Positions 1 through 64,000 of a stretch of DNA of 64,000 nt are shown one piece after another (the first letter of the stretch is position 1; every line of letters starts with the position of its first letter). A model generated the notes under the pieces. That model had not been told where the DNA came from, searched no databases, and saw only the letters and a program-made list of their open reading frames with translations. Position numbers and translations under genes: made by a program. The DNA is from Rhodospirillum centenum SW. GTDB taxonomy: Bacteria > Pseudomonadota > Alphaproteobacteria > Azospirillales > Azospirillaceae. The stretch lies in the NCBI RefSeq assembly GCF_000016185.1, contig NC_011420.2, positions 2,376,501 through 2,440,500 on the forward strand, read 5' to 3'.

Positions 1-2
1 CC

Positions 3-779
3 GCGCGGCGGCTCTGCCTGAAGCGCGGCTGGCCCTTCACGACCAGCTTCCACACCCGCTTCGGCGACTATTTCGCCCGCAAGTTCCGCATCTCCGCCGA
101 CATCCCCTTCGCCCTGCAACGCTGGTTCCATAACGCCGGCAGCGGCTTCATGGTCCAGACCGACACGTTGGAGCGCGAACTGCGCGGCCGGGGATTCCGC
201 AACATCCGGCGCTGGGGCCGGGCGGTGGACACAGGCCTGTTCCGCCCCTTCGACGGGGATCCCGGCTTCGACCGCGACTTCCTGGGGCTGCCGCGGCCGG
301 TCTTCCTGAATGTCGGCCGCGTCTCCGCCGAGAAGAACCTGGAGGATTTCCTCCGCCTGGACCTGCCCGGCAGCAAGGTGGTGGTGGGCGACGGGCCGCA
401 ACTGGCGGACTACCGGGCGCGCTACCCGGGGGTGCATTTCCTGGGTTACCGCACGGGCGACGATCTGGCGCGGCACTTCGCCGCGGCGGACGTCTTCGTC
501 TTCCCGTCCCGCTTCGAGACCTTCGGGCTGGTGGCGCTGGAGAGTCTGGCCTGCGGCACGCCCGTCGCGGCCTATCCGGTGCCGGGACCGCTGGACGTGA
601 TCGGCGACCGCCCGGTGGGCGCGCTGGACGAGGACCTGCGCACGGCCGCCCTGCGCTGCCTGGAGATCGACCGCGCGGCCTGCCGCGCCTTTGCGGAGGG
701 CTTCTCCTGGCGCCGCTGCACGGAGGAGTTCGTCGCCAACCTCGCCCCCATCCCGTCCGTCCGGGCGCTGGCGGCATAG
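3..779 (+). CDS. Glycosyltransferase family 4 protein (5' end outside window)
   Basis: The open frame runs in from the left edge, so the N-terminus is missing; 258 codons are visible. The fragment holds the C-terminal nucleotide-sugar-binding half of a GT-B glycosyltransferase. FHTRFGDYFARKF near the left edge is the usual end of the acceptor-side domain. VGRVSAEKNLEDF follows, then GDGP and YRTGDDLARHFAAADVFVFPS. The E-x7-E motif (ETFGLVALE) contacts the donor nucleotide-sugar. It probably transfers a sugar to a lipid or polysaccharide at the cytoplasmic membrane; donor and acceptor cannot be told. The next gene, recR, converges from the other strand. Confidence 0.85.
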   Translation, partial: ARRLCLKRGWPFTTSFHTRFGDYFARKFRISADIPFALQRWFHNAGSGFMVQTDTLERELRGRGFRNIRRWGRAVDTGLFRPFDGDPGFDRDFLGLPRPVFLNVGRVSAEKNLEDFLRLDLPGSKVVVGDGPQLADYRARYPGVHFLGYRTGDDLARHFAAADVFVFPSRFETFGLVALESLACGTPVAAYPVPGPLDVIGDRPVGALDEDLRTAALRCLEIDRAACRAFAEGFSWRRCTEEFVANLAPIPSVRALAA

Positions 780-806
780 GGGGGCCGGGTTGGCGGTCCG
801 CCCGCC

Positions 807-1412
807 CTACAGGCTCCGCCGCGCCCGCAGGGCCGCGGTCAGGGTGCCGTCGTCGAGGTAGTCCAGTTCGCCGCCCACCGGCACCCCGTGCGCGAGGCGG
901 GAAATGCGGACCTCGCAGCCCTCCAGCCGGTCGGCGAGATAGTGCGCCGTCGTCTGGCCGCCGACGGTGGCGTTCAGGGCCAGGATCACCTCCGTGACCT
1001 CCGGCCGGCTGGCCCGTTCCAGCAGCTTCGGCACGTTCAGGTCGTCCGGCCCGACGCCCTCCAGCGCCGAGAGCGTGCCGCCCAGCACATGGTAGAGGCC
1101 GCGGTAGGCGCCCGTGCGCTCCAGCGCCCAGAGATCGCCCACCTCCTCCACCACGCAGAGGGTGGTGCGGTCGCGGCCGCCGGGGCGCTCGCCGTCGCGG
1201 CAGACATGGCAGGGATCGCCGGTATCGAGGTTGCCGCAGACCGAGCAGGTGCGGATGCCCGCCGCCGCCGCCGCCATCGCCTCGGCCAGCGGCTCCATCA
1301 GCGAGTCGCGCTTCTTGATGAGGTGCAGCGCCGCCCGCCGCGCGGAACGGGGGCCGAGCCCCGGCAGCTTGGCCAGGAGCTGGATGAGGCGGTCGATCTC
1401 GGGTCCGATCAT
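807..1412 (-). CDS. recR: Recombination protein RecR
   Basis: This 201-residue protein is the RecR clamp of the RecFOR pathway, which helps load RecA at ssDNA gaps. An N-terminal helix-hairpin-helix ([19 protein letters not shown]) is followed by a four-cysteine zinc site (Cys56, 59, 68, 71) and a Toprim domain beginning near [20 protein letters not shown]. Length is normal for the family. The start is an ATG at 1412. It is the last gene of the minus-strand order ffs-dnaX-ybaB-recR, an arrangement kept in many bacteria. About 150 bp of GC-rich sequence separate it from ybaB. Confidence 0.97.
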
Positions 1413-1563
1413 GGGGCCCAGAATACGGCGGTGTTCGCGCCTTGTTCCAGCGGAATGTCGGCGGCCCGAGCGACCGCCCGGATCACGGGCCGTCGGGCCG
1501 CGCCCGGCAGGGGCGCGGCCGGCAGCGGGCGTCGCCGGCGGGACGCGGCCGGCGCGTCCCGGC

Positions 1564-1887
1564 TCAGAACGGCAGCTTGAAGCCCGGCGGCAGCTTCAGC
1601 CCGCCCATCAGCTTCGCCGTCTCCTCGGCCATGTGGGCCTCGACCTTGTTCTTGGCGTCGTTGAAGGCGGCGACGATCAGGTCCTCCAGCACCTCGACGT
1701 CCTCGGGATCGACGACGGACTTGTCGAGCTTGATCTGCTTCAGCTCGCCCTTGCCGTTCAGCAGGATGCTGACCATGCCGCCGGCGGACACGCCGTTGAC
1801 CTCGACCTCCGCCAGCTTGCTCTGCATCTCCTGCATGCGGGCCTGCATCTGCTGGGCCTGCTTCATCATGTTGCCGAGGTTCTTCAT
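1564..1887 (-). CDS. YbaB/EbfC family nucleoid-associated protein
   Basis: The protein has 107 residues. It opens with [20 protein letters not shown], the long amphipathic first helix of YbaB/EbfC proteins, and continues with the dimer-forming beta strands ([17 protein letters not shown]). The family binds DNA as a homodimer and is nearly always encoded between dnaX and recR, as here. The start codon lies 3 bp past the dnaX stop, so the two are probably cotranscribed. The C-terminus LPPGFKLPF is typical of alphaproteobacterial members. Confidence 0.95.
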
Positions 1888-1890
1888 GAC

Positions 1891-3813
1891 TCAGAAATCT
1901 CCTTCCCAATCGCCATCGTCCATGGACGGCGGAGCGTCGAAATAAGGGTTGTCGGGCGGCATGTCACCATCGTCGCCGCCGGCATCGTCCTCCGGCGGGG
2001 CGGGCGGGGCCGCGAGCGCGGCCTGGGCCGCCTGCTGCGCCGCCTCCTGCGCCAGATCGCGGATCGTCTCGATCCGCGCCCCGGGGAAGGCGAGCAGCAC
2101 CGCCTGGACCAGGGGATGCGCCTCCACCTGCCGGCGGACCTCGGCCTCGGCGGCACGGGCCTTCTCCCGCAGGGTCGGCTGGCCCGGCGCGCCGGAGACG
2201 GACACCACCCAGCGCCGCCCGGTCCATTCCGTCAGAAGCTGGCCGACGCGGCCGGGCAGATTGTGCGGCGCCTGCGGCTCCGGGCGGAACTCGATCAGGC
2301 CGGGCTCGAACCTGACCAGATGCACCAGCGTCTCCAGGTCCGCGGCGATGCGGGCCTCGCGCCGCTCGTTGAAGAGGGCGACGACGTCGGCGAAGTCGCG
2401 CGGGTCGGCCAGCGCGGCAGGGGCGGCGTCGGGCGCCCGGGCCTCCGCCGGCTGCGGCACGGCCCCGGCCGGCGCACCGACGGCAAGGCCCAGCGGCGCC
2501 GGGGCGGACAGCGCCGCCAGGGGAGCCGCCGCGGCCAGAGCCCGCGGCCCGCCGCCACCGCCGGCAGGTCCCGCCGACAGCGCCCGCGCCGCCGCCTCGG
2601 CCCCGCCGGCCTCCTGGATCTTCTTCAGCAGGTCGCCCGGCGTCGGCAGCTCGGAGGCGTAGGCAAGGCGGATCACCACCATCTCCAGCGCCTGCATGGG
2701 CACCGGGGCCTGCTGCACCTCCCCCAGCCCCTTGAGCAGGATCTGCCAGGCGCGGGTCAGGGCGGGCATGCCCAGCGCCCCGGCCAGGGCGACGCCGCGG
2801 GTGCGTTCCGTCTCGGGGATGGCGGGGTCCTCGGCCGTGCCGGGGACCACCCGGGTGCGGGTCAGGAAATGGGTGAAGTCCAGCAGGTCCTGGACGATCA
2901 CCACCGGATCGGCGCCGCGCCGGTGCAGCCCGTCCAGCACGCCCAGCGCGTCCGCCGGCCGCGCCGCCATGGCGGCTTCGAACAGGTCCACGATCAGGCC
3001 GCGGTCGGCAAGGCCGAGCATGTCGCGCACCTGCTCCGCCGTCACCCGGCCGGAGCCCAGCGCGATCGCCTGGTCCAGCAGCGACAGCCCGTCGCGCACC
3101 GACCCGTCGGCGGCACGGGCGATCAGGGAGATGGCCTCGGCGTCGGCCTCCACCCCCTCCTTGCCGGCGATGCGGGTGAAGTGGCCGACCAGCGTGCCCT
3201 GATCCACCCGGCGCAGGTCGAACCGCTGGCAGCGCGACAGCACCGTGATCGGCACCTTGCGGATCTCGGTCGTGGCGAAGACGAACTTCACATGCGGCGG
3301 CGGTTCCTCCAGCGTCTTCAGGAGCGCGTTGAACGCGCCCTTGGACAGCATGTGGACCTCGTCGATGATGTAGAGCTTGTAGCGCGCCGCCGCCGGAGCG
3401 TAGCGCACGCCGTCGATGATCTCGCGGATGTTGTCCACGCCGGTGTTGCTGGCGGCGTCCATCTCCAGCACATCGACATTGCGGTCGGCGGCGATGGAGC
3501 GGCACTGCTCGCAGACGCCGCAGGGCGTGATGGTGGGACCGCCCTTGCCGTCCGGGCCGACGCAGTTCAGGGCGCGGGCGATGATGCGGGCGGTGGTGGT
3601 CTTGCCCACCCCGCGCACCCCGGTCAGCATGTAGGCCTGATGGATGCGGCCCGACTGGATGGCGTTGCGCAGCGTGCGGACCAGCGCATCCTGGCCCACC
3701 AGCTCGTCGAAGGACTGCGGTCGGTACTTGCGTGCCAGCACGCGGTAGGCGGCTCCGGCGGCAGGGGCCGGGGCGGCGGCTTCGGTGTCGGGCACGAGCG
3801 TCGTGTCGGTCAC
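1891..3813 (-). CDS. dnaX: DNA polymerase III subunit gamma/tau
   Basis: This is the clamp-loader ATPase of the replicative polymerase. After a short Ala/Pro-rich leader come RVLARKYRPQSFDELVGQ, the Walker A loop GVRGVGKTTTA, a zinc module with four cysteines, the Walker B box DEVHML, and the SRC sensor region. The long Ala/Pro-rich C-terminal part is the tau-like extension that contacts helicase and polymerase. I place the start at the GTG at 3813; a TTG at 3825 would add four residues, and neither has a clear ribosome site. I saw no slippery A-tract, so a shorter gamma form is not predicted. The ffs RNA lies upstream on the same strand. Confidence 0.96.
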   Translation of the reverse strand: MTDTTLVPDTEAAAPAPAAGAAYRVLARKYRPQSFDELVGQDALVRTLRNAIQSGRIHQAYMLTGVRGVGKTTTARIIARALNCVGPDGKGGPTITPCGVCEQCRSIAADRNVDVLEMDAASNTGVDNIREIIDGVRYAPAAARYKLYIIDEVHMLSKGAFNALLKTLEEPPPHVKFVFATTEIRKVPITVLSRCQRFDLRRVDQGTLVGHFTRIAGKEGVEADAEAISLIARAADGSVRDGLSLLDQAIALGSGRVTAEQVRDMLGLADRGLIVDLFEAAMAARPADALGVLDGLHRRGADPVVIVQDLLDFTHFLTRTRVVPGTAEDPAIPETERTRGVALAGALGMPALTRAWQILLKGLGEVQQAPVPMQALEMVVIRLAYASELPTPGDLLKKIQEAGGAEAAARALSAGPAGGGGGPRALAAAAPLAALSAPAPLGLAVGAPAGAVPQPAEARAPDAAPAALADPRDFADVVALFNERREARIAADLETLVHLVRFEPGLIEFRPEPQAPHNLPGRVGQLLTEWTGRRWVVSVSGAPGQPTLREKARAAEAEVRRQVEAHPLVQAVLLAFPGARIETIRDLAQEAAQQAAQAALAAPPAPPEDDAGGDDGDMPPDNPYFDAPPSMDDGDWEGDF

Positions 3814-4021
3814 GGGGCGCGTCAACTCGGGTCGCGGGCGGTGTCGCTGCGGACGGGACGCGCCAGTCTAGTCAGCGGCCCCCGACTTGTCGCCGTCGAA
3901 GTGCGGGACATCGTGGACGGTCGCACGCGACCGCCTCCCGCGGGGCCGGCCGGACCTGCCTGTCTGCGGGGAGCCATGCCCGGCAAACCGGGGCTGGCGG
4001 GAACCGTCCTTCAGGGGAGAG

Positions 4022-4122
4022 GTGGGAGGCTGGACAAACGACCCGGGCCGAAACTCGTTACGGCTGCTTCCTTCCGGACCTGACCGGATTGGCGAGAGAC
4101 CCGTCCGCCGCCAACCTCCCGG
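4022..4122 (-). ncRNA. ffs: Signal recognition particle RNA, small bacterial type (4.5S)
   Basis: Read on the minus strand, positions 4085 to 4062 give GGTCAGGTCC followed by GGAAGGAAGCAGCC, the Ffh-binding loop of SRP RNA that is almost invariant in bacteria. The flanks pair: GGGAGGTTGG near 4120 with CCAGCCTCCC near 4025, giving the long hairpin of a roughly 100-nt RNA. Ends are set from this pairing and may be off by a few bases. A TATA-like box (CATATAGG) sits just upstream near 4130. Location ahead of dnaX is a common bacterial arrangement. The RNA joins Ffh to direct nascent membrane proteins to FtsY. Confidence 0.93.
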
Positions 4123-4233
4123 CCCCTATATGGATCGGCAGCCCCCCGGAGGCAAGGGGTAAAGAGGCCCGGGGACAGAGCCACGGGGGACACGGCCGTC
4201 CCGGGCCGGACGCGCCCGGAACGCCGGGGCCGC

Positions 4234-4695
4234 TCAGAACGCCGGGTCCGCACCGGCCGCAGGGTCGAGATGCCGCACCGCGAAGCCGTGCCCCGCGGCC
4301 AGCAGCTCCGCCACCCGCAGCCGGTGGCAGTCGTGCGGCCGGGCCTCGAAACAGAGCAGGCAGGCCGGCGCCTCGGCCGCGACAGCCGCCGCGCGGGCAA
4401 GGTCGTGCGCGGCCTCGGGCGTGGCGAGGCTGTCGTCCACGATCCGCCAGAACGCCTCCATCCGCCCGGCCCGGTTGGCGAGGCGGCCCTCCTTCGGCGT
4501 GCCCAGCCCCTTCAGGTGCAGGTAGCCGATGCCCGCCTCCGCCAGCGTGGCGGCCAGCGGCCGCTTGGAGAAGCCGGCGCGGCGGGACAGCGGCAGCTCG
4601 CGCACGTCCAGCACCGTGTGCACCCCTGCCGCCGTCAGGACCCCGATCAGACCGGGCAGGGCCGCCCCCTCGTAGCCTATGGTGTAGAGCTGCAT
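4234..4695 (-). CDS. DUF488 domain-containing protein
   Basis: This 153-residue cytoplasmic protein carries the DUF488 signatures: TIGYEG near the N-terminus, DVRELPLSRRAGFSK, and LLCFEARPHDCHR near residue 125. The conserved Cys and His suggest a nucleotide or metal site, but the biochemical role of the family is not settled. It ends about 110 bp from the SRP RNA and lies upstream of the M28 peptidase genes only in the sense of sharing their strand. No operon partner explains its job. Confidence 0.85.
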   Translation of the reverse strand: MQLYTIGYEGAALPGLIGVLTAAGVHTVLDVRELPLSRRAGFSKRPLAATLAEAGIGYLHLKGLGTPKEGRLANRAGRMEAFWRIVDDSLATPEAAHDLARAAAVAAEAPACLLCFEARPHDCHRLRVAELLAAGHGFAVRHLDPAAGADPAF

Positions 4696-4736
4696 GGGAA
4701 CGGCCCGCCTCCTGTCGGGTCAGCCGGGGCGCGGGG

Positions 4737-6383
4737 TCAGCGTCCTTCCTTCAGGGACGTCTCGCGCACGGCGCGGAACTCCGACCCCTTGTACCAGGAC
4801 GGCCAGTCGGTGCCGTTGGCGAGGTCGCGGCTCAGATCGTAGACCATCCGCAGATCGTCCACCGCCCCGGTCAGGTCCATGCCCGGCAGCCATTCGTCGT
4901 GCGGGGTGTGGTAGCGCAGGCGGGTGAACTCGTTGTACTGCGCCCGGCCCCATTCCTCGCCGTGCTCGATGCTGTCCACGCCGGACCCGGCGAACATCAT
5001 CGGGACGCCGATCTTGGCCAGCGGGAAATGGTCGGACCGGTAGTAGAGGCCGCGCTCGGGGAAGGGCTCCGGCTTCACGACCTTGCCGTTGTCCGCGGCC
5101 CAGCGGGCCAGACGGTCCTCAAGCTCCGACTTGCCGGCGCCGGTCACGACGATGTCGCGCATCGGACCGAACGGATTCAGCATGTCCATGTTGAAGCCGC
5201 CGACCGTGCGGGCAGGCGGGAAGACCGGGTTCTTCGCGTAGTATTCGGAACCCAGCAGCCCCTGCTCCTCCGCCGTGTAGGAGAGGAAGGCGATGGTCCG
5301 CTCCGGCCGCTCGCCCTTGGCGAACGCCTCGGCCAGTTCGATCAGGCCGGCGACGCCCGTCGCATTGTCCATGGCGCCGTTGTAGATGTCATCCCCGTCC
5401 ATCGCCGGGCCGCGGCCCAGATGGTCCCAGTGGGCGGAGATCAGCACCACTTCGTCGGGCCGCTTGCTGCCGGTCAGCTTGCCGATGACGTTGTAGCTGT
5501 CGAAGGTGCGGACCTTGTTGCTGACCGCGGCCGAGGCGGTGAGCTTGAGCGGCACCGGCTTGAAACCGCGCTGCGCCGCGGATTTCGCCAGGGCGTCGAA
5601 ATCCTGCCCGGCGAGCGAGAACATCTCCCGCGCCACGTCCTGCTGCACCCAGCCCTGGATCACCGGGCGCGACCTGCCGCCGTCGGGCGGCACCAGGTCC
5701 AGCTTCGGCACGCGCCAGGAATTGGTCACCACGGCCCAGGGGTAGCCCGCCGCCCGGGTCTCATGCACGATCAGCACGCCCGCCGCGCCCTGGCGCTCGG
5801 CCTCCTCGTACTTGTACGGCCAGCGGCCGTACCAGGTCATGGCATTGCCGTTGAAAAGGCTCGGGTCCTGCGTGGCGAAACCGGGGTCGTTGACCAGCAC
5901 GACCACCGTCTTGCCGCGCACGTCCAGCCCGGCATAGTCGTTCCAGCCATATTCCGGCGCGACGATGCCATAGCCGACGAAGACCACCTCGCTGTCGGTC
6001 AGCGCCTGCTCCGGCTCCGGCCGGCGGCTGACGGTGATCATCTGGGTGAAGAAATCGTAGCTCTTCTCGCCGCCCGGCCCCTTGACCGTCAGCGGCGACT
6101 GGCTGAGGCCCGTGACCTCCACCAGCGGCACCCGTTGCAGGTAGCTGTCGCCGACCGCCGGCTCCAGCCCCAGGGCGCGGAACTGGCCGGTGATGTAGTC
6201 CAGCGACTTCTGCTCGCCCGCGGTTCCGGGCTTGCGCCCCTCGAACGCGTCGGACGCCAGGACCTTGACGTGCTCCGTCATCTCCTCGGCGGTGATCGCC
6301 GCGTGCTCGGCCAGCGCCGCTGCGGCGGGAACCATGGCGATCGCGGTTCCCAGAAGCAGGCCTCTCACTCTTGTCAGACGCAT
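4737..6383 (-). CDS. Secreted M28 family metallopeptidase (copy A)
   Basis: A signal peptide (MRLTRVRGLLLGTAIAMV...ALA) precedes a PA-type insert (residues about 125-270, with VLIVHE) and an M28 zinc peptidase core. Metal-site motifs are AHWDHLG, GAMDNATG, TAEEQG, the Asp of FNMDMLN, and the His of RYHTPHDEW. It likely cleaves N-terminal residues from peptides in the periplasm. I start at the ATG at 6383 because AAGGACGG lies 7 bases upstream and the signal peptide begins there; a longer open frame to 6434 lacks these. A close paralogue lies immediately upstream on the same strand. Confidence 0.92.
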   Translation of the reverse strand: MRLTRVRGLLLGTAIAMVPAAAALAEHAAITAEEMTEHVKVLASDAFEGRKPGTAGEQKSLDYITGQFRALGLEPAVGDSYLQRVPLVEVTGLSQSPLTVKGPGGEKSYDFFTQMITVSRRPEPEQALTDSEVVFVGYGIVAPEYGWNDYAGLDVRGKTVVVLVNDPGFATQDPSLFNGNAMTWYGRWPYKYEEAERQGAAGVLIVHETRAAGYPWAVVTNSWRVPKLDLVPPDGGRSRPVIQGWVQQDVAREMFSLAGQDFDALAKSAAQRGFKPVPLKLTASAAVSNKVRTFDSYNVIGKLTGSKRPDEVVLISAHWDHLGRGPAMDGDDIYNGAMDNATGVAGLIELAEAFAKGERPERTIAFLSYTAEEQGLLGSEYYAKNPVFPPARTVGGFNMDMLNPFGPMRDIVVTGAGKSELEDRLARWAADNGKVVKPEPFPERGLYYRSDHFPLAKIGVPMMFAGSGVDSIEHGEEWGRAQYNEFTRLRYHTPHDEWLPGMDLTGAVDDLRMVYDLSRDLANGTDWPSWYKGSEFRAVRETSLKEGR

Positions 6384-6466
6384 CGTTCCGTCCTTGTTCG
6401 TTGGGATCCTTGTCGAGACGCGGCCCCGCCGCACGGCGGCGGGGCCGGCTCATCCGGGATACCGGA

Positions 6467-8113
6467 TCAGCGCCCTTCCTTCAGGGACGTCTCGCGGATG
6501 GCACGGAACTCCGCGCCCTTGTACCAGGCCGGCCAGCCGGTCCCGTCGGTCAGACTGCGGCTCATGTCGTAGACCATCCGCACGTCGTCCACCGCGCCGG
6601 TCAGGTCCATGTCAGGCGACCATTCGTCTTTCGGGGTGTGGTAGCGCAGGCGGGTGAACTCCTCGGCCTGGGCCCGGCCCCACGCCTCGCCGTGCGCCAC
6701 GCTGTCCATGCCAGCCCCGGCCGACAGGGTCGGAATGCCGATCTTGGCCAGCGGGAAGTGGTCGGAGCGGTAGTAGCCGCCCCGCTCGGGGAAGGGTTCC
6801 GGCTTCACGACCTTGCCGTTGTCCGCGGCCCAGCGGGCCAGCAGATCCTCCAGCTCCGACTTGCCGGCGCCGGTCACGACCACGTCGCGCATCGGACCGA
6901 ACGGGTTCAGCCCGTCCAGATTGAACCCGGCCACGGTGCGCGACGGCGGGAAGACGGGGTTCATGGCATAGTATTCGGAGCCCAGCAGCCCCTGCTCCTC
7001 CGCCGTGTAGGCGATGAAGGCGATGGTCCGCTCCGGCCGCTTGCCCTTGACATAGGCTTCGGCCATCTCGATCAGGCCGGCGATGCCGGAGGCGTTGTCC
7101 ATGGCGCCGTTGTAGATGTCGTCCCCGTCCATCGCCGGGCCGCGGCCCAGATGGTCCCAGTGGCCGCCGACCAGCACCACCTCGTCGGGCCGCTTGCTGC
7201 CGGTCAGCTTGGCGACGACGTTGTAGCTGTCGAAGGTGCGCACCTTGTTGGTGACCGCGGCCGAGGCGGTGAGCTTGAGCGGCACCGGCTTGAAACCGCG
7301 CTGCGCCGCGGATTTCGCCAGGGCGTCGAAATCCTGCCCGGCGAGCGAGAACATCTCCCGCGCCACGTCCTGCTGCACCCAGCCCTGGATCACCGGGCGC
7401 GACTTGCCGCCGTCGGGCGGCACCAGGTCCAGCTTCGGCACGCTCCAGGAATTGACGACGACCGTCCAGGGATAGCCCGCGGCCTTCGTCTCATGCACGA
7501 TCAGCACGCCCGCCGCGCCCTGGCGCTCGGCCTCCTCGTACTTGTACGGCCAGCGGCCGTACCAGGTCATGGCGTTGCCGTTGAACAGCGCCGGGTCCTG
7601 CGTGGCGAAGCCGGGATCGTTGACCAGCACGACCACCGTCTTGCCGCGCACGTCCAGACCGGCATAGTCGTTCCAGCCATATTCCGGCGCGACGATGCCA
7701 TAGCCGACGAAGACCACCTCGCTGTCGGTCAGCGCCTGCTCCGGCTCCGGCCGGCGGCTGACGGTGACCATCCGGGTGACGAAATCGTAGCTCTTCGCGC
7801 CATCCGGTCCCTTCACCGTCAGCGGCGACCGGCTGACGCCGGCAAACTCCACCATCGGCACCCGTTGCAGGTAGCTGTCGCCGACCGCCGGCTCCAGCCC
7901 CAGGGCGCGGAACTGCGCGGTGATGTAGTCCAGGGTCTTCTGCTCGCCCGCGGTTCCGGGCTTGCGCCCCTCGAACGCATCGGCCGACAGAACCTTCACA
8001 TGCTCCGTCAGGTCCTCGGCGGTAATGGCCGCATGCTGGGCCAGCGCCCAGCCCGCCGGAACCAGCGTGAGCGCGGTTCCCAGAAGCAAGCCTCTCACTC
8101 TCGTCAGACGCAT
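6467..8113 (-). CDS. Secreted M28 family metallopeptidase (copy B)
   Basis: This is the tandem paralogue of the downstream gene, with the same length and plan: signal peptide, PA-like insert, then M28 core with GHWDHLG, GAMDNASG, TAEEQG, FNLDGLN and RYHTPKDEW. All predicted zinc ligands are kept, so both copies look active. Two ATG codons stand together at 8116 and 8113; I use 8113, which aligns with copy A and has the same AAGGACGG spacing. Differences cluster near the C-terminal third (for example TLSAGAGMDSVAHG against MMFAGSGVDSIEHG), which may alter peptide preference. Confidence 0.92.
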   Translation of the reverse strand: MRLTRVRGLLLGTALTLVPAGWALAQHAAITAEDLTEHVKVLSADAFEGRKPGTAGEQKTLDYITAQFRALGLEPAVGDSYLQRVPMVEFAGVSRSPLTVKGPDGAKSYDFVTRMVTVSRRPEPEQALTDSEVVFVGYGIVAPEYGWNDYAGLDVRGKTVVVLVNDPGFATQDPALFNGNAMTWYGRWPYKYEEAERQGAAGVLIVHETKAAGYPWTVVVNSWSVPKLDLVPPDGGKSRPVIQGWVQQDVAREMFSLAGQDFDALAKSAAQRGFKPVPLKLTASAAVTNKVRTFDSYNVVAKLTGSKRPDEVVLVGGHWDHLGRGPAMDGDDIYNGAMDNASGIAGLIEMAEAYVKGKRPERTIAFIAYTAEEQGLLGSEYYAMNPVFPPSRTVAGFNLDGLNPFGPMRDVVVTGAGKSELEDLLARWAADNGKVVKPEPFPERGGYYRSDHFPLAKIGIPTLSAGAGMDSVAHGEAWGRAQAEEFTRLRYHTPKDEWSPDMDLTGAVDDVRMVYDMSRSLTDGTGWPAWYKGAEFRAIRETSLKEGR

Positions 8114-8312
8114 CATTCCGTCCTTGTTTGTCTTGGGTCCATTCCGGAACCTTCTCCACACCGTCATATGCGGTGCGAAAACAGCATAGGCCCCGCGGCC
8201 GGCTTCGTCACCCCGGTGGAGCCATCGCCGCTGCGACGAACGGACCGGCAGGTGTCCGCGGCAACGGGGCAGCGGCGCGGGGGCAGGCCGGCGGGCATGC
8301 GCATGTCCTGGC

Positions 8313-8341
8313 TTGCCTTCCGCCGCGCCAGACCGTATAAG
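8313..8341 (+). promoter_or_regulatory. Predicted sigma-70 promoter for rpmI-rplT
   Basis: TTGCCT (8313-8318) and TATAAG (8336-8341) are separated by exactly 17 bases and lie about 80 bases before the rpmI start. The match is good for a GC-rich genome. It would give the ribosomal protein pair its own promoter. Confidence 0.6.
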
Positions 8342-8365
8342 GCGCGCTTCATTCGGGCGGCGAGG

Positions 8366-8382
8366 CCGGGCGAAACGCCCGG
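8366..8382 (+). promoter_or_regulatory. Leader hairpin before rpmI
   Basis: A perfect 7-bp stem (CCGGGCG/CGCCCGG) closes a three-base AAA loop in the predicted rpmI leader. L20 is known in other bacteria to repress its own operon by binding the leader, so a regulatory role is possible, but this small hairpin is not shown to be that site. Confidence 0.35.
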
Positions 8383-8421
8383 GGCATGCCCAACCGCCCC
8401 GTTTCAGTAGAAGGACATGAA

Positions 8422-8622
8422 ATGCCCAAGCTGAAGAACCATTCGGGCTCGAAGAAGCGGTTCAAGTTCACCGCCTCGGGTCTCGTCAAGGCGCAGGCCG
8501 CCGGCAAGCGCCACGGCATGAGCAAGCGGCCCCAGAAGATGAAGCGGAACGCCCGCGGCACCTTCGTGATGTTCAAGGCCGATGGCGAGAAGATCGCCGA
8601 GAATTTCCTGCGGGTTAAGTGA
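8422..8622 (+). CDS. rpmI: 50S ribosomal protein L35
   Basis: The 66-residue basic protein [20 protein letters not shown] is L35 throughout, ending in the family-typical region [20 protein letters not shown]. The ATG at 8422 is chosen because L35 begins MPK(L/M)K and AAGGAC lies 6 bases upstream; an in-frame ATG at 8386 would add 12 non-conserved residues. It is followed 13 bp later by rplT. The usual upstream partner infC is not in this window. Confidence 0.97.
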
Positions 8623-8635
8623 GGAGGGTCGATAA

Positions 8636-8995
8636 ATGGCTCGCGTCAAGCGGGGCGTGACCACTCACGCCCGTCACAAGAAGGTCCTGAAGCTCGCCAA
8701 GGGCTACCGGGGCCGCAGCTCGAAGTGCTACCGGATCGCGCTGGAGCGGGTCGAGAAGGCGTTGCGGTACGCCTACCGCGACCGCCGCAACAGGAAGCGC
8801 GACTTCCGCGGTCTCTGGATCCAGCGCATCAACGCCGGTGCGCGCCTGCACGGCCTGACCTACAGCAAGTTCATGCATGGCCTGAAGCGGGCCGGCATCG
8901 AGGTGGACCGCAAGGTCCTCTCCGACATCGCCGCGCGCGAGCCGGAGAGCTTCAAGGCCCTGGTCGAGCAGGCCCAGAAGGCCCTGGCCGCCTGA
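8636..8995 (+). CDS. rplT: 50S ribosomal protein L20
   Basis: The 119-residue protein begins [19 protein letters not shown] and keeps the whole L20 pattern, including the long basic N-terminal helix that enters 23S rRNA and the C-terminal globular domain ([20 protein letters not shown]). L20 is needed for early 50S assembly. GAGGAGGG lies just upstream as ribosome site. It forms a two-gene unit with rpmI that ends in a clear intrinsic terminator. Confidence 0.98.
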
Positions 8996-9020
8996 TCGGC
9001 ACGGTCTGAGTGAATCGGGA

Positions 9021-9050
9021 AGGGCGCGTCCTGCGGGGCGCGCCCTTTTC
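9021..9050 (+). terminator. Intrinsic terminator after rplT
   Basis: An AGGGCGCG/CGCGCCCT stem with an eight-to-ten base loop is followed directly by a T-rich run (TTTTCGTTT). It sits 25 bases past the rplT stop. Confidence 0.85.
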
Positions 9051-9114
9051 GTTTGCCTCCGCTGCCGTGCCCGCTGCGATGATGGCGGGGCGCTTCCTCG
9101 CGCCGGCCCGTAGA

Positions 9115-9663
9115 TCACGCCGGCCCGTAGATCTCATCCAGGGTGATCCCGCCGGGGACCGTGGCGAGCGGCACCTGCCCGTCACCGATGACATCGCGGG
9201 TCAGCCAGCCCTCCGGCACGCGGGAGACAAGCTGGACATGACGGCGCTCGGCGTCGATCAGCAGGATTTCGCGCAGGCCGGGGATCGTCATGTAGTCCGG
9301 CACCTTCTGTCCGCGGTCATGCGCCTTGGTCGAGGGGGAGAGAATCTCCACCACCAGCACCGGGTCCACCACCCAGGGCGATCCCGCGGGCTGCGGCGCG
9401 CAGGAGACGGCGATGTCCGCCTCGTAGAAGGTGTCGTCCCGTCCGGGCAGCAGGATGCCGGCCTGTCCGGTCGGCTGGCAGGGCGGCGGCAGCCGCTCCA
9501 GCAGGCGGCGGCCGAGGCGGAGCATGATGCGGCCATGCTCGCCCGAAGGCGGCGCCATGGCCCGGAGCTTGCCGCCGACCAGTTCGTAGCGCAGGTCGGG
9601 CTCGCCCTCGTGGGCGAGGAACTCCGTCAGCGTAAGGCCCCGGTCGGCGGCGTGTCCCGGCAT
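9115..9663 (-). CDS. Uma2 family (DUF820) putative endonuclease
   Basis: This 182-residue protein matches Uma2/DUF820: TLTEFLAHEGEPDLRYELV at the N-terminus, then EADIAVS and DPVLVVEILSPSTKAHDRGQK, the PD-(D/E)xK-like active site with Asp, Glu and Lys, and a C-terminal ITLDEIYG. Members are plentiful in some bacteria and are often near mobile DNA, but their role is unproven. I start at the ATG at 9663 because GGGAGGGA lies just upstream; an in-frame ATG at 9783 would add 40 low-quality residues. It points away from pheS. The last codons are followed by a 17-bp tandem repeat of its own 3' end. Confidence 0.85.
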   Translation of the reverse strand: MPGHAADRGLTLTEFLAHEGEPDLRYELVGGKLRAMAPPSGEHGRIMLRLGRRLLERLPPPCQPTGQAGILLPGRDDTFYEADIAVSCAPQPAGSPWVVDPVLVVEILSPSTKAHDRGQKVPDYMTIPGLREILLIDAERRHVQLVSRVPEGWLTRDVIGDGQVPLATVPGGITLDEIYGPA

Positions 9664-9800
9664 CGGTCCCTCCCCGCTCCCTGTTCCTGCCGGGCAAGGA
9701 TGCGGCGTGGCGTCCTGGGTTGCAAGGGACGGGCTGGCCTCCGGCCGCCCGCATGCGCTAAACACGCCTGTCAACGCGCTCAACCGACAAGACGCCGACC

Positions 9801-10877
9801 ATGACCGCCCTCGCCGAACTCACCGCCGACCTGCTCGCCGCCGTGGAGGCGGCCCCCGACCTGCCCGCCCTGGAAGAGGCGCGGGTGGCGGCGCTGGGCA
9901 AGAAGGGCCGCATCACCGCCATGATGGGCGACATGCGCAGCCTCACCCCGGAGGAGCGCAAGGAGCGCGGCCAGCAGCTCAACGCGCTGAAGGACCGGGT
10001 GGCCGAGGCGATCGAGGCCCGCCGCACCGTGCTGAAGAAAGAGGCGCTGGCGCAGCGGCTGGAGGCGGAGCGGATCGATGTCACCCTGCCCGTCCGGCCG
10101 GAGGCCGAGGGCCGCATCCACCCGATCAGCCAGACCATCGACGAGATCATCGCCATCTTCGCCTCGATGGGATTCACGGTGGCGGAAGGCCCGGACATCG
10201 AGAGTGATTTCCACAACTTCACGGCCCTGAACATCCCGCCGGAGCATCCCGCCCGGCAGATGCACGACACCTTCTACCTGCCGCCGGCCGGCGACGGCGC
10301 GGCGCGGGTGCTGCGCACCCACACGAGCCCGGTGCAGATCCGCACCATGCTCCAGGAGAAGCCGCCGATCCGCATCATCGCGCCGGGCCGCACCTACCGC
10401 TCCGACTACGACCAGACCCACACCCCGATGTTCCATCAGGTGGAGGCGCTGGTGATCGGGGAGGACATCAACATGGGCCACCTCAAGGGCTGCATCCTGG
10501 AGTTCGCCCGCGCCTTCTTCCAGGTGGACGATCTGCCGGTGCGTTTCCGCCCCAGCTTCTTCCCCTTCACGGAGCCGAGCGCCGAGGTGGACATCGGCTG
10601 CTCGCGCAAGGGCGGGGAGCTGAAGATCGGCAACCACGGCGACTGGCTGGAGATCATGGGCTCCGGCATGGTCCACCCGAAGGTGCTGGAGAACTGCGGC
10701 CTGGACCCGGCGCGCTGGCAGGGCTTCGCCTTCGGCATGGGGATCGAGCGCATCGCCATGCTGAAATACGGCATCCCCGACCTGCGCACCTTCTTCGAGG
10801 CCGACCTGCGCTGGCTGAAGCACTACGGCTTCGTGCCGCTGGACATGCCCAACCTGGCCCAGGGCCTGACGCGCTGA
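9801..10877 (+). CDS. pheS: Phenylalanine--tRNA ligase alpha subunit
   Basis: This 358-residue protein is the catalytic alpha chain of the alpha2-beta2 enzyme that charges tRNA-Phe. The N-terminal coiled coil (residues about 1-90) binds tRNA. The class II synthetase core follows, with [10 protein letters not shown], motif 2 around [30 protein letters not shown], and motif 3 [18 protein letters not shown]. Length and end are normal. Unusually, the beta-subunit gene is not directly next; a toxin-antitoxin pair and a strong palindrome intervene. Confidence 0.98.
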
Positions 10878-10879
10878 GG

Positions 10880-10915
10880 CCGCGGGCGCGCTACTTGAAC
10901 GTAGTGCGCCCGCGG
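10880..10915. repeat. Near-perfect 14-bp inverted repeat after pheS
   Basis: Arms CCGCGGGCGCGCTA and TAGTGCGCCCGCGG pair with one mismatch around an 8-base loop, starting 3 bases past the pheS stop. No T-tract follows, so it could be a terminator or attenuator, or an operator for the toxin-antitoxin genes that start 50 bases later. Confidence 0.7.
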
Positions 10916-10964
10916 ACTACCCTGGTCCGGCACGGTCGGCAAGCGAAGCGGTCGGGAGGCTGCG

Positions 10965-11213
10965 ATGGCCCATCCGGTATCCGTCCGCCTGGACGACGCG
11001 GTCCAGGCCATCCTGGAGGATGCGGCGCGGGACCGCGGCGTCGGCCTCTCCACCTATCTGCGCGAACTGGCGGAGACGGAGGCGAAGCGGGTCCGGCGCG
11101 AGCGCATCCGCGCCCAGAGCCGGGCGGTGGCCGAGCACATCGCCCGCTCCGACGACGCCGCGGACTTCGTCCGCGACTGGACCAGCCCGACTCCGCCGGA
11201 GCGCCGGTCGTGA
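10965..11213 (+). CDS. Ribbon-helix-helix-type antitoxin (putative)
   Basis: The 82-residue protein starts MAHPVSVRLDDAVQAILEDA, a beta strand followed by two helices (RGVGLSTYLRELAETEAKRV), which is the pattern of MetJ/Arc-type ribbon-helix-helix DNA-binding domains. The remaining acidic, charged tail would wrap the toxin. The stop overlaps the toxin start (GTGA), typical of type II toxin-antitoxin operons. It is expected to repress its own operon, and the palindrome upstream is a candidate operator. Confidence 0.75.
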   Translation: MAHPVSVRLDDAVQAILEDAARDRGVGLSTYLRELAETEAKRVRRERIRAQSRAVAEHIARSDDAADFVRDWTSPTPPERRS

Positions 11214-11560
11214 CCCTGTCGCCCGGACAGATCGTCCTGGTGGACTGGCGCGATGCCCTGCCGAAGGAACCGAACAGGCGCCGCCCCGCCATCGTGGTGG
11301 AGGACGCCGACCTGTTCGATCCCGCCTATCCGAACGTCATCCTGGTACCGCTGACGGACGATCCCGGGCTTGCCATCCCCGATCTCTGTGTGGACATTCA
11401 GCCCAGTGCGGAGAACGGGTGCAGCAAGCCCTGCTTCGCCCTGGCGCACCATGTCACCACCACGTCGAAGCACCGCATCACGGTCACCGGCTCCCACGTC
11501 AGCGCATCCCAGCTTTCGCAGATCCGCCATCGCATCGCCCTGGCGATCGGTCTTGACTGA
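11210..11560 (+). CDS. PemK/MazF family toxin (putative)
   Basis: The 116-residue protein begins at a GTG that overlaps the antitoxin stop. LSPGQIVLVDWRD and RRRPAIVVEDADLF match the SH3-like barrel of MazF/PemK mRNA interferases, in which the RRP loop contributes to RNA cleavage. VILVPLTDDPGLAIPDLCVDI and the C-terminal SQLSQIRHRIALAIGLD complete the fold. It should cleave mRNA when the antitoxin is lost. The pair is inserted between pheS and pheT with about 50 bp to pheT. Confidence 0.8.
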   Translation: MTLSPGQIVLVDWRDALPKEPNRRRPAIVVEDADLFDPAYPNVILVPLTDDPGLAIPDLCVDIQPSAENGCSKPCFALAHHVTTTSKHRITVTGSHVSASQLSQIRHRIALAIGLD

Positions 11561-11614
11561 CCGACCGCCACCCCGGCCCCCTTCACCGACCCAGATCACA
11601 CGGACCACCTTCCG

Positions 11615-14035
11615 ATGAAATTCACCCTCTCCTGGCTGAAGGCGCACCTGGACACGGACGCGCCCTTGGACACCATCCTCGAGAAGCTCACCGCCCTCGG
11701 CCTGGAGGTGGAGGGGGTGGAGGACCCCGGCCGGGCGCTGGCGGCCTTCCGCATCGCGCATGTCGTCTCGGCGGAGAAGCATCCCGACGCCGACAAGCTG
11801 AAGCTCTGCCGGGTGGATGCCGGCACCGGCGCGCTGATCCAGGTGGTCTGCGGCGCGCCCAACGCGCGCACCGGGATGAAGAGCGTCTTCGCCCTGCCCG
11901 GCACGGTGATCCCGGTCACCGGCAAGGCGCTGGAGGTCGGCACCATCCGCGGGGTGGAGAGCCGGGGCATGCTCTGCTCCGAGCGCGAGCTGCTGCTGTC
12001 CGACGCGCATGAGGGCATCATCGACCTGCCGGCGGACGCGCCCGTGGGCATGGGCTATGCCGACTGGCGCGGGCTGAACGATCCGGTGATCGAGATCGCC
12101 CTGACGCCGGACCGGGTGGACTGCGCCGGGGTCCGCGGCATCGCCCGCGATCTGGCCGCCGCCGGGCTGGGTCGGCTGAAGCCGCTGGCCGCCGCCGCGG
12201 TGCCGGGCCGCTTCCCCGCCCCCGTCGCCGTCCGGCTGGAGACGCCGGGCTGCCGCCAGTTCGCCGCGCGCCTGATCCGCGGCGTCCGCAACGGCCCCTC
12301 GCCGCGCTGGTTGCAGGACCGGCTGCTGGCCGTGGGGCTGCGCCCGATCTCCGCCCTGGTGGACATCACCAACTTCTTCTCCCTGGACCAGGTGCGCCCG
12401 CTGCACGTCTTCGACGCCGCGAAGCTGTCGGGCGGGCTGGTGGTGCGCCCGACGGCGGAGGGCGACCGCTTCCTGGCCCTGAACGGCAAGGAGTACGTCA
12501 CGCCCGCCGGGCTGATCGGCATCTATGACGACGGGCTCCAGGGCGACGGCGCCCTGGTCTCGCTCGCCGGCGTCATGGGCGGCGAGACGACGGGCGTCAC
12601 CGAGGCGACGACCGACGTGCTGCTGGAGGTCGCCCTGTTCGAGCCGACCCTGGTGGCCGAGGCCGGCCGCCGCCTGGGCATCGACAGCGACGCCCGCTAC
12701 CGCTTCGAGCGCGGCGTGGACCCGGCCTCGGTGCTGCCGGCGGTGGAGCAGGCCACGGCCATGATCCTGGAACTGTGCGGCGGCGAGCCGGGCGAGACCT
12801 TCCTGGCCGGCGCCGAGCCGGACTGGCGCCGCACCCTGACGCTCCGCCCGTCGCGCGTGGGCCATCTGGGCGGCGTGGACGTGCCGGAGGAGGAGCAGGT
12901 CCGCATCCTGGAGGCGCTGGGCTTCCAGGTCACCCGCGAGAAGGATTTCGGCCCCGCCGGCCGGCTGGTCTGCCAGCCGCCGTCCTGGCGCCTGGATGTC
13001 CATGGCGAGGCCGATCTGGTGGAGGAGGTGCTGCGCGTCCACGGCTTCGAGCACATCCCGGCGACGCCCCTGCCGCGCGAGGCGGGCACGCCGAAGCCGG
13101 CGCTCGCCGCCGGCCAGCGCCGCACCGCCAATGCCCGCCGGGCGCTGGCCGGGCGCGGCCTGCTGGAGGCGGTGACCTGGAGCTTCGTCTCCCCCGCCCA
13201 TGCCGGCCTGTTCGGGCAGGTGCCGGACGGCCTGAAGCTGCTGAACCCGATCAGCGCCGACCTCGCCGTGATGCGGCCCTCGGCCCTGATCGGGCTGTTG
13301 CAGGCGGCCGGCCGCAACGCCGCCAAGGGTTTCCCCGACGTCGGCCTGTTCGAGCTGGGTGCCGCCTTCCGCGACGGCAGCGAGAAGGGGCAGGATCTGG
13401 TGGCCGCCGGCGTGCGCGCCGGGGCCGCGGTGCCGCGCAACTGGGCCAAGGGCGAGCGCCCGGTGGACGCCTTCGACGCCAAGGCCGACGCGCTGGCGGC
13501 GCTGGAGGCGGCGGGGGCGCCGGTCGCCAACCTCCAGGTCACGCGGGACGCGCCGGACTGGTACCACCCCGGCCGGTCGGGCTGCCTGCGCCTGGGGGCC
13601 GCGGTGCTGGCCCGCTTCGGCGAGATCCATCCCGCCGTGCTGGAGGCGATGGAGGTGACGGGCCCGGTGGTCGGCTTCGAGGTGTTCCTGGAGGCCGTGC
13701 CCCAGCCCAAGAAGAAGCCCGGCACGGCGAAGCCGCTGCTGGAGCTGCCGCCCTTCCAGCCGCTGGAGCGCGACTTCGCCTTCGTCGTCGATCAGGCGGT
13801 GGAGGCGGACCGGCTGGTGCGCGCCGCCAAGGGCGCGGACAAGGCACTGATCACGCGGGTGCAGGTGTTCGACGTCTACCAGGGCCAGGGCGTGGAGCCC
13901 GGCCGCAAGTCCGTCGCCCTGTCGGTCACGCTCCAGCCGGTGGAGAAGACCCTGACCGACGCGGAGATCGAGGCGGTGGCGGGCAAGGTCGTCGCCGCCG
14001 TGACCAAGGCGACCGGGGCCGCCCTGAGGGGCTGA
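11615..14035 (+). CDS. pheT: Phenylalanine--tRNA ligase beta subunit
   Basis: The 806-residue beta chain has all expected parts: the N-terminal EMAP-like tRNA-binding fold (AHVVSAEKHPDADKLKLCRV), B3/B4 editing domain, B5, the catalytic-like core (YRFERGVDP) and the C-terminal ferredoxin-fold anticodon-binding domain (FQPLERDFAFVVD). It completes the enzyme with PheS. The start ATG at 11615 begins the conserved MKFTLSWLK. A GC hairpin follows the stop. The gene is intact despite separation from pheS by the toxin-antitoxin insertion. Confidence 0.98.
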   Translation: MKFTLSWLKAHLDTDAPLDTILEKLTALGLEVEGVEDPGRALAAFRIAHVVSAEKHPDADKLKLCRVDAGTGALIQVVCGAPNARTGMKSVFALPGTVIPVTGKALEVGTIRGVESRGMLCSERELLLSDAHEGIIDLPADAPVGMGYADWRGLNDPVIEIALTPDRVDCAGVRGIARDLAAAGLGRLKPLAAAAVPGRFPAPVAVRLETPGCRQFAARLIRGVRNGPSPRWLQDRLLAVGLRPISALVDITNFFSLDQVRPLHVFDAAKLSGGLVVRPTAEGDRFLALNGKEYVTPAGLIGIYDDGLQGDGALVSLAGVMGGETTGVTEATTDVLLEVALFEPTLVAEAGRRLGIDSDARYRFERGVDPASVLPAVEQATAMILELCGGEPGETFLAGAEPDWRRTLTLRPSRVGHLGGVDVPEEEQVRILEALGFQVTREKDFGPAGRLVCQPPSWRLDVHGEADLVEEVLRVHGFEHIPATPLPREAGTPKPALAAGQRRTANARRALAGRGLLEAVTWSFVSPAHAGLFGQVPDGLKLLNPISADLAVMRPSALIGLLQAAGRNAAKGFPDVGLFELGAAFRDGSEKGQDLVAAGVRAGAAVPRNWAKGERPVDAFDAKADALAALEAAGAPVANLQVTRDAPDWYHPGRSGCLRLGAAVLARFGEIHPAVLEAMEVTGPVVGFEVFLEAVPQPKKKPGTAKPLLELPPFQPLERDFAFVVDQAVEADRLVRAAKGADKALITRVQVFDVYQGQGVEPGRKSVALSVTLQPVEKTLTDAEIEAVAGKVVAAVTKATGAALRG

Positions 14036-14058
14036 GGCCCGCAACGGCCTCCGGTCCA

Positions 14059-14104
14059 GGGGAGCCCGCGTCCGGCGGTCGCCGTCGGGGCGCGGGCTAC
14101 CCCC
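14059..14104 (+). terminator. GC-rich hairpin after pheT
   Basis: GGGGAGCCCGCG pairs with CGCGGGCTACCCC across about 20 bases, 24 bases past the pheT stop. A run of C rather than T follows, so termination is likely but not certain. Confidence 0.5.
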
Positions 14105-14233
14105 TCTGCGCTGTCCGCCCGGCGGTGGTAACCGGCCCGTCGGCTTGAGGCGATTCATCTATTCGAAATACTTGATGGACAAGAGGTCCGTCCGGGGAAA
14201 CCCGGATCGGACCGACCATCAGACAGGGAATGG

Positions 14234-15928
14234 ATGAACGCCATGCGGTTCCGCGATCTGCCTACCGTCCAGAAGCTGCTCGTTCCCCTGGTGCTGATGG
14301 GGTTGCTCACCCTTGCCGTCTCGGCCTACGCCCTGGCGCAGATGCGGACCGTGGGCACCGAGTACCAGGAATTGGTGGACCGCGAGGCGGCGGCGATCCA
14401 GACGATCCTGCGCGCCAACCAGATGGCCGAGCAGATCGGCCGGGTCTCCTTCACCCTGGTGGCGGAGTCGGACAGCTTCATCCTGGAGGGGCTGAAGGAC
14501 GAGCTGGATCTGAAGGCCGCCACCCTGAGCGGACTGCTGGCCCAGGCCACCACGCTGGCGCCGGATTTCGCCAACGACCTGGCCCTGGTGGACCGCGACT
14601 TCGTGGCCATGGAGGAGACCATCGAGAAGGCGCGGCAGACGGCCCTGACCGGCAAGGTCGAGGAGGCCGGGCGCCTGTTGGTGGACTTCGTCGATCCGCG
14701 CCTGACCGACGGGCTGGACCGGCTGGAGGGCGTCACCAGGGAGCTGGACGCGCGGCTGGAGGCGGGAACGGCCATGGCGGCCCGGCGCTACGACCGGGCG
14801 CTCTGGGTGACCCTGGCGGTCGGGCTGGCCGGCACCGTCCTGTTCATGGCGCTGGCCGTCTGGATGGCGGTGGCGAACGTCTCCCGCCCGTTGCAGCGGA
14901 TCGTCGCCATCATGACCCGGCTGGCCGGCGGCGACCTGTCCGTGCGGGTCGAAGGCGACGACCGCCGCGACGAGATCGGCGCCACCGCCAAGGCCGTGCG
15001 GGTGTTCCAGCAGTCCATGCTGGACGCGGCCCGCCTGCGCGAGGAACAGACCGCGCTGGAGGCCCGGACGGAGGCCGAGAAGCGCACCGCCCGCGGCCGG
15101 CTGGCCGACGAGTTCGAGAGCGCCATGCAGGCGGTGGTGGAGGGCATCGCCGGGTCCGCCCGGCACCTGCGCGAGACGGCGGAGGGGCTGTCCGCCGTGG
15201 CGGCGGAGACCAACGACCAGACCGCGGCCGTCGCGGGCGCCGCCGAGCAGGCGGCCGGCAACGTCAACACCGTGGCCGCCGCCGCGGAGGAACTGTCCAG
15301 CTCGATCCGGGAGATCGCCCGCCGCGTGGCGGAGAGCGCCGCCATCGCGGATTCGGCCGTGTCGGAGGCCGAACGCTCCAACGCCACCGTCGCCGGGCTG
15401 GTGGACGCCTCCCGCCGGATCGGGGAGGTGGTGAAGCTGATCAACGACATCGCCAGCCAGACCAACCTGCTGGCGCTGAACGCGACGATCGAGGCCGCCC
15501 GTGCCGGGGAGGCGGGCAAGGGCTTCGCCGTCGTCGCCGGGGAGGTGAAGAATCTCGCCACCCAGACGGCCAAGGCGACGGAGGAGATCGGCAGCCAGAT
15601 CGCCGACATGCAGGCCGCCGCCGGCAGCGCCGCGGACGCCATCCGCGGTGTCGGCGGCACCATCGGCCGGATCAGCGAGATCGTCACCACCATCGCCTCC
15701 GCCGTCGAACAGCAGGGGGCGGCAACGCAGGAGATCGCCAGCAGCGTCGCCCAGGCCGCCGCCGGCACCAGCGACGTCAGCAGCACCATCGGCGACGTCA
15801 CCCGCGCCGCGGCCCGCACCGGCACCCTGGCCGGCGACGTGCTGGGGGCCGCGCAGACGCTGGTGGCCGACGCCGACCGGCTGCGCCGCGACGTGTCCGG
15901 CTTCGCCTCCCGGGTACGGGTCGGCTGA
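14234..15928 (+). CDS. Methyl-accepting chemotaxis protein
   Basis: This 564-residue chemoreceptor has a membrane segment near residues 13-36, a periplasmic four-helix-type sensor of about 150 residues, a second membrane segment near 189-212, a HAMP linker ([20 protein letters not shown]), and a long helical signalling domain. The hairpin tip [20 protein letters not shown] (near residues 400-420) is where CheA and CheW bind. There is no C-terminal pentapeptide for methylation enzymes. Its ligand is unknown. It stands alone; no che genes are in the window. A small protein at 32778-33230 resembles this tip. Confidence 0.95.
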
Positions 15929-16016
15929 ACCGGGGCAGCGCGGGCGGAGGATACGCCGGAGGGGGTGGCGCGACGGGTGGGGGCACCGACCCCGCCCGTC
16001 CCGTGTTGTTCCCGGC

Positions 16017-17210
16017 ATGTGGATGTCCGAGACAGCGGCGGCCCCTGCCCAGGCCGCCCCCCAGGCCGCCCCCCAGGCCGCCGGCCCCCGCCCCGCGCCT
16101 GCCGCGGCCCGGCCCGCGCGCCCTGGTCCCGCCGTCGCGTCCGGTGCCGGAGCCCCGGCCCGGGGGCCGTCCTTCCTGCCCTATATCCACACGCTGCGCG
16201 GCATCGCCATCCTGTTCATCGTCGCCAGCCACTGCTTCGCCGTGTTCGACTGGAGCGGGGCGCCGTGGAGTTTCCGTATCCTGGACGTGGTGACGACGAA
16301 CGGAACGGTGATGTTCGTCTTCATCTCCGGCTTCCTGTTCCAGCACCTGTCGGACCGCTTCAGCGTCCGCCGCTATCTGGGCGCCAAGCTGCGCTACGTG
16401 ATCCTGCCCTATCTGGTGGTCTCGCTGCCCGCGCTCGCCTTCCGGATCGGGACCCGGAGCGGCATCAACGGGCTGCCGGACGGGATCTACGACTGGAACC
16501 CGGTGCTCCAGGTGCTCTGGTTCCTGGGCACCGGAGCGCATCTCGGGCCGCTCTGGTTCATTCCGGTGATCGCACTGTTCTATCTGGCCGCCCCGGCGCT
16601 GCTCTGGATCGACCGGCGGCCGGCGCTCTACGGGCTGCTGCCCCTGCTGCTGCTGGCCGGCAGCTTCGTCCACCGGCCGGAATTCAACATGCAGCCGCTG
16701 CACGCCGCCCTGCACCTGCTGCCGGCCTACATGGCGGGCATGGCATTCAGCCGCTTCCGCGATCCGATCCAGGAGATGCTGGCACCGCGGCTGGTGTGGC
16801 TGTCTGCCCTGTGGCTTGCCCTGGTGGCGGCGCATGTCGGGTTCGTGGAGAACACCGGCCTCGTCTATGTGAAGGAGTTCCTGGGGCCGGACAGTCTGGC
16901 GGTGGAATGGACCTATTTCCAGAAGCTGCTGCTGATGGCAGTGCTGATCGTCGGCTTCCGCCGCTACGGCAGCCGGGTGCCGCATCACTGGTTCGACGCC
17001 CTGGCGGTCAACAGCTTCGCCGTGTTCTTCATCCACGGCTACCTGACATTGACGGCCGACCGGCTGGTGCTCTGGAACGGCATCGTGATCCCCGGCAGCG
17101 TGCCGGGCTTCCTGGCCTTCCTCTTCCTGGTCACGGCCGTCAGCATCCTGATCGCCCGGGCGGTCCGGCTGGTGGCGGGACGGCACAGCCGGCTTCTTGT
17201 GGGAAGCTGA
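16017..17210 (+). CDS. Acyltransferase family 3 membrane protein
   Basis: About 397 residues. A Pro/Ala-rich cytoplasmic leader with three short repeats (PQAA, from CCCAGGCCGCC units) precedes IHTLRGIAILFIVASHC, the first membrane helix and catalytic His region of acyltransferase-3 (OafA-like) proteins. About ten hydrophobic segments follow. These enzymes move acyl groups onto sugars of lipopolysaccharide, glucans or other surface molecules. The start is ATG at 16017, with a second in-frame ATG at 16023. No sugar-synthesis genes adjoin it, so the substrate is open. Confidence 0.85.
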   Translation: MWMSETAAAPAQAAPQAAPQAAGPRPAPAAARPARPGPAVASGAGAPARGPSFLPYIHTLRGIAILFIVASHCFAVFDWSGAPWSFRILDVVTTNGTVMFVFISGFLFQHLSDRFSVRRYLGAKLRYVILPYLVVSLPALAFRIGTRSGINGLPDGIYDWNPVLQVLWFLGTGAHLGPLWFIPVIALFYLAAPALLWIDRRPALYGLLPLLLLAGSFVHRPEFNMQPLHAALHLLPAYMAGMAFSRFRDPIQEMLAPRLVWLSALWLALVAAHVGFVENTGLVYVKEFLGPDSLAVEWTYFQKLLLMAVLIVGFRRYGSRVPHHWFDALAVNSFAVFFIHGYLTLTADRLVLWNGIVIPGSVPGFLAFLFLVTAVSILIARAVRLVAGRHSRLLVGS

Positions 17211-17257
17211 GCCGCGCCGGAAGCGGGCCGCTGCACTGTCGCGGGGCCTGACCCGGC

Positions 17258-17986
17258 ATGGTAAGAGAAGGCCCCTTCGTCAGCCCGGACGTCTTCTTCA
17301 TGTTTGCGGAATTGACTGCCCTCGCGCAGGTCCTGTTCATCGACATCGTGCTGGCCGGCGACAATGCCATCGTCGTCGGCATGGCGGCCGCGGGCGTCGC
17401 CAAGTCGGAACGGCGCACCGTCATCTTCTGGGGCATCGCCGCGGCGGCGGTGCTGCGCATCCTGTTCGCGCTGCTGACCACCCATCTGCTGGCCATCATC
17501 GGGCTGACGCTCGCGGGCGGCATCCTGCTGCTCTGGGTCTGCTGGAAGCTGTGGCGCGAGATCGTCAGCCAGCGGGAGGAGCGGACCGGGGCGGCCGTCG
17601 TGGCCGAGGCGGAGGACGAGAGCACGAGCACCCCCCTGGCGGAGGCGCTGCCCGAGCACGCCACCAAGTCCCGCGGCGTCGCCATCCGGCAGATCGTCCT
17701 GGCCGACGTCTCCATGTCGCTGGACAACGTGCTGGCGGTGGCCGGTGCGGCGCACGACCATGAATGGGTGCTGGTGGTCGGGCTGGCCATGTCGGTGGTG
17801 CTGATGGGCGTGGCGGCGACCCTGATCGCCCGCCTGCTGGAGCGCCATCACTGGATCGCCTATATCGGCCTGGCCGTGATCCTCTACGTGGCGGTGTCCA
17901 TGATCTGGCTCGGCAGCTTCGAGGTGCTGGACGCCGTGGGCATGACCCACCCCGGGGTGGAGGGCGTGGCCCAGCCGGCCCCCTGA
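17258..17986 (+). CDS. TerC family integral membrane protein
   Basis: This 242-residue protein belongs to TerC: IVLAGDNAIVVGMAAAGV and the second repeat VLADVSMSLDNVLAVAGAA hold the paired acidic residues typical of the family, across about seven membrane helices. TerC proteins are linked to metal (for example manganese) homeostasis or tellurite resistance. An ATG at 17300 (MFAELTALAQVLFIDI) is an equally possible start; neither has a strong ribosome site. It faces the S10 peptidase gene and shares a hairpin terminator with it. Confidence 0.88.
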   Translation: MVREGPFVSPDVFFMFAELTALAQVLFIDIVLAGDNAIVVGMAAAGVAKSERRTVIFWGIAAAAVLRILFALLTTHLLAIIGLTLAGGILLLWVCWKLWREIVSQREERTGAAVVAEAEDESTSTPLAEALPEHATKSRGVAIRQIVLADVSMSLDNVLAVAGAAHDHEWVLVVGLAMSVVLMGVAATLIARLLERHHWIAYIGLAVILYVAVSMIWLGSFEVLDAVGMTHPGVEGVAQPAP

Positions 17987-18030
17987 GGACGCTTCCCTGA
18001 TCCCAGGGGGCGCCTCTCTGGCGACGCGAC

Positions 18031-18055
18031 GGGAGACGGGTCCGGCCCGTCTCCC
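18031..18055. terminator. Bidirectional terminator between terC-like and S10 genes
   Basis: A perfect 10-bp stem GGGAGACGGG/CCCGTCTCCC with a five-base loop lies in the 80-bp gap between two converging genes. It can serve both strands. Confidence 0.7.
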
Positions 18056-18066
18056 GGTTCCGGGGC

Positions 18067-19611
18067 TCAGCCCTTCACGAGGAAGGCCCGGATGGCGGCC
18101 AGAAGCGCGTCCAGGTCGGGTTCGTGCAGGTACATCATGTGCCCGGCCTCGAAGTAGGCCATCTCCACCCGGTCGGCCAGGATGTCATGCCGGCCGAAGG
18201 TGTATTCGGCGTCGAAGAACGGCGTCACCAGATCGTAGTAGCCGTTCGCCACCAGCACCCGCAGCCGGCCGTTGCGGCGCAGCGCGTCGGACAGGGCGCG
18301 GGCGGTGTTGACGTAGGACGGCTCCCAGCCCTCCCCCTCCGGCGCGGTGCGCCAGTTCCAGCCCTGCGAGACCGCATCGCTGCCGGTCAGGTAGGGGCGG
18401 TCCATCTCCACCTTCAGGACCTCGCCGAGATAGCTGTTCAGCGCGGCCGTGTAGGCGCTCTCCGTCGCCTCCGAGGCGGCGTCGCCCAGCACCGGCCGGT
18501 CGGCCACGGGATCGGGTTCGGCCAGCGTGTAGCGGCCGTCGAACTGGCCGAGGGCGAGACCCTTGTCGCGCAGCAGCTCCTTGCGGAAGCGCGGCACCAT
18601 CACCCGCAGGTCGGAGCGCAGCACGTACTCCTTCGACAGGCCGGTGAAGCGGGCCAGCTCCGCCGCCACCGCCTCGCGCTCGGCGGCGGGCAGGCGGTTA
18701 CCCTTGAACAGGGCCGGCAGATAGCGGTCCACGGCGAAGGCCCGCGCCTGGGCCACCCAGGTCTTCAGGTCCGTCCCCTGCCCCGCCTTGCCGTGATAGC
18801 GGGCGGCGGCGGCCATGGACGGCAGATAGGTGACGAAGCTGGTGATGTTGTCCGGCGTGCTGGTGGAGCCGGCATAGTCCAGCGCCTGGCTGACCAGCAC
18901 CAGCCCGTTCAGCGCCATGTTCTGGCCGCCCTCGTTCAGGGCGTCGGCCACGGCGGCGGCACGGGTGGTGCCGAAACTCTCGCCCACGATGAACTTGGGC
19001 GCGTTCCAGCGGCGGTTCGCCGTGACCCACTGGCGCATGAAGCGGACGATGCTGTCGCGGTCCTGGTTCAGACCCCAGAAGTCCCTGGTCTGCCCCTTGC
19101 CGACAACCCGGCTGTAGCCGGTGCCGACCGGGTCGATGAAGACCAGATCGGTCAGGTCCAGCGGCGCCTGGGGGTTGTCCACCAGGGCGAAGGGGGCGGC
19201 GCCGTCGTCGGCGTCGGCATTCGACGGGACGGCGACCCGCTTGGGTCCCAGCAGCCCCATGTGCAGCCAGATGGAGGCGGAGCCCGGCCCCCCGTTGAAG
19301 ACGAAGGTGACGGGCCGTTTCGCCGAGTCCACCCCGTCGCGGACATAGGCGGTGGACCAGATCGCGGCGACCGGCTCGCCCGCGTCGTCGTTGAGGATCG
19401 TCTCCCCGGCGGTGACGGTATAGGGGACACCCTGCCCGCCGAAGCGGCCCTGCAGCCGGGCGGTGAAGACCTTGGGCGGGGGCACCGGCTTCTCCGCCGC
19501 CGCGGGCGTGCCGCCCGGCGGCGTCTCCTGGGCCAGCGCGGCGGGAGCCGCCGTCGCCATCACCGCCACCATTCCCCCTGCCAGCACCATCGCCAACGCC
19601 AGCCGCCGCAT
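18067..19611 (-). CDS. Secreted S10 family serine carboxypeptidase
   Basis: The 514-residue precursor has a signal peptide (MRRLALAMVLAGGMVAVMAT...ALAQ). The alpha/beta-hydrolase core shows the oxyanion region FNGGPGSASIWLHMG, nucleophile motif VGESFGTTRA, the Asp in ANGYYDLVTPFF, and the catalytic His in FEAGHMMYLHEP. Bacterial S10 members act as periplasmic or outer carboxypeptidases that trim C-terminal residues. It lies next to a secreted S46 peptidase on the same strand; a terminator separates them, so they are probably separate units serving peptide use. Confidence 0.93.
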   Translation of the reverse strand: MRRLALAMVLAGGMVAVMATAAPAALAQETPPGGTPAAAEKPVPPPKVFTARLQGRFGGQGVPYTVTAGETILNDDAGEPVAAIWSTAYVRDGVDSAKRPVTFVFNGGPGSASIWLHMGLLGPKRVAVPSNADADDGAAPFALVDNPQAPLDLTDLVFIDPVGTGYSRVVGKGQTRDFWGLNQDRDSIVRFMRQWVTANRRWNAPKFIVGESFGTTRAAAVADALNEGGQNMALNGLVLVSQALDYAGSTSTPDNITSFVTYLPSMAAAARYHGKAGQGTDLKTWVAQARAFAVDRYLPALFKGNRLPAAEREAVAAELARFTGLSKEYVLRSDLRVMVPRFRKELLRDKGLALGQFDGRYTLAEPDPVADRPVLGDAASEATESAYTAALNSYLGEVLKVEMDRPYLTGSDAVSQGWNWRTAPEGEGWEPSYVNTARALSDALRRNGRLRVLVANGYYDLVTPFFDAEYTFGRHDILADRVEMAYFEAGHMMYLHEPDLDALLAAIRAFLVKG

Positions 19612-19716
19612 GCCCTGTCCTTTCCCTGTTCTGTCCCGCTGCCGGGTCCGCCCCGTTGCGGGGTCGGAACCGACCTTACCCCCACCGGACGGGGCTGTCT
19701 GCGCCGGCGGGGGGCC

Positions 19717-19751
19717 GAAAAGCAGAGGGCGGCCCCGGTGGGACCGCCCTC
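19717..19751 (-). terminator. Intrinsic terminator after the S46 peptidase gene
   Basis: On the minus strand GAGGGCGG and CCGCCCTC (19751 to 19725) form an 8-bp stem followed by TGCTTTTC. It starts 30 bases past the stop codon. Confidence 0.75.
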
Positions 19752-19780
19752 GCCTCGGACTGGGGATCAGGAACAGGCCG

Positions 19781-21856
19781 TCAGAGGCCCAGCTCCTTCA
19801 CCAGATGGTCCGCCTTGTAGACCTTGCGCAGGGCCTCGGCCATGCCGCGGATGTCCACGAAGACGGTGCGGTTGCGCCGCATGTCGTAGCCGTAGTCGCC
19901 GGCCAGGGAGTGGATGTTGCCGTCGAACACCAGACCGATCGCTTCGGCGCGGGAGTTCAGGATCGGGGACCCGGAATTGCCGCCGATGATGTCGTTCGTG
20001 CTGACGCCGTTGAACGGCACCGACATGCCGATGACGCCCTTCGCCTTCTCCCAGCTCTCCGGCAGGTCGAACGGCACCGCCCCGGTGTCACGGTTGTAGA
20101 GGCCGGCGAAGGTGGTGAACGGCTCCACCTGGGTGCCGTCCTCCTCCGTCCAGCCCTTCACATGGCCGTAGGACAGGCGCAGCGTGAAGGTGGCGTCGGG
20201 GTAGACGCTGTCGCCGAGGAGCGCGAAACGGGCCTTGGCGATGCGGGCCTGGGCCGCCTCGACCGGGGCCTCGATCTCCTCCTCCACGGCCTTGCGGGCG
20301 GCGCGGGCGTCCGCATCCACCAGCTTCGCCAGGGCGATCATCGGATCATCCGATGCCGCCACGGCTTCCTTGCCGCCCTCGAACAGGGTCAGGCGGACCT
20401 TCGGGTCGCCCAGCTTGCTGGTCTTCACCAGATCCTCGGCCACCTGCTCGGGCGACTTCTTGCCCAGCACCTTCTGCACCAGGGCGTTGTCGGGACCGAA
20501 CTCCTCGCGCAGCTTGCTGAGCGAGAAGGCGAGCGTGGTGATCTCCAGCGACTCGTGGACCGGCGCCGGGTTGGACAGGCGCTGCTTCAGCGCCGGCAGC
20601 CGGGCCTCGCTGAACTCGCGCAGGCGCTGATCGTTCGGCTTGCCGGCCTCCTCGGCGGAGCGGACCAGCAGACGGGCGAAGGAGAACAGGCTGCTGTCGA
20701 AGGCGCGGCCGCGCTCCAGCATCAGGTAGCGCGGGGCCAGCGCACGCTGGCGCTGCATCGCCTTGGCGATCTGCTCATAGGCGTCGCCGACCTGGGCCGC
20801 CAGCTTCGGATCGGCCTTGATGCGGGCCCGCAGCTCCGTCTCGGCGGCAACCTTGTCGCCGAAGAACTGCGCGTCCACCAGGGCCTGCTGCCGGCCGCGC
20901 CAGACCTTCAGGCTGTTCTCGATGCCGGTCAGTTCCTCCAGCGCGAGACGGTGCTCCTCCTCGCCGCGGCGGCCGAACTCGATCAGACGGCCGCGCAGCT
21001 CGGAGAGGTACATCAGCGTCGCCGGGGCGAACACGTCGCGCAGATAGGCGAGCTGGTCGGTCGTGTTCAGGCGGCTGGTCGAGCCCGGATGGCCGGTGAC
21101 GAAGGTCGCCTCGTCCGGCTTGGCGCCGGCCTTGGACCAGGGGAAATAGTTGGGGCTGGAGATCGGCTTGCCGTCCGCGCCGTAGACGCGCAGCAAGGAC
21201 ATGTCCAGGCAGTAGCGCGGGAAGTTGAAGTTGTCCGGGTCGCCGCCGAAGGCCGCGATGCCGAATTCCGGCGCGAAGGCCAGACGGACATCCTGGTAGC
21301 GGTTGTACTTGTAGAGATTGTAGCGGCCGCCCTGGTAGAGCGTGACCACGTCGCAGCGGACATTGGCGTCGCCGCCGGAGCAGCCCCGCTCGATCTCCGC
21401 GAAGACGGCGCGGCGGGCATCGGCGAACTCCTTGCCGGTCTTGCCCTCGGTCGCCTTCGCCACCTTGTCGGTCACGTCGGTGATCTCGGTCAGCTGGTTG
21501 ACCTCGATGCCGGCGCAACGCCGCTCCTCGGCCCGGGTGCCGGCCAGGAAGCCCTTCGCCATCAGGTCGTTCTCCGGCGTGGACAGCTCGGCCACGCAGT
21601 CGGAGACGCAGTGATGGTTGGTCATCACCAGGCCTTCGGGGGAGACGAAGCTGCCCGAGCAGCCGCCGGCCAGCCGGACGGACGAGAGGCGCACCTTCTC
21701 CAGCCACTTGGCATCCGGCTTCAAGCCGGTGGACTTCTGGATGGCCTCGGCCGGCACGTTGTCCAGGGTCCACATGCCCTCGTCGGCCATGGCGGAGCTG
21801 CTGAAGGCTCCAACGGCCAGGGCGATGATCGCCCCCGCAGTCAATCGCTTCGTCAT
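19781..21856 (-). CDS. Secreted S46 family dipeptidyl-peptidase
   Basis: The 691-residue precursor begins with a signal peptide (MTKRLTAGAIIALAVGAFSS...AMA) and EGMWTLDN, typical of DPP7/DPP11-type S46 peptidases. The trypsin-like triad is visible: His in MTNHHCVSD, and Ser in IIGGNSGSPIL, with the Asp in between. S46 enzymes release dipeptides from polypeptide N-termini in the periplasm. I start at ATG 21856, where the signal peptide begins; the open frame extends to 22063 without conserved sequence. It may supply dipeptides along with the S10 and M28 enzymes nearby. Confidence 0.94.
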   Translation of the reverse strand: MTKRLTAGAIIALAVGAFSSSAMADEGMWTLDNVPAEAIQKSTGLKPDAKWLEKVRLSSVRLAGGCSGSFVSPEGLVMTNHHCVSDCVAELSTPENDLMAKGFLAGTRAEERRCAGIEVNQLTEITDVTDKVAKATEGKTGKEFADARRAVFAEIERGCSGGDANVRCDVVTLYQGGRYNLYKYNRYQDVRLAFAPEFGIAAFGGDPDNFNFPRYCLDMSLLRVYGADGKPISSPNYFPWSKAGAKPDEATFVTGHPGSTSRLNTTDQLAYLRDVFAPATLMYLSELRGRLIEFGRRGEEEHRLALEELTGIENSLKVWRGRQQALVDAQFFGDKVAAETELRARIKADPKLAAQVGDAYEQIAKAMQRQRALAPRYLMLERGRAFDSSLFSFARLLVRSAEEAGKPNDQRLREFSEARLPALKQRLSNPAPVHESLEITTLAFSLSKLREEFGPDNALVQKVLGKKSPEQVAEDLVKTSKLGDPKVRLTLFEGGKEAVAASDDPMIALAKLVDADARAARKAVEEEIEAPVEAAQARIAKARFALLGDSVYPDATFTLRLSYGHVKGWTEEDGTQVEPFTTFAGLYNRDTGAVPFDLPESWEKAKGVIGMSVPFNGVSTNDIIGGNSGSPILNSRAEAIGLVFDGNIHSLAGDYGYDMRRNRTVFVDIRGMAEALRKVYKADHLVKELGL

Positions 21857-21960
21857 CTGTGGTTCGTCCGTCCGGGTTGAGCGTGTTTCTTCACGGTCGG
21901 GCCGGCACCGCGGCGCCGGCCGGTCTTGGGGGCGCCGCGGGGTCGCGGACGCCCCGGGGG

Positions 21961-22620
21961 TCAACTGGCGTTGGCGGCGCGGCGGCGCAGGAAATCGTCC
22001 AGCGAGGCGGCCATGTCGGCCAGCAGGGAGGCCACCATCGGCTCGGCCCGCAGGGTCGTCCACACCGTGCGCAGGGTGGGGTGGTCGGCCAGGGCGTCGA
22101 ATTTGCCGAAGGCCGGCATGAAGCGGTCCAGGTAGAACAGGGCCGGGACCAGCGCGCAGTCGGCCAGGGTCAGCTCCGGCCCCAGGGCGTAGGGACCCTT
22201 CAGGAGCTTCTCCAGCCCGTCCAGGCCGCGGCGCAGCTCCGCCAGCTTCTCCTCGACCACGGCGCTGTCGCGGGTCGTGGGGTTGAGCTGGCCCAGCAGG
22301 CCCAGCAGGCCCGGCAGCACGTAGAGGTCCACCGCCCGGCTGACGGTGCGGCTGCGGGCGCGGCCGGCCGGATCGGCCGGCAGCAGCGGCGGCTGGGGGT
22401 ATTTCTCCTCCAGATACTCGCAGATCACCTCGGACTCGAAGACCGGCCCGTCCTCGCCCACCAGGGTCGGGATCTTGCCGTAGGGGTTCAGCGCCAGATA
22501 CTCCGGCGACTTCATGTTGCCGCCGGGCGGTTCAGCCTGCCGCACGTCCAGCCCCTTGCGGCGGACGGCGCAGAGCACGCGGGCGACATAGGGGGAGAGG
22601 GCGGCTCCGTACAGGATCAT
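21961..22620 (-). CDS. Glutathione S-transferase family protein
   Basis: This 219-residue protein has an N-terminal thioredoxin-like domain (MILYGAALSPYVARVLCAVR, with NPYGKIPTL and the glutathione-binding FESEVICEYLEEKYP) and an all-helical C-terminal domain (TLADCALVPALFYLDRFMP). Ser or Tyr near the N-terminus would activate glutathione. Substrate is unknown. The start is the ATG at 22620, which begins the conserved first strand. It is 104 bp upstream of the S46 peptidase gene on the same strand. Confidence 0.88.
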   Translation of the reverse strand: MILYGAALSPYVARVLCAVRRKGLDVRQAEPPGGNMKSPEYLALNPYGKIPTLVGEDGPVFESEVICEYLEEKYPQPPLLPADPAGRARSRTVSRAVDLYVLPGLLGLLGQLNPTTRDSAVVEEKLAELRRGLDGLEKLLKGPYALGPELTLADCALVPALFYLDRFMPAFGKFDALADHPTLRTVWTTLRAEPMVASLLADMAASLDDFLRRRAANAS

Positions 22621-22832
22621 TGGGCTGGCCTCGTGGCACCGGTTGCTGCGGCGGCCCTTCTTAGCCGCTCCCGACCGGGCAGGATAGACTGTTCCCGGGT
22701 CGCAGGGGGCGGACGCCGCCGGCAATGACGGATCATGCCTGCCATACGGACGGCGCGGTCTCCCGCCCCTTGCGACGGGGAATGGTTTAGACCAGATGCA
22801 GCGGGCTTTCCAGATGGACGGATTGTGCGCGG

Positions 22833-23450
22833 ATGCTTCCTGAACACGACGGCGGCGGCAACGGTGGCGGCAGCCTGGAGACGGCCTGGAACCTGCCGGT
22901 TCTGGGGTCGGACACCCTTCCCGGCGGCCTGCTGTCGGCGGCGCTGGCGTTCTGGCGCCGGCTGAAGCCGGAGACGGGCGGCCTGCCCGGCTTCGACGGC
23001 TTCGATCCGCGGCAGCTTCCGCCCTCGGTCCTGCCCCACGCCGCCCTGCTGGGCGGCTTCGATGCCGAGGGCCGGGTCCGCGGCCTGTTCCTGGGCACGG
23101 TCGCGGCCATGCAGGCCGGCGCCGAACTCGCCGGCCACCGGCTGGACGAGCTGTACCCGCCCGCCACCTACGCCCAGGTCGAACGGACGCTGCGCACGGT
23201 GGAGATCCTGCGGCGGCCGGTGCTGGCCTCGGTCTCCTTCGGCACCGACGGCGTCCGCCTGCTGGACAGCGACCGGCTCTGCCTGCCCCTCCAGGGGGCC
23301 GACGGCAGCGTCGCCGGCTTCGTCGTGGTGATGGACCAGCGCCCGACCGAGGCGGGCCGGTCGCGTCCGCTGAAGCTGCTGAGCGATGCGCCGGCGCTGC
23401 TGCGCTGCGACCTCTACCGCGTCATGCTCCGGCGGGCGAGCCAGGAGTAG
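22833..23450 (+). CDS. PAS domain-containing protein (PAS_5-like)
   Basis: The 205-residue protein has one PAS-like region (GSDTLPGGLLSAALAFWRRL through GFVVVMDQRP) and no output domain. Stand-alone proteins of this type are abundant in Azospirillum and relatives; their partners are mostly unknown. Residues IRGLFLGT-like and AGAELAGHRLDELYPP fit the family pattern. The ATG at 22833 begins the frame. Its last 29 bp overlap the 3' end of the converging ligase gene. Confidence 0.75.
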   Translation: MLPEHDGGGNGGGSLETAWNLPVLGSDTLPGGLLSAALAFWRRLKPETGGLPGFDGFDPRQLPPSVLPHAALLGGFDAEGRVRGLFLGTVAAMQAGAELAGHRLDELYPPATYAQVERTLRTVEILRRPVLASVSFGTDGVRLLDSDRLCLPLQGADGSVAGFVVVMDQRPTEAGRSRPLKLLSDAPALLRCDLYRVMLRRASQE

Positions 23451-25005
23451 GCGGCGCGAAGGTGCTGCGGTGGGTGTCGCGCAGCAGCGCCTTCTGCACC
23501 TTGCCCATGGTGTTGCGCGGCAGCTCCGGCACGAACCAGACCCGCTTGGGCACCTTGAAGCCGGCCAGTTCCGCCTTCACGGCGGCGATCACCGCGGCTT
23601 CGGTCAGCCCGTCCTGACCGGGGTGCTTCTGCACCACGGCGGCCACCGCCTCCCCCAGATCGGGGTGCGGCAGGCCGAAGACGGCGCTTTCCACGACGCC
23701 GGGCAGGGCGTCCAGCACCGTCTCCACCTCCTTGGGGTAGACGTTGAAGCCGCCGGAGATGATCAGGTCCTTGGCACGGCCGACGATGTGGACATAGCCG
23801 CGGGCATCCACCTTGCCGACGTCGCCGGTGATGAAGAAGCCGTCGGGGCGCATCTCCTCCGCCGTCTTGTCCGGCCTGTTCCAGTAGCCCTTGAACAGGT
23901 TGGGGCCACGGATCTCGATCACGCCGGTCTCCTCCGGCCCCAGCACGGCCCCGTCCTCGCCGACGACGCGCAGCTCGACACCGGGCAGCGGGAAGCCGAC
24001 GGTGCCGGGGATGCGGTCCCCCTCCAGCGGGTTGGAGGTGATCATGCACGCCTCGGTCATGCCGTAGCGTTCCAGGATCGCGTGGCCGGTGCGCTCCTGG
24101 AACGCCCGGTGCGTGTCGGCCAGCAGCGGGGCGGACCCGGAGATGAACAGACGCATGGTCGCCGCCTGGGCGCGGCCGAACGCCGGATGCGCCAGCAGCC
24201 GCGTGTAGAAGGTCGGGACGCCCATCATCAGCGTGGCGGCGGGCAGCAGCCGCAGCACGGCGTCCGCGTCGAAGCGGGACAGGAACAGCAGGCTGCCGCC
24301 GGCCAGCAGCACCGTTCCCAGCCCGACGAACAGGCCGTGCGTGTGGAAGACCGGCAGCGCGTGCAGCAGCACGTCGTCCGGCCGGAAGCCCCAGCAGTCG
24401 TGCAGGGTCAGCAGATTGGAACCGAGGTTCCAGTGCGTCATCATCGCACCCTTGGACCGCCCCGTCGTGCCGGAGGTGTAGAGGATGGCGGCGAGGTCGT
24501 CCTTCTCCCGCGGCACGGTGGCGAAGGTCGTCGGCTGCTCCAGCCCGGCCTCGGCCAGACTGCCGTCCGCCGCCACACCCAGGGTCGCCACCTGCGGCAC
24601 GCCGGCGGCGGCGGCCAGCTCCCGCATCTCCGCCTCGTCCTCCGGGCGGCAGACGACCAGGGCGGGGCCGGCATCCTCCAGGAAATAGGCGATCTCGCCG
24701 CGCCGGTAGGCCGTGTTCAGCGGCAGGTAGACCGCGCCCGCCCGCAGCACGGCCAGGAACAGCATGACGTTCTCGGCACTCTTCTCCACCTGCACGGCGA
24801 CGCGGTCGCCGGGCTTCACGCCCATCGCCACCAGCACGTTGGCGAAGCGGGCCGAAACCGCGTCGATGTCGGCATAGGTGTAGTAGACGCCCTGGCGCGG
24901 CCCGTCCTCCAGGGTCAGGAACCGCCGTGTCCGGTCGGCCGGAAACCGGCTCTCGAACAGGTGGTAGAGATTGCCGCTGGCGGGGGCCGTCACCGTCTCG
25001 CCCAT
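23422..25005 (-). CDS. matB: Malonyl-CoA synthase-like AMP-binding ligase
   Basis: This 527-residue enzyme belongs to the acyl-CoA synthetase family: LYTSGTTGRSKGAMMTH is the phosphate loop, ILERYGMTEACMITSNP the adenylate site, TGDVGKVDARGYVHIVGR the hinge, and NTMGKVQK has the catalytic Lys. The stretch GVKPGDRVAVQVEKSAEN and GAVYLPLNTAYRRGEI strongly resembles MatB, which makes malonyl-CoA from malonate, so I prefer that call over a general fatty-acyl ligase. The start is ATG 25005 (GAGACGGACGACG upstream). No malonate transporter or decarboxylase is next to it. Confidence 0.82.
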   Translation of the reverse strand: MGETVTAPASGNLYHLFESRFPADRTRRFLTLEDGPRQGVYYTYADIDAVSARFANVLVAMGVKPGDRVAVQVEKSAENVMLFLAVLRAGAVYLPLNTAYRRGEIAYFLEDAGPALVVCRPEDEAEMRELAAAAGVPQVATLGVAADGSLAEAGLEQPTTFATVPREKDDLAAILYTSGTTGRSKGAMMTHWNLGSNLLTLHDCWGFRPDDVLLHALPVFHTHGLFVGLGTVLLAGGSLLFLSRFDADAVLRLLPAATLMMGVPTFYTRLLAHPAFGRAQAATMRLFISGSAPLLADTHRAFQERTGHAILERYGMTEACMITSNPLEGDRIPGTVGFPLPGVELRVVGEDGAVLGPEETGVIEIRGPNLFKGYWNRPDKTAEEMRPDGFFITGDVGKVDARGYVHIVGRAKDLIISGGFNVYPKEVETVLDALPGVVESAVFGLPHPDLGEAVAAVVQKHPGQDGLTEAAVIAAVKAELAGFKVPKRVWFVPELPRNTMGKVQKALLRDTHRSTFAPPTPGSPAGA

Positions 25006-25080
25006 CGTCGTCCGTCTCCCTGGCAGGCGCCGCCGCTGCGGCCGCACGGGCAGGACGATAGCGGCGGCGCCTGCCGCTGC

Positions 25081-25115
25081 CAACCGGGTGCTGGCAACCG
25101 GGTGCTGGCAACCGG
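25081..25115. repeat. Short tandem repeat upstream of the ligase gene
   Basis: Two 14-bp copies of CAACCGGGTGCTGG followed by a partial third copy lie between the ligase and HupE genes, which diverge. They may sit in the promoter zone of either gene. Confidence 0.6.
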
Positions 25116-25207
25116 CACTGCCGGCAGCCTCGGGCATTGACCGCGGCATAACCGCCGGCGGATAGGGTGGGATCACCCGTCCGCATCCCGCTCTGCCCGG
25201 AAAAGCC

Positions 25208-25798
25208 ATGCCCCGCCGCCCCGCCCTTGCCGTTCTGACCGCTCTCTCCGTCCTTGCCGTGGCGCTGCCGGCCCAGGCTGCCGCCAGCCTGTCGGGCGGC
25301 GCCTTCGGGACGGGGCTGACGGCGCCGGTGGTGCTGACGGTGCATCTCCTGGGCCTGCTGGCGCTGGGCCTCTGGGCCGCCGACCAGGGCGGGCAGGCGT
25401 CCGGCCAGGGACCGGCGGTGGCGCTGGTGGCGGCGCTGGTCTTCGGCCTGCTGCACCAGTCCGGGGTGCGGCTGCCCTATGGCGGGCTGGTGCTGGAGGC
25501 GTCGCTGCTGGTCTTCGGCCTGCTCACGGCCTTCGCCGTGGCGCTGCCGCTGGCGCTCACGCTGCTGCTGGCGGCGGTGGCCGGGGCGGCGCACGGCATG
25601 GGCCTGTCGGCCTGGGTCGGGGCGCCCAGTTCGCCCCTGCCCTTCTGGCTGGGGACGGGCTGCGGTTTCGTCCTGGTGGGCAGCGCCGGCGTCGGGCTGC
25701 ACGGCCTGCTGGCGCAGAACCTCTCCGCCACCGCGGTGCGCGCCGCCGGCGGGATGATCGCGCTGGCGGGGCTGCTGATGCTGCTGGACGTCATGTGA
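25208..25798 (+). CDS. HupE/UreJ family membrane protein
   Basis: The 196-residue protein starts with a signal-like segment (MPRRPALAVLTALSVLAV...AQA) and contains about six membrane helices. LGLWAADQGG, the His-containing GLLHQSGVRLPYGG and AAHGMG fit HupE/UreJ, a family of nickel or cobalt permeases found with hydrogenase, urease or vitamin B12 genes. None of those genes adjoins it, although a probable cobD lies at the far right of the window. The substrate is therefore only inferred. Confidence 0.8.
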   Translation: MPRRPALAVLTALSVLAVALPAQAAASLSGGAFGTGLTAPVVLTVHLLGLLALGLWAADQGGQASGQGPAVALVAALVFGLLHQSGVRLPYGGLVLEASLLVFGLLTAFAVALPLALTLLLAAVAGAAHGMGLSAWVGAPSSPLPFWLGTGCGFVLVGSAGVGLHGLLAQNLSATAVRAAGGMIALAGLLMLLDVM

Positions 25799-25971
25799 CC
25801 CCGCGCACAGCCGGCCGGGTCCGGACGCGCGACATTTCCGCCACAGAGCTGTTCAAACAGGTGCACGTGTCCCGCTTCCCCCCGGTGCGCTGGAGACATT
25901 CCCGAGAGCGGCCATTGCGCCCCCGCTTTCCCCGGCTCACATAAGGAAGCAGGCACCAGGAGCGATCGAGC

Positions 25972-27159
25972 GTGCCCGCCGTGACCCAGTCCCCTGTCCT
26001 GATCGGGCGTCGTGCCCTGTTGCGCTCCGGCATCGGCCTGTCCGGCGTCGGTCTGGCGGTCGCCTGCCTGCCGTTTCCGCTGCGCGCGCAGACGGCGAAC
26101 GCGCCAGGGCTGCGCTTCTTCCAGATCGGCACCGGCACGACCGGCGGCACCTATTTCCTGATCGGCGGCATCCTGGCCAACGCCATCAGCAACCCGCCCG
26201 GTTCGCTGCCGTGCGAGCGCGGCGGCAGTTGCGGGGTGCCCGGCCTGATCGTGGTGGCGCAGTCCACCTCCGGCGCCGTGGAGAATGTGGAGGGCATCCG
26301 CGAAGGCCGGCTGGAATCGGGCCTCGTGCAGGCGGACATCGCCTATGCCGCCTTCCGCGGGGAAGGTGCGTTCGAGGGGCGCAAGCCCCTGACGGAACTG
26401 CGCTCCATCGCCAACCTCTACACCGAGACGATCCATCTGGTCGTGCGCGCCGACAGCGGCATCCGCACCGTCGCGGACCTGAAGGGCAAGCGGCTGGTGC
26501 TGGGGGAGAAGGGGTCGGGCACGCTGGTGACGGCGCGCATCCTGCTGGCCGCCTACGGGCTGTCGGAAAAGTCGGTGACGCCGCTCTATCTCAGCCCCGG
26601 CGCGGCCAGCGACCGCATCGCCTCGGGCGAGGCGGACGGCTTCTTCATCGTCGGCGGCTTCCCGCTGCCGGCGGTGGCCGATCTCGCCGGCCGGGTGGCG
26701 ATCGGGCTGCTGTCCTTCGACGAGACGCACCTGTCGCGGATCGCCCGCCGGCTGCCCTTCTACACGGGCGCGGTGATCGAGGACGGCGCCTATGCCGGCG
26801 TGCCGCCGACCCCCACCCTGGGGGTGGGGGCGCAGTGGCTGGTGCACAACCGCATCTCCGAGGAGCTCGTCTACGGCATCACCCGCGCCCTCTGGAACGA
26901 GCGGACACGGGACCTGCTGCTCACCGGGCATCCGCGCGGCAGCAGCATCCGGCTGGAGACCGCGCTGAAGGGGCTGGCGGTGCCGCTGCATCCGGGCGCC
27001 GAGCGGTTCTACCGCGAGGTCGGCATGGCCGGGGATTCCGCGGCGATCGTGCCCGGTACGGCGGGCCGGGATGCCGGGTCGGCGGGCGCGAGCCCGGTTC
27101 CGCGCACGAAACCGGCCGCCCCGCCCGCTCCGGCCGGCCGGAGCGGGACACCCCGCTGA
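25972..27159 (+). CDS. TAXI family TRAP transporter solute-binding protein
   Basis: The 395-residue protein starts at GTG 25972 with AGGAGCGA as ribosome site. A twin-arginine-like leader (GRRALLRSGIGLSGVGLAVA) precedes FFQIGTGTTGGTYFLIGGIL, the signature of TAXI solute-binding proteins. Two lobes follow, with TETIHLVVRADSGI and DLKGKRLVLGEKGSGT. Such proteins capture a substrate, often a dicarboxylate or glutamate, for a membrane TRAP permease, but no permease gene is nearby. The last 40 residues are Pro/Ala-rich and not conserved. Export by Tat rather than Sec is an inference from the RR pair. Confidence 0.88.
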   Translation: MPAVTQSPVLIGRRALLRSGIGLSGVGLAVACLPFPLRAQTANAPGLRFFQIGTGTTGGTYFLIGGILANAISNPPGSLPCERGGSCGVPGLIVVAQSTSGAVENVEGIREGRLESGLVQADIAYAAFRGEGAFEGRKPLTELRSIANLYTETIHLVVRADSGIRTVADLKGKRLVLGEKGSGTLVTARILLAAYGLSEKSVTPLYLSPGAASDRIASGEADGFFIVGGFPLPAVADLAGRVAIGLLSFDETHLSRIARRLPFYTGAVIEDGAYAGVPPTPTLGVGAQWLVHNRISEELVYGITRALWNERTRDLLLTGHPRGSSIRLETALKGLAVPLHPGAERFYREVGMAGDSAAIVPGTAGRDAGSAGASPVPRTKPAAPPAPAGRSGTPR

Positions 27160-27202
27160 GGGAACGTCCCGCTGAGGGCATGTCCCGCCGGGGACGGGTC
27201 CC

Positions 27203-27856
27203 TTACTTCGCGTCGAAATCGACCACCCAGGCCTCGGCCTCGGCCGCGGCCACCCAGTCGCGCATGGCCGGCAGCGCGTAGATCGCCTCCACATAGGCGC
27301 GCGCGCCGGCATCCATCGCCACGTTCCAGGTCACGAACCGGGTGCAGACCGGGGCGTACATGCAGTCGGCGATGCTGAACCGGCCGAACAGGAAGGGTCC
27401 CCCGGCCCCGAAGCGGGCGCGGCAGTCGCTCCAGAGCGCCGTCACGCGGGCGATGTCGTCCGCCGCCGCACTGCGCCGGACCGGGTCGTGGCGGCGCTGC
27501 TTGAGGTCCATGAACAGGTTGCGGCGCAGGTCAAGGAAACCGGAATGCATCTCCGCCGAGACGGACCGCGCCACCGCCCGCGCCGCCGGGTCCTCGGGCC
27601 AGAGGCCGGCCGCGGGAAACAGCTCCGCCAGATACTCGCAGATCGCCAGACTGTCCCAGACCGTCAGGGCGCCGTGCTTCAGCACGGGCACCTTGCCGGC
27701 CGGATTGTGCGCCAGGATGGCCGCCTTGGTGCCCTCGGTCCGGAGGGGGATCACCTCCTCCTCGAAGGACGCGCCGACATGGCGCAGCGCCAGCCAGGGC
27801 CGCAGCGACCACGAGGAATAGGCCTTGTTGCCGATCACCAGGGTGAACTTGTCCAT
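27203..27856 (-). CDS. Glutathione S-transferase family protein
   Basis: This 217-residue protein opens MDKFTLVIGNKAYSSWSLRP, typical of a GST subgroup with an SSWS active-site segment. NPAGKVPVLKHG and VWDSLAICEYLAELFP bind glutathione; the helical C-terminal domain contains FSIADCMYAPV. The start is ATG 27856; an open extension to 28042 shows no conservation. It is not close in sequence to the other GST in the window. Upstream, the M17 aminopeptidase gene runs the other way. Confidence 0.9.
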   Translation of the reverse strand: MDKFTLVIGNKAYSSWSLRPWLALRHVGASFEEEVIPLRTEGTKAAILAHNPAGKVPVLKHGALTVWDSLAICEYLAELFPAAGLWPEDPAARAVARSVSAEMHSGFLDLRRNLFMDLKQRRHDPVRRSAAADDIARVTALWSDCRARFGAGGPFLFGRFSIADCMYAPVCTRFVTWNVAMDAGARAYVEAIYALPAMRDWVAAAEAEAWVVDFDAK

Positions 27857-28053
27857 AGGGATGCCTCCGCCGCTTCCGGACCCCCCATCTAGGCCCGTCC
27901 GTCCCCGCACGTCAAACCCGCCGGTCGCCGCCGCTGCCCTGTCCTGCCCGGCCGGCGGCGACGGCTTTACAGCCGCACGACGGACAGCGCATCCTGCCGG
28001 CCAGCCGGGCGGCCGCCGCCCGGTCCTTCCGCCTGTCCGCAAGAGGTCCCCCC

Positions 28054-29436
28054 GTGCTGCACCATCTGCGCGCCAAACCCACCGACGACACCGTTCCCCT
28101 GGAGCTGATCCGCAAGGCGGAGCTGTCCGCCTGGCTGGACGGCGCCGAGCCGGCCGCCGCCGCCTGGGTCCGTGGCACCGGCTTCACCGCCGAACCGGGC
28201 GCGGTCGCCCTGATCCCGGGCGAGGGCGGGCGGCTGGCCCGGGTGCTGGTCGGCGTGCCCGACCGGCTGGACCTGTGGAGCCTTGCCGGTCTGCCGGGCA
28301 GCCTGCCCAAGGGCAGCTACACCCTGCCCGACCGGCTGGACGGGCGCGAGGCGACGGCCGCGGCCATCGGCTGGGCCCTGGGTTGCTACCAGTTCACCCG
28401 CTACCGCAAGTCCACGAAGGACTTCGCCCATCTGGTCATGCCCGCCGGCGCCGACCGCCATGCGGTGGAACGGGTGGTCAGCGCCACCGCCCTGGTGCGC
28501 GATCTGGTCAACACCCCGGCCGAGGACATGGGGCCGCCCGAACTGGCGCAGGCGGCGGAGAAGCTGGCCGACGAGTTCGGCGCCAAGCTGAAGGTGATCG
28601 CCGGCGACGACCTGCTGGAGAAGAACTATCCGATGGTCCATGCCGTCGGCCGCGCCGCGGCCAAGGCGCCGCGGCTGATCGACCTGCGCTGGGGCAACAA
28701 GGAGCACCCGCTGGTCTGCCTTGTCGGCAAGGGCGTCTGCTTCGACAGCGGCGGGCTGGACATCAAGGGTTCCGCCAACATGCTGCTGATGAAGAAGGAC
28801 ATGGGCGGCGCCGCCCACGCCCTGGGCGTGGCCCGCATGATCATGATGGCGGGGCTGCCGGTGCGGCTGCGGGTGCTGGTGCCGGCGGTGGAGAACGCCG
28901 TCTCCGGCAACTCCTTCCGGCCGATGGACATCCTGCCCACGCGCAAGGGCCTGACGGTGGAGATCGGCAACACCGACGCCGAGGGCCGCCTGATCCTGTG
29001 CGACGCGCTGGCCGAGGCGGACAGCGACAGGCCGGCCCTGCTGATCGACTTCGCCACCCTGACCGGGGCCGCGCGCGTGGCGCTGGGCCCGGAGCTGCCG
29101 GCCCTGTTCAGCAACGACGACGCGCTGGCGGAGGACCTGCTGGCGACCGGACGCGAGACCGACGACCCGCTGTGGCGGCTGCCGCTCTGGCCCGGCTACC
29201 GCAGGATGCTGGACAGCAGGATCGCCGACCTGAACAACGCGCCGTCCGGCGGTTTCGCCGGCGCCATCACGGCGGCACTGTTCCTGGAGCGGTTTGTCGC
29301 GCCCGAGACGCCGTGGGCGCACATCGACCTCTACGCCTGGAACCCCACGACCCGCCCGGGCCGGCCGGAGGGGGGCGAGGCGATGACCCTGCGCGCCGTC
29401 TACGCCCTGATCGAACGGCGCTTCGGCACGGCCTGA
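28054..29436 (+). CDS. Leucyl aminopeptidase family protein (M17)
   Basis: The 460-residue cytoplasmic enzyme is a two-metal M17 aminopeptidase. The N-terminal domain is family-typical, and the catalytic half has GKGVCFDSGGLDIKGSANML, KKDMGGAAHALG and NTDAEGRLILCDALAE, which supply Lys, Asp and Glu metal ligands and the bicarbonate-binding Arg. It starts at GTG 28054, with AAGAGG before it. The MarR-like and NlpC/P60 genes follow; pairing of this aminopeptidase with an NlpC/P60 protein suggests joint processing of cell-wall peptides. Confidence 0.95.
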   Translation: MLHHLRAKPTDDTVPLELIRKAELSAWLDGAEPAAAAWVRGTGFTAEPGAVALIPGEGGRLARVLVGVPDRLDLWSLAGLPGSLPKGSYTLPDRLDGREATAAAIGWALGCYQFTRYRKSTKDFAHLVMPAGADRHAVERVVSATALVRDLVNTPAEDMGPPELAQAAEKLADEFGAKLKVIAGDDLLEKNYPMVHAVGRAAAKAPRLIDLRWGNKEHPLVCLVGKGVCFDSGGLDIKGSANMLLMKKDMGGAAHALGVARMIMMAGLPVRLRVLVPAVENAVSGNSFRPMDILPTRKGLTVEIGNTDAEGRLILCDALAEADSDRPALLIDFATLTGAARVALGPELPALFSNDDALAEDLLATGRETDDPLWRLPLWPGYRRMLDSRIADLNNAPSGGFAGAITAALFLERFVAPETPWAHIDLYAWNPTTRPGRPEGGEAMTLRAVYALIERRFGTA

Positions 29437-29549
29437 GCAGTCCGCGCCTCCAGGACGGGCGGGCCGTCGGCGCTTGCCGCTGGCGGCGACTTTGGGCACA
29501 CTCCGATGCGTTCCGGCCCGGCGGGGCGGTGGCGGATCGGGGGTGCTCC

Positions 29550-30116
29550 ATGTCGCGGAACCTGGAGGCGCTGCAGCTCTGGCGCGGCGCGCTGGTGGCG
29601 AGTGTGCGCAAGGCGGGACCCGATCTGTCGGCCCGCCAGCTCGCGCTGTTGCTGACGGTCTATCTGACCCCGCCGCCGCACACGGTGCGCGGGCTGGCCG
29701 CCACCCTGAACATCTCCAAGCCGTCGGTGACGCGGGCGCTGGACCGGCTGGGGCGGCTGGGCTATGTGAAGCGCAAGCGCGACCAGGACGACCGGCGGAA
29801 CGTGCTGGTGCAGCGCACCGTCAAGGGCAGCGTCTTCCTGACGGAGTTCGGCCAGCTCGTGGCCGCGGCCGGACAGGCCGCGTCTGAAACCCCGGCGGCC
29901 GGACAGGCCGCGTCTGAAACCCCGGCGGCCGGACAGGCCGCGTCTGAAACCCCGGCGGCCGGACAGGCCGCGTCCGAAACCACGGCGGCCGGACAGGCCG
30001 CGCCCGCAACCACGGCGGCCGGACAGGCCGCCGCGGTGGAGATCACCGATCCCGCCCCTTCAGCCGCCGCGCCGTCGGCGGCTCCCCCTCCGGAACCCGC
30101 GATCCTGACCGCATGA
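29550..30116 (+). CDS. MarR-like winged-helix regulator with repeat tail
   Basis: The 188-residue protein has an N-terminal winged-helix domain: LSARQLALLLTVYLTPPPHT, then VRGLAATLNISKPSVTRALD as helix-turn-helix, and YVKRKRDQDDRRNV as the wing, as in MarR regulators. After about residue 105 it becomes a low-complexity tail of ten-residue units (AAGQAASETP) from a 30-bp DNA repeat. Its stop overlaps the start of the NlpC/P60 gene by ATGA. A regulatory role for the operon is likely by analogy; the target is unknown. Confidence 0.82.
   Translation: MSRNLEALQLWRGALVASVRKAGPDLSARQLALLLTVYLTPPPHTVRGLAATLNISKPSVTRALDRLGRLGYVKRKRDQDDRRNVLVQRTVKGSVFLTEFGQLVAAAGQAASETPAAGQAASETPAAGQAASETPAAGQAASETTAAGQAAPATTAAGQAAAVEITDPAPSAAAPSAAPPPEPAILTA
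29865..30032. repeat. 30-bp in-frame tandem repeat
   Basis: Five full units and a partial sixth of GCGGCCGGACAGGCC plus CGCGTCTGAAACCCCG-like sequence are arranged head to tail. The first three units are identical, and later ones carry a few substitutions, so the array has decayed toward its 3' side. Each unit encodes AAGQAASETP or a variant. Confidence 0.95.
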
Positions 30117-30988
30117 CCGATACCCCCCCGGCCGTTTCCCCGGACCCCCGCATCCATCCCTGGCGCCCCGATCTGGCCGCCGCCCACCTGAAGGGGCGGG
30201 TCACGGCCGAGCGCTTCGTGGAGGGCGTGCCCTGCCAGATCCGCACCGGCTTCGCCGCCCTGACGGAGACTCCGGACTTCGACGCGCGGCAGTCCAGCCA
30301 GCTCCTGTTCGGGGAGGTCTTCACCGTCTATGAGGAGCGCGACGGCTGGGTCTGGGGCCAGAACGGCACGGACGGCTATGTCGGCTATCTGCGGCTGGAG
30401 GCCCTGGACGCGGAGGTGCGGACGCCGACCCACACGGTCACGGCCCTGCGCAGCTATGTCTACCCCGAGCCGGACCTGAAGACCCCGCCGCTGGACCTGC
30501 TGAGCCTGGGCTCGCAGTTGAGCGTGACGGGCCAGTCCGGCGGGGGGCAGCAGGGCGGCTGGCTGGAGCTGGCGACCGGCGGCTGGATCTTCGCCGGCCA
30601 TGCCTCCCCTCTGTCGGCCCCGCCGGCGGACCCGGTGGACACCGCGCTGCGCTTCCTCGGCACGCCCTATCTCTGGGGCGGGCGCACCAGCCTGGGGCTG
30701 GACTGCTCCGCCCTGGTGCAGCTCGCCCTCGCCACGGCCGGCCTGCCCTGCCCGCGCGACAGCGACCTGCAGGCGGCGTCCGTCGGCGCCCTGGTCTCCG
30801 CGGACGGGCACGGCCATGCCTTCCGCCGGGGCGATCTGGTCTTCTTCCCCGGCCATGTCGGCATCATGGCGGACGCGGACGACCTGATCCACGCCAACGC
30901 CTTCCACATGGAGGGGGTGCGGGAGTCGCTGGCCGCCGTGCTGGCGCGCGCGGGCGACAAGGGCATCACGGCCGTCCGCCGGCTCTGA
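30113..30988 (+). CDS. NlpC/P60 family C40 cysteine peptidase
   Basis: This 291-residue protein has two SH3-like domains (RVTAERFVEG..., and FTVYEERDGWVWGQNGTDGYVGYL) and a C-terminal NlpC/P60 domain: PYLWGGRTSLGLDCSALVQL has the catalytic Cys, LVFFPGHVGIM the His, and the third polar residue follows. Such enzymes cleave the stem peptide of peptidoglycan, often gamma-D-Glu to diaminopimelate. There is no signal peptide, so it may act in the cytoplasm on recycled muropeptides, in keeping with the M17 aminopeptidase in the same operon. Confidence 0.93.
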   Translation: MTDTPPAVSPDPRIHPWRPDLAAAHLKGRVTAERFVEGVPCQIRTGFAALTETPDFDARQSSQLLFGEVFTVYEERDGWVWGQNGTDGYVGYLRLEALDAEVRTPTHTVTALRSYVYPEPDLKTPPLDLLSLGSQLSVTGQSGGGQQGGWLELATGGWIFAGHASPLSAPPADPVDTALRFLGTPYLWGGRTSLGLDCSALVQLALATAGLPCPRDSDLQAASVGALVSADGHGHAFRRGDLVFFPGHVGIMADADDLIHANAFHMEGVRESLAAVLARAGDKGITAVRRL

Positions 30989-31048
30989 CGCCCACCCTCC
31001 TGCCACCCGCCCTCCTGACACCGACGCCCCACGCCGGGGAGCCATGCG

Positions 31049-31070
31049 CGCGGGGCCAGGAGGCCCCGCG
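31049..31070 (+). terminator. GC hairpin after the NlpC/P60 gene
   Basis: A perfect 9-bp stem CGCGGGGCC/GGCCCCGCG closes an AGGA loop 60 bases past the stop. No T-tract follows; it may separate this operon from leuC. Confidence 0.45.
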
Positions 31071-31090
31071 GCAACGGCCTGGCAACGGGC

Positions 31091-31119
31091 TTGTCGGTCC
31101 GCGCGGCTGCCGCTATGCT
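31091..31119 (+). promoter_or_regulatory. Candidate promoter for leuC
   Basis: TTGTCG (31091-31096) and TATGCT (31114-31119) are 17 bases apart. They would give a leader of about 105 bases before the leuC ATG, containing an in-frame ATG at 31138 and a GGGATTC/GAATCCC hairpin near 31174-31200. Confidence 0.45.
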
Positions 31120-31230
31120 CCGGCCCCTTGAAAGAAAATGGCGCAAACAGCCGCCATTACTTTTCACTTGGAACGGGATTCGCCCCTGGCGCAGAATCCC
31201 GCCTGGAACAGCAGCGAAGGCGCATCATCC

Positions 31231-32655
31231 ATGTCCGGTCCCCGCACCCTCTACGACAAGATCTGGGACAGCCATGTCGTCCACCGCCAGGAGGACGGGA
31301 CCTGTGTGCTCTACATCGACCTTCATCTCGTGCATGAGGTGACCTCGCCGCAGGCGTTCGAGGGGCTGCGCATGGCCGGCCGCCCGGTGCGCCAGCCGCG
31401 CCGCACGCTGGCCGTGGCCGACCACAACGTGCCGACCAGCGCCGACCGGCTGCAGGGCATCCGCAACGAGGAGAGCCGCCTGCAGGTGGAGCAGCTCGGC
31501 ATCAACGCCGCCGAGTTCGGGGTCGAGTATTTCGACATGGCGGACATCCGCCAGGGCATCGTGCATGTCGTCGGGCCGGAGCAGGGCGTCACCCGCCCGG
31601 GCATGACCATCGTCTGCGGCGACAGCCACACCTCCACCCACGGCGCCTTCGGCGCGCTGGCCTTCGGCATCGGCACCTCCGACGTGGAGCATGTGCTGGC
31701 GACCCAGACGCTGCTGATGAAGCCGTCGAAGAACATGCTGGTGCGGGTGGACGGCAGCCTGCCGGTGGGCGTCACCGCCAAGGACATGGTGCTGGCCATC
31801 ATCGGGCGGATCGGCACCGCCGGCGGCACCGGCCATGTCATCGAATTCGCCGGCGAGGCGGTACGCTCGCTCTCCATGGAAGGGCGCATGACCGTCTGCA
31901 ACATGACGATCGAGGGCGGCGCCCGCGCCGGCCTGATCGCGCCGGACGAGACCACCTTCGCCTACCTGAAGGGCCGCCCGCGCAGCCCGGAGGGGGAGGC
32001 CTGGGACAAGGCGGTGGCGTGGTGGCGCACCCTGCCCGGCGACGAGGGCGCCCGCTACGACCGCGAGGTCGTGCTCTACGCGCCCGACATCGCGCCGCAG
32101 GTCACCTGGGGCACCAGCCCGCAGGACGTCGCCCCCATCACCGGCCGCGTGCCCGACCCGGCGGAGGTGGACGACCCCAACAAGCGCCGCGCCATCGAAC
32201 GCGCGCTGTCCTACATGGGCCTGACGCCGGGCGTGCCGCTGACCGAGGTCACGGTGGACAAGGTCTTCATCGGCTCCTGCACGAACAGCCGGATCGAGGA
32301 TCTGCGGGCCGTCGCCAGCATCGCCGAACGGGCGGTGAAGGCCGGCCGGCGCGTCTCCGACAGCGTCTACGCCATGATCGTCCCGGGCTCGGGTCTGGTG
32401 AAGGAACAGGCGGAGGCCGAGGGGCTGCACCGCATCTTCACCGAGGCCGGCTTCGACTGGCGCGAACCCGGCTGCTCCATGTGCCTTGCCATGAACGACG
32501 ACAAGCTGAAGCCGGGCGAGCGCTGCGCCAGCACCTCGAACCGCAATTTCGAAGGGCGCCAGGGCCCCGGCGGGCGCACCCACCTGATGAGCCCGGCGAT
32601 GGCCGCGGCAGCGGCCTTCACCGGCCGGCTGACCGACGTGCGCGAGTTCGCCTGA
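31231..32655 (+). CDS. leuC: 3-isopropylmalate dehydratase large subunit
   Basis: The 474-residue protein begins [17 protein letters not shown] and continues through the aconitase fold. The three 4Fe-4S cysteines are in FIGSCTNSR and GCSMCLAMN, and the substrate region [21 protein letters not shown] is present. With LeuD it converts 2- to 3-isopropylmalate in leucine synthesis. I use the ATG at 31231, which matches homologues; an in-frame ATG at 31138 would add 31 residues. LeuD is not encoded next to it, so its partner must lie outside the window. Confidence 0.96.
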
Positions 32656-32662
32656 GCCACGG

Positions 32663-32713
32663 GCTGCCAGGAGAGACGGGTTTCCGGGAGAGGCGGGCTG
32701 CCGGGAGAGGCGG
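32663..32713. repeat. Three 17-bp tandem repeats after leuC
   Basis: Three copies of a 17-base unit of the form GCTGCCGGGAGAGGCGG stand head to tail, with several substitutions between them. They begin just past the leuC stop and have no coding role I can see. Confidence 0.75.
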
Positions 32714-32777
32714 TATCCGTTGAAGTGAAGGGCTCTGAGGGGGGCGGTTTCCGGCGACGGACGCCGCCCCGCCCGCA

Positions 32778-33230
32778 TCAGAGCTGCGCCACGTCCGCCC
32801 CGGCTTCCTGGAGGAAGGCCGAAAGGTCGCCCGCGGCGCGGGCCACGCGGCGGGAGATCACGGCCGTCTCCAGCGCCGCGTCGGCATAGCCGCGCGGGGT
32901 GCGCGGCACCGCCCGCAGCACGGCGTCGATCGCCATCAGATTGGTGCGGTTGCCGATCTGGCTCATGCGGACCATCCGCTCGGCCAGCGGGGTCCGGTCC
33001 GGCGGGATCAGATCCGCAATACTGCCGGCCCGCAGGCTCCGGGGCATGCCGTCTGCCGGGACCTCCGCCGACGGGGCTCCCTCCAGAAGGGCGGAGCCCG
33101 TCAGCGGATCGCCGTGCGCCGGATTTCCCAGCGGGGGCAGGCCGCCGGGGCGCTCGCCGCCGGTCGGGCCATCGCTCGGGCCACCGCCCGACTGCCCACC
33201 GCCTGCCCTGCCGCTGCCCGCGCCCTGCAT
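32778..33230 (-). CDS. Small protein with chemoreceptor-tip-like segment
   Basis: This 150-residue soluble protein has a Gly/Pro/Ser-rich first half. Its second half reads RMSQIGNRTNLMAIDAVLRA followed by helical sequence ending VARAAGDLSAFLQEAG. This aligns with the signalling tip of chemoreceptors (compare [20 protein letters not shown] at about 15441-15500), but the membrane, sensor and HAMP parts are absent. I do not recognise a named family. It might bind CheA/CheW-like proteins or be a degraded receptor. The coding call rests on this similarity and on codon use. Confidence 0.6.
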   Translation of the reverse strand: MQGAGSGRAGGGQSGGGPSDGPTGGERPGGLPPLGNPAHGDPLTGSALLEGAPSAEVPADGMPRSLRAGSIADLIPPDRTPLAERMVRMSQIGNRTNLMAIDAVLRAVPRTPRGYADAALETAVISRRVARAAGDLSAFLQEAGADVAQL

Positions 33231-33752
33231 TCCGATCCCCCGTCCGTTCTTCTCCCGGCCGTAAGCCTGATCGACCGTGAGCCTGATCGACCGTGAGCCC
33301 GATCCTGGCCCCCCATGCCCTCAGGCCCCGGCCGTCCTCTGCCCTTTACGGTAGAATTACCACGGACGCGGCCCGGGCGCATCAGGGAAGGCCGGCACCT
33401 GTTGCCACGGGCCGTCCCGGCCCGCACGACAACCGCTCGGAAGTCGCGTGACCCGGGCGACGCTCCACCGTTGAGATGGATCAAGGCCGGGATGCTCCGG
33501 CTTGACCACAAGGGCGGGACGGCATCCGGACAGGGAAATGCATCCGGACGGTCCGATCCGGCCGGAGCGGACCGCAGGCGCCTTGAGGATTCCATCAACC
33601 CGATGAATAATCGGGCGAATCATGGGGGATGGCAGGTGCCGGTGGCGGCCGTTCCCGGAAACCCTGTCCGTGCCGGGGGCGCAGACCGCCCCCGGGCCGC
33701 CGACCGGCGGTGCACGCACAGCAACAACCGACAGCGGGGGGATTTCAAGCCC
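33231..33752. other. Long non-coding gap upstream of acs
   Basis: This 522-bp region holds no convincing gene. It includes 16-bp tandem repeats of GTGAGCCTGATCGACC near 33266-33305 and a paired GCATCCGGAC motif near 33538-33550. The stretch near 33340-33360 and 33590-33630 is less GC-rich and may contain promoters for acs and the divergent small gene, but I could not fix their boxes. Confidence 0.5.
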
Positions 33753-35693
33753 ATGACCGACACCTCGATCTTTCCCGTGCCCGAGGCGTTCGCTTCCGAC
33801 GCCTGGGTGGACGCCGCCAGCTATCAACGCCTGTACGACCAGTCGATCTCCGATCCGGAGGCGTTCTGGGCCGAACAGGGCAAGCGCATCGATTGGATCA
33901 GGCCCTATACCCAGGTGAAGGACTGCTCCTTCAGCGGCGATGTCCACATCCGCTGGTTCCATGACGGCACGCTGAACGTCTCGGCCAACTGCATCGACCG
34001 GCATCTCGCCACCCGGGCCGACCAGACCGCCATCCTCTGGGAGGGCGACAGCCCCGCCGAGCACCGGCACATCAGCTACGCCGAGCTGCACGCCAATGTC
34101 TGCCGCCTCGCCAACGTGCTGAAGAAGCACGGCGTCCAGAAGGGCGACCGGGTCACCATCTACATGCCGATGATCCCGGAGACGGCCTTCGCCATGCTGG
34201 CCTGCGCCCGCATCGGCGCCATCCATTCGGTGGTGTTCGGCGGCTTCTCCCCGGACAGCCTGAAGGACCGCATCCAGGACTGCGACAGCCGCATCGTGCT
34301 GACCGCGGACGAGGGCCTGCGCGGCGGCCGCAAGGTGCCGCTGAAGGCCAATGTGGACCAGGCCCTGAAGTCCTGCCCCGATGTCGGCACCGTGATCGTC
34401 GTCCGCCGCACCGGCGGGCAGGTCGCCTGGGAGGACGGGCGCGACTTCTGGTATCATGAGGAGGTGTCGGCGGTGTCGCCCGACTGCCCGCCGGAGGAGA
34501 TCGGGGCCGAGGACCCGCTGTTCATCCTCTATACCTCGGGCAGCACCGGCAAACCCAAGGGCGTGCTGCACACCAGCGGCGGCTATCTGGTCTACGCCTC
34601 GATGACGCACCAGTACGTCTTCGACTACCACGATGGCGACATCTACTGGTGTACGGCGGACGTGGGCTGGGTCACCGGCCACAGCTACATCGTCTACGGC
34701 CCGCTGGCGAACGGCGCCACCACCCTGATGTTCGAGGGCATCCCGAACTACCCGGACTCCAGCCGCTTCTGGCAGGTGGTGGACAAGCACAAGGTCAACA
34801 TCTTCTACACCGCCCCCACCGCCATCCGCGCCCTGATGCGCGAGGGCGAGGGGCCGGTGAAGCGCACCAGCCGGAACAGCCTGCGCCTGCTGGGCTCGGT
34901 GGGCGAGCCGATCAACCCGGAAGCCTGGCTCTGGTATCACACCGTGGTCGGCGAGGGCCGCTGCCCGATCGTGGACACCTGGTGGCAGACGGAGACGGGC
35001 GGCATCCTGATCTCGCCGCTGCCGGGCGCCATCCCGACCAAGCCGGGCTCCGCCACCCTGCCCTTCTTCGGCGTCAGGCCGGTGGTCGTGGACAATGAGG
35101 GCCACCACCTGGAGGGCGCGACGGAGGGCAATCTCTGCATCGCGGACAGCTGGCCGGGCCAGATGCGCACCGTGTTCGGCGACCATGAACGCTTTGTGCA
35201 GACCTATTTCAGCACCTTCCCGGGCAAGTACTTCACCGGCGACGGCTGCCGCCGCGACGACGACGGTTACTACTGGATCACCGGCCGCGTGGACGACGTG
35301 ATCAACGTCTCCGGCCACCGCATGGGCACGGCGGAGATCGAGAGCGCCCTGGTCGCCCACCCCAAGGTGGCGGAGGCCGCGGTCGTCGGCTACCCGCACG
35401 ACCTCAAGGGCCAGGGCATCTACGCCTATGTCACCCTGGTGGACGGGGAGGAGCCGACCGAACCCCTGCGCAAGGAGCTGGTGCAGTGGGTGCGCAAGGA
35501 GATCGGCCCGATCGCCAGCCCGGACCTGATCCAGTTCGCGCCGGGCCTGCCCAAGACCCGGTCGGGCAAGATCATGCGCCGCATCCTGCGCAAGATCGCC
35601 GCCAACGAGCATGAGGCCCTGGGCGACACCTCCACCCTGGCCGATCCGACCGTGGTGACGGAACTGGTGGAGAACCGGCAGAACCGCGTCTGA
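33753..35693 (+). CDS. acs: Acetyl-CoA synthetase
   Basis: The 646-residue enzyme makes acetyl-CoA from acetate, ATP and Co[18 protein letters not shown] is the P-loop, [18 protein letters not shown] the acyl-adenylate site, [20 protein letters not shown] the hinge, and [16 protein letters not shown] holds the active Lys that is acetylated in related enzymes to switch activity. Its start is the ATG at 33753, after a GGGGGGA stretch. The gene's own terminator was split by an IS insertion just downstream. Confidence 0.97.
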
Positions 35694-35732
35694 CGCCAGC
35701 GCGGCAAGGACAGGGGCGACACCCCCTCAGGG

Positions 35733-35760
35733 AGGGCGGCCGGAGCGATCCGGCCGCCCT
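35733..35760. terminator. Left copy of the 28-bp palindrome (acs terminator stem)
   Basis: An 11-bp perfect stem AGGGCGGCCGG/CCGGCCGCCCT around AGCGAT follows acs by 39 bases. It is identical to the copy at 37289-37316 and directly abuts the left end of the IS, so it is one half of the target duplication. The T-tract that should follow is missing here because the element begins at 35761. Confidence 0.9.
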
Positions 35761-35771
35761 CAGACCGATGA

Positions 35772-35802
35772 CAAACCCCGTCGTTTTCGGCGGGGTTTTC
35801 AT
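35772..35802. terminator. Hairpin inside the IS left end
   Basis: AACCCCG and CGGGGTT pair across a TCGTTTTCG-type loop and are followed on the plus strand by TTCATTTTT. It may end readthrough from acs and transposase transcription alike, replacing the damaged acs terminator. Confidence 0.65.
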
Positions 35803-35864
35803 TTTTGGGGATTGCGGCTGTCGAAACTGGTTGGGTGGATCGGGCAGACAGGGAGGTTTCTGTC

Positions 35865-37265
35865 TCAGGCTGGCCGGAGGGCTGCCTTCGGGGCGATTGC
35901 GAGGGCGATTTTCTTGATGTTCTGGGCGGCGGCGGCGAGCAGGCACTGCCAGGTGACGCCGAGGAGGCCGCGGAAGCGTGCGTAGCGGTGCCCGAAGAGC
36001 TGTTTGGCGTCGGCAAAGGAGCGTTCGACCGTCTCTTTTCGTCGCTTGTAGATGGCCTTGCCCCAGGGGGTCTTGCGGTGGGCGTCGGTGCGCTCGCGGA
36101 TGTCGGCCCAGAGGTGGCGGGTGATGGTGCGGACGGCCTTGGGGTTGCGGGTGCACGACGCGAGCAGCGGGCAGGCGAAGCAGAGGGCCGGATCGCTCCT
36201 GTAGTGGCGGTAGCCGTTGCGGTCGGTGGTGGCGTAGGCGAGGGCCTGTCCGCCGGGGCATGACCAGGTGTCGGTCCCGGGCTCGTAGGTGAAGGCGCTC
36301 TTGGGCATCATCCCCGGGGCCGGGGGTGTCGGTCGGTTGTAGCCGGTGACGCCGAGGATGGCGCGGTCCTCCAGCCCCTTTGCGATCCCGGCCGTGGCAT
36401 AGCCGGCGTCCAGCCCGACGGCCTTGACGTCGAGCGCGAAGCGGGCGCGCTGGCGGTCGAGCCGGCCGAGATAGACGATGCTGTCGTGCACGTTGGCGGG
36501 GGTGGCGAAGCTGTCGGTGATGATGCCATGGCGCCCATCCACGGTGCGGTGATCAAGGTAGAAGAAGCCGGTGGGCTTGCCATCGCGCACCATGTAGCCG
36601 CTCTCCGGATCGGTGCGGCTGATCTTGGTCTCCTTCTCGGGCGGCTGCCGGTCCTTGGGCTTGAGGGGCTTCTTGCCGTGGGTGGCGCGGTCCGCCTCCA
36701 CCGCCCGGTCCAGATCGTCCCAGTAATCCGCCCGCGACTTGGCGACCACCGCCTTGTCGTAGCGGTTCTTGTTGGCGTTGGCCTTGAGGTGGGTGCTGTC
36801 GGTGTAGAGCACGGTGCCGTCCACCAGCCCGTGGCCGATCGCCTGCTCCACCACATGGTCGAAGATGTCCTGCGCCACGGAGGTGTCCCGGTAACGCCGG
36901 CGCCGGTTCTGGCTCAGCGTCGAGGCGTCGAACACCGGATCGGTCAGGCGCAGACCCAGAAACCAGCGATACGCCACGTTCACCTGGATCTCGCGCACCA
37001 GCTGGCGTTCGGAGCGGATGCCGAACAGGTAGCCGATGAACAGCGCCTTGAACATGACAACCGGATCAAGGGCCGGACGGCCGTTGTCCGGACAGTAAAG
37101 CCCGGACACGCGATCATGGATGAAGGAGAAGTCGATCACCGCGTCGATCTTGCGAAGCAGGTGATCGGGCGGAACCAGACCGTCGAGCGTCACCATCTCG
37201 ATTTCAGTCTGCTGCGCCGTCGGTTTCCTCAGCATGACCAATCGAATCACAAAGGCCCGGCTCAC
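35865..37265 (-). CDS. IS1182 family DDE transposase
   Basis: The protein has up to 466 residues. Near the N-terminus is the IS1182 pattern LVPPDHLLRKIDAVIDFSFI and PALDPVVMFKALFIGYLFGI. The catalytic triad appears as Asp in VLYTDSTHLKANANKN, Asp in VGLDAGYAT and Glu in VERSFADAKQLFGHRYARFR, with a Cys pair region (CFACPLLASC) before the Glu. The frame is uninterrupted, so the element may be active. The GTG at 37265 has a weak AAGG; ATG at 37235 is the other start. It reads toward acs. Confidence 0.94.
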   Translation of the reverse strand: MSRAFVIRLVMLRKPTAQQTEIEMVTLDGLVPPDHLLRKIDAVIDFSFIHDRVSGLYCPDNGRPALDPVVMFKALFIGYLFGIRSERQLVREIQVNVAYRWFLGLRLTDPVFDASTLSQNRRRRYRDTSVAQDIFDHVVEQAIGHGLVDGTVLYTDSTHLKANANKNRYDKAVVAKSRADYWDDLDRAVEADRATHGKKPLKPKDRQPPEKETKISRTDPESGYMVRDGKPTGFFYLDHRTVDGRHGIITDSFATPANVHDSIVYLGRLDRQRARFALDVKAVGLDAGYATAGIAKGLEDRAILGVTGYNRPTPPAPGMMPKSAFTYEPGTDTWSCPGGQALAYATTDRNGYRHYRSDPALCFACPLLASCTRNPKAVRTITRHLWADIRERTDAHRKTPWGKAIYKRRKETVERSFADAKQLFGHRYARFRGLLGVTWQCLLAAAAQNIKKIALAIAPKAALRPA

Positions 37266-37288
37266 GCCAGGCCTTTGTCAGCAGTCTG

Positions 37289-37316
37289 AGGGCGGCCGGA
37301 GCGATCCGGCCGCCCT
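37289..37316. repeat. Right copy of the 28-bp palindrome (target duplication)
   Basis: This copy is identical to 35733-35760 and is followed by TTTCCGCG, so it keeps the short T-run that made the original acs terminator. Together the two copies mark the insertion event. Confidence 0.92.
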
Positions 37317-37517
37317 TTCCGCGTCCGCAGGGGCACGGATGTGCCTTCGCCGGCGCGAAGCCGGCGCAGGAAGTCTCGACCCCCGGCCGGCGAGCCGGTA
37401 GGGTGGCGGCGGAACAACGGGCGGGCCGGACCGCCGGGGTGCAGGCCCCGGTGGAACCGACCCGGTAACGGGGGCCGGCACCGGACCCCGGCAAGAAGCA
37501 AACCAGGGAACGTGAAC

Positions 37518-38141
37518 ATGCAGACTCCGCGCCTCCTCCTTGTCGCCGCGACCAGCCTCCTGCTCGGCCTTGCCGTCTCCCTGCCGGCCGAAGCCCAGCA
37601 GGCCCAGCCGCAGAAGCAGACCCAGCAGAAGAAGCAGCCCCAGAAGAAGCAGCAGCCGCAGAAGAAGGCCGCCGCGGAGCCGGTGAAGGAGGTGGCGCCG
37701 CCGCCCCCGACCCTGCCGCAGCCCTCCACCCCCACCAGCTTCGCGCTGATCCACACCCTTCAGAACATGACGACCAAGCCGCTGGATCTGGTGATCCGGG
37801 CGGACGGGACCGAGGTGTTCGCGGGCAAGCTGCCCGGCCGGCCGGAGAAGGCCGCCGAGGGGGCGGAGCCGCCGACGCTGCGCACGGGCATGACCCTGGC
37901 GGTGGAGAAGGAGACGACCCACTTCTGGGAGATCGTCTATGTCGAACCCGAAGCGAAGAAGCAGTGCCGCCAGGCCTGGACCGGCATGTTCGCGCCGGGC
38001 GGCGAGACGCCGGCCCTGATCGCGCCGCCGCAGCAGGTGAACAGGTCGGGCCAGTGCGACTTCATGATCGACGTGACACCGGCCAGCGAGCCGGGCTCGA
38101 TCTACGACATCCGGGTGCAGGTGGCCGCGGCACCGCACTGA
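37518..38141 (+). CDS. Secreted protein of unknown function, Q/K/P-rich N-terminus
   Basis: The 207-residue precursor starts with a signal peptide (MQTPRLLLVAATSLLLGLAV...EAQ). A strongly repetitive Gln/Lys/Pro segment follows (residues about 28-55), then PPPPTLPQPSTPTSF and a compact domain of about 140 residues with two cysteines (KQCRQAW, SGQCDF) that could form a disulfide. I do not recognise the family. The start is ATG 37518, with AGGGAA upstream; GTG 37512 is an alternative. It lies 375 bp before the Zorya-like genes but has its own terminator. Confidence 0.7.
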   Translation: MQTPRLLLVAATSLLLGLAVSLPAEAQQAQPQKQTQQKKQPQKKQQPQKKAAAEPVKEVAPPPPTLPQPSTPTSFALIHTLQNMTTKPLDLVIRADGTEVFAGKLPGRPEKAAEGAEPPTLRTGMTLAVEKETTHFWEIVYVEPEAKKQCRQAWTGMFAPGGETPALIAPPQQVNRSGQCDFMIDVTPASEPGSIYDIRVQVAAAPH

Positions 38142-38184
38142 CACGGCGCATACCGGCGCGGCGCCCGCATACGCGGCGGGATGG

Positions 38185-38213
38185 AAGGGCGGCTCCGACG
38201 GGGGCCGCCCTTC
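38185..38213 (+). terminator. Terminator after the secreted unknown protein
   Basis: AAGGGCGGC pairs with GCCGCCCTT around a loop of about ten bases and is followed by CTGCGTTG. It lies 44 bases after the stop codon. Confidence 0.6.
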
Positions 38214-38303
38214 TGCGTTGCGCCACAGCGCGACTCCGGGACGTGCCGGCCTGCCATACTGCGGCCACACGAAGGGGCCATTCCGGTCCGGCCCGCCTCC
38301 CCC

Positions 38304-38346
38304 GCGCGGACGGTCCGCGCCCCTCCCCCGCGCGGACGGTCCGCGC
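38304..38346. promoter_or_regulatory. Twin 17-bp palindromes, candidate operators
   Basis: GCGCGGACGGTCCGCGC occurs perfectly at 38304-38320 and again at 38330-38346. Each is a perfect 8+1+8 dyad, and their 26-bp spacing comes from a tandem duplication of CTCCCCC plus the palindrome. They lie 171-213 bases before the zorA-like start. Such paired sites are typical of dimeric repressors, but no regulator is encoded nearby. Confidence 0.55.
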
Positions 38347-38516
38347 CATGGATGCGTGCCACATCCGCGCATTTCCGGACATTGCCCGCCATCCCGAACC
38401 GCTATACGAATGACCGGCGCGACCGCATCCGGCCGCAGGTCCCGGCCCCCGCCCCGGATCGCACCGACCGTCCCCCCAGAACCGATCTGCCCCCGCACGC
38501 GATGGAATACTAGGAG

Positions 38517-40808
38517 ATGTTCAAGGCGATCTTTGCAGCCCTTGCGCCGGTCGTTTCGAACGACTGGGTGATCGGCTCGGTTCTGGTCGGACTGTGTGCC
38601 TGGGCGATCTGGTCGGGGACGCGGTTCGTCCGCGCCACGCTCCGCTTCCGCAAGGCCCTGTCCGGGGCGCGGGCAACGGTCAGACAGTCCTCCGACGCGG
38701 CCGCCTTCGCAGAGCGGTACGGGGAGATCGACACGGCCCTGGCCGAAGATCCGGTCCTGGGCGAGCGCTGGTGCGAGTTCCGCAACTCCCTGCTGCTGCC
38801 ACGCCAGCCCGGACAGCCGGTCCGCACCACCGTGCGGCCGAAGACCTGGTTCGATGTCGGCCTGCTGCATTCGATGCCCGGCGGCGTCAACCTGCGCTAC
38901 CACACCGCCATGCCGAACCTGCTGGTCGGGGCGGGACTTCTGTTCACCTTCCTGGGGCTGGCCGCAGCCCTGGGGTCGGCCGGCGGGATCGTGGCCGGAA
39001 CGGCGGAGATCCGGAACGAGGCGCTGCGCCTGCTGCTGGGCACGGCCTCGGCCAAGTTCGTCACCTCGCTGGTCGGCATGGGCCTGTCGATCACCTATGC
39101 CATCACCACCAAGGTCCTGCTCAAGCGCGTCGAGGACGATCTGGCCGGTCTCCTCTCCGCCCTGGAGGCCCGCATTCCGCTGATCACCCCGGCCGACCTG
39201 CAACGGGAGACGAACGATCTCCTGGAACGGCAGACCGACCGGATGCAGGCGGTCTCGGCCGACCTGGCCGCCGGCCTGGGCAGCGCCTTCGACCGTGCCT
39301 TCGACGCGCGGCTGGGCGAGCATGTCGGTCCGCTGACCCAGGCCATGCAGCAGCTCGCCCTGGGCCTGGGCTCGCACAACGAGCAGGCGATGGCCGCCAT
39401 GCTCGACTCCTTCCTCCAGGGGCTGCGCGGCGGCACGGGCGAGCACATGCAGCAGGTCGTGGACAGCCTCTCCGGGCTGGGCAGCCGGCTGGAAGGGGTG
39501 CAGCAGGGGCTGGGCGAGGCCGCGGTGCGGATGACCCAGTCCGCCGACACGGTCGCCAACCGACTGGGCTCCGGCACCGAGGCGGCCCTGGCCCGGATCA
39601 CCGATCAGATGGGCGGGCTGGCCGAGACGCTGGGCCGGATCGCCGAGCAGAGCCGGACCACCGGCGCGGAGGCCGGGGAGCGGATGGCGGCCCGGATCGA
39701 AGCGGCCGCCGCCGGCTTCGAGGAGTCGGCCCGCAACGTCGCCACCCTGCTGGAACGGACGGCCGCGGCCGTCGAAGGCAGCATGGGCCGGCAGACGGAG
39801 GAGACCGCCGCCCGCCTTGCCGAGCGGGTGGAGGCGATGACGGCGGAGCTGAGCGCCCTGGCCGCCAGCAGCCGCACCGCCGGGATCGACGCCTTCGACC
39901 AGCTCGCCACCCGTGTCGCGGAGGCCAGCACCGCCCTGGAACGCAGCGTGGGCCGGATCGGCACCCTGCTGGAACGCTCCGCCAGCGAGGGCGGCGACGC
40001 GCTCGGCCGCGGGGCGGAGAAGGCCGTGACCCGGATCAGCGACGCCACCGAAGGCATGCGCGCGGAAATCCAGGCGATGCTGGCCGAGCTGCGGGCCTCC
40101 GTCGGCACGGCGGGCGAGGCGCTGCGCAGCAGCGGTGCCGAAGGGGCCGCGGCCTTCCGCGACGGGCTGGGCGACGCCGGCGGCTCCATCGCCGCGGCGG
40201 TCCGGGACGCGGCCGACCGGCTGGGCCGCGCCGGGACCGAGGCCGCGGACGCGCTGGGCCGCGGCGGGGAGACGGCCGGCACGGCCATGCGCAGCGCCGG
40301 CGGGCTGCTGGGCGACAAGGTCGGCACCCTGACGCACGAGATCGCGGCCCTGGCCGCCGCCGCCAACGCCCTGGCCACCCGCAGCGTGGAGTTCGAGCGT
40401 GCCGCCGGCGCGGCCGCCGGGCCGCTGCTCCAGGCCTCCACGAATCTGAGCACGGCGGGCCAGACCGTCCGGGGCACGACGGAGTCGCTGGGAACCGTCG
40501 TGCAGGCCGTGGGGCGGGCCATCGAGCAGGTCTCCGAGGCGTCGGGCCGGCTGGACGCGGCCACCTCGGCGGCCGGTCGGCTGGCCGACGGTCTGGCGAC
40601 AGCGGCGAAGCGGTTCGAGGGGATCGACGGCGATCTCGCCCGGACGCTCGCCGCGTTGCAGGACGGTCTCCAGGGCTTCGCCCGCGAGATCAACGGCTTC
40701 GTCAGCCAGACCGACCAGAACCTCGCCAAGGCGGCGACCCAGATCGCCGCCCTGGTCAAGGGACTGGAAGAGACGCTCGAAGATTTCAGTGCGGACCAGA
40801 ACCGCTGA
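38517..40808 (+). CDS. zorA: MotA/TolQ-like channel protein with long helical tail, ZorA-like
   Basis: This 763-residue membrane protein has segments near residues 17-34, 133-152 and 179-200, the last two in MotA/ExbB/TolQ-like context (LLVGAGLLFTFLGLAAALG, KFVTSLVGMGLSITYAIT). From about residue 205 to the end is an unbroken alpha-helical, Ala/Glu/Arg-rich cytoplasmic tail. This plan, with a MotB-like partner directly downstream, is that of ZorA, the pentameric stator-like part of Zorya anti-phage systems, whose tail is thought to carry a signal of cell-envelope disturbance inward. Ribosome site TAGGAG is 5 bases before the ATG. An ordinary flagellar MotA lacks the tail. Confidence 0.85.
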   Translation: MFKAIFAALAPVVSNDWVIGSVLVGLCAWAIWSGTRFVRATLRFRKALSGARATVRQSSDAAAFAERYGEIDTALAEDPVLGERWCEFRNSLLLPRQPGQPVRTTVRPKTWFDVGLLHSMPGGVNLRYHTAMPNLLVGAGLLFTFLGLAAALGSAGGIVAGTAEIRNEALRLLLGTASAKFVTSLVGMGLSITYAITTKVLLKRVEDDLAGLLSALEARIPLITPADLQRETNDLLERQTDRMQAVSADLAAGLGSAFDRAFDARLGEHVGPLTQAMQQLALGLGSHNEQAMAAMLDSFLQGLRGGTGEHMQQVVDSLSGLGSRLEGVQQGLGEAAVRMTQSADTVANRLGSGTEAALARITDQMGGLAETLGRIAEQSRTTGAEAGERMAARIEAAAAGFEESARNVATLLERTAAAVEGSMGRQTEETAARLAERVEAMTAELSALAASSRTAGIDAFDQLATRVAEASTALERSVGRIGTLLERSASEGGDALGRGAEKAVTRISDATEGMRAEIQAMLAELRASVGTAGEALRSSGAEGAAAFRDGLGDAGGSIAAAVRDAADRLGRAGTEAADALGRGGETAGTAMRSAGGLLGDKVGTLTHEIAALAAAANALATRSVEFERAAGAAAGPLLQASTNLSTAGQTVRGTTESLGTVVQAVGRAIEQVSEASGRLDAATSAAGRLADGLATAAKRFEGIDGDLARTLAALQDGLQGFAREINGFVSQTDQNLAKAATQIAALVKGLEETLEDFSADQNR

Positions 40809-40822
40809 TCGGAAGGTGATGC

Positions 40823-41767
40823 ATGGCGATGGTCACCGGCCCGGATGAGGAAACCGAAGAGGGGTACTTCGCCTCCATCAGCGACCTCATGATCGGCATC
40901 CTGTTCATATTCCTGCTGATGCTGACCGTGTTCGCCCTGAATTTCCGCAATGCGGAGGAGAAGGTCGTCGATCTGTCCCGTTACGAGGAGGTCGTGAACG
41001 AGGCCCGCCGCCTGACGGAAGAGGCGGCGAAGCAGAAGCAGGAGAACGAGGAACTGCGCCGGCTGCTGACCCAGGCGGTGGCCCAGCTTGAGCGCGACAT
41101 CGAGAGTCGCCGGAGCATGCGCAACCAGATGCTGCAGTCCCTGGAGGCGAGCCTGGACAGGCAGGGTGTACGGGTGACCCTCGATCCGGAATCGGGTATT
41201 CTGCGTCTGTCGGGCGACCTGCTGTTCGAAACCGGCAAGGCCGTCTACCGGGAAGAGGCGGACCGGACGGTCAAGGTCATGGCCGACATCCTGGGAAGCG
41301 TGCTTCCCTGTTTCGCGGAAGGTGCGTCGGTGGCGTGCCCGGGTGAGAGGATGCCGATACTGGAAGCCGTTCTGGTCGAGGGCCATACGGACCGCCAGCC
41401 GTTCCGCAACGTGCCGCCCGCCCAGTCGCAGGCGCTGAACGACCGGCTGTCCACGGAACGCGCCCTGGCCGTCTTCCAGAGCCTGCGCGAGACCAGCCCG
41501 GTGCTGGAGACGCTGCGCAACCCGAGCGGCCAGCCGCTTCTGGGCGTTTCCGGCTACGGCGAGCGCCGCCCCCTGCCCGAGGCGCAGGGGACGACGGAGG
41601 AGGATTACCGCCGGAACCGCCGGATCGACCTCCGCTTCGTCCTGTCCTCCCGCACCTCCGACGAGCTGGAGCGGCTGCGCGGTCGCATCCATGACGTTCT
41701 CGGCCCGGACCAGGAAGGTCAGGGCCAGGACCATCAGGGCCAGGATCATCAGGGGAAGACGCCATGA
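40823..41767 (+). CDS. zorB: MotB/OmpA-like partner, ZorB-like
   Basis: This 314-residue protein has a short cytoplasmic start, one membrane helix (about residues 22-39), a coiled coil to about 110 and a C-terminal OmpA/MotB peptidoglycan-binding domain (LSGDLLFETGKA, EGHTDRQPF, YRRNRRIDLRFVL). Asp21 in FASISDLMIGIL sits where the proton-carrying Asp of MotB and ZorB lies. It starts 14 bp past zorA. The last 20 residues form GQGQDHQ repeats not typical of the family. It would pair with the ZorA-like protein to form an ion-driven unit anchored to the wall. Confidence 0.87.
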   Translation: MAMVTGPDEETEEGYFASISDLMIGILFIFLLMLTVFALNFRNAEEKVVDLSRYEEVVNEARRLTEEAAKQKQENEELRRLLTQAVAQLERDIESRRSMRNQMLQSLEASLDRQGVRVTLDPESGILRLSGDLLFETGKAVYREEADRTVKVMADILGSVLPCFAEGASVACPGERMPILEAVLVEGHTDRQPFRNVPPAQSQALNDRLSTERALAVFQSLRETSPVLETLRNPSGQPLLGVSGYGERRPLPEAQGTTEEDYRRNRRIDLRFVLSSRTSDELERLRGRIHDVLGPDQEGQGQDHQGQDHQGKTP

Positions 41768-43218
41768 GCCTCATGCGTGAGGCCCTGATCTCCTTGCAGG
41801 CGACGGCTGGCCGGTTGCCTCACTACGCGATGCTGCCCGATATGCCGGAGAGCGGCCGGCTGGTCACGGCCCTGGCCGGCGCCAACGCCGCCCCGGCGCC
41901 GCCGGGCGACGACATGCTGGCCGCGGTGCGCCGGCGTCTGCTGGAGGCGGCGCGCGGCCCCGGCGGGGTGGCGGCGGCGGCGCCGCGGGACCTCTGCGAT
42001 GCGCCCTGGCTGATGTGGGGCGGCCTGGACCCGCTGGCCGGGCTGAACGGCCTGCTGGAAGCCGTGCTGGACGTCTGCAACCGCCGCAACCGGGCCCGCC
42101 GCACCCTGATCGAGGCGTGGATCCGCAACTTCTCCTACGACATGCCCCGGATCGCGGAGGCCGGCAACGGCATCCGGCGCCTGATCACGGCGGCCCGCCG
42201 GCCCCGGCTGGAGCCCTGGCGGGACGCGGACGCCTGGTGCCGGCTGTTCGACGCGGCGGACGGCCCCCGCACCCTGGCGCGCTGGATCGTCCTGACCGAC
42301 GAGCCGGTGGACACCCTGCTGGGCCGCGCCTGCCTGGACGATCCGATGCGCGCCAGTTCCGGCTATGCGCGGACGATCCAGGCCGAGGTGCTGTCCCTGG
42401 TCCCCGACCATCTGGCCGGCCCCGCGGGCGCCCAGCGGGTCGCCCGGGTGGCGGATTTCCTGGCCCCCGGCGACAGCCTGCGCTTCGACGAGCCGGAGAG
42501 CCGCGGCCAGATCGTCCGCAGCCTGATGGCACCCTGGCTGACCGGGCGGTCCGGGCTGGAGGAGCCGACCCGTGCGGCGGTGCAGAAGTTCCTCCTGGCC
42601 CGGCTCGGCGATCCGCGCACCCGTCCCGGCCAGTGGGTCCGTGCGGGCGAGGATGCCGTCGCGCTGATGGAGACATGGCTGTCCCGCGCGGCGCTGGGCG
42701 CCTTCTTCGATCTTGTCGGGGAACAGAACCACGATCCGGACTGGCGCTACCGCGAAGCCTTCTGGTCGGCCTGCATGGAGGCCGGCGGCATCGACGACGC
42801 CTGGCTGGCGCTGGGCCGGACCGTCCGCCGCTCGGCCCCCGCCCTGCACCATCTGAAGGGCGCCTATGGCGAACTGGTCGGCCCTGGCTTTCACGGCGAC
42901 CAGACGGTGCTGCTGCTGCGCGTCCGCGACACCGTCTTCTGCGAATGGAGCCATGCCGGGAAGCTGCGGGCCTGGCCGGCCGAGGGGGAGGACGCCCCAC
43001 GGCTGCACCGCGCGAGCTATACCCGTCCCGACCTGACGGCGCCGTGCCTGCCCTTCCCGCCGAACAAGCGCCACTGGGCACGCGGCAGTTCGGACGGCAA
43101 CGGCCTCAGCCATGTCGGTTCGGAATCCAGCCGCTGGCAGGGCAGCGTCGCCCGGCTGCTGGAGGAGCGGGCGGGCATCGCGCTCACCGCTGCCGACTGG
43201 ATGCCGGGCCGGGCCTGA
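41764..43218 (+). CDS. zorC: EH-signature-domain protein, ZorC-like
   Basis: The 484-residue soluble protein overlaps zorB by ATGA. The C-terminal half has DWRYREAFWSACMEAGGIDDAW and FCEWSHAGKLRAW, which resemble the EH_Signature domain found in ZorC. Glu394 is the likely Glu of the signature; His397, His437 or His450 (GLSHVGSESSRW) may be the His. The N-terminal 300 residues are helical. In Zorya type I, ZorC is recruited with ZorD to act on invading DNA, but no zorD is present here. The family call is from memory of motifs and should be checked by profile search. Confidence 0.7.
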   Translation: MSLMREALISLQATAGRLPHYAMLPDMPESGRLVTALAGANAAPAPPGDDMLAAVRRRLLEAARGPGGVAAAAPRDLCDAPWLMWGGLDPLAGLNGLLEAVLDVCNRRNRARRTLIEAWIRNFSYDMPRIAEAGNGIRRLITAARRPRLEPWRDADAWCRLFDAADGPRTLARWIVLTDEPVDTLLGRACLDDPMRASSGYARTIQAEVLSLVPDHLAGPAGAQRVARVADFLAPGDSLRFDEPESRGQIVRSLMAPWLTGRSGLEEPTRAAVQKFLLARLGDPRTRPGQWVRAGEDAVALMETWLSRAALGAFFDLVGEQNHDPDWRYREAFWSACMEAGGIDDAWLALGRTVRRSAPALHHLKGAYGELVGPGFHGDQTVLLLRVRDTVFCEWSHAGKLRAWPAEGEDAPRLHRASYTRPDLTAPCLPFPPNKRHWARGSSDGNGLSHVGSESSRWQGSVARLLEERAGIALTAADWMPGRA

Positions 43219-43258
43219 CGCCCGGGACCCGACGCTCAGGGGGCGGCGACGGCCGCGG

Positions 43259-43858
43259 TCAGCCGGGCGGTGCCCCTGCCGGGGCCGGGGCCGCACCGGG
43301 GATGCTGCCGGGCAGCGTGTCGAAGCCGCTGGGGAAGAGCTGCTTGATCACATCGGCGACCAGGAAGCGGAAGCTGGCCTGCTCCGGACGCAGTTCGCCG
43401 GCGATGCGGTCCGCCGCCGTGCTCAGCACCGTGCCGCTCTCGCACAGGGCGGCCGTGACATGGTTGGTCGTCCCCAGATCGTCGAAGCGGGGGGCCTGCG
43501 GCGCCTGATCGTCCGGCGTCGCCGCCACACCGTCGCACAGCCGCGCGGCCTCCACCGGCTCGGGGCCATGGAAGACCATCACCAGCCGGTAGTCGGCCTC
43601 CGGCCGGTAGGCGGACGATTTGGTGAAGTTGCGCTGCGGGTCGGCAAGCGGCTCCGGCAGCGCCGCCGCGATGCGCCGGCCGAATTCCTCGGCCGCGACG
43701 CCGTCGGGCAGCCGGCCGCGAACCTCCAGCACGAAGCCCATGTCCGGGGCCGGCAGTTCCAGGGCGGGGGCAGCCGGGGCGGGCTGCGCTGCGGCCGGGG
43801 AGGCCAGCATCACCAGCAGAACCGCCGTGAGCAGCCGGAAGGGACGTCGGGACATCAT
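43259..43858 (-). CDS. Secreted protein of unknown function
   Basis: The precursor has about 200 residues, beginning at paired ATG codons (43858, 43855), with signal peptide MSRRPFRLLTAVLLVMLASP...AQA. The mature part has a compact alpha/beta pattern (FVLEVRGRLPDGVAAEEFGR, YRLVMVFHGPEPVEAARLCDG) and a Pro/Ala-rich end. Two cysteines (RLCDG, ALCESG) may bond. I do not recognise the family. It lies just downstream of the secreted nuclease gene on the same strand and converges on the Zorya-like operon. Confidence 0.65.
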   Translation of the reverse strand: MMSRRPFRLLTAVLLVMLASPAAAQPAPAAPALELPAPDMGFVLEVRGRLPDGVAAEEFGRRIAAALPEPLADPQRNFTKSSAYRPEADYRLVMVFHGPEPVEAARLCDGVAATPDDQAPQAPRFDDLGTTNHVTAALCESGTVLSTAADRIAGELRPEQASFRFLVADVIKQLFPSGFDTLPGSIPGAAPAPAGAPPG

Positions 43859-43934
43859 GCCGGAAGAACGCCCCGCCCCGGACCATGTTCCCCCGCCGCG
43901 GCGAGCGGTCGCGGCGGCAGCCCTCGCCCCGGGG

Positions 43935-44474
43935 TCAGGGCCGCTGTGCCACCTCGCACCAGCCGGCACGGGCGCCACCGGAATAGGGCCGGGCGTAACC
44001 GGCGCCGATCAGGGTCTCCGCCACGTCCGTACCGTCGGGCAGCAGCACCCGTGCCCGCACCCGGCCGCCGTACTTGTCGTAGTCCACGTCGCGCAGCAGG
44101 ACGCGGGAGCGGTCCCGCTGCACCAGCCGGCGCAGCATCTCATGGGCGGCGCGGGCCATCTCCTTCTCGCGCTCGCACTTGCCGCGGATCTCCGGCGTGT
44201 CGATGCCATCCAGCCGGACACGGGTCTGCAGTTCCTGATCCAGCCAGACCTTGACCCGGACGGACAGCGTATCGCCGTCCACCACCTCCAGCACCTCCGC
44301 GGCGACGGGACCGGGCAGCCCCTCCCCCCGCGCCACGGCGCCCGCGGGCAGGAGGGCGGCGAGCAGGGCCAGCATCGGCAGACGGACAAGGGGGTGGCGG
44401 AGCGGACGGGACACGGACAGCGCACGGGCGGAGTTGCGGGGACAGCAGTCTAGCGTGGGCAAGGGCGGCGACAA
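43935..44474 (-). CDS. Secreted thermonuclease family (SNase-like) protein
   Basis: Up to 179 residues. The SNase fold is clear: VLEVVDGDTLSV, TRVRLDGIDTPEIRGKCERE, YDKYGGRVRARVLLPDGTDV and ETLIGAGYARPY, with the active-site Arg and acidic residues. A signal peptide (LPMLALLAALLPAGAVA) exports it, so it probably degrades nucleic acid in the periplasm or outside. The start is uncertain: ATG 44474, GTG 44414, or an internal ATG nearer the leader. It lies 76 bp upstream of the small secreted protein gene. Confidence 0.88.
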   Translation of the reverse strand: MSPPLPTLDCCPRNSARALSVSRPLRHPLVRLPMLALLAALLPAGAVARGEGLPGPVAAEVLEVVDGDTLSVRVKVWLDQELQTRVRLDGIDTPEIRGKCEREKEMARAAHEMLRRLVQRDRSRVLLRDVDYDKYGGRVRARVLLPDGTDVAETLIGAGYARPYSGGARAGWCEVAQRP

Positions 44475-44485
44475 AGCCCTTTTGG
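44461..44485 (+). terminator. Hairpin at the 5' end of the nuclease gene region
   Basis: AAGGGC and GCCCTT pair around GGCGACAAA and are followed by TTGGGG. It overlaps the longest possible start of the nuclease frame, which weakens that start. On the plus strand it resembles a terminator. Confidence 0.35.
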
Positions 44486-44591
44486 GGACCCAATTCCTAA
44501 AGCAGCGTTAATATCAGGCAAAATAGCTCTGAAACCGCAGCGCTTAGGCGATAAATACTAGTGTACGGTGCAGGGACGGGAGGCTCCACCC

Positions 44592-44804
44592 TCAGAAGTC
44601 GGAGCAGCGGCCCTTGCTTTCCCAGTCGCCGTAGCGGGTGGGTTCGGGACCGGCGGGGCCGCCGATCTCCCCGGGCGGTTGCGCCGGGCGGCGGTTCCCC
44701 ACCCCGGGCACGGCGGGAACGGCGTCGGCAGAAGGGGGGGACACCGCGGCGGCGGGCTCGGCCGCCGGCGCAGGCGTGGTCGGCTGGGGGGGCACCTGGC
44801 TCAT
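44592..44804 (-). CDS. DUF1674 protein, succinate dehydrogenase assembly factor 4-like
   Basis: The 70-residue protein ends in EIGGPAGPEPTRYGDWESKG and then the conserved C-terminus RCSDF. These are the defining residues of DUF1674/SDHAF4, a small chaperone that binds the flavinylated succinate dehydrogenase subunit before complex assembly in mitochondria; a like role in alphaproteobacteria is inferred. The first 45 residues are Pro/Ala-rich and disordered. ATG 44804 is chosen since GGGGGG precedes it; ATG 44813 adds three residues. Divergent from htpX, a pairing I recall as frequent in this class. Confidence 0.88.
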   Translation of the reverse strand: MSQVPPQPTTPAPAAEPAAAVSPPSADAVPAVPGVGNRRPAQPPGEIGGPAGPEPTRYGDWESKGRCSDF

Positions 44805-44841
44805 GCCCCCCATATGGCATGCCCCCACGGCACCGCCAAGT

Positions 44842-44869
44842 CTTGACGCTGTTCCCAGCGCGTTCCCAT
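44842..44869 (+). promoter_or_regulatory. Candidate sigma-32 (RpoH) promoter for htpX
   Basis: CTTGACG (44842-44848), a 15-base spacer and TCCCAT (44864-44869) match the heat-shock sigma factor pattern (CTTGAAA and CCCCAT with 13-15 bases). It lies about 52 bases before the htpX start. HtpX is known as a heat-shock protease, which supports the call. Confidence 0.6.
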
Positions 44870-44921
44870 CTCTAGGCGTGACGGGGCCGACGGGGCCCCT
44901 TCGCCAAGGAAGTTTCAAGCC

Positions 44922-45950
44922 ATGAACGGCTATTTCCGCACCGCGATCCTTCTGGCCGGCCTCACCGGCCTGTTCCTGGCGGTCGGCTACATGATCGGCG
45001 GGCAGGGCGGCATGATGATCGCCCTGCTGATCGGCCTCGGCACCAACCTGTTCGCCTACTGGAATTCGGACAAGGTGGTGCTGCGCATGTACAACGCGCG
45101 GCAGGTGGACGAGCGCAGCGCGCCGCAGTTCTACGGCATGATCCGGGATCTGGCGGCCCGCGCGGGTCTGCCCATGCCGAAGGTCTACATCATCGAGAAT
45201 CCGCAGCCGAACGCCTTCGCCACCGGCCGCAATCCGGAGAACGCGGCCGTCGCGGCCACCACCGGCCTGCTGAACCAGCTCACCCCGGAGGAAGTCGCCG
45301 GGGTCATGGCGCACGAGCTGGCGCATGTGAAGAACCGCGACACCCTGATCATGACGATCACGGCGACCCTGGCCGGTGCGCTGTCCATGCTGGCGAACTT
45401 CGGCCTGTTCTTCGGCGGCGGCGACAACCGCAACAACCCGCTGGGCGCGGTCGGCACCATCCTGATGGTGATCCTGGCGCCGATGGCGGCCATGCTGGTG
45501 CAGATGGCGATCAGCCGCAGCCGCGAGTACGAGGCGGACCGCATCGGGGCCGAGATCTGCGGCAACCCGACCTGGCTGGCGAACGCGCTGGAGGGCATCC
45601 AGCGGGCAGCCGGGCGGACGGTGAACGTGCAGGCGGAGAACAACCCCGCCACGGCGCACATGTTCATCATCAACCCGCTGCACGCGCGCAGCGTGGACAG
45701 CCTGTTCTCCACCCACCCGCGGACGGAGGAGCGCATCCGCCTGCTCCGCGCCATGGCGGCGGGCGGCGGTGCGTCCCGCGGCTCCGGCGGCTGGAGCGCC
45801 GATGCCGGCGCCCGCAGCGTCTGGACCGGCGCCGCGACGGTCCCGTCCTCTGCCCCTCCCTCTGCCCCGGGCCGCCGCGGCAGCGTCCCGAGCACCGGCC
45901 CCGGCGGCGGCCCCGGTTCCGGCGGGACACCGCGGGGTCCCTGGGCCTGA
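44922..45950 (+). CDS. htpX: Heat-shock membrane protease HtpX
   Basis: The 342-residue M48 zinc protease has two N-terminal membrane segments (residues 5-22 and 30-48), the zinc motif [10 protein letters not shown] near residue 128-137, two more membrane segments, and the third ligand in [11 protein letters not shown]. HtpX removes misfolded inner-membrane proteins together with FtsH. The last 50 residues are Gly/Ser/Pro-rich and probably disordered. AAGGAAG lies 10 bases before the ATG. A heat-shock promoter match stands upstream, and rsmB follows after about 100 bp. Confidence 0.96.
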
Positions 45951-46054
45951 CCCGGCCCGCCCCTGACCGGAGGACCGCCCTTCGCCGGACTGCACCTCGC
46001 CAGACTGCGCGTGCTCCATCGACAAGAGCCTTCGGGGGCGCTAAACCGCCCCCG

Positions 46055-47398
46055 ATGACCGATCATCCGCACGACCATGACGCCGGGACGCCCGCTGGCG
46101 GACCACCGCCGGACGGTGAACCGCTGGCCGCCCGCGCCGCCGCCCTCGACCTGATCCAGGCCACCCTGCGCAAGGGCGTCCCCTTCGACGACGCGCTGGA
46201 GGCGAACCGTGGCGTGCGCGCGCTGGAGCCGCGCGACCGCGGCTTCGTCCGCCTGCTCTGCGCCACCGTGTTCCGCCGGCTGGGCCAGCTCGACGCCCTG
46301 GTGCAGGGCGCGCTCGCCAAGCCGGGTCAGCCGGTGAAGGGACCGGTGCAGGACATCCTGCGCCTGGGCGCCGCCCAGCTCCTGTTCCTGGGCACCCCGG
46401 CGCACGCCGCCGTGGACACCAGCGTCGAACTGGCGGTGGCGCGCGGGCAGACGCCCTACAAGGGGCTGGTCAACGCCGTGCTGCGCCGGCTGTCGCGGGA
46501 GGGCGCGGGCCTGCTGGCCGCGCAGGACGCCGGCCGGCTGAACACGCCCGACTGGCTCTGGCTGGCCTGGCGGCAGGCCTACGGCACCGGCGCCACCCGC
46601 GCCATCGTGGAGGCGCATCTGGCGGAGCCGCCGCTGGACATCACCGTGCGCGCCGATGCGGACCTCTGGGCAGAACGGCTGGGAGCCGAACGGCTGCCCG
46701 GCGGCAGCCTGCGCCTGCCGGCCGGCGGTCCTGTCACGGAACTGCCCGGCTTCGCCGAAGGGGCCTGGTGGGTGCAGGACGCGGCCGCCGCCATCCCGGC
46801 GCGGCTGTTCGGCGACGTGGCCGGGCGGGAGGTGCTGGACCTGTGCGCCGCGCCCGGCGGCAAGACGGCCCAGCTCGCCGCCGCCGGCGCCCGCGTCACC
46901 GCCGTGGACCGGTCGGAGAAGCGGCTGGAGCGGCTGCGCGAGAACCTCGCCCGGCTGGGGCTGGAGGTGGAAACGGTGGCGGCCGACGCCACGGCCTGGA
47001 GCCCCGACGCCCCGGTGGACGCCGTGCTGCTGGACGCGCCCTGCTCCGCCACCGGCACGATCCGGCGGCACCCGGACGTGCAGCGGCTGAAGACGGAAGA
47101 GGACGTGGCCAAGCTGGCCCGCGTGCAGGCCCGCCTGCTGATCCGCGCGGCCGACATGCTGAAGCCCGGCGGACTGCTGGTCTACGCGACCTGCTCCTTG
47201 CAGCCCGAGGAGGGCGAGCGGCAGGTGGAGGCGCTGCTGGCGAGGCGGCCCGATCTGGTCCGCGTGCCGGTGGACCCGGCCGAGCTGGGCGGGCTGGCCG
47301 GAGCGGTCACCGCCGCGGGCGACGTCCGCACCACGCCGGGCCTGATCCCCGGCGGGATGGACGGGTTCTTCGCCGCGCGACTGCGCCGGACCGGCTGA
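46055..47398 (+). CDS. rsmB: 16S rRNA (cytosine(967)-C(5))-methyltransferase
   Basis: This 447-residue enzyme has an N-terminal NusB-like RNA-binding domain (ARAAALDLIQATLRKGVPFD) and a C-terminal Rossmann methyltransferase: LDLCAAPGGKTAQLAAAG binds S-adenosylmethionine, DAPCSATGTIRRHPDV and YATCSLQPEEGE carry the two cysteines used in C5 methylation. It modifies C967 of 16S rRNA. Its position after htpX fits a conserved alphaproteobacterial order. The RraA-like gene converges from the right 24 bp beyond the stop. Confidence 0.95.
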   Translation: MTDHPHDHDAGTPAGGPPPDGEPLAARAAALDLIQATLRKGVPFDDALEANRGVRALEPRDRGFVRLLCATVFRRLGQLDALVQGALAKPGQPVKGPVQDILRLGAAQLLFLGTPAHAAVDTSVELAVARGQTPYKGLVNAVLRRLSREGAGLLAAQDAGRLNTPDWLWLAWRQAYGTGATRAIVEAHLAEPPLDITVRADADLWAERLGAERLPGGSLRLPAGGPVTELPGFAEGAWWVQDAAAAIPARLFGDVAGREVLDLCAAPGGKTAQLAAAGARVTAVDRSEKRLERLRENLARLGLEVETVAADATAWSPDAPVDAVLLDAPCSATGTIRRHPDVQRLKTEEDVAKLARVQARLLIRAADMLKPGGLLVYATCSLQPEEGERQVEALLARRPDLVRVPVDPAELGGLAGAVTAAGDVRTTPGLIPGGMDGFFAARLRRTG

Positions 47399-47421
47399 GG
47401 CACCCGCCCCTCACCTGCGCG

Positions 47422-47904
47422 TCAGTCGTGCAGCCGGCGCGGCGCCACCACCACGCCGTCGGCGTCGCTGTAGAGCCAGTGGCCGGGCGTGAAGGTGCAG
47501 CCGCCGAAGGCGACGGGCCGGTCCGCCTCCCCCGCCCCGGTCTTCGTGCTCTTGCGCGGGTTGCTGCCCAGCGCCTTCAGCCCGATGTCCAGGCCGCCGA
47601 TGGCCTCGCTGTCGCGGATGGCGCCGTGGACGACGATGCCGGCCCAGCCGTTCTTCACGCCCAGCCCGGCGATGAGGTCGCCGACCAGCGCCGTGCGCAG
47701 GCTGCCGCCGCCGTCCACCACCAGCACCGCGCCGTCGCCCGGCGTGGAGAGGAGGGACTTCAGCAGCGCGTTGTCCTGGTGGCAGCGCACCGTGCGGATC
47801 GGGCCGTGGAAGGCGGCGCGGCCGCCATAGCTGCGGAACTGCGTCTCGCAGCTTTCCAGGATGTCCTCGTGGCTGTCGAACAGGTCGGCGGTCGCTATGG
47901 CCAT
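47422..47904 (-). CDS. RraA family protein (RNase E inhibitor or HMG/CHA aldolase-like)
   Basis: The 160-residue protein matches Rra[20 protein letters not shown], then [20 protein letters not shown] and [19 protein letters not shown], where the Arg-Asp pair forms the metal/pyruvate site of the aldolase relatives. RraA restrains RNase E in E. coli; related proteins are 4-hydroxy-4-methyl-2-oxoglutarate aldolases. Sequence alone does not decide which. The start is ATG 47904; the frame runs on to 48045 without conservation. Confidence 0.9.
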
Positions 47905-48092
47905 GGCTCTCTCCGCTGGGGGACTCCGGTCCGGGGCCGCAGGATCGTCCGGCCGCAGCCCGGGCGCAAGAGACCTGGACGCAAGAGACCCGGGCGAGAG
48001 GGAGGGCCGGAACCGCCCGCCAGCCCTGCGTCCGGTCGGGGTCACCCTTGCCGCACCTTGCGGGCGGGCGCCGGTCTTGCTACGAACCGCCC

Positions 48093-48764
48093 ATGCCGCA
48101 GCAACCCGTCCGAATCGCTCCGTCGATCCTGTCCGCCGACTTCGCCCGGCTGGGCGAAGAGGTGCGCGCCGTGGACGCGGCCGGGGCCGACTACATCCAT
48201 GTGGACGTGATGGACGGCCACTTCGTGCCGAACATCACCCTGGGTCCGGGCATCGTGAAGGCGCTGCGCCCCCATTCGGCGAAGGTCTTCGACGTCCACC
48301 TGATGATCGCGCCGGTCGATCCCTACGTGGTCGCCTTCGCGGAGGCCGGGGCGGACATCATCAGCTTCCATCCCGAGGCCGGTCCGCATCCGCACCGCAC
48401 GGTGCAGCTCATCCGCTCGCTGGGCAAGCGGCCGGGCATCGTGCTGAACCCGCACACGCCCGTGGCCATGGTGGACTACCTGCTGGACGATGTGGACCTC
48501 GTCCTGGTCATGTCCGTCAACCCCGGCTTCGGCGGGCAGAGCTTCATCGCCTCCCAGCTCCGCAAGATCGCGGATCTGCGCCGGCGCATCGACGCCTCGG
48601 GCCGCACGGTCGATCTGGAGGTGGACGGCGGCATCAACGTCACGACCGCCCGGCAGGCGGTGGAGGCCGGTGCCGACGTTCTGGTCGCCGGCACGGCGAC
48701 CTTCCAGGGCGGCCCCGCAGCCTACGGCGCCAACATCCGCCGGCTGCGCGGCGGCAGCGACTGA
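48093..48764 (+). CDS. rpe: Ribulose-phosphate 3-epimerase
   Basis: The 223-residue TIM barrel opens [18 protein letters not shown] and includes the metal-binding [17 protein letters not shown], and the C-terminal EVDGGIN and [13 protein letters not shown] phosphate loop. It interconverts ribulose 5-phosphate and xylulose 5-phosphate in the pentose-phosphate and Calvin pathways. Translation from the ATG at 48093 gives the normal family length. It is followed by the heparinase-like gene after 11 bp, so cotranscription with it and purH is likely. Confidence 0.97.
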
Positions 48765-48775
48765 CGGGAGCCGTC

Positions 48776-50449
48776 ATGCCCGGAGCGAAGGCCCAGGCGG
48801 GGACACGGCATCGCCGCTTCAGGGCCGGCGGTCGCGGCTGGCTGTACGGCAGCCCGCTCTGGCGCATGCTGGCCCTGTCCGGGCGCAGCCCGGGCGGGCT
48901 GGAGGCGGTGCCGGTCGACCCCTGGCCCGGCGACGCCGCCCTGGGCGCTGCCCTGCTGGACAACCGCTTCCCCTTCGCCGGGCAGACGCTGCACGGCGCC
49001 GTGCCGCCCTGGCTGGCGCCCGACGCCTCCGCCGCGTGGCTGGCGGAGATGCACGGCTTCGACTGGCTGCGCCACCTGCGCGCCATCGGCGGCGATGCCG
49101 GCCGGCGGCAGGCGCGCGCCCTGGTCAGCCACTGGCTGGAGACGCAGGCGCGCTGGCATCCCGTGGCCTGGGCGCCGGACGTCACGGGCCAGCGCATCGC
49201 CGCCTGGATCGGCATGCACGACTTCTTCCTGGCCAGCGCGGACGACGCGCTGCGCGCCCAGGTCTTCGACAGTCTGGCCCGGCAGGTCCGCCATCTGACC
49301 CGCGTGCTGCCGGGCGGGGTCAAGGGCATGGCCCTGATCGCCGGGATCAAGGGGCTGGCCTTCGGCGGGCTGTGCCTGCCCGACCAGCGCAAGGCCGCGG
49401 CCCGGATGCGCTGGCTGCTGGAGCGGGAGCTGCCGCGGCAGGTGATGCCGGACGGCTGCCATGTCGAACGCTCCCCCGCCGTGCAGCTCCAGGTGCTGCG
49501 CCACCTGATCGACATCCGCGGCTGCTGCCGCGCCGCCCGGGCGGAGGTGTCGCCGGCGTTGCAGCACGCCATCGACCGGATGACCCCGTCCTTGCGCTTC
49601 TTCCGCCACGGCGACGGCGGGCTGGCCCTGTTCAACGACAGCCAGGAAGGCGACCCCGGCACCATCGACACGGTGCTGGGACAGGCGGATGCCCGCGGCC
49701 GGCCGTTGCGCTCGGCCCCGCACATCGGCTTCGAGCGGCTGACCGTCGGCCGCACCTGGGTGCTGATGGATGCGGGGGCGCCACCGCCGCACGGGCTGGA
49801 CGCCGGGGCCCATGCCGGCACCCTGTCCTTCGAGATGAGCGTCGGCCGCGAGCGGCTGGTGGTGAACTGCGGCGCCCATCCGTCGGGCGACGGGCTCTGG
49901 CGGGCCGCGCTGGCGGCGACGGCGGCGCATTCCACCCTGACGGTGGAGGACACCAATTCCGCCGCCGTGCTGCCCGAGGGCGGGCTGGGCCGCCGGCCCG
50001 GCCGGGTCGAGGCGCACCGGACGGAGACGCTGGACAGCGTCCTGGTCGAGGCGAGCCACGACGGCTACCGCGAGCCGCACGGCCTGCTGCACCGGCGCCG
50101 CCTGTACCTGACCGCCGGCGGCGACGACCTGCGCGGCGAGGATGTGCTGGAAGGGGCGGGCGGCAAGACCTTCGCCGTGCGCTTCCACCTGCACCCCGAG
50201 GTCCAGGCCGGCCTGCTCCAGGGCGGCAGCGGCGCGCTGCTGCGCCTGCCGTCGGGCCAGGGCTGGCGCCTGCGCACGGCCGGCGGCACGCTGGAGATCG
50301 CCGACAGCATCTATCTGGGCGCCGGGGCGGAACCGCGCCGGACCGTCCAGCTCATCCTGCGCGGCACCACCGTACCGGGCACCACCACCGTCAAATGGGC
50401 CATCCGCCGGGAGAAGCGGGCGGACGGCACCGATCCCACCGAAGGCTGA
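48776..50449 (+). CDS. Heparinase II/III family protein
   Basis: This 557-residue protein has a helical alpha/alpha-toroid N-terminal half ([35 protein letters not shown]) and a C-terminal beta-rich half ([20 protein letters not shown]), the plan of heparinase II/III-like polysaccharide lyases. [13 protein letters not shown] and a His in [10 protein letters not shown] may be active-site residues. The natural substrate is unlikely to be heparin; an own exopolysaccharide is a fair guess. No signal peptide is evident. GGGAG precedes the ATG. The position between rpe and purH recurs in related genomes, from memory. Confidence 0.9.
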
Positions 50450-50454
50450 AATCC

Positions 50455-52062
<1,608 letters not shown>

Positions 52063-52087
52063 GCCCCCGCGGGACACCGAGCCCTGC

Positions 52088-52134
52088 CGGACCAAGGGGC
52101 GGCCGCGACGGACGCGGCCCCCCCCTTGGTCCGG
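52088..52134. terminator. Large symmetrical terminator after purH
   Basis: CCGGACCAAGGGG and GGCCGCG on the left pair with CGCGGCC and CCCCTTGGTCCGG on the right, a stem of about 20 bp with a small internal bulge and an ACGGA loop. It begins 26 bases past the purH stop and needs no long T-run. Confidence 0.75.
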
Positions 52135-52225
52135 GGCCTGTCCGCCGTCTTCCTGTGACAACGGACACAGGACAGCCGGTATCGGTATGCTATACAGGAC
52201 CAGTCTTCAGTTCCGGAGCCGATCC

Positions 52226-52564
52226 ATGCCGGCCGACATGCCCCGTCCGTCGCCCTGCCCCCGCTCTGCCGCGCCCCGGGACCCCGCTGCCCGCCGCCGC
52301 AACAACCGCCGCGCCCTGACCGGGCTGGCCCTGCTGCTGGGGCTGGGCCTGATCTCCCGCTACGGGCTGATCGTGGAACTGTCCGCCGACGTGCGCCAGG
52401 ACGGCGTCACCGCCGTGGCGGGCGAGGCCGGCCGGCAGCTCACCGCCGGGCTGATGATCGCCAGCGACCTGACCGGCGATGCCGTGGCCTGGACCGGCGA
52501 GATGCTCACCCTCGACCTCTGCAACCGCTTCCTGCTCCGCTTCGAGCTGACGCCCTGGCGCTGA
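52226..52564 (+). CDS. Small single-pass membrane protein of unknown function
   Basis: The 112-residue protein has a basic, Pro/Arg-rich start ([20 protein letters not shown], then ARRRNNRR), one membrane helix ([20 protein letters not shown]) and a short outside domain ending [20 protein letters not shown] do not recognise it. GGAG lies 10 bases before the ATG at 52226, and the coding frame has strong third-position GC. It stands alone between the purH terminator and a pair of small genes. Confidence 0.6.
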
Positions 52565-52721
52565 GCCTTGCGGCCTGTGCATCGGCACACGCCAAGGGTT
52601 GCGCGTCGGAATCCCGGTGCCCTTAAGTATAAGCAGGGAGAAGGGGGTTGCATGCGATCTGCGTGCTTCCCATCCTTTTCGCGTTCCGGTATGTCCCGGT
52701 AGGGCATTGGAGTAGTCCGCC

Positions 52722-52952
52722 ATGAGCAAGTTTTCCGCTTTCGACACGCTGGTGGCGTGCCTGGACGAGCCGGTGCGGGAGACCCCTGTCCGCAGTTTCC
52801 GGGAGATCGAGCGGCTGCGCTATCTGCGGCAATGCGAGGAACTGGGCATCGACGCCGAGATCGGCATGCGCAGCCCGCTGGAATTCGCCCTGGCCGTCAT
52901 CGGCCATCGCCCGGGCGGTGGAAATTTGAAAGTTCGTAAAGCCGGTAAATGA
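52722..52952 (+). CDS. Small protein with RLRYxxQCxELGID motif (copy 1)
   Basis: This 76-residue protein reads IERLRYLRQCEELGIDAEIG and then SPLEFALAVIGHRPGGG. The same pattern, RLRYYLQCAELGID with SPVVFAQEVV, is in the next small gene, so they are paralogues. It is soluble and probably helical. The start is supported by GGAG nine bases before the ATG. I do not know its function. Upstream, CTTAAGTATAAG near 52622 is unusually AT-rich for this genome and may be promoter sequence. Confidence 0.6.
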   Translation: MSKFSAFDTLVACLDEPVRETPVRSFREIERLRYLRQCEELGIDAEIGMRSPLEFALAVIGHRPGGGNLKVRKAGK

Positions 52953-53133
52953 ATCCCTGATGCGTCCGCCAAGACCAGGCTTGAAAACCCGACGCCCCTC
53001 TCTGGAGACAGCCGGACCGGGCCAAGTGGACGCCCTGTACGCAAGGCGAGCGCATACCATGGTAAACAGTTTGCGCTTTACAACGCTCCCCGGCCCGTCA
53101 GAATGCGAGCCCCGAGAAGCCACGGGCTCCAGG

Positions 53134-53433
53134 ATGGCATTTGAGACGGACAAGGAACTGCTGACAGCGCTGGACCACGCCGCCGCCGAGATCGAGGCCC
53201 TCGATCCGGAAGGGGCGGACCGGCTGCGCTATTATCTCCAGTGCGCCGAACTGGGCATCGACCCGCTGCTGGGACGGGTCAGCCCGGTCGTCTTCGCGCA
53301 GGAGGTGGTGGACCGTCTGGGCCGGGCGGCGGACGCTGCCGACGGCGAGACCGACGGCAGCGGAAACGACAGCGGTGGAAACGACAACGGCGGAAACTGC
53401 GGCGGAAACGGCAGCGGCCGGTCGCTGCACTGA
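53134..53433 (+). CDS. Small protein with RLRYxxQCxELGID motif (copy 2)
   Basis: About 99 residues from the ATG at 53134; another in-frame ATG at 53059 would add 25. The core RLRYYLQCAELGIDPLLG and SPVVFAQEVVDRLGRAA matches the preceding small protein. The C-terminal 25 residues form a Gly/Asn/Ser-rich tail from 12-bp DNA repeats (GGAAACGACAGC). I cannot assign a function. The two genes lie 180 bp apart and probably arose by duplication. Confidence 0.58.
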   Translation: MAFETDKELLTALDHAAAEIEALDPEGADRLRYYLQCAELGIDPLLGRVSPVVFAQEVVDRLGRAADAADGETDGSGNDSGGNDNGGNCGGNGSGRSLH

Positions 53434-53475
53434 CCCCGCGTCCCCCCTGGCCGCCCCCGGGCCCCCGGGCGCGGA

Positions 53476-53844
53476 TCAGCCCTTCGCTGTCGCCCCGTCG
53501 GTATCCGTCACGACCACCGCCCCGTCCACCAGGGCGACCGGCACCGGCGTCAGGCTGCGCCCGGCACAGGGTCCGTGGACGCAGAACCCGTCTTCCACCC
53601 GGAAACGTGCGCCATGGGTCGCGCAGTGCAGGAAGGTCCCGTCCGGGCTCATGAAACGGTCCGGCTGCCAGTCCAGCGGCAGGCCCACATGGGGGCAAGA
53701 ATTGACGTAGGCGAAGACCCGCCCGCCGCGCCGGGCCACCAGGAGGCGGCGCTGCGCGGTGCCGCTGTCAGCGGGACCGTCGGTCGTGAAGCCGCGGGCC
53801 TGCCCGTCGGGGATGTCCGCCAGCCGGCACAGCCGCACGGGCAC
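53476..53844 (-). CDS. Rieske [2Fe-2S] domain protein
   Basis: The 122-residue protein is a single Rieske domain. The cluster ligands are in NSCPHVGLPLDW (Cys, His) and LHCATHGARFRVEDGFCVHG (Cys, His), the order C-x-H and C-x2-H. It lacks a membrane anchor or oxygenase domain, so it is likely a soluble ferredoxin-like electron carrier or a nitrite-reductase-small-subunit-type protein. The start is ATG 53844, 10 bp past the stop of the EVE gene, with which it is cotranscribed. Confidence 0.92.
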   Translation of the reverse strand: MPVRLCRLADIPDGQARGFTTDGPADSGTAQRRLLVARRGGRVFAYVNSCPHVGLPLDWQPDRFMSPDGTFLHCATHGARFRVEDGFCVHGPCAGRSLTPVPVALVDGAVVVTDTDGATAKG

Positions 53845-53854
53845 CCCCTCGCTT

Positions 53855-54268
53855 TCAGGCCGTGATGCCCGCCAGCGCGCAGACCCGGTCCCACTGCTCG
53901 GGCGTGACGGCCGAGACGGACAGGCGCGACTGGCGGACGAGCTGCATCTGCGACAGGAGCGGGTCCTCCTTCATCTGCTTCAGCGTGACGGGCACCCGCA
54001 CCGGCAGCACCGGGGCCAGGTCCACCATGCCGAAACGGCCGCTCCCGTCGGAAGGGTCGGGGTAGTATTCGCGCACCACCTCAGCCACGCCGACGATCTC
54101 CAGCCCCTCGTTGGAGTGGTAGAAGAAGGCCCGGTCGCCCACCCGCATGGCCTTCAGGTTGTTGGCGGCCTGATGGTTGCGCACCCCGTCCCAATGGGTC
54201 CGGCCGTCGGCGACGAACCTGTCCCAGGAATATTTGAACGGCTCCGACTTCACCAGCCAGTGGGCCAT
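53855..54268 (-). CDS. EVE domain-containing protein
   Basis: The 137-residue protein begins MAHWLVKSEPFKYSWDRFVA, the hallmark of EVE/thymocyte nuclear protein-like proteins. GVRNHQAANNLKAMRVGDRA and FFYHSNEGLEIVGVAEVVRE continue the PUA-like fold that binds modified bases in DNA or RNA. Its cellular target is unknown. I take the ATG at 54268, since GGAGG lies 8 bases upstream; ATG 54274 overlaps that site. It is the middle gene of YciI-EVE-Rieske. Confidence 0.94.
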   Translation of the reverse strand: MAHWLVKSEPFKYSWDRFVADGRTHWDGVRNHQAANNLKAMRVGDRAFFYHSNEGLEIVGVAEVVREYYPDPSDGSGRFGMVDLAPVLPVRVPVTLKQMKEDPLLSQMQLVRQSRLSVSAVTPEQWDRVCALAGITA

Positions 54269-54294
54269 CCGCATCCTCCTCCCGTCCGTCGGGC

Positions 54295-54579
54295 TCAGTC
54301 CCTGGGGAAGACCTTGCGCCAGGGCCGGATGCTCGTGCTGGCGAACAGCCCGGCCCGGGCATAGGGGTCGGCGGCGGCGAAGGCTTCCACCTCCGCCCGG
54401 TCGGCGAAGTCCAGGATCAGCAGGCTGCCGACCGGCGTGGCCCCGTCGTCGGACAGGATCGGGCCGGCGGCGATCACGCGGTCGGCCACCGTGTCGATGT
54501 GGGCGAGGTGCGCCGGGCGGTTCGCGGCGCGGATCTCCAGGCTGCCGGGCCTGTCGAGGCATTCCAGGATGAAGGGCAT
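54295..54579 (-). CDS. YciI family protein
   Basis: The 94-residue protein is YciI-like: MPFILECLDRPGSLEIRAAN, AHLAHI with the conserved His, GPILSDDGATPVGSLLILDF and the C-terminal ARAGLFASTSIRPWRKVF. The fold is a dimeric ferredoxin-like barrel with a His-Asp pair; the reaction is not established. It is first in the minus-strand set YciI-EVE-Rieske, with a 26-bp gap to the EVE gene. Confidence 0.93.
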   Translation of the reverse strand: MPFILECLDRPGSLEIRAANRPAHLAHIDTVADRVIAAGPILSDDGATPVGSLLILDFADRAEVEAFAAADPYARAGLFASTSIRPWRKVFPRD

Positions 54580-54740
54580 CGGTCGGGTCTCCTCATGTCC
54601 GGGCGCGACACTATCGCGGCGGCGCGGACGGATAAAGGGGCTGCGGTGCCGGGCGGAACCGGGACGCCGGCCCCCTGTTGGCGGGACTGCATGCCGGGGG
54701 CCCGGACGCCGCCCGGCGCCAACACGGGAGAGAAGTCACC

Positions 54741-55790
54741 ATGGCCGACTACGACGATCGCTACCGGAGCGACACCTACCGCCGCGACGAGGAGCGGTCC
54801 CGCCGCGGCGGCGACTATGGCGGCCGCGACTACGGGGGCCGGAACTATTCGGGCAGCAGCGGCCTGGGCGACCGCGACCCGCGGGACCATGACCGCGGCC
54901 GCCGCGACCTGGGCGACTACGGCCGCGCGATGCGCGACGACATGCGGACCTTCCGCGATGACCGGGGCAGCGGCGGCTACGGCGCCTGGGAGGACCGCGA
55001 CTACGGCCGGAACGAGGGCCGCGACGACCAGACCGGGCGCGGCTACGGCTCCCGCGACGACCGCATGCGGGACTACTACGGCGCCCGCGGCACCTATTCC
55101 GGACTTGAGGACCGGCGCGGCGGCTATGGCGAGCGCTACGGCCGCGAGTCCGGCGGCTACAACTACGCGGGCGGCCGCAGCGACTCCTACGGCGAGGGCG
55201 GGCGCGGCTGGCGCGGCGGTGCCGCGGAGGACCGCGGCTTCTTCTCCCGCGCGGGTGACGAGATCGCTTCCTGGTTCGGCAGCGACGAGGCCGAGCGCCG
55301 CCGCGAGCGCGACGCCCATGCCGGGGACGAGGGCGCCCAGCACCATCGCGGCCGCGGCCCGCGCAACTATACCCGCTCGGACAGCCGCATCGTGGAGGAC
55401 GTCAACGACCGGCTGACCGACGATTTCCGGCTGGACGCCTCGGACATCGACGTCAGCGCGGAGAACGGCGAGGTCACCCTGTCCGGCCATGTCAACAGCC
55501 GCCAGGACAAGCGCCGGGCGGAGGATCTGGCCGAGTCCGTCTCAGGCGTGCGCCATGTGCAGAACAACCTGCGCGTCCGCGACCGCAGTTCCTGGGCGGA
55601 GGGGATGACCACCTCCGGCGGGCGGGTCGGCTCGGCGGACGCGGCGACCACCCCCGGCAGCAGGACGGGCAGCAGCGCGGCGGGAACCGGCACGGCGGGC
55701 AGCAGCGGCACGACCGCAACCGGCACGACCGGCAGCGGCGTGGGCGCCGGCGGCTCGGGCGGGCTCGGCAGCACCTCGACGACGCGCTGA
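54741..55790 (+). CDS. BON domain protein with Arg/Asp/Gly/Tyr-rich disordered N-terminus
   Basis: This 349-residue protein has three parts. Residues 1-220 are rich in Arg, Asp, Gly and Tyr, with repeated RDYGGRDYGGRNY-like units, and should be disordered. A BON domain follows (IVEDVNDRLTDDFRLDASDI, then ENGEVTLSGHVNSRQDKRRA and SGVRHVQNNLRV). The last 60 residues are Gly/Ser/Thr-rich. BON domains bind membranes or bridge protein and lipid in stress proteins such as OsmY. There is no signal peptide, so it may be cytoplasmic. GGGAG precedes the ATG at 54741. Confidence 0.88.
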   Translation: MADYDDRYRSDTYRRDEERSRRGGDYGGRDYGGRNYSGSSGLGDRDPRDHDRGRRDLGDYGRAMRDDMRTFRDDRGSGGYGAWEDRDYGRNEGRDDQTGRGYGSRDDRMRDYYGARGTYSGLEDRRGGYGERYGRESGGYNYAGGRSDSYGEGGRGWRGGAAEDRGFFSRAGDEIASWFGSDEAERRRERDAHAGDEGAQHHRGRGPRNYTRSDSRIVEDVNDRLTDDFRLDASDIDVSAENGEVTLSGHVNSRQDKRRAEDLAESVSGVRHVQNNLRVRDRSSWAEGMTTSGGRVGSADAATTPGSRTGSSAAGTGTAGSSGTTATGTTGSGVGAGGSGGLGSTSTTR

Positions 55791-55894
55791 CCCCCGGCAC
55801 GGCCCCGGCGGGAGGGAGAGTGCCGGTCTTCACGGCCCCTTAACGGCTGCGGGGGTGGGATGGGACCCAGCCCGTCCCCCAGCCCGTCCCCGCA

Positions 55895-56521
55895 GTGGAT
55901 GCCCCGGCCGTGCATTCCCCCCGCCCTGCCCGCCCCGCCGACCAGCCCCTGCCACCGGAGGCGGGCCGGCGCGGCCTCGTGCCGGAGGCCCATGTCACCT
56001 TCCTGCGGGCGGTGACGAACGACAGCGTCTGCGCCCTGCTGGCCGCCTGCCAGACGCTGATGGGCGAAGGGGTGGAGCACATCCACCTGGGCATCGGCAG
56101 CGGCGGCGGCGGCATCGTCGCCGGGCTCGCGGCGTTCAACCAGCTCCGCGGCCTGCCGCTGCGTTTCACCACCTACAATCTGGGCAGCGTGGACAGCGTG
56201 GCGATCCTGCCCTTCCTGCTGGGCCGGGAGCGGGTGGCCGATCCCTGGTCCACCTTCCTGTTCCACGGGGTGAGCTGGGCCTTCGCCGCGAACGGCGAGG
56301 TGGCGCCCTCGCAGGTGGCCGACGCGCACGCCTGCATCGCCAGCCACGAGCGGGTGCTGTCCGGCATCACCGCCGCCTGCACCGGCCTGCCGCTGGAGGA
56401 TGTCCGGCGGATGCGCGCCGCCTCCACCATCGTCGCGGCGGAGGAGGCGGTCGCGCTCGGCATCGCCAGCCGGACCGGCGGCTTCACGGTGCCGCGCGGC
56501 GGCCGCTGGTGGGTGGTCTGA
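55895..56521 (+). CDS. ClpP-like (crotonase-fold) serine protease homologue
   Basis: The protein has 208 residues from GTG 55895. VTFLRAVTNDSVCALLAACQ, HIHLGIGSGGGGIVAGLAAF and NLGSVDSVAILPFLLG correspond to the ClpP core, with Ser in SVDSVA as nucleophile candidate; FLFHGV supplies His. STIVAAEEAVALGIAS matches the ClpP C-terminal helix. It lacks the usual ClpP length and glycine-rich motifs, so it belongs to a divergent branch. No Clp ATPase is next to it. The gpsA gene converges on it with no gap. Confidence 0.72.
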   Translation: MDAPAVHSPRPARPADQPLPPEAGRRGLVPEAHVTFLRAVTNDSVCALLAACQTLMGEGVEHIHLGIGSGGGGIVAGLAAFNQLRGLPLRFTTYNLGSVDSVAILPFLLGRERVADPWSTFLFHGVSWAFAANGEVAPSQVADAHACIASHERVLSGITAACTGLPLEDVRRMRAASTIVAAEEAVALGIASRTGGFTVPRGGRWWVV

Positions 56522-56522
56522 C

Positions 56523-57515
56523 TCAGACCCCCTCGGCCCTGAACGGGCGGGTCAGCAGCGCCTCGATCACCGAGTCGAGGTCGGCGCCGTGGTTCAGGAT
56601 GGCGTCCACCGCCTGGCAGATGGGCATGTCCACGCCGCGCTGGACCGCCAGTTCCACCACGGCGCGGGCGGTATAGACGCCTTCCGCCACGCTGCGGCGC
56701 TCGCCCAGCACCTCGGCCAGCCGGCGGCCCTGGCCCAGGGCGGCGCCCAGGCTCATGTTGCGCGACTGCAGGGACGAGCAGGTGAGCGTCAGGTCGCCCA
56801 GGCCGGACAGGCCCATCAGCGTCTCCGCCCGCGCGCCCAGCGCCAGCCCCAGCCGCGCGATCTCCGCCAGCCCGCGGGTGATCAGGGCGGCGCGGGCATT
56901 GTCGCCCAGCCGGCGGCCCTCGACGACGCCGCAGGCGATGGCCAGCACGTTCTTCACGGCGCCGCCGACCTGCGCACCGACCAGATCGTCCGACAGGTAG
57001 GGCCGCAGGCTGCGGCCGCCCAGCGCGTCCACCAGGGCGCGGCCGACCGCGGCGTCGGCACAGGCCAGCGTCACCGCGGTGGGCAGCCCGGCCGCCACCT
57101 CCGCCGCGAAAGTCGGGCCGGAGAGCACGGCCAGCGGGTTGTCCGGCAGTTCGGCCTGCGCCGCGTCCGTCATCAGGCAGCCGGTGTCCAGCTCGATGCC
57201 CTTGGCGCAGATCACCACCGGCACGGTGCCGTCCAGCACCGGCGCCAGGGCGCGGCAGGCGGCACGCAGATGCTGCGCCGGCGTCACCAGCAGCAGCGCG
57301 TCCGCGGCCGCGGCCTCCTCCAGGTCGCCGGTCGCACGGATCGCCGGGTCCAGCGCCACGCCGGGCAGGAAGGGCCTGTTCTCGTGGCTGGCGTTGACGC
57401 CCTCCACCACCTCGGGCTCGCGCGCCCAGAGCACGACCTCGCGCCCGGCCCGGCCGGCCGCCATGGCCAGCGCCGTGCCCCACGCCCCCGCCCCGATCAC
57501 TCCGATCCGCTGCAT
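56523..57515 (-). CDS. gpsA: Glycerol-3-phosphate dehydrogenase [NAD(P)+]
   Basis: The 330-residue cytoplasmic enzyme makes glycerol 3-phosphate for phospholipids. It starts MQRIGVIGAGAWGTALAMAA, a dinucleotide-binding loop, and continues with ICAKGIELDTGCLMTD, LSGPTFAAEVAAGLPTAV and the catalytic-Lys region VGGAVKNVLAIACGVVEGRR. The ATG at 57515 is the conserved start; the longer frame to 57572 is not conserved. tsaD lies upstream on the same strand, a pairing known in many proteobacteria. Confidence 0.97.
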   Translation of the reverse strand: MQRIGVIGAGAWGTALAMAAGRAGREVVLWAREPEVVEGVNASHENRPFLPGVALDPAIRATGDLEEAAAADALLLVTPAQHLRAACRALAPVLDGTVPVVICAKGIELDTGCLMTDAAQAELPDNPLAVLSGPTFAAEVAAGLPTAVTLACADAAVGRALVDALGGRSLRPYLSDDLVGAQVGGAVKNVLAIACGVVEGRRLGDNARAALITRGLAEIARLGLALGARAETLMGLSGLGDLTLTCSSLQSRNMSLGAALGQGRRLAEVLGERRSVAEGVYTARAVVELAVQRGVDMPICQAVDAILNHGADLDSVIEALLTRPFRAEGV

Positions 57516-57621
57516 GCCTCGCATCCCCTTGCTTTCGGCCCCACGCTTAGCGCGGAGGCCGAGAACGCGCAACGAAGTGCGGCAAGGCGCGCCTCACCAA
57601 GCCGCGCATGCGCCGGGCGTA

Positions 57622-58701
57622 CTACGCCTTCGCCCCGGCGAACGGCGCCTTCGCCGCGGTCGGGTCCAGCGGCCAGCGCGGCCGCGGCGCGAAGTCCAGC
57701 GGGTCGGTCAGGCCCAGGCGCAGCCGCTCCACCCCGGCCCAGGCGATCATGGCCGCGTTGTCCGTGCAGAGCCCCAGCGGCGGCGCCACGAAGTCCAGCC
57801 CGGTGTCGGCCGCCAGCGCCGACAGCCGCGCCCGCAGATAGCGGTTGGCCGCCACGCCGCCGGCCACCACCAGCGCCCTGCCGTCCGGATGCAGGGCGCG
57901 GAAGCGGCCGATGGCGCGGCCGCAGCGGTCCACCAGACTGTCGCCGACGGCGCGGTGGAAGGCGGCGGCGAGGTCGGCCACGTCCTCGGGCGCAGGCGCG
58001 CCGCCCAGCGTCTCCGCATGGCGGCGCACCGCCGTCTTCAGGCCGGAGAAGCTGAAGTCGCAGTCCGGCCGCCCCTTCATCGGCACCGGCAGATCGAACC
58101 GGCCGGGGTCGCGCGCGGCCTGCGCCGCCTTTTCCATCAGCGGGCCGCCGGGATAGCCCAGGCCCAGCAGCTTGGCCGACTTGTCGAACGCCTCGCCCAC
58201 CGCGTCGTCTATGGTGGTGCCCAGCCGGCGGTAGCGCCCCACCCCCTCCACCGCCAGCAACTGGCAGTGCCCGCCGCTGACCAGCAGCAGCAGATAGGGA
58301 AACGCCACGCCGTCCGTCAGCCGCGCCGTCAGCGCGTGGCCCTCCAGATGGTTGACGGCGATGAAGGGCAGGCCGCGCACCGCGCAGATCGCCTTCGCCG
58401 TCATCACCCCGACCATCACCCCGCCGATCAGGCCGGGACCGGCCGTGGCGGCGACACCGTCCAGCCCGTCCAGCCCGACGCCCGACTGGTCCAGGGCGCG
58501 GCGGACCAGCCCGTCGAGATGGTGCAGGTGCGCCCGCGCCGCGATCTCCGGCACGACGCCGCCGTAAGGGGCGTGGTCGTCGAGCTGCGACAGAACGACG
58601 CTGGACAGGATGGTGCCGTCACCGGCCACGACGGCGGCGGCGGTTTCATCGCAGCTCGTCTCTATGCCGAGCACGACGGGGCTTTGCGGAACGGTGGTCA
58701 T
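57622..58701 (-). CDS. tsaD: tRNA N6-threonylcarbamoyladenosine transferase TsaD
   Basis: The 359-residue protein catalyses the last step of the universal t6A37 modification in ANN-decoding tRNAs. It begins [16 protein letters not shown]; metal-binding His residues are in [12 protein letters not shown]; the sugar/phosphate site is [15 protein letters not shown]; and [13 protein letters not shown] and [15 protein letters not shown] complete the ASKHA fold. Length is normal. It is divergent from hemC with 80 bp between them, so the two promoters share that gap. Confidence 0.97.
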
Positions 58702-58781
58702 GGCCGCGGAACCTAGTGCCGCGACACTTCGACGGCAAGGGAGGCTTCCCAGCGGACGCGAACGGCGATATTGAGAGCGCC

Positions 58782-59753
58782 ATGAAACAGCCCCTCCGCA
58801 TCGGGACGCGCGGCAGCCCCTTGGCGCTGGCGCAGGCCCACGAGACCCGCCGCCGTCTGGCCGAAGCCCACCCGCATCTGGCCGAGCCGGATGCGATCGA
58901 GATCGTGGTCATCAAGACCACGGGCGACCGCATCCTGGACCGGACCCTGATGGAAGCAGGGGGCAAGGGCCTGTTCACCAAGGAGATCGAGGAGGCCCTG
59001 CAGGCCGAGACGATCGACCTGGCGGTCCATTCCATGAAGGACGTGCCGACCTGGCGCCAGACCGGGCTCCAGCTCACGGCCATGCTCCCGCGTGAGGATC
59101 CGCGCGACGCCTGGTTCTGCCGTCATGGCTGCGGCCTGGACGAGCTGCCGGCCGGTGCGGTCGTCGGCACCGCCAGCCTGCGCCGGCAGGCCCAGATCCT
59201 GGCCCGCCGGCCGGACCTGAAGGTCGTGCCCTTCCGCGGCAACGTGCAGACCCGCATGACCAAGCTGGCCGAGGGGCAGGTGGACGCCACCCTGCTGGCG
59301 CTGGCCGGCCTGCGCCGGCTGGGGCTGGTCGAGCACATGACCGCGGCGATCGAGACCGACGTGATGCTGCCCGCCGTGGCGCAGGGCGCCATCGGCATCG
59401 AGACGCGGGCGGCCGACGATGTGACCAACGCCCTGGTCGCGGCGCTGAACCATGCCGAGACGATGACCCGGGTGACGGCCGAACGCGGCGTGCTGGCCAC
59501 GCTGGACGGCTCCTGCCGCACCCCGATCGCGGCGCTGGCGGAGCTGCCGGGCGACGGCAGCCTGACGCTGTCCGCCCTGGTCATCCGGCCGAACGGCCAG
59601 GAGTTCTACCGGACCGAGCGGCGCGGCGATCCGGACGACGCGGAGGCCATGGGCATCGACGCCGGCCAGGAGCTGAAGGCGAAGCTGCCGCCGGACTTCT
59701 TTGCGGTGTCGGGCGCCATCGAGGGGCCGGCCGGCCCCGGCTCGGCGATCTGA
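58782..59753 (+). CDS. hemC: Hydroxymethylbilane synthase
   Basis: The 323-residue enzyme polymerises four porphobilinogen units. [20 protein letters not shown] and [10 protein letters not shown] are conserved, as is the dipyrromethane-carrying Cys in [12 protein letters not shown]. The start is the ATG at 58782, which matches homologues. It opens the operon hemC-hemD-mic60-hemY, in which hemD follows after 14 bp. Confidence 0.97.
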
Positions 59754-59767
59754 CAGGGGGACGCGGC

Positions 59768-60490
59768 GTGACCGGAATCCTGGTCACCCGCCCGCAGCCC
59801 GAGGCCGACCAGACGGCGGCCGATCTGGCTGCGCGCGGCTTCACCACCCTGACCGTGCCGTTGCTGGAGGTGCGCCTGCTGCCCGGCCCCGCGCTGGAGC
59901 TTGCGGGCGTGCAGGCGCTGCTGCTGACCAGCATCAACGGGGTACGCGCAACGCTGGCGCGCACCGACCGGCGCGACCTGCCCGTTCTGGCGGTCGGCCG
60001 CCGCACCGGGGACGAGGCAAGGGCCGCCGGATTCGCGGATGTGCGCGAGGCGGAGGGCGATGCCGTCCACCTTGCCGCCCTGATCCGGCGGGAGGTCGAT
60101 CCCGCCGCCGGGCGGCTGCTGCATGTCAGCGGAGTCGACCTGGCCGCCGATCTGGCCGAGCTGCTGGGACCGCACGGCTACACCGTGGACCGCATCGTCG
60201 GCTATGAGGCCGTGGCGGCGGAACACCTCTCCCCGGAGGTGGTTTCCGCGCTGCGACAGGCCGACATTAGCATCGCGTTGTTTTTCTCTCCCCGCACTGC
60301 ACGCACGTTTGTTAGGCTGGCTACCGCGGCAGGCTTAGCCGACCGGTGTGCCGGTATGTCTGCCTTTTGTCTCAGTCCTGCCGTCGCGTCCGCGGCGGCG
60401 GGTTTGCCCTGGCAGGCCGTACGCGTCGCGGAGCGGCCCGCCGCCGGGGCGCTGCTCGATCTGCTGCCCCCGGCCGGTGCGGCTGGCTGA
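59768..60490 (+). CDS. hemD: Uroporphyrinogen-III synthase
   Basis: The 240-residue protein begins at GTG 59768 with MTGILVTRPQPEADQTAADL, the normal HemD start, and continues with LLLTSINGVRATL and ISIALFFSPRTARTFVRLAT, the latter a conserved active-site strand and loop. It cyclises hydroxymethylbilane. The codons in about 60263-60385 (TTA, AGG, TCT, GTT, TTT) are rare in the rest of the window, although the protein is normal there. It is followed by mic60 after 60 bp. Confidence 0.93.
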   Translation: MTGILVTRPQPEADQTAADLAARGFTTLTVPLLEVRLLPGPALELAGVQALLLTSINGVRATLARTDRRDLPVLAVGRRTGDEARAAGFADVREAEGDAVHLAALIRREVDPAAGRLLHVSGVDLAADLAELLGPHGYTVDRIVGYEAVAAEHLSPEVVSALRQADISIALFFSPRTARTFVRLATAAGLADRCAGMSAFCLSPAVASAAAGLPWQAVRVAERPAAGALLDLLPPAGAAG

Positions 60491-60550
60491 GACCGCCCCT
60501 GCGGGCCCGGCCTGTCGCGCAAGCCGGATCAGAGCCCGAAGGAAGGACCG

Positions 60551-62443
60551 ATGGCCAGCCCGGCATCCGATCACTACCCCAGCCCGGAAGAGGGTTACGA
60601 CGCGGCCCGGTCCCGGGCCACGGATTCCATCATCGAATGGTTCGGCGGCGTCCGCTCAGCGGCAGCCAAGCTGGGCATCCCCGCCGCGATCGTGCAGGGC
60701 TGGCGCAAGCGCGGCCAGATCCCCGAGTCGCGGCGCGACGACCTGATGTCCGCTGCCGCCGCCTACGGCATCCCGCTGACGACGGAGGATCTGGACCGGG
60801 CCGTGGGCACCGCCCCGGAGGAGCCGGCGGACCTCGATCCCCTGGACGGCGAGTCCGGCTACGGTGAGTCCGGCTATGGCGAGTCGGGCCGGGGCGGATC
60901 GGACTACGGTGCGTCCAGCTACGCCACCGACGGGACGCGCGACAGCGACGGGTACGGCCGCGCCGAGTCGGCAACGGAACCGGAAACCCCGCCCGTGACC
61001 GCCACCCCCTATCCCGAGTCGCCCCAGCCGGAGGTACGGCGGGGCGGCGGCGGGTTCGTCAGCACGCTGGCGCTGCTGCTGGCCCTGGGGTCGGCGGGCG
61101 TCGTCGGCGCCCAGCTCTACCAGCCGGACCTGCTGAAGTATCTGCCGGGCCTGCCCGCCGCGGCGCCGACGGTGGACCCGCTGGCCGAGACGCGGGCCAG
61201 CGTCGCCGCGCTCCAGGAGGAGAACCGGGCGCTGCGCCGCCGCATCGAGTCGCTGACGGCCGACCTGCGCGCCGTGGCCGACCGGCCACCGCCCGCGCCC
61301 CCGGCCCCGCCGGCCCCCACGGTCGATCCGGCCAAGGTCGAGGCGCAGTTCGCCGAGCTGCGCGAGCGGGTGCAGATGCTGGTCACCGCCCTGGAGCAGG
61401 CGGCCGCGGCCCCGGCCGAGGGCGGGGGGCTGTCCCAGGCCGCGTTGCAGCCGCTGCGCACGGATGTCGAGACCCTGGCCGGCCGCGTCGAGGCGCTGGA
61501 GTCGGCCCCGCCCCCCACCCCCGGCGCCGATCCGGCCGCCGTGGAGGATCTGGCCGGTCGCCTGGAGAAGGCGGAAACCGCGCTGGCCGAGGTGCAGGGG
61601 GCGCTGGGTGAGGCGCAGGCGGCCGGCGGCGAGACCGTTGCCCTGCGGGAGCAGGTGGACGCCCTGGCCCGGCAGATGGCGGACCTGTCCGCCGCCGGCG
61701 ACACCTCCGCCCTGCGCGAGGAGCTGGAGGCGCTGGGCCAGCAGGTGACCGGGCTGTCGGGCACGGTGCAGGAACTGGCCGCGAAGCCGGAACCGACCCT
61801 GCCGGAACCGGAACCGCTGCCGCAGGAACTGGTGGACCTGCCGGGCCGGGTGGACGAGCTGGCGACGACGCTGGCCTCCATCCAGACCCTGGCCTCCGGC
61901 GAGGCGGTGAAGGGCGGCGACGCCCTGGTGCTGGTCGCCGCGCAGTTGCAGTCCGCCCTCGCCTCGGGCCGCCCCTATGCCCGCGAACTGGCGACGGCGC
62001 GGGCCATCTCGCCCGATGGCGCCGGCCTGGACGAGCTGTTCGACACGCTGGAGGCCCGCGCGGCCCAGGGCCTGCCGGCCTTCGCCGCGCTGCACGAATC
62101 GTTCCGCCGGCTGGCGCCGGAGGTGATCCGCGCCGACCGCACCCGCACGGATGCGGACTGGCTGGACCTCACGCTGGGCCGGCTGAATTCGATCGTCACC
62201 GTCCGCCGCGCCTCCGGCGACATCGCCGGCGCCGACGGGGCCTCGATCGTGGCACGGGCCGAAGAGGCGCTGAACCAGGGCAACCTGACCCTCGCGGTCA
62301 AGGAGCTGGACGCGCTGACCGGACCCGCGGCCCAGACCCTGCAACCCTGGATGGCCGACGCACGCAGCCGTGTGGCCGCGGAGAAGGCCGCCCAGGCCCT
62401 GACCGACGCGGCCGTCACCCGGATCGGTGAGGGCGGCCAATGA
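60551..62443 (+). CDS. Mic60/mitofilin-like inner-membrane protein with N-terminal HTH
   Basis: The 630-residue protein has one membrane helix (about residues 167-188, TLALLLALGSAGVVGAQLY), a long coiled coil, and a C-terminal mitofilin-like domain (GLPAFAALHESFRRLAPEVI and AEEALNQGNLTLAVKELDAL). Alphaproteobacterial Mic60 homologues sit in the heme operon and shape intracytoplasmic membranes, which fits here. Residues about 25-75 (FGGVRSAAAKLGIPAAIVQG, WRKRGQIPESRRDDL) look like a helix-turn-helix, which I do not recall in Mic60. AAGGAAGGA precedes the ATG. The name follows from the domain and place. Confidence 0.85.
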   Translation: MASPASDHYPSPEEGYDAARSRATDSIIEWFGGVRSAAAKLGIPAAIVQGWRKRGQIPESRRDDLMSAAAAYGIPLTTEDLDRAVGTAPEEPADLDPLDGESGYGESGYGESGRGGSDYGASSYATDGTRDSDGYGRAESATEPETPPVTATPYPESPQPEVRRGGGGFVSTLALLLALGSAGVVGAQLYQPDLLKYLPGLPAAAPTVDPLAETRASVAALQEENRALRRRIESLTADLRAVADRPPPAPPAPPAPTVDPAKVEAQFAELRERVQMLVTALEQAAAAPAEGGGLSQAALQPLRTDVETLAGRVEALESAPPPTPGADPAAVEDLAGRLEKAETALAEVQGALGEAQAAGGETVALREQVDALARQMADLSAAGDTSALREELEALGQQVTGLSGTVQELAAKPEPTLPEPEPLPQELVDLPGRVDELATTLASIQTLASGEAVKGGDALVLVAAQLQSALASGRPYARELATARAISPDGAGLDELFDTLEARAAQGLPAFAALHESFRRLAPEVIRADRTRTDADWLDLTLGRLNSIVTVRRASGDIAGADGASIVARAEEALNQGNLTLAVKELDALTGPAAQTLQPWMADARSRVAAEKAAQALTDAAVTRIGEGGQ

Positions 62444-63858
62444 GACGCGCGGTCTTCTTCTTCATCAAGATCGGCCTGCTGATCGCGCTGGCGATCTGGC
62501 TGGCGCGCAATCCCGGCAGCGTCTCCATCCAGTTCCAGGACTGGATGGTGGACATGCCCTTCTGGGCCATGCTGCTGGCGCTGGCGGTGATCATCGTCGC
62601 CTCGGTCGTGCTGTACCGGGTGTTCAGCTTCGTCGTGGGCGGCCCCGCCGCCTTCGCCCGCAGCCGGCAGGCGGCGAAGCGGGAGCGCGGCTACCACGCC
62701 CTGACCCAGGGCATGGTGGCGGTGGCCGCCGGCGACCGCGAGGCCGCCAGCCGCTTCGCCCGCAAGGCCGACACGCTGCTGAACGAGCCGCCGCTGACGC
62801 TGCTGCTGTCGGCGCAGGCGGCCCAGCTCGCCGGCGACGACATGGCGGCGCGCAAGTACTTCCAGTCCATGCTGCAACGCCCGGAGACGGAGTTCCTGGG
62901 CCTGCGCGGGCTGCTGACCCAGGCGCTGAAGGGCGGCGACCGGACGGAGGCGCTGAAGCTGGCCCGCCGCGCCGCGGAGATCCAGCCCAAGGCGCAGTGG
63001 CCGGTGCTGGCCCTGATGGAGCTGGAGGCGAAGGAAGGCCACTGGAAGCAGGCCGAGGAGGCGCTGGACCGCGCCACCGCGACCAAGGCCCTGCCGCAGG
63101 AGACCCTGCGCCGCCACCGCGTCGCCCTGCTGGTGGAGCGCGCCCGCACCGCCGTGGCCGAGGGCCGCAGCAAGGACGCGCTGGCCCTGGCGCAGCGCGC
63201 CAACGAGCAGATGCCGTCGCACGTTCCGGCGGCCGTGCTGGTGGCGACGCTGCGGGCCCAGGCGGGCAACCGCAAGGCCGCCACCCGCGCCATCGAGGAG
63301 GCGTGGAAGATCGCCCCGCACCCCGAACTGGCCGAGGCCTGGGGCCGGATCGAGGCGATCTTCCGTCCCGGCATCGACCCGGCCTCGCTGGTGAAGCGGT
63401 ACGAGGCGCTGGTGGCGCTGGACCCGCGCGCCGCGGCCGCCTATGTCGCCCTGGGCGAGGCCTGCCTGCGGGCCGATCTGCGCGATCAGGCACGCACCCA
63501 TCTGGAGAAGGCCTGGACCCTGGCCCCGACGCAGCACGTCTTCCGCCTGCTGACGGAGCTGGCCCGGCACGAGGACGGCGACGGCGAAGCGATGCGGGAG
63601 TGGCTGGAGCGCAGCGCCGGCCTGCACCCCGATCCCGACCCGGTCTGGGTCTGCTCCGCCTGCGGCACGCCGGCCGCCGGCTGGAGCGCGGTCTGCCCGT
63701 CCTGCCGGGGCTTCGACACGATGGAGTGGCGGGCCGCGAAGCCTGCCCTGCGGCTGGCCGACACCGCCCCGGCGGCGATCCTGCCCGCCGCCTCCCGCCC
63801 CGCCCCCGCCACCACCACGCCCGACACCCCGGCCGCGGGCTTGGCACCGGAGGGGTGA
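62440..63858 (+). CDS. hemY: HemY-like TPR protein with C-terminal zinc ribbon
   Basis: The 472-residue protein overlaps mic60 by ATGA. Two membrane segments near residues 4-21 and 42-67 are the HemY N-terminal domain, followed by TPR-type helices (AAGDREAASRFARKADTLLN, VAEGRSKDALALAQRANEQM). Near residues 402-427 is VCSACG and CPSCRGF, a four-cysteine zinc ribbon like that of LapB. HemY is linked to late porphyrin synthesis, but its reaction is not defined. The ending is Pro/Ala-rich. Confidence 0.93.
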   Translation: MRRAVFFFIKIGLLIALAIWLARNPGSVSIQFQDWMVDMPFWAMLLALAVIIVASVVLYRVFSFVVGGPAAFARSRQAAKRERGYHALTQGMVAVAAGDREAASRFARKADTLLNEPPLTLLLSAQAAQLAGDDMAARKYFQSMLQRPETEFLGLRGLLTQALKGGDRTEALKLARRAAEIQPKAQWPVLALMELEAKEGHWKQAEEALDRATATKALPQETLRRHRVALLVERARTAVAEGRSKDALALAQRANEQMPSHVPAAVLVATLRAQAGNRKAATRAIEEAWKIAPHPELAEAWGRIEAIFRPGIDPASLVKRYEALVALDPRAAAAYVALGEACLRADLRDQARTHLEKAWTLAPTQHVFRLLTELARHEDGDGEAMREWLERSAGLHPDPDPVWVCSACGTPAAGWSAVCPSCRGFDTMEWRAAKPALRLADTAPAAILPAASRPAPATTTPDTPAAGLAPEG

Positions 63859-63875
63859 GCCGTTAAGCAGGGTCC

Positions 63876-64000
63876 ATGCTTCTGCCGCTGCCCGCCGGGG
63901 CCGAGACCCTGCTGATCCTTCTGCTGGCCCTGCTGCTGGACGCCTTCCTGGGCGACTGGCGGCTCCTGAACCGGCATGTCCCCCGCCCGCGCGCGCTCGC
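63876..64000 (+). CDS. cobD: Probable adenosylcobinamide-phosphate synthase, 5' end only
   Basis: The window ends after 41 codons. The visible part has a hydrophobic helix (LLILLLALLLDAFLGD) followed by WRLLNRHVPRPRAL. The first helix with LLDAFLGD resembles CobD/CbiB, an inner-membrane step in vitamin B12 synthesis. No catalytic part is visible, so another polytopic membrane protein is possible. It begins 17 bp after hemY stops. Confidence 0.5.
   Translation, partial: MLLPLPAGAETLLILLLALLLDAFLGDWRLLNRHVPRPRAL

What the first reader, a model, noticed from the sequence alone, without database searches (positions are those of the whole stretch)
38517..43218. Zorya-like ABC operon without zorD
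Three tightly packed genes encode a MotA-like channel protein with a 550-residue helical tail, a MotB/OmpA-like partner with Asp21 in its membrane helix, and an EH-signature-type protein. This is the zorA-zorB-zorC core of Zorya defence. Known type I loci add zorD (a helicase/nuclease), and types II and III have other effectors. Here the next genes are on the opposite strand and encode secreted proteins. Either the ZorC-like protein works alone, an effector is encoded elsewhere, or the locus is degraded; all three frames are intact. It may be a reduced or new Zorya variant.
Basis: partly seen in the sequence, partly recalled or inferred. Interest (0 to 1): 0.82.

Follow-up and report, generated by a model that had tools for sequence, protein, structure and literature searches.

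The report
Zorya phage defence missing its nuclease
A bacterium (probably Rhodospirillum centenum) carries three of the four genes of a known anti-phage defence machine, the membrane motor and its DNA-linked adaptor, but has cleanly lost the fourth gene, the DNA-cutting enzyme that its closest relatives still have, so it is either a stripped-down variant or a recently broken system.

Summary
Confirmed: 38517-40808, 40823-41767 and 41764-43218 encode ZorA, ZorB and ZorC of the type I Zorya kind; all frames are intact and no zorD follows. The likely history is secondary loss: in ZorB and ZorC trees the window sits inside a well supported clade whose six other members all have zorD beside zorC, including Azospirillum tabaci and A. 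oryzae (ZorC 58% identical). The window and its single-contig genome hold no ZorD; the only hit is a DrmD-like helicase in another operon. The neighbouring SNase and secreted-protein genes are not effectors: the same gene row exists in a relative without Zorya. ZorA/B/C keep key residues (ZorB D21; ZorC E394, H450), host-like codon use and the constraint seen in ZorD-bearing relatives, so no decay is visible. But ZorABC without ZorD did not protect E. coli in the published test I could read, so an inactive recent remnant is a serious rival. ABC operons without D also occur elsewhere: one group lies beside magnetosome or iron-transport genes in ten sampled genomes, another operon directly behind a chemosensory gene row. 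That is the more surprising lead, found outside the window. Verdict: a reduced variant of a known kind, moderate interest.

The parts
38517..40808 (+). zorA: MotA/ExbB-like channel subunit with long helical cytoplasmic tail (763 aa)
   Evidence: PADLOC ZorA1 5e-54; NCBIfam NF033914 202.7 bits, cut-off 190; PDB 8vvn_C 1.9e-5
40823..41767 (+). zorB: MotB/OmpA-like stator subunit, D21 in the membrane helix, peptidoglycan-binding domain (314 aa)
   Evidence: PADLOC ZorB1 7e-84; PDB 8vvn_B 1e-19, D21 aligned with D24
41764..43218 (+). zorC: EH_Signature protein (484 aa), E394 and H450 kept, unique R78C; 4-base overlap with zorB
   Evidence: Pfam PF15611 3e-92; PADLOC ZorC1 5e-70; profile of its family matches E. 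coli ZorC 8r68_A 4e-26; residues
43219..43258 (.). 40-base gap where zorD stands in the closest relatives; no ZorD remnant
   Evidence: zorC/zorD junctions of L014 and L015 against the window; ZorD tblastn and HMM over the window give nothing below E about 0.8
38142..38516 (.). upstream region of the operon; relatives carry a divergent ~350-aa gene here, the window does not
   Evidence: profile search without a hit here
37518..38141 (+). left neighbour (207 aa), part of the conserved chromosomal gene row, not of Zorya
   Evidence: same neighbour in Zorya-free G012 (L062)
43259..43858 (-). right neighbour (199 aa, secreted), part of the conserved gene row, not of Zorya
43935..44414 (-). SNase-type nuclease, part of the conserved gene row, not a Zorya effector
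   Evidence: Pfam SNase 7e-10; relatives in 37 of 59 family genomes, same position in Zorya-free G012

Best explanation
This is a type I Zorya operon that has secondarily lost zorD. Descent from a four-gene operon is shown by the trees; what follows about function is inferred. ZorA and ZorB still build the peptidoglycan-anchored, ion-driven 5:2 motor with its long cytoplasmic tail, which senses damage to the envelope when a phage injects. ZorC is still recruited to that tail and binds the incoming DNA. With no ZorD to cut, the remaining module most likely acts as a sensor and DNA-binding clamp whose cutting step is weak, is done by a nuclease of the host, or is missing. My separate estimates: secondary loss of zorD 0.9; ZorA/B/C still made and under selection 0.6; some anti-phage effect without ZorD 0.35.
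For: Family identity of all three proteins. The closest relatives (ZorC 58% identical: L014, L015; also G006) carry zorD directly after zorC, in L014 and L015 with a 4-base overlap. The window is nested in a clade with six zorD-positive loci in both the ZorB and ZorC trees, support 99 and 100. No zorD or remnant in the window or genome. The cassette sits between two neighbours that are adjacent in Zorya-free G012. No loss of constraint: changes at clade-invariant sites are 15/134, 7/104 and 13/114 in the window for A/B/C, against 13/142, 10/106, 11/112 and 14/133, 12/108, 18/119 in zorD-positive L102 and L058. GC at third codon positions is 0.93/0.86/0.92, as in host genes and mostly above the Azospirillum copies (0.78-0.85), suggesting long residence. 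ZorD-less ABC operons recur in other lineages.
Against: In the one published genetic test I could read (a Serratia type I system in E. coli), deletion of any component, ZorD included, abolished protection (PMC11890865). ZorC has a substitution, R78C, at a position that is arginine in all 17 other sequences aligned. Relative-rate tests show faster change of window ZorA than of Azospirillum ZorA with two of three outgroups (chi-square 13.8 and 10.8; 0.05 with the third). No partner nuclease is identified. The same clade contains a locus with frameshifts in zorA and zorC (G006), so decay happens there, unless those are sequencing errors.
Confidence: 0.5

Rival explanations
1. Inactive remnant: zorD was deleted not long ago, the system no longer defends, and zorA, zorB and zorC are intact only because too little time has passed.
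For: ZorABC without ZorD gave no protection in the published assay (PMC11890865). R78C in ZorC. Faster ZorA evolution in two of three comparisons. A frameshifted sister locus. The divergent upstream accessory gene is gone too.
Against: No frameshift or stop in 4.7 kb. Clade-invariant sites are kept as well as in ZorD-bearing relatives. Not even a fragment of zorD is left. Codon use has adapted to the host.
Confidence: 0.35
2. Repurposed: the ABC module is an envelope motor with a job other than phage defence, as suggested for ABC operons without D that sit beside magnetosome genes or behind a chemosensory operon.
For: ABC operons without D recur: ten loci beside magnetosome or iron-transport genes, a chemosensory-linked one, and loci in two genomes of the window's own family.
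Against: Those lineages are distant from the window (ZorC about 22-25% identical where measured); the window is inside a zorD-bearing clade and inserted alone among housekeeping genes. Close relatives are sporadic: besides the window, 3 of 82 genomes of its order, as expected of a defence system.
Confidence: 0.1
3. Complete Zorya with the effector supplied in trans by a helicase or nuclease gene elsewhere in the genome.
For: The genome encodes a SNF2-type helicase (G000:C1:84332-87196, in L022) that a ZorD profile hits at 6e-16.
Against: It is far better explained as DrmD (3e-210), matches only the helicase part of ZorD and sits in its own operon. With a real ZorD protein as query the hit is only 26% identical, E 7e-6.
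Confidence: 0.05

Closest known systems
Zorya type I (zorABCD)
   Same: ZorA, ZorB and ZorC families, gene order, overlapping zorB/zorC, ion-path Asp, long ZorA tail, EH signature
   Different: zorD (SNF2 helicase with Mrr-like nuclease) is missing here; it is present in 34 other loci of the trees, including the six nearest to the window
Zorya type II (zorABE) and type III (zorABFG)
   Same: ZorAB motor
   Different: ZorA and ZorB match type I models best; types II and III have no ZorC; no zorE, zorF or zorG next to the operon
Azospirillum tabaci W712 and A. oryzae COC8 zorABCD (L014/L023, L015/L024)
   Same: ZorC 58%, ZorA about 60% and ZorB 69% identical; same gene order
   Different: they have zorD and a divergent ~361-aa gene in front of zorA; a related copy lies on an A. 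oryzae megaplasmid
MotAB / ExbBD / TolQR motors
   Same: five-subunit channel plus two-subunit peptidoglycan-linked partner (established knowledge)
   Different: 550-residue cytoplasmic tail and an EH_Signature partner gene; best models are ZorA and ZorB

Membership tests
Zorya type I | ZorA: MotA-like channel with long helical cytoplasmic tail | tested here: met
Zorya type I | ZorB: membrane helix with ion-path Asp and a peptidoglycan-binding OmpA-like domain | tested here: met
   D21 aligned to D24 of 8vvn_B; domain aligned over residues 82-286
Zorya type I | ZorC: EH_Signature protein | tested here: met
Zorya type I | ZorD: SNF2 helicase with Mrr-like nuclease | tested here: not met
Zorya type I | Protection against phages | not testable with these tools
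   needs plating assays; the published ZorABC variant without ZorD did not protect (PMC11890865)
Zorya type II | ZorE HNH nickase gene beside zorAB | tested here: not met
   neighbours scanned; none is ZorE
Zorya type III | ZorF (DUF3348) and ZorG (DUF2894) beside zorAB | tested here: not met
   neighbours scanned
Defence island | other defence genes nearby | tested here: not met
   PADLOC scan of ten neighbours finds one weak match and one match to housekeeping rsmB; the cassette sits in a conserved gene row

The most novel reading that the evidence does not exclude
ZorABC without ZorD is a working module in its own right: a peptidoglycan-anchored rotary motor with an EH-type adaptor that bacteria use with other outputs. 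The operon in this window would be a defence version that blocks injected DNA without cutting it, and the magnetosome-linked and chemosensory-linked operons would be versions used for cell organisation or sensing.
Probability: 0.2. Interest if true: 0.8.

Novelty: new variant of a known kind. Interest (0 to 1): 0.45.

Why it matters
Published work treats ZorD as indispensable for type I Zorya. An intact ZorABC that has lost ZorD but keeps its constraint would let one test what the motor and ZorC do by themselves, an open step in the Zorya mechanism. The recurrence of ABC operons without D in other lineages suggests that the motor-plus-ZorC part may have functions beyond cutting phage DNA.

Tried and rejected
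ZorD remnants in the window: tblastn and profile searches with ZorD proteins, no hit below E about 0.8. A remnant of the divergent upstream gene: a tblastn hit of E 1.3 at 38417-38067 was not confirmed by the family profile, so judged chance. SNase as effector: rejected because it is a conserved neighbour in Zorya-free relatives. DrmD-like helicase as ZorD substitute: rejected. A phosphorelay through the Hpt-like end of the magnetosome-linked ZorC: not claimed, because the histidine is not conserved. Structure of window ZorC: AlphaFold with three sequences gave mean pLDDT 51, and the fold search had no hit at E <= 0.001, so neither was used. Flanking repeats or target-site duplications: nothing convincing. 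Promoter scan: no sigma-70-like site, uninformative at this G+C. dN/dS on the window branch was not attempted because synonymous sites are expected to be saturated at this divergence. Papers on a 'type IV' Zorya or on Zorya and magnetosomes: none held; Hu et al. 2025 (Nature) is not held.

Full report
What is there. The window lies at 2,376,501-2,440,500 of a single-contig genome of 4,355,543 bases. The size, and Azospirillum among the closest relatives, fit Rhodospirillum centenum SW; this identification is from memory of its genome size, no tool named the record. Three genes on the + strand, 38517-40808, 40823-41767 and 41764-43218, encode ZorA, ZorB and ZorC of the type I kind. PADLOC gives ZorA1 5e-54, ZorB1 7e-84 and ZorC1 5e-70; Pfam gives EH_Signature 3e-92; the NCBIfam ZorA_1 subfamily is passed (202.7 against 190 bits), whereas the narrower type I equivalog models for ZorA1 and ZorB1 are not. 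ZorB D21 aligns with D24 of the solved Shewanella ZorB, the ion-path aspartate described in PMC11890865. A profile of the ZorC family matches the solved E. coli ZorC, 8r68 (4e-26). Window ZorC keeps the E/D position (E394) and the invariant H450; that these are the two name-giving residues is my inference.

What is missing. In the closest relatives, Azospirillum tabaci W712 and A. oryzae COC8 (ZorC 58% identical) and G006, a 968-984 aa ZorD follows zorC directly, in the two Azospirillum loci with a 4-base ATGA overlap. In the window zorC ends at 43218 and a convergent gene ends at 43259. No ZorD fragment exists in the window. The genome search finds only a helicase near 85-87 kb, which is DrmD-like (3e-210) and belongs to another operon. 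The relatives also have a divergent gene of about 350 aa in front of zorA, conserved in all six near zorD-positive loci; the copy tested has no Pfam or PADLOC match. It is absent from the window as well.

Surroundings. In the Zorya-free relative G012 the row acs - 207-aa gene - 199-aa gene - SNase - htpX - rsmB has no Zorya genes, with about 90 bases between the two genes that flank the Zorya cassette in the window. So the cassette lies in a conserved chromosomal row, and the neighbouring SNase and secreted-protein genes are not part of it. SNase relatives occur in 37 of 59 genomes of the family. PADLOC finds no other defence gene among the neighbours; its one strong hit, mad2, is to the housekeeping methyltransferase rsmB. 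An IS-type transposase gene (35865-37235) lies between acs and the 207-aa gene.

History. I drew the surroundings of ZorC loci from samples of the class (13 of 385 genomes with EH_Signature) and the phylum (37 of 399). Every canonical ZorC locus examined had zorD beside it, except the window, G093, and the loci of G015 and G020, some of which lie on short contigs; two very divergent loci (L127, L128) also lack it. In ZorB and ZorC trees the window is nested in a clade of seven with six zorD-positive members (support 99 and 100). This is best read as a secondary loss. The trees need five changes of the zorD label in all, so its absence arose more than once; the direction of the other changes is not settled by the trees.

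Is it alive? The frames are open across 4.7 kb. At sites invariant in the other clade members the window changes 11%, 7% and 11% (A, B, C), like zorD-positive L102 (9, 9, 10%) and L058 (11, 11, 15%). Third-position G+C is host-like, 0.86-0.93, against 0.78-0.85 in one Azospirillum copy, which suggests long residence. Against this: R78C in ZorC at a site that is arginine in all 17 other sequences aligned, and faster ZorA change in two of three relative-rate comparisons. With no second strain I cannot separate continued selection from a recent loss.

How it probably works. For complete systems, published work shows a ZorA5B2 ion-driven motor with a peptidoglycan-binding ZorB and a ZorA tail required for defence, and reports recruitment of ZorCD (PMC11890865; review PMC12904381). 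Deletion of any component abolished protection in that work. From the anatomy, the window's ZorAB should still form the sensor motor and ZorC should still be recruited. The cutting step has no gene here. I therefore favour a reduced, still maintained sensor-adaptor module with weak or host-assisted output (0.5), with an inactive recent remnant close behind (0.35).

Wider finding. A second set of ABC operons without D has a giant ZorA (1154-1610 aa), a 297-322 aa ZorB and a short ZorC of 421-447 aa with a partial EH_Signature and, in some members, an Hpt-like end. All ten sampled loci lie beside magnetosome-type or iron-transport genes: seven have MamD within a few genes, with MamH and MamE nearby where the contig reaches (the MamD and MamH models pass their NCBIfam cut-offs, MamE does not); three have FeoB, with a metal-efflux gene in the same stretch. 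The Hpt-like end lacks a conserved histidine. The hosts belong to the same phylum but not the same class as the window; I infer magnetotactic cocci, but no names are available. In G093, zorABC follows a CheB-CheY-CheA-CheW-cyclase gene row by 54 bases. These point to uses of ZorABC without the nuclease. They are not direct evidence on the window.

Noticed in passing
L118-L126, L129 and wider loci L136-L143 (G573, G520, G523, G473, G499, G464, G495, G492, G506, G469): Zorya-type operons without ZorD (giant ZorA of 1154-1610 aa, ZorB, short EH-type ZorC) sit beside magnetosome genes (MamD, MamH, MamE-like) or FeoB and metal-efflux genes in all ten sampled genomes; full-length copies occur in 10 of 18 genomes of one family. 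Possibly a motor tied to magnetosome biology.
   Followed up: partly
L019:1-11236 (G093): zorABC without zorD lies 54 bases behind a CheB-CheY-CheA-CheW-adenylate cyclase/GAF/PAS gene row on the same strand, suggesting a chemosensory link.
   Followed up: partly
L014:5345-6430(-), L015:14221-15306(+), L016:5505-6572(-), L102:13107-14180(+), L058:6494-7525(+), L054:5041-6087(-): A conserved divergent gene of 343-361 aa in front of zorA in this alphaproteobacterial Zorya I clade; no Pfam or PADLOC match for the L014 copy tested. Possibly an undescribed fifth component; missing from the window.
   Followed up: partly
L020:2442-10102 (G015): zorABC without zorD is convergent with a gene row that includes a PP2C-like gene and a protein kinase gene of the STK_OB model.
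   Followed up: no
L018:6598-10340 and L017:6963-8426: zorA followed directly by zorC with no separate zorB found (L018), and a zorC without zorA or zorB (L017), each with a 192-aa gene on the other strand upstream.
   Followed up: no
L016:6643-11326 (G006): zorABCD locus with frameshifts in zorA and zorC but an intact zorD: a decaying sister locus or sequencing errors.
   Followed up: partly
L022 (G000:C1:80000-92000): Operon with a DrmD-like helicase (954 aa) and two further genes of 605 and 554 aa, likely another defence system in the window's own genome.
   Followed up: partly
window 35865-37235 (-): IS-type transposase gene between acs and the 207-aa gene, close to but not bordering the Zorya cassette.
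   Followed up: no
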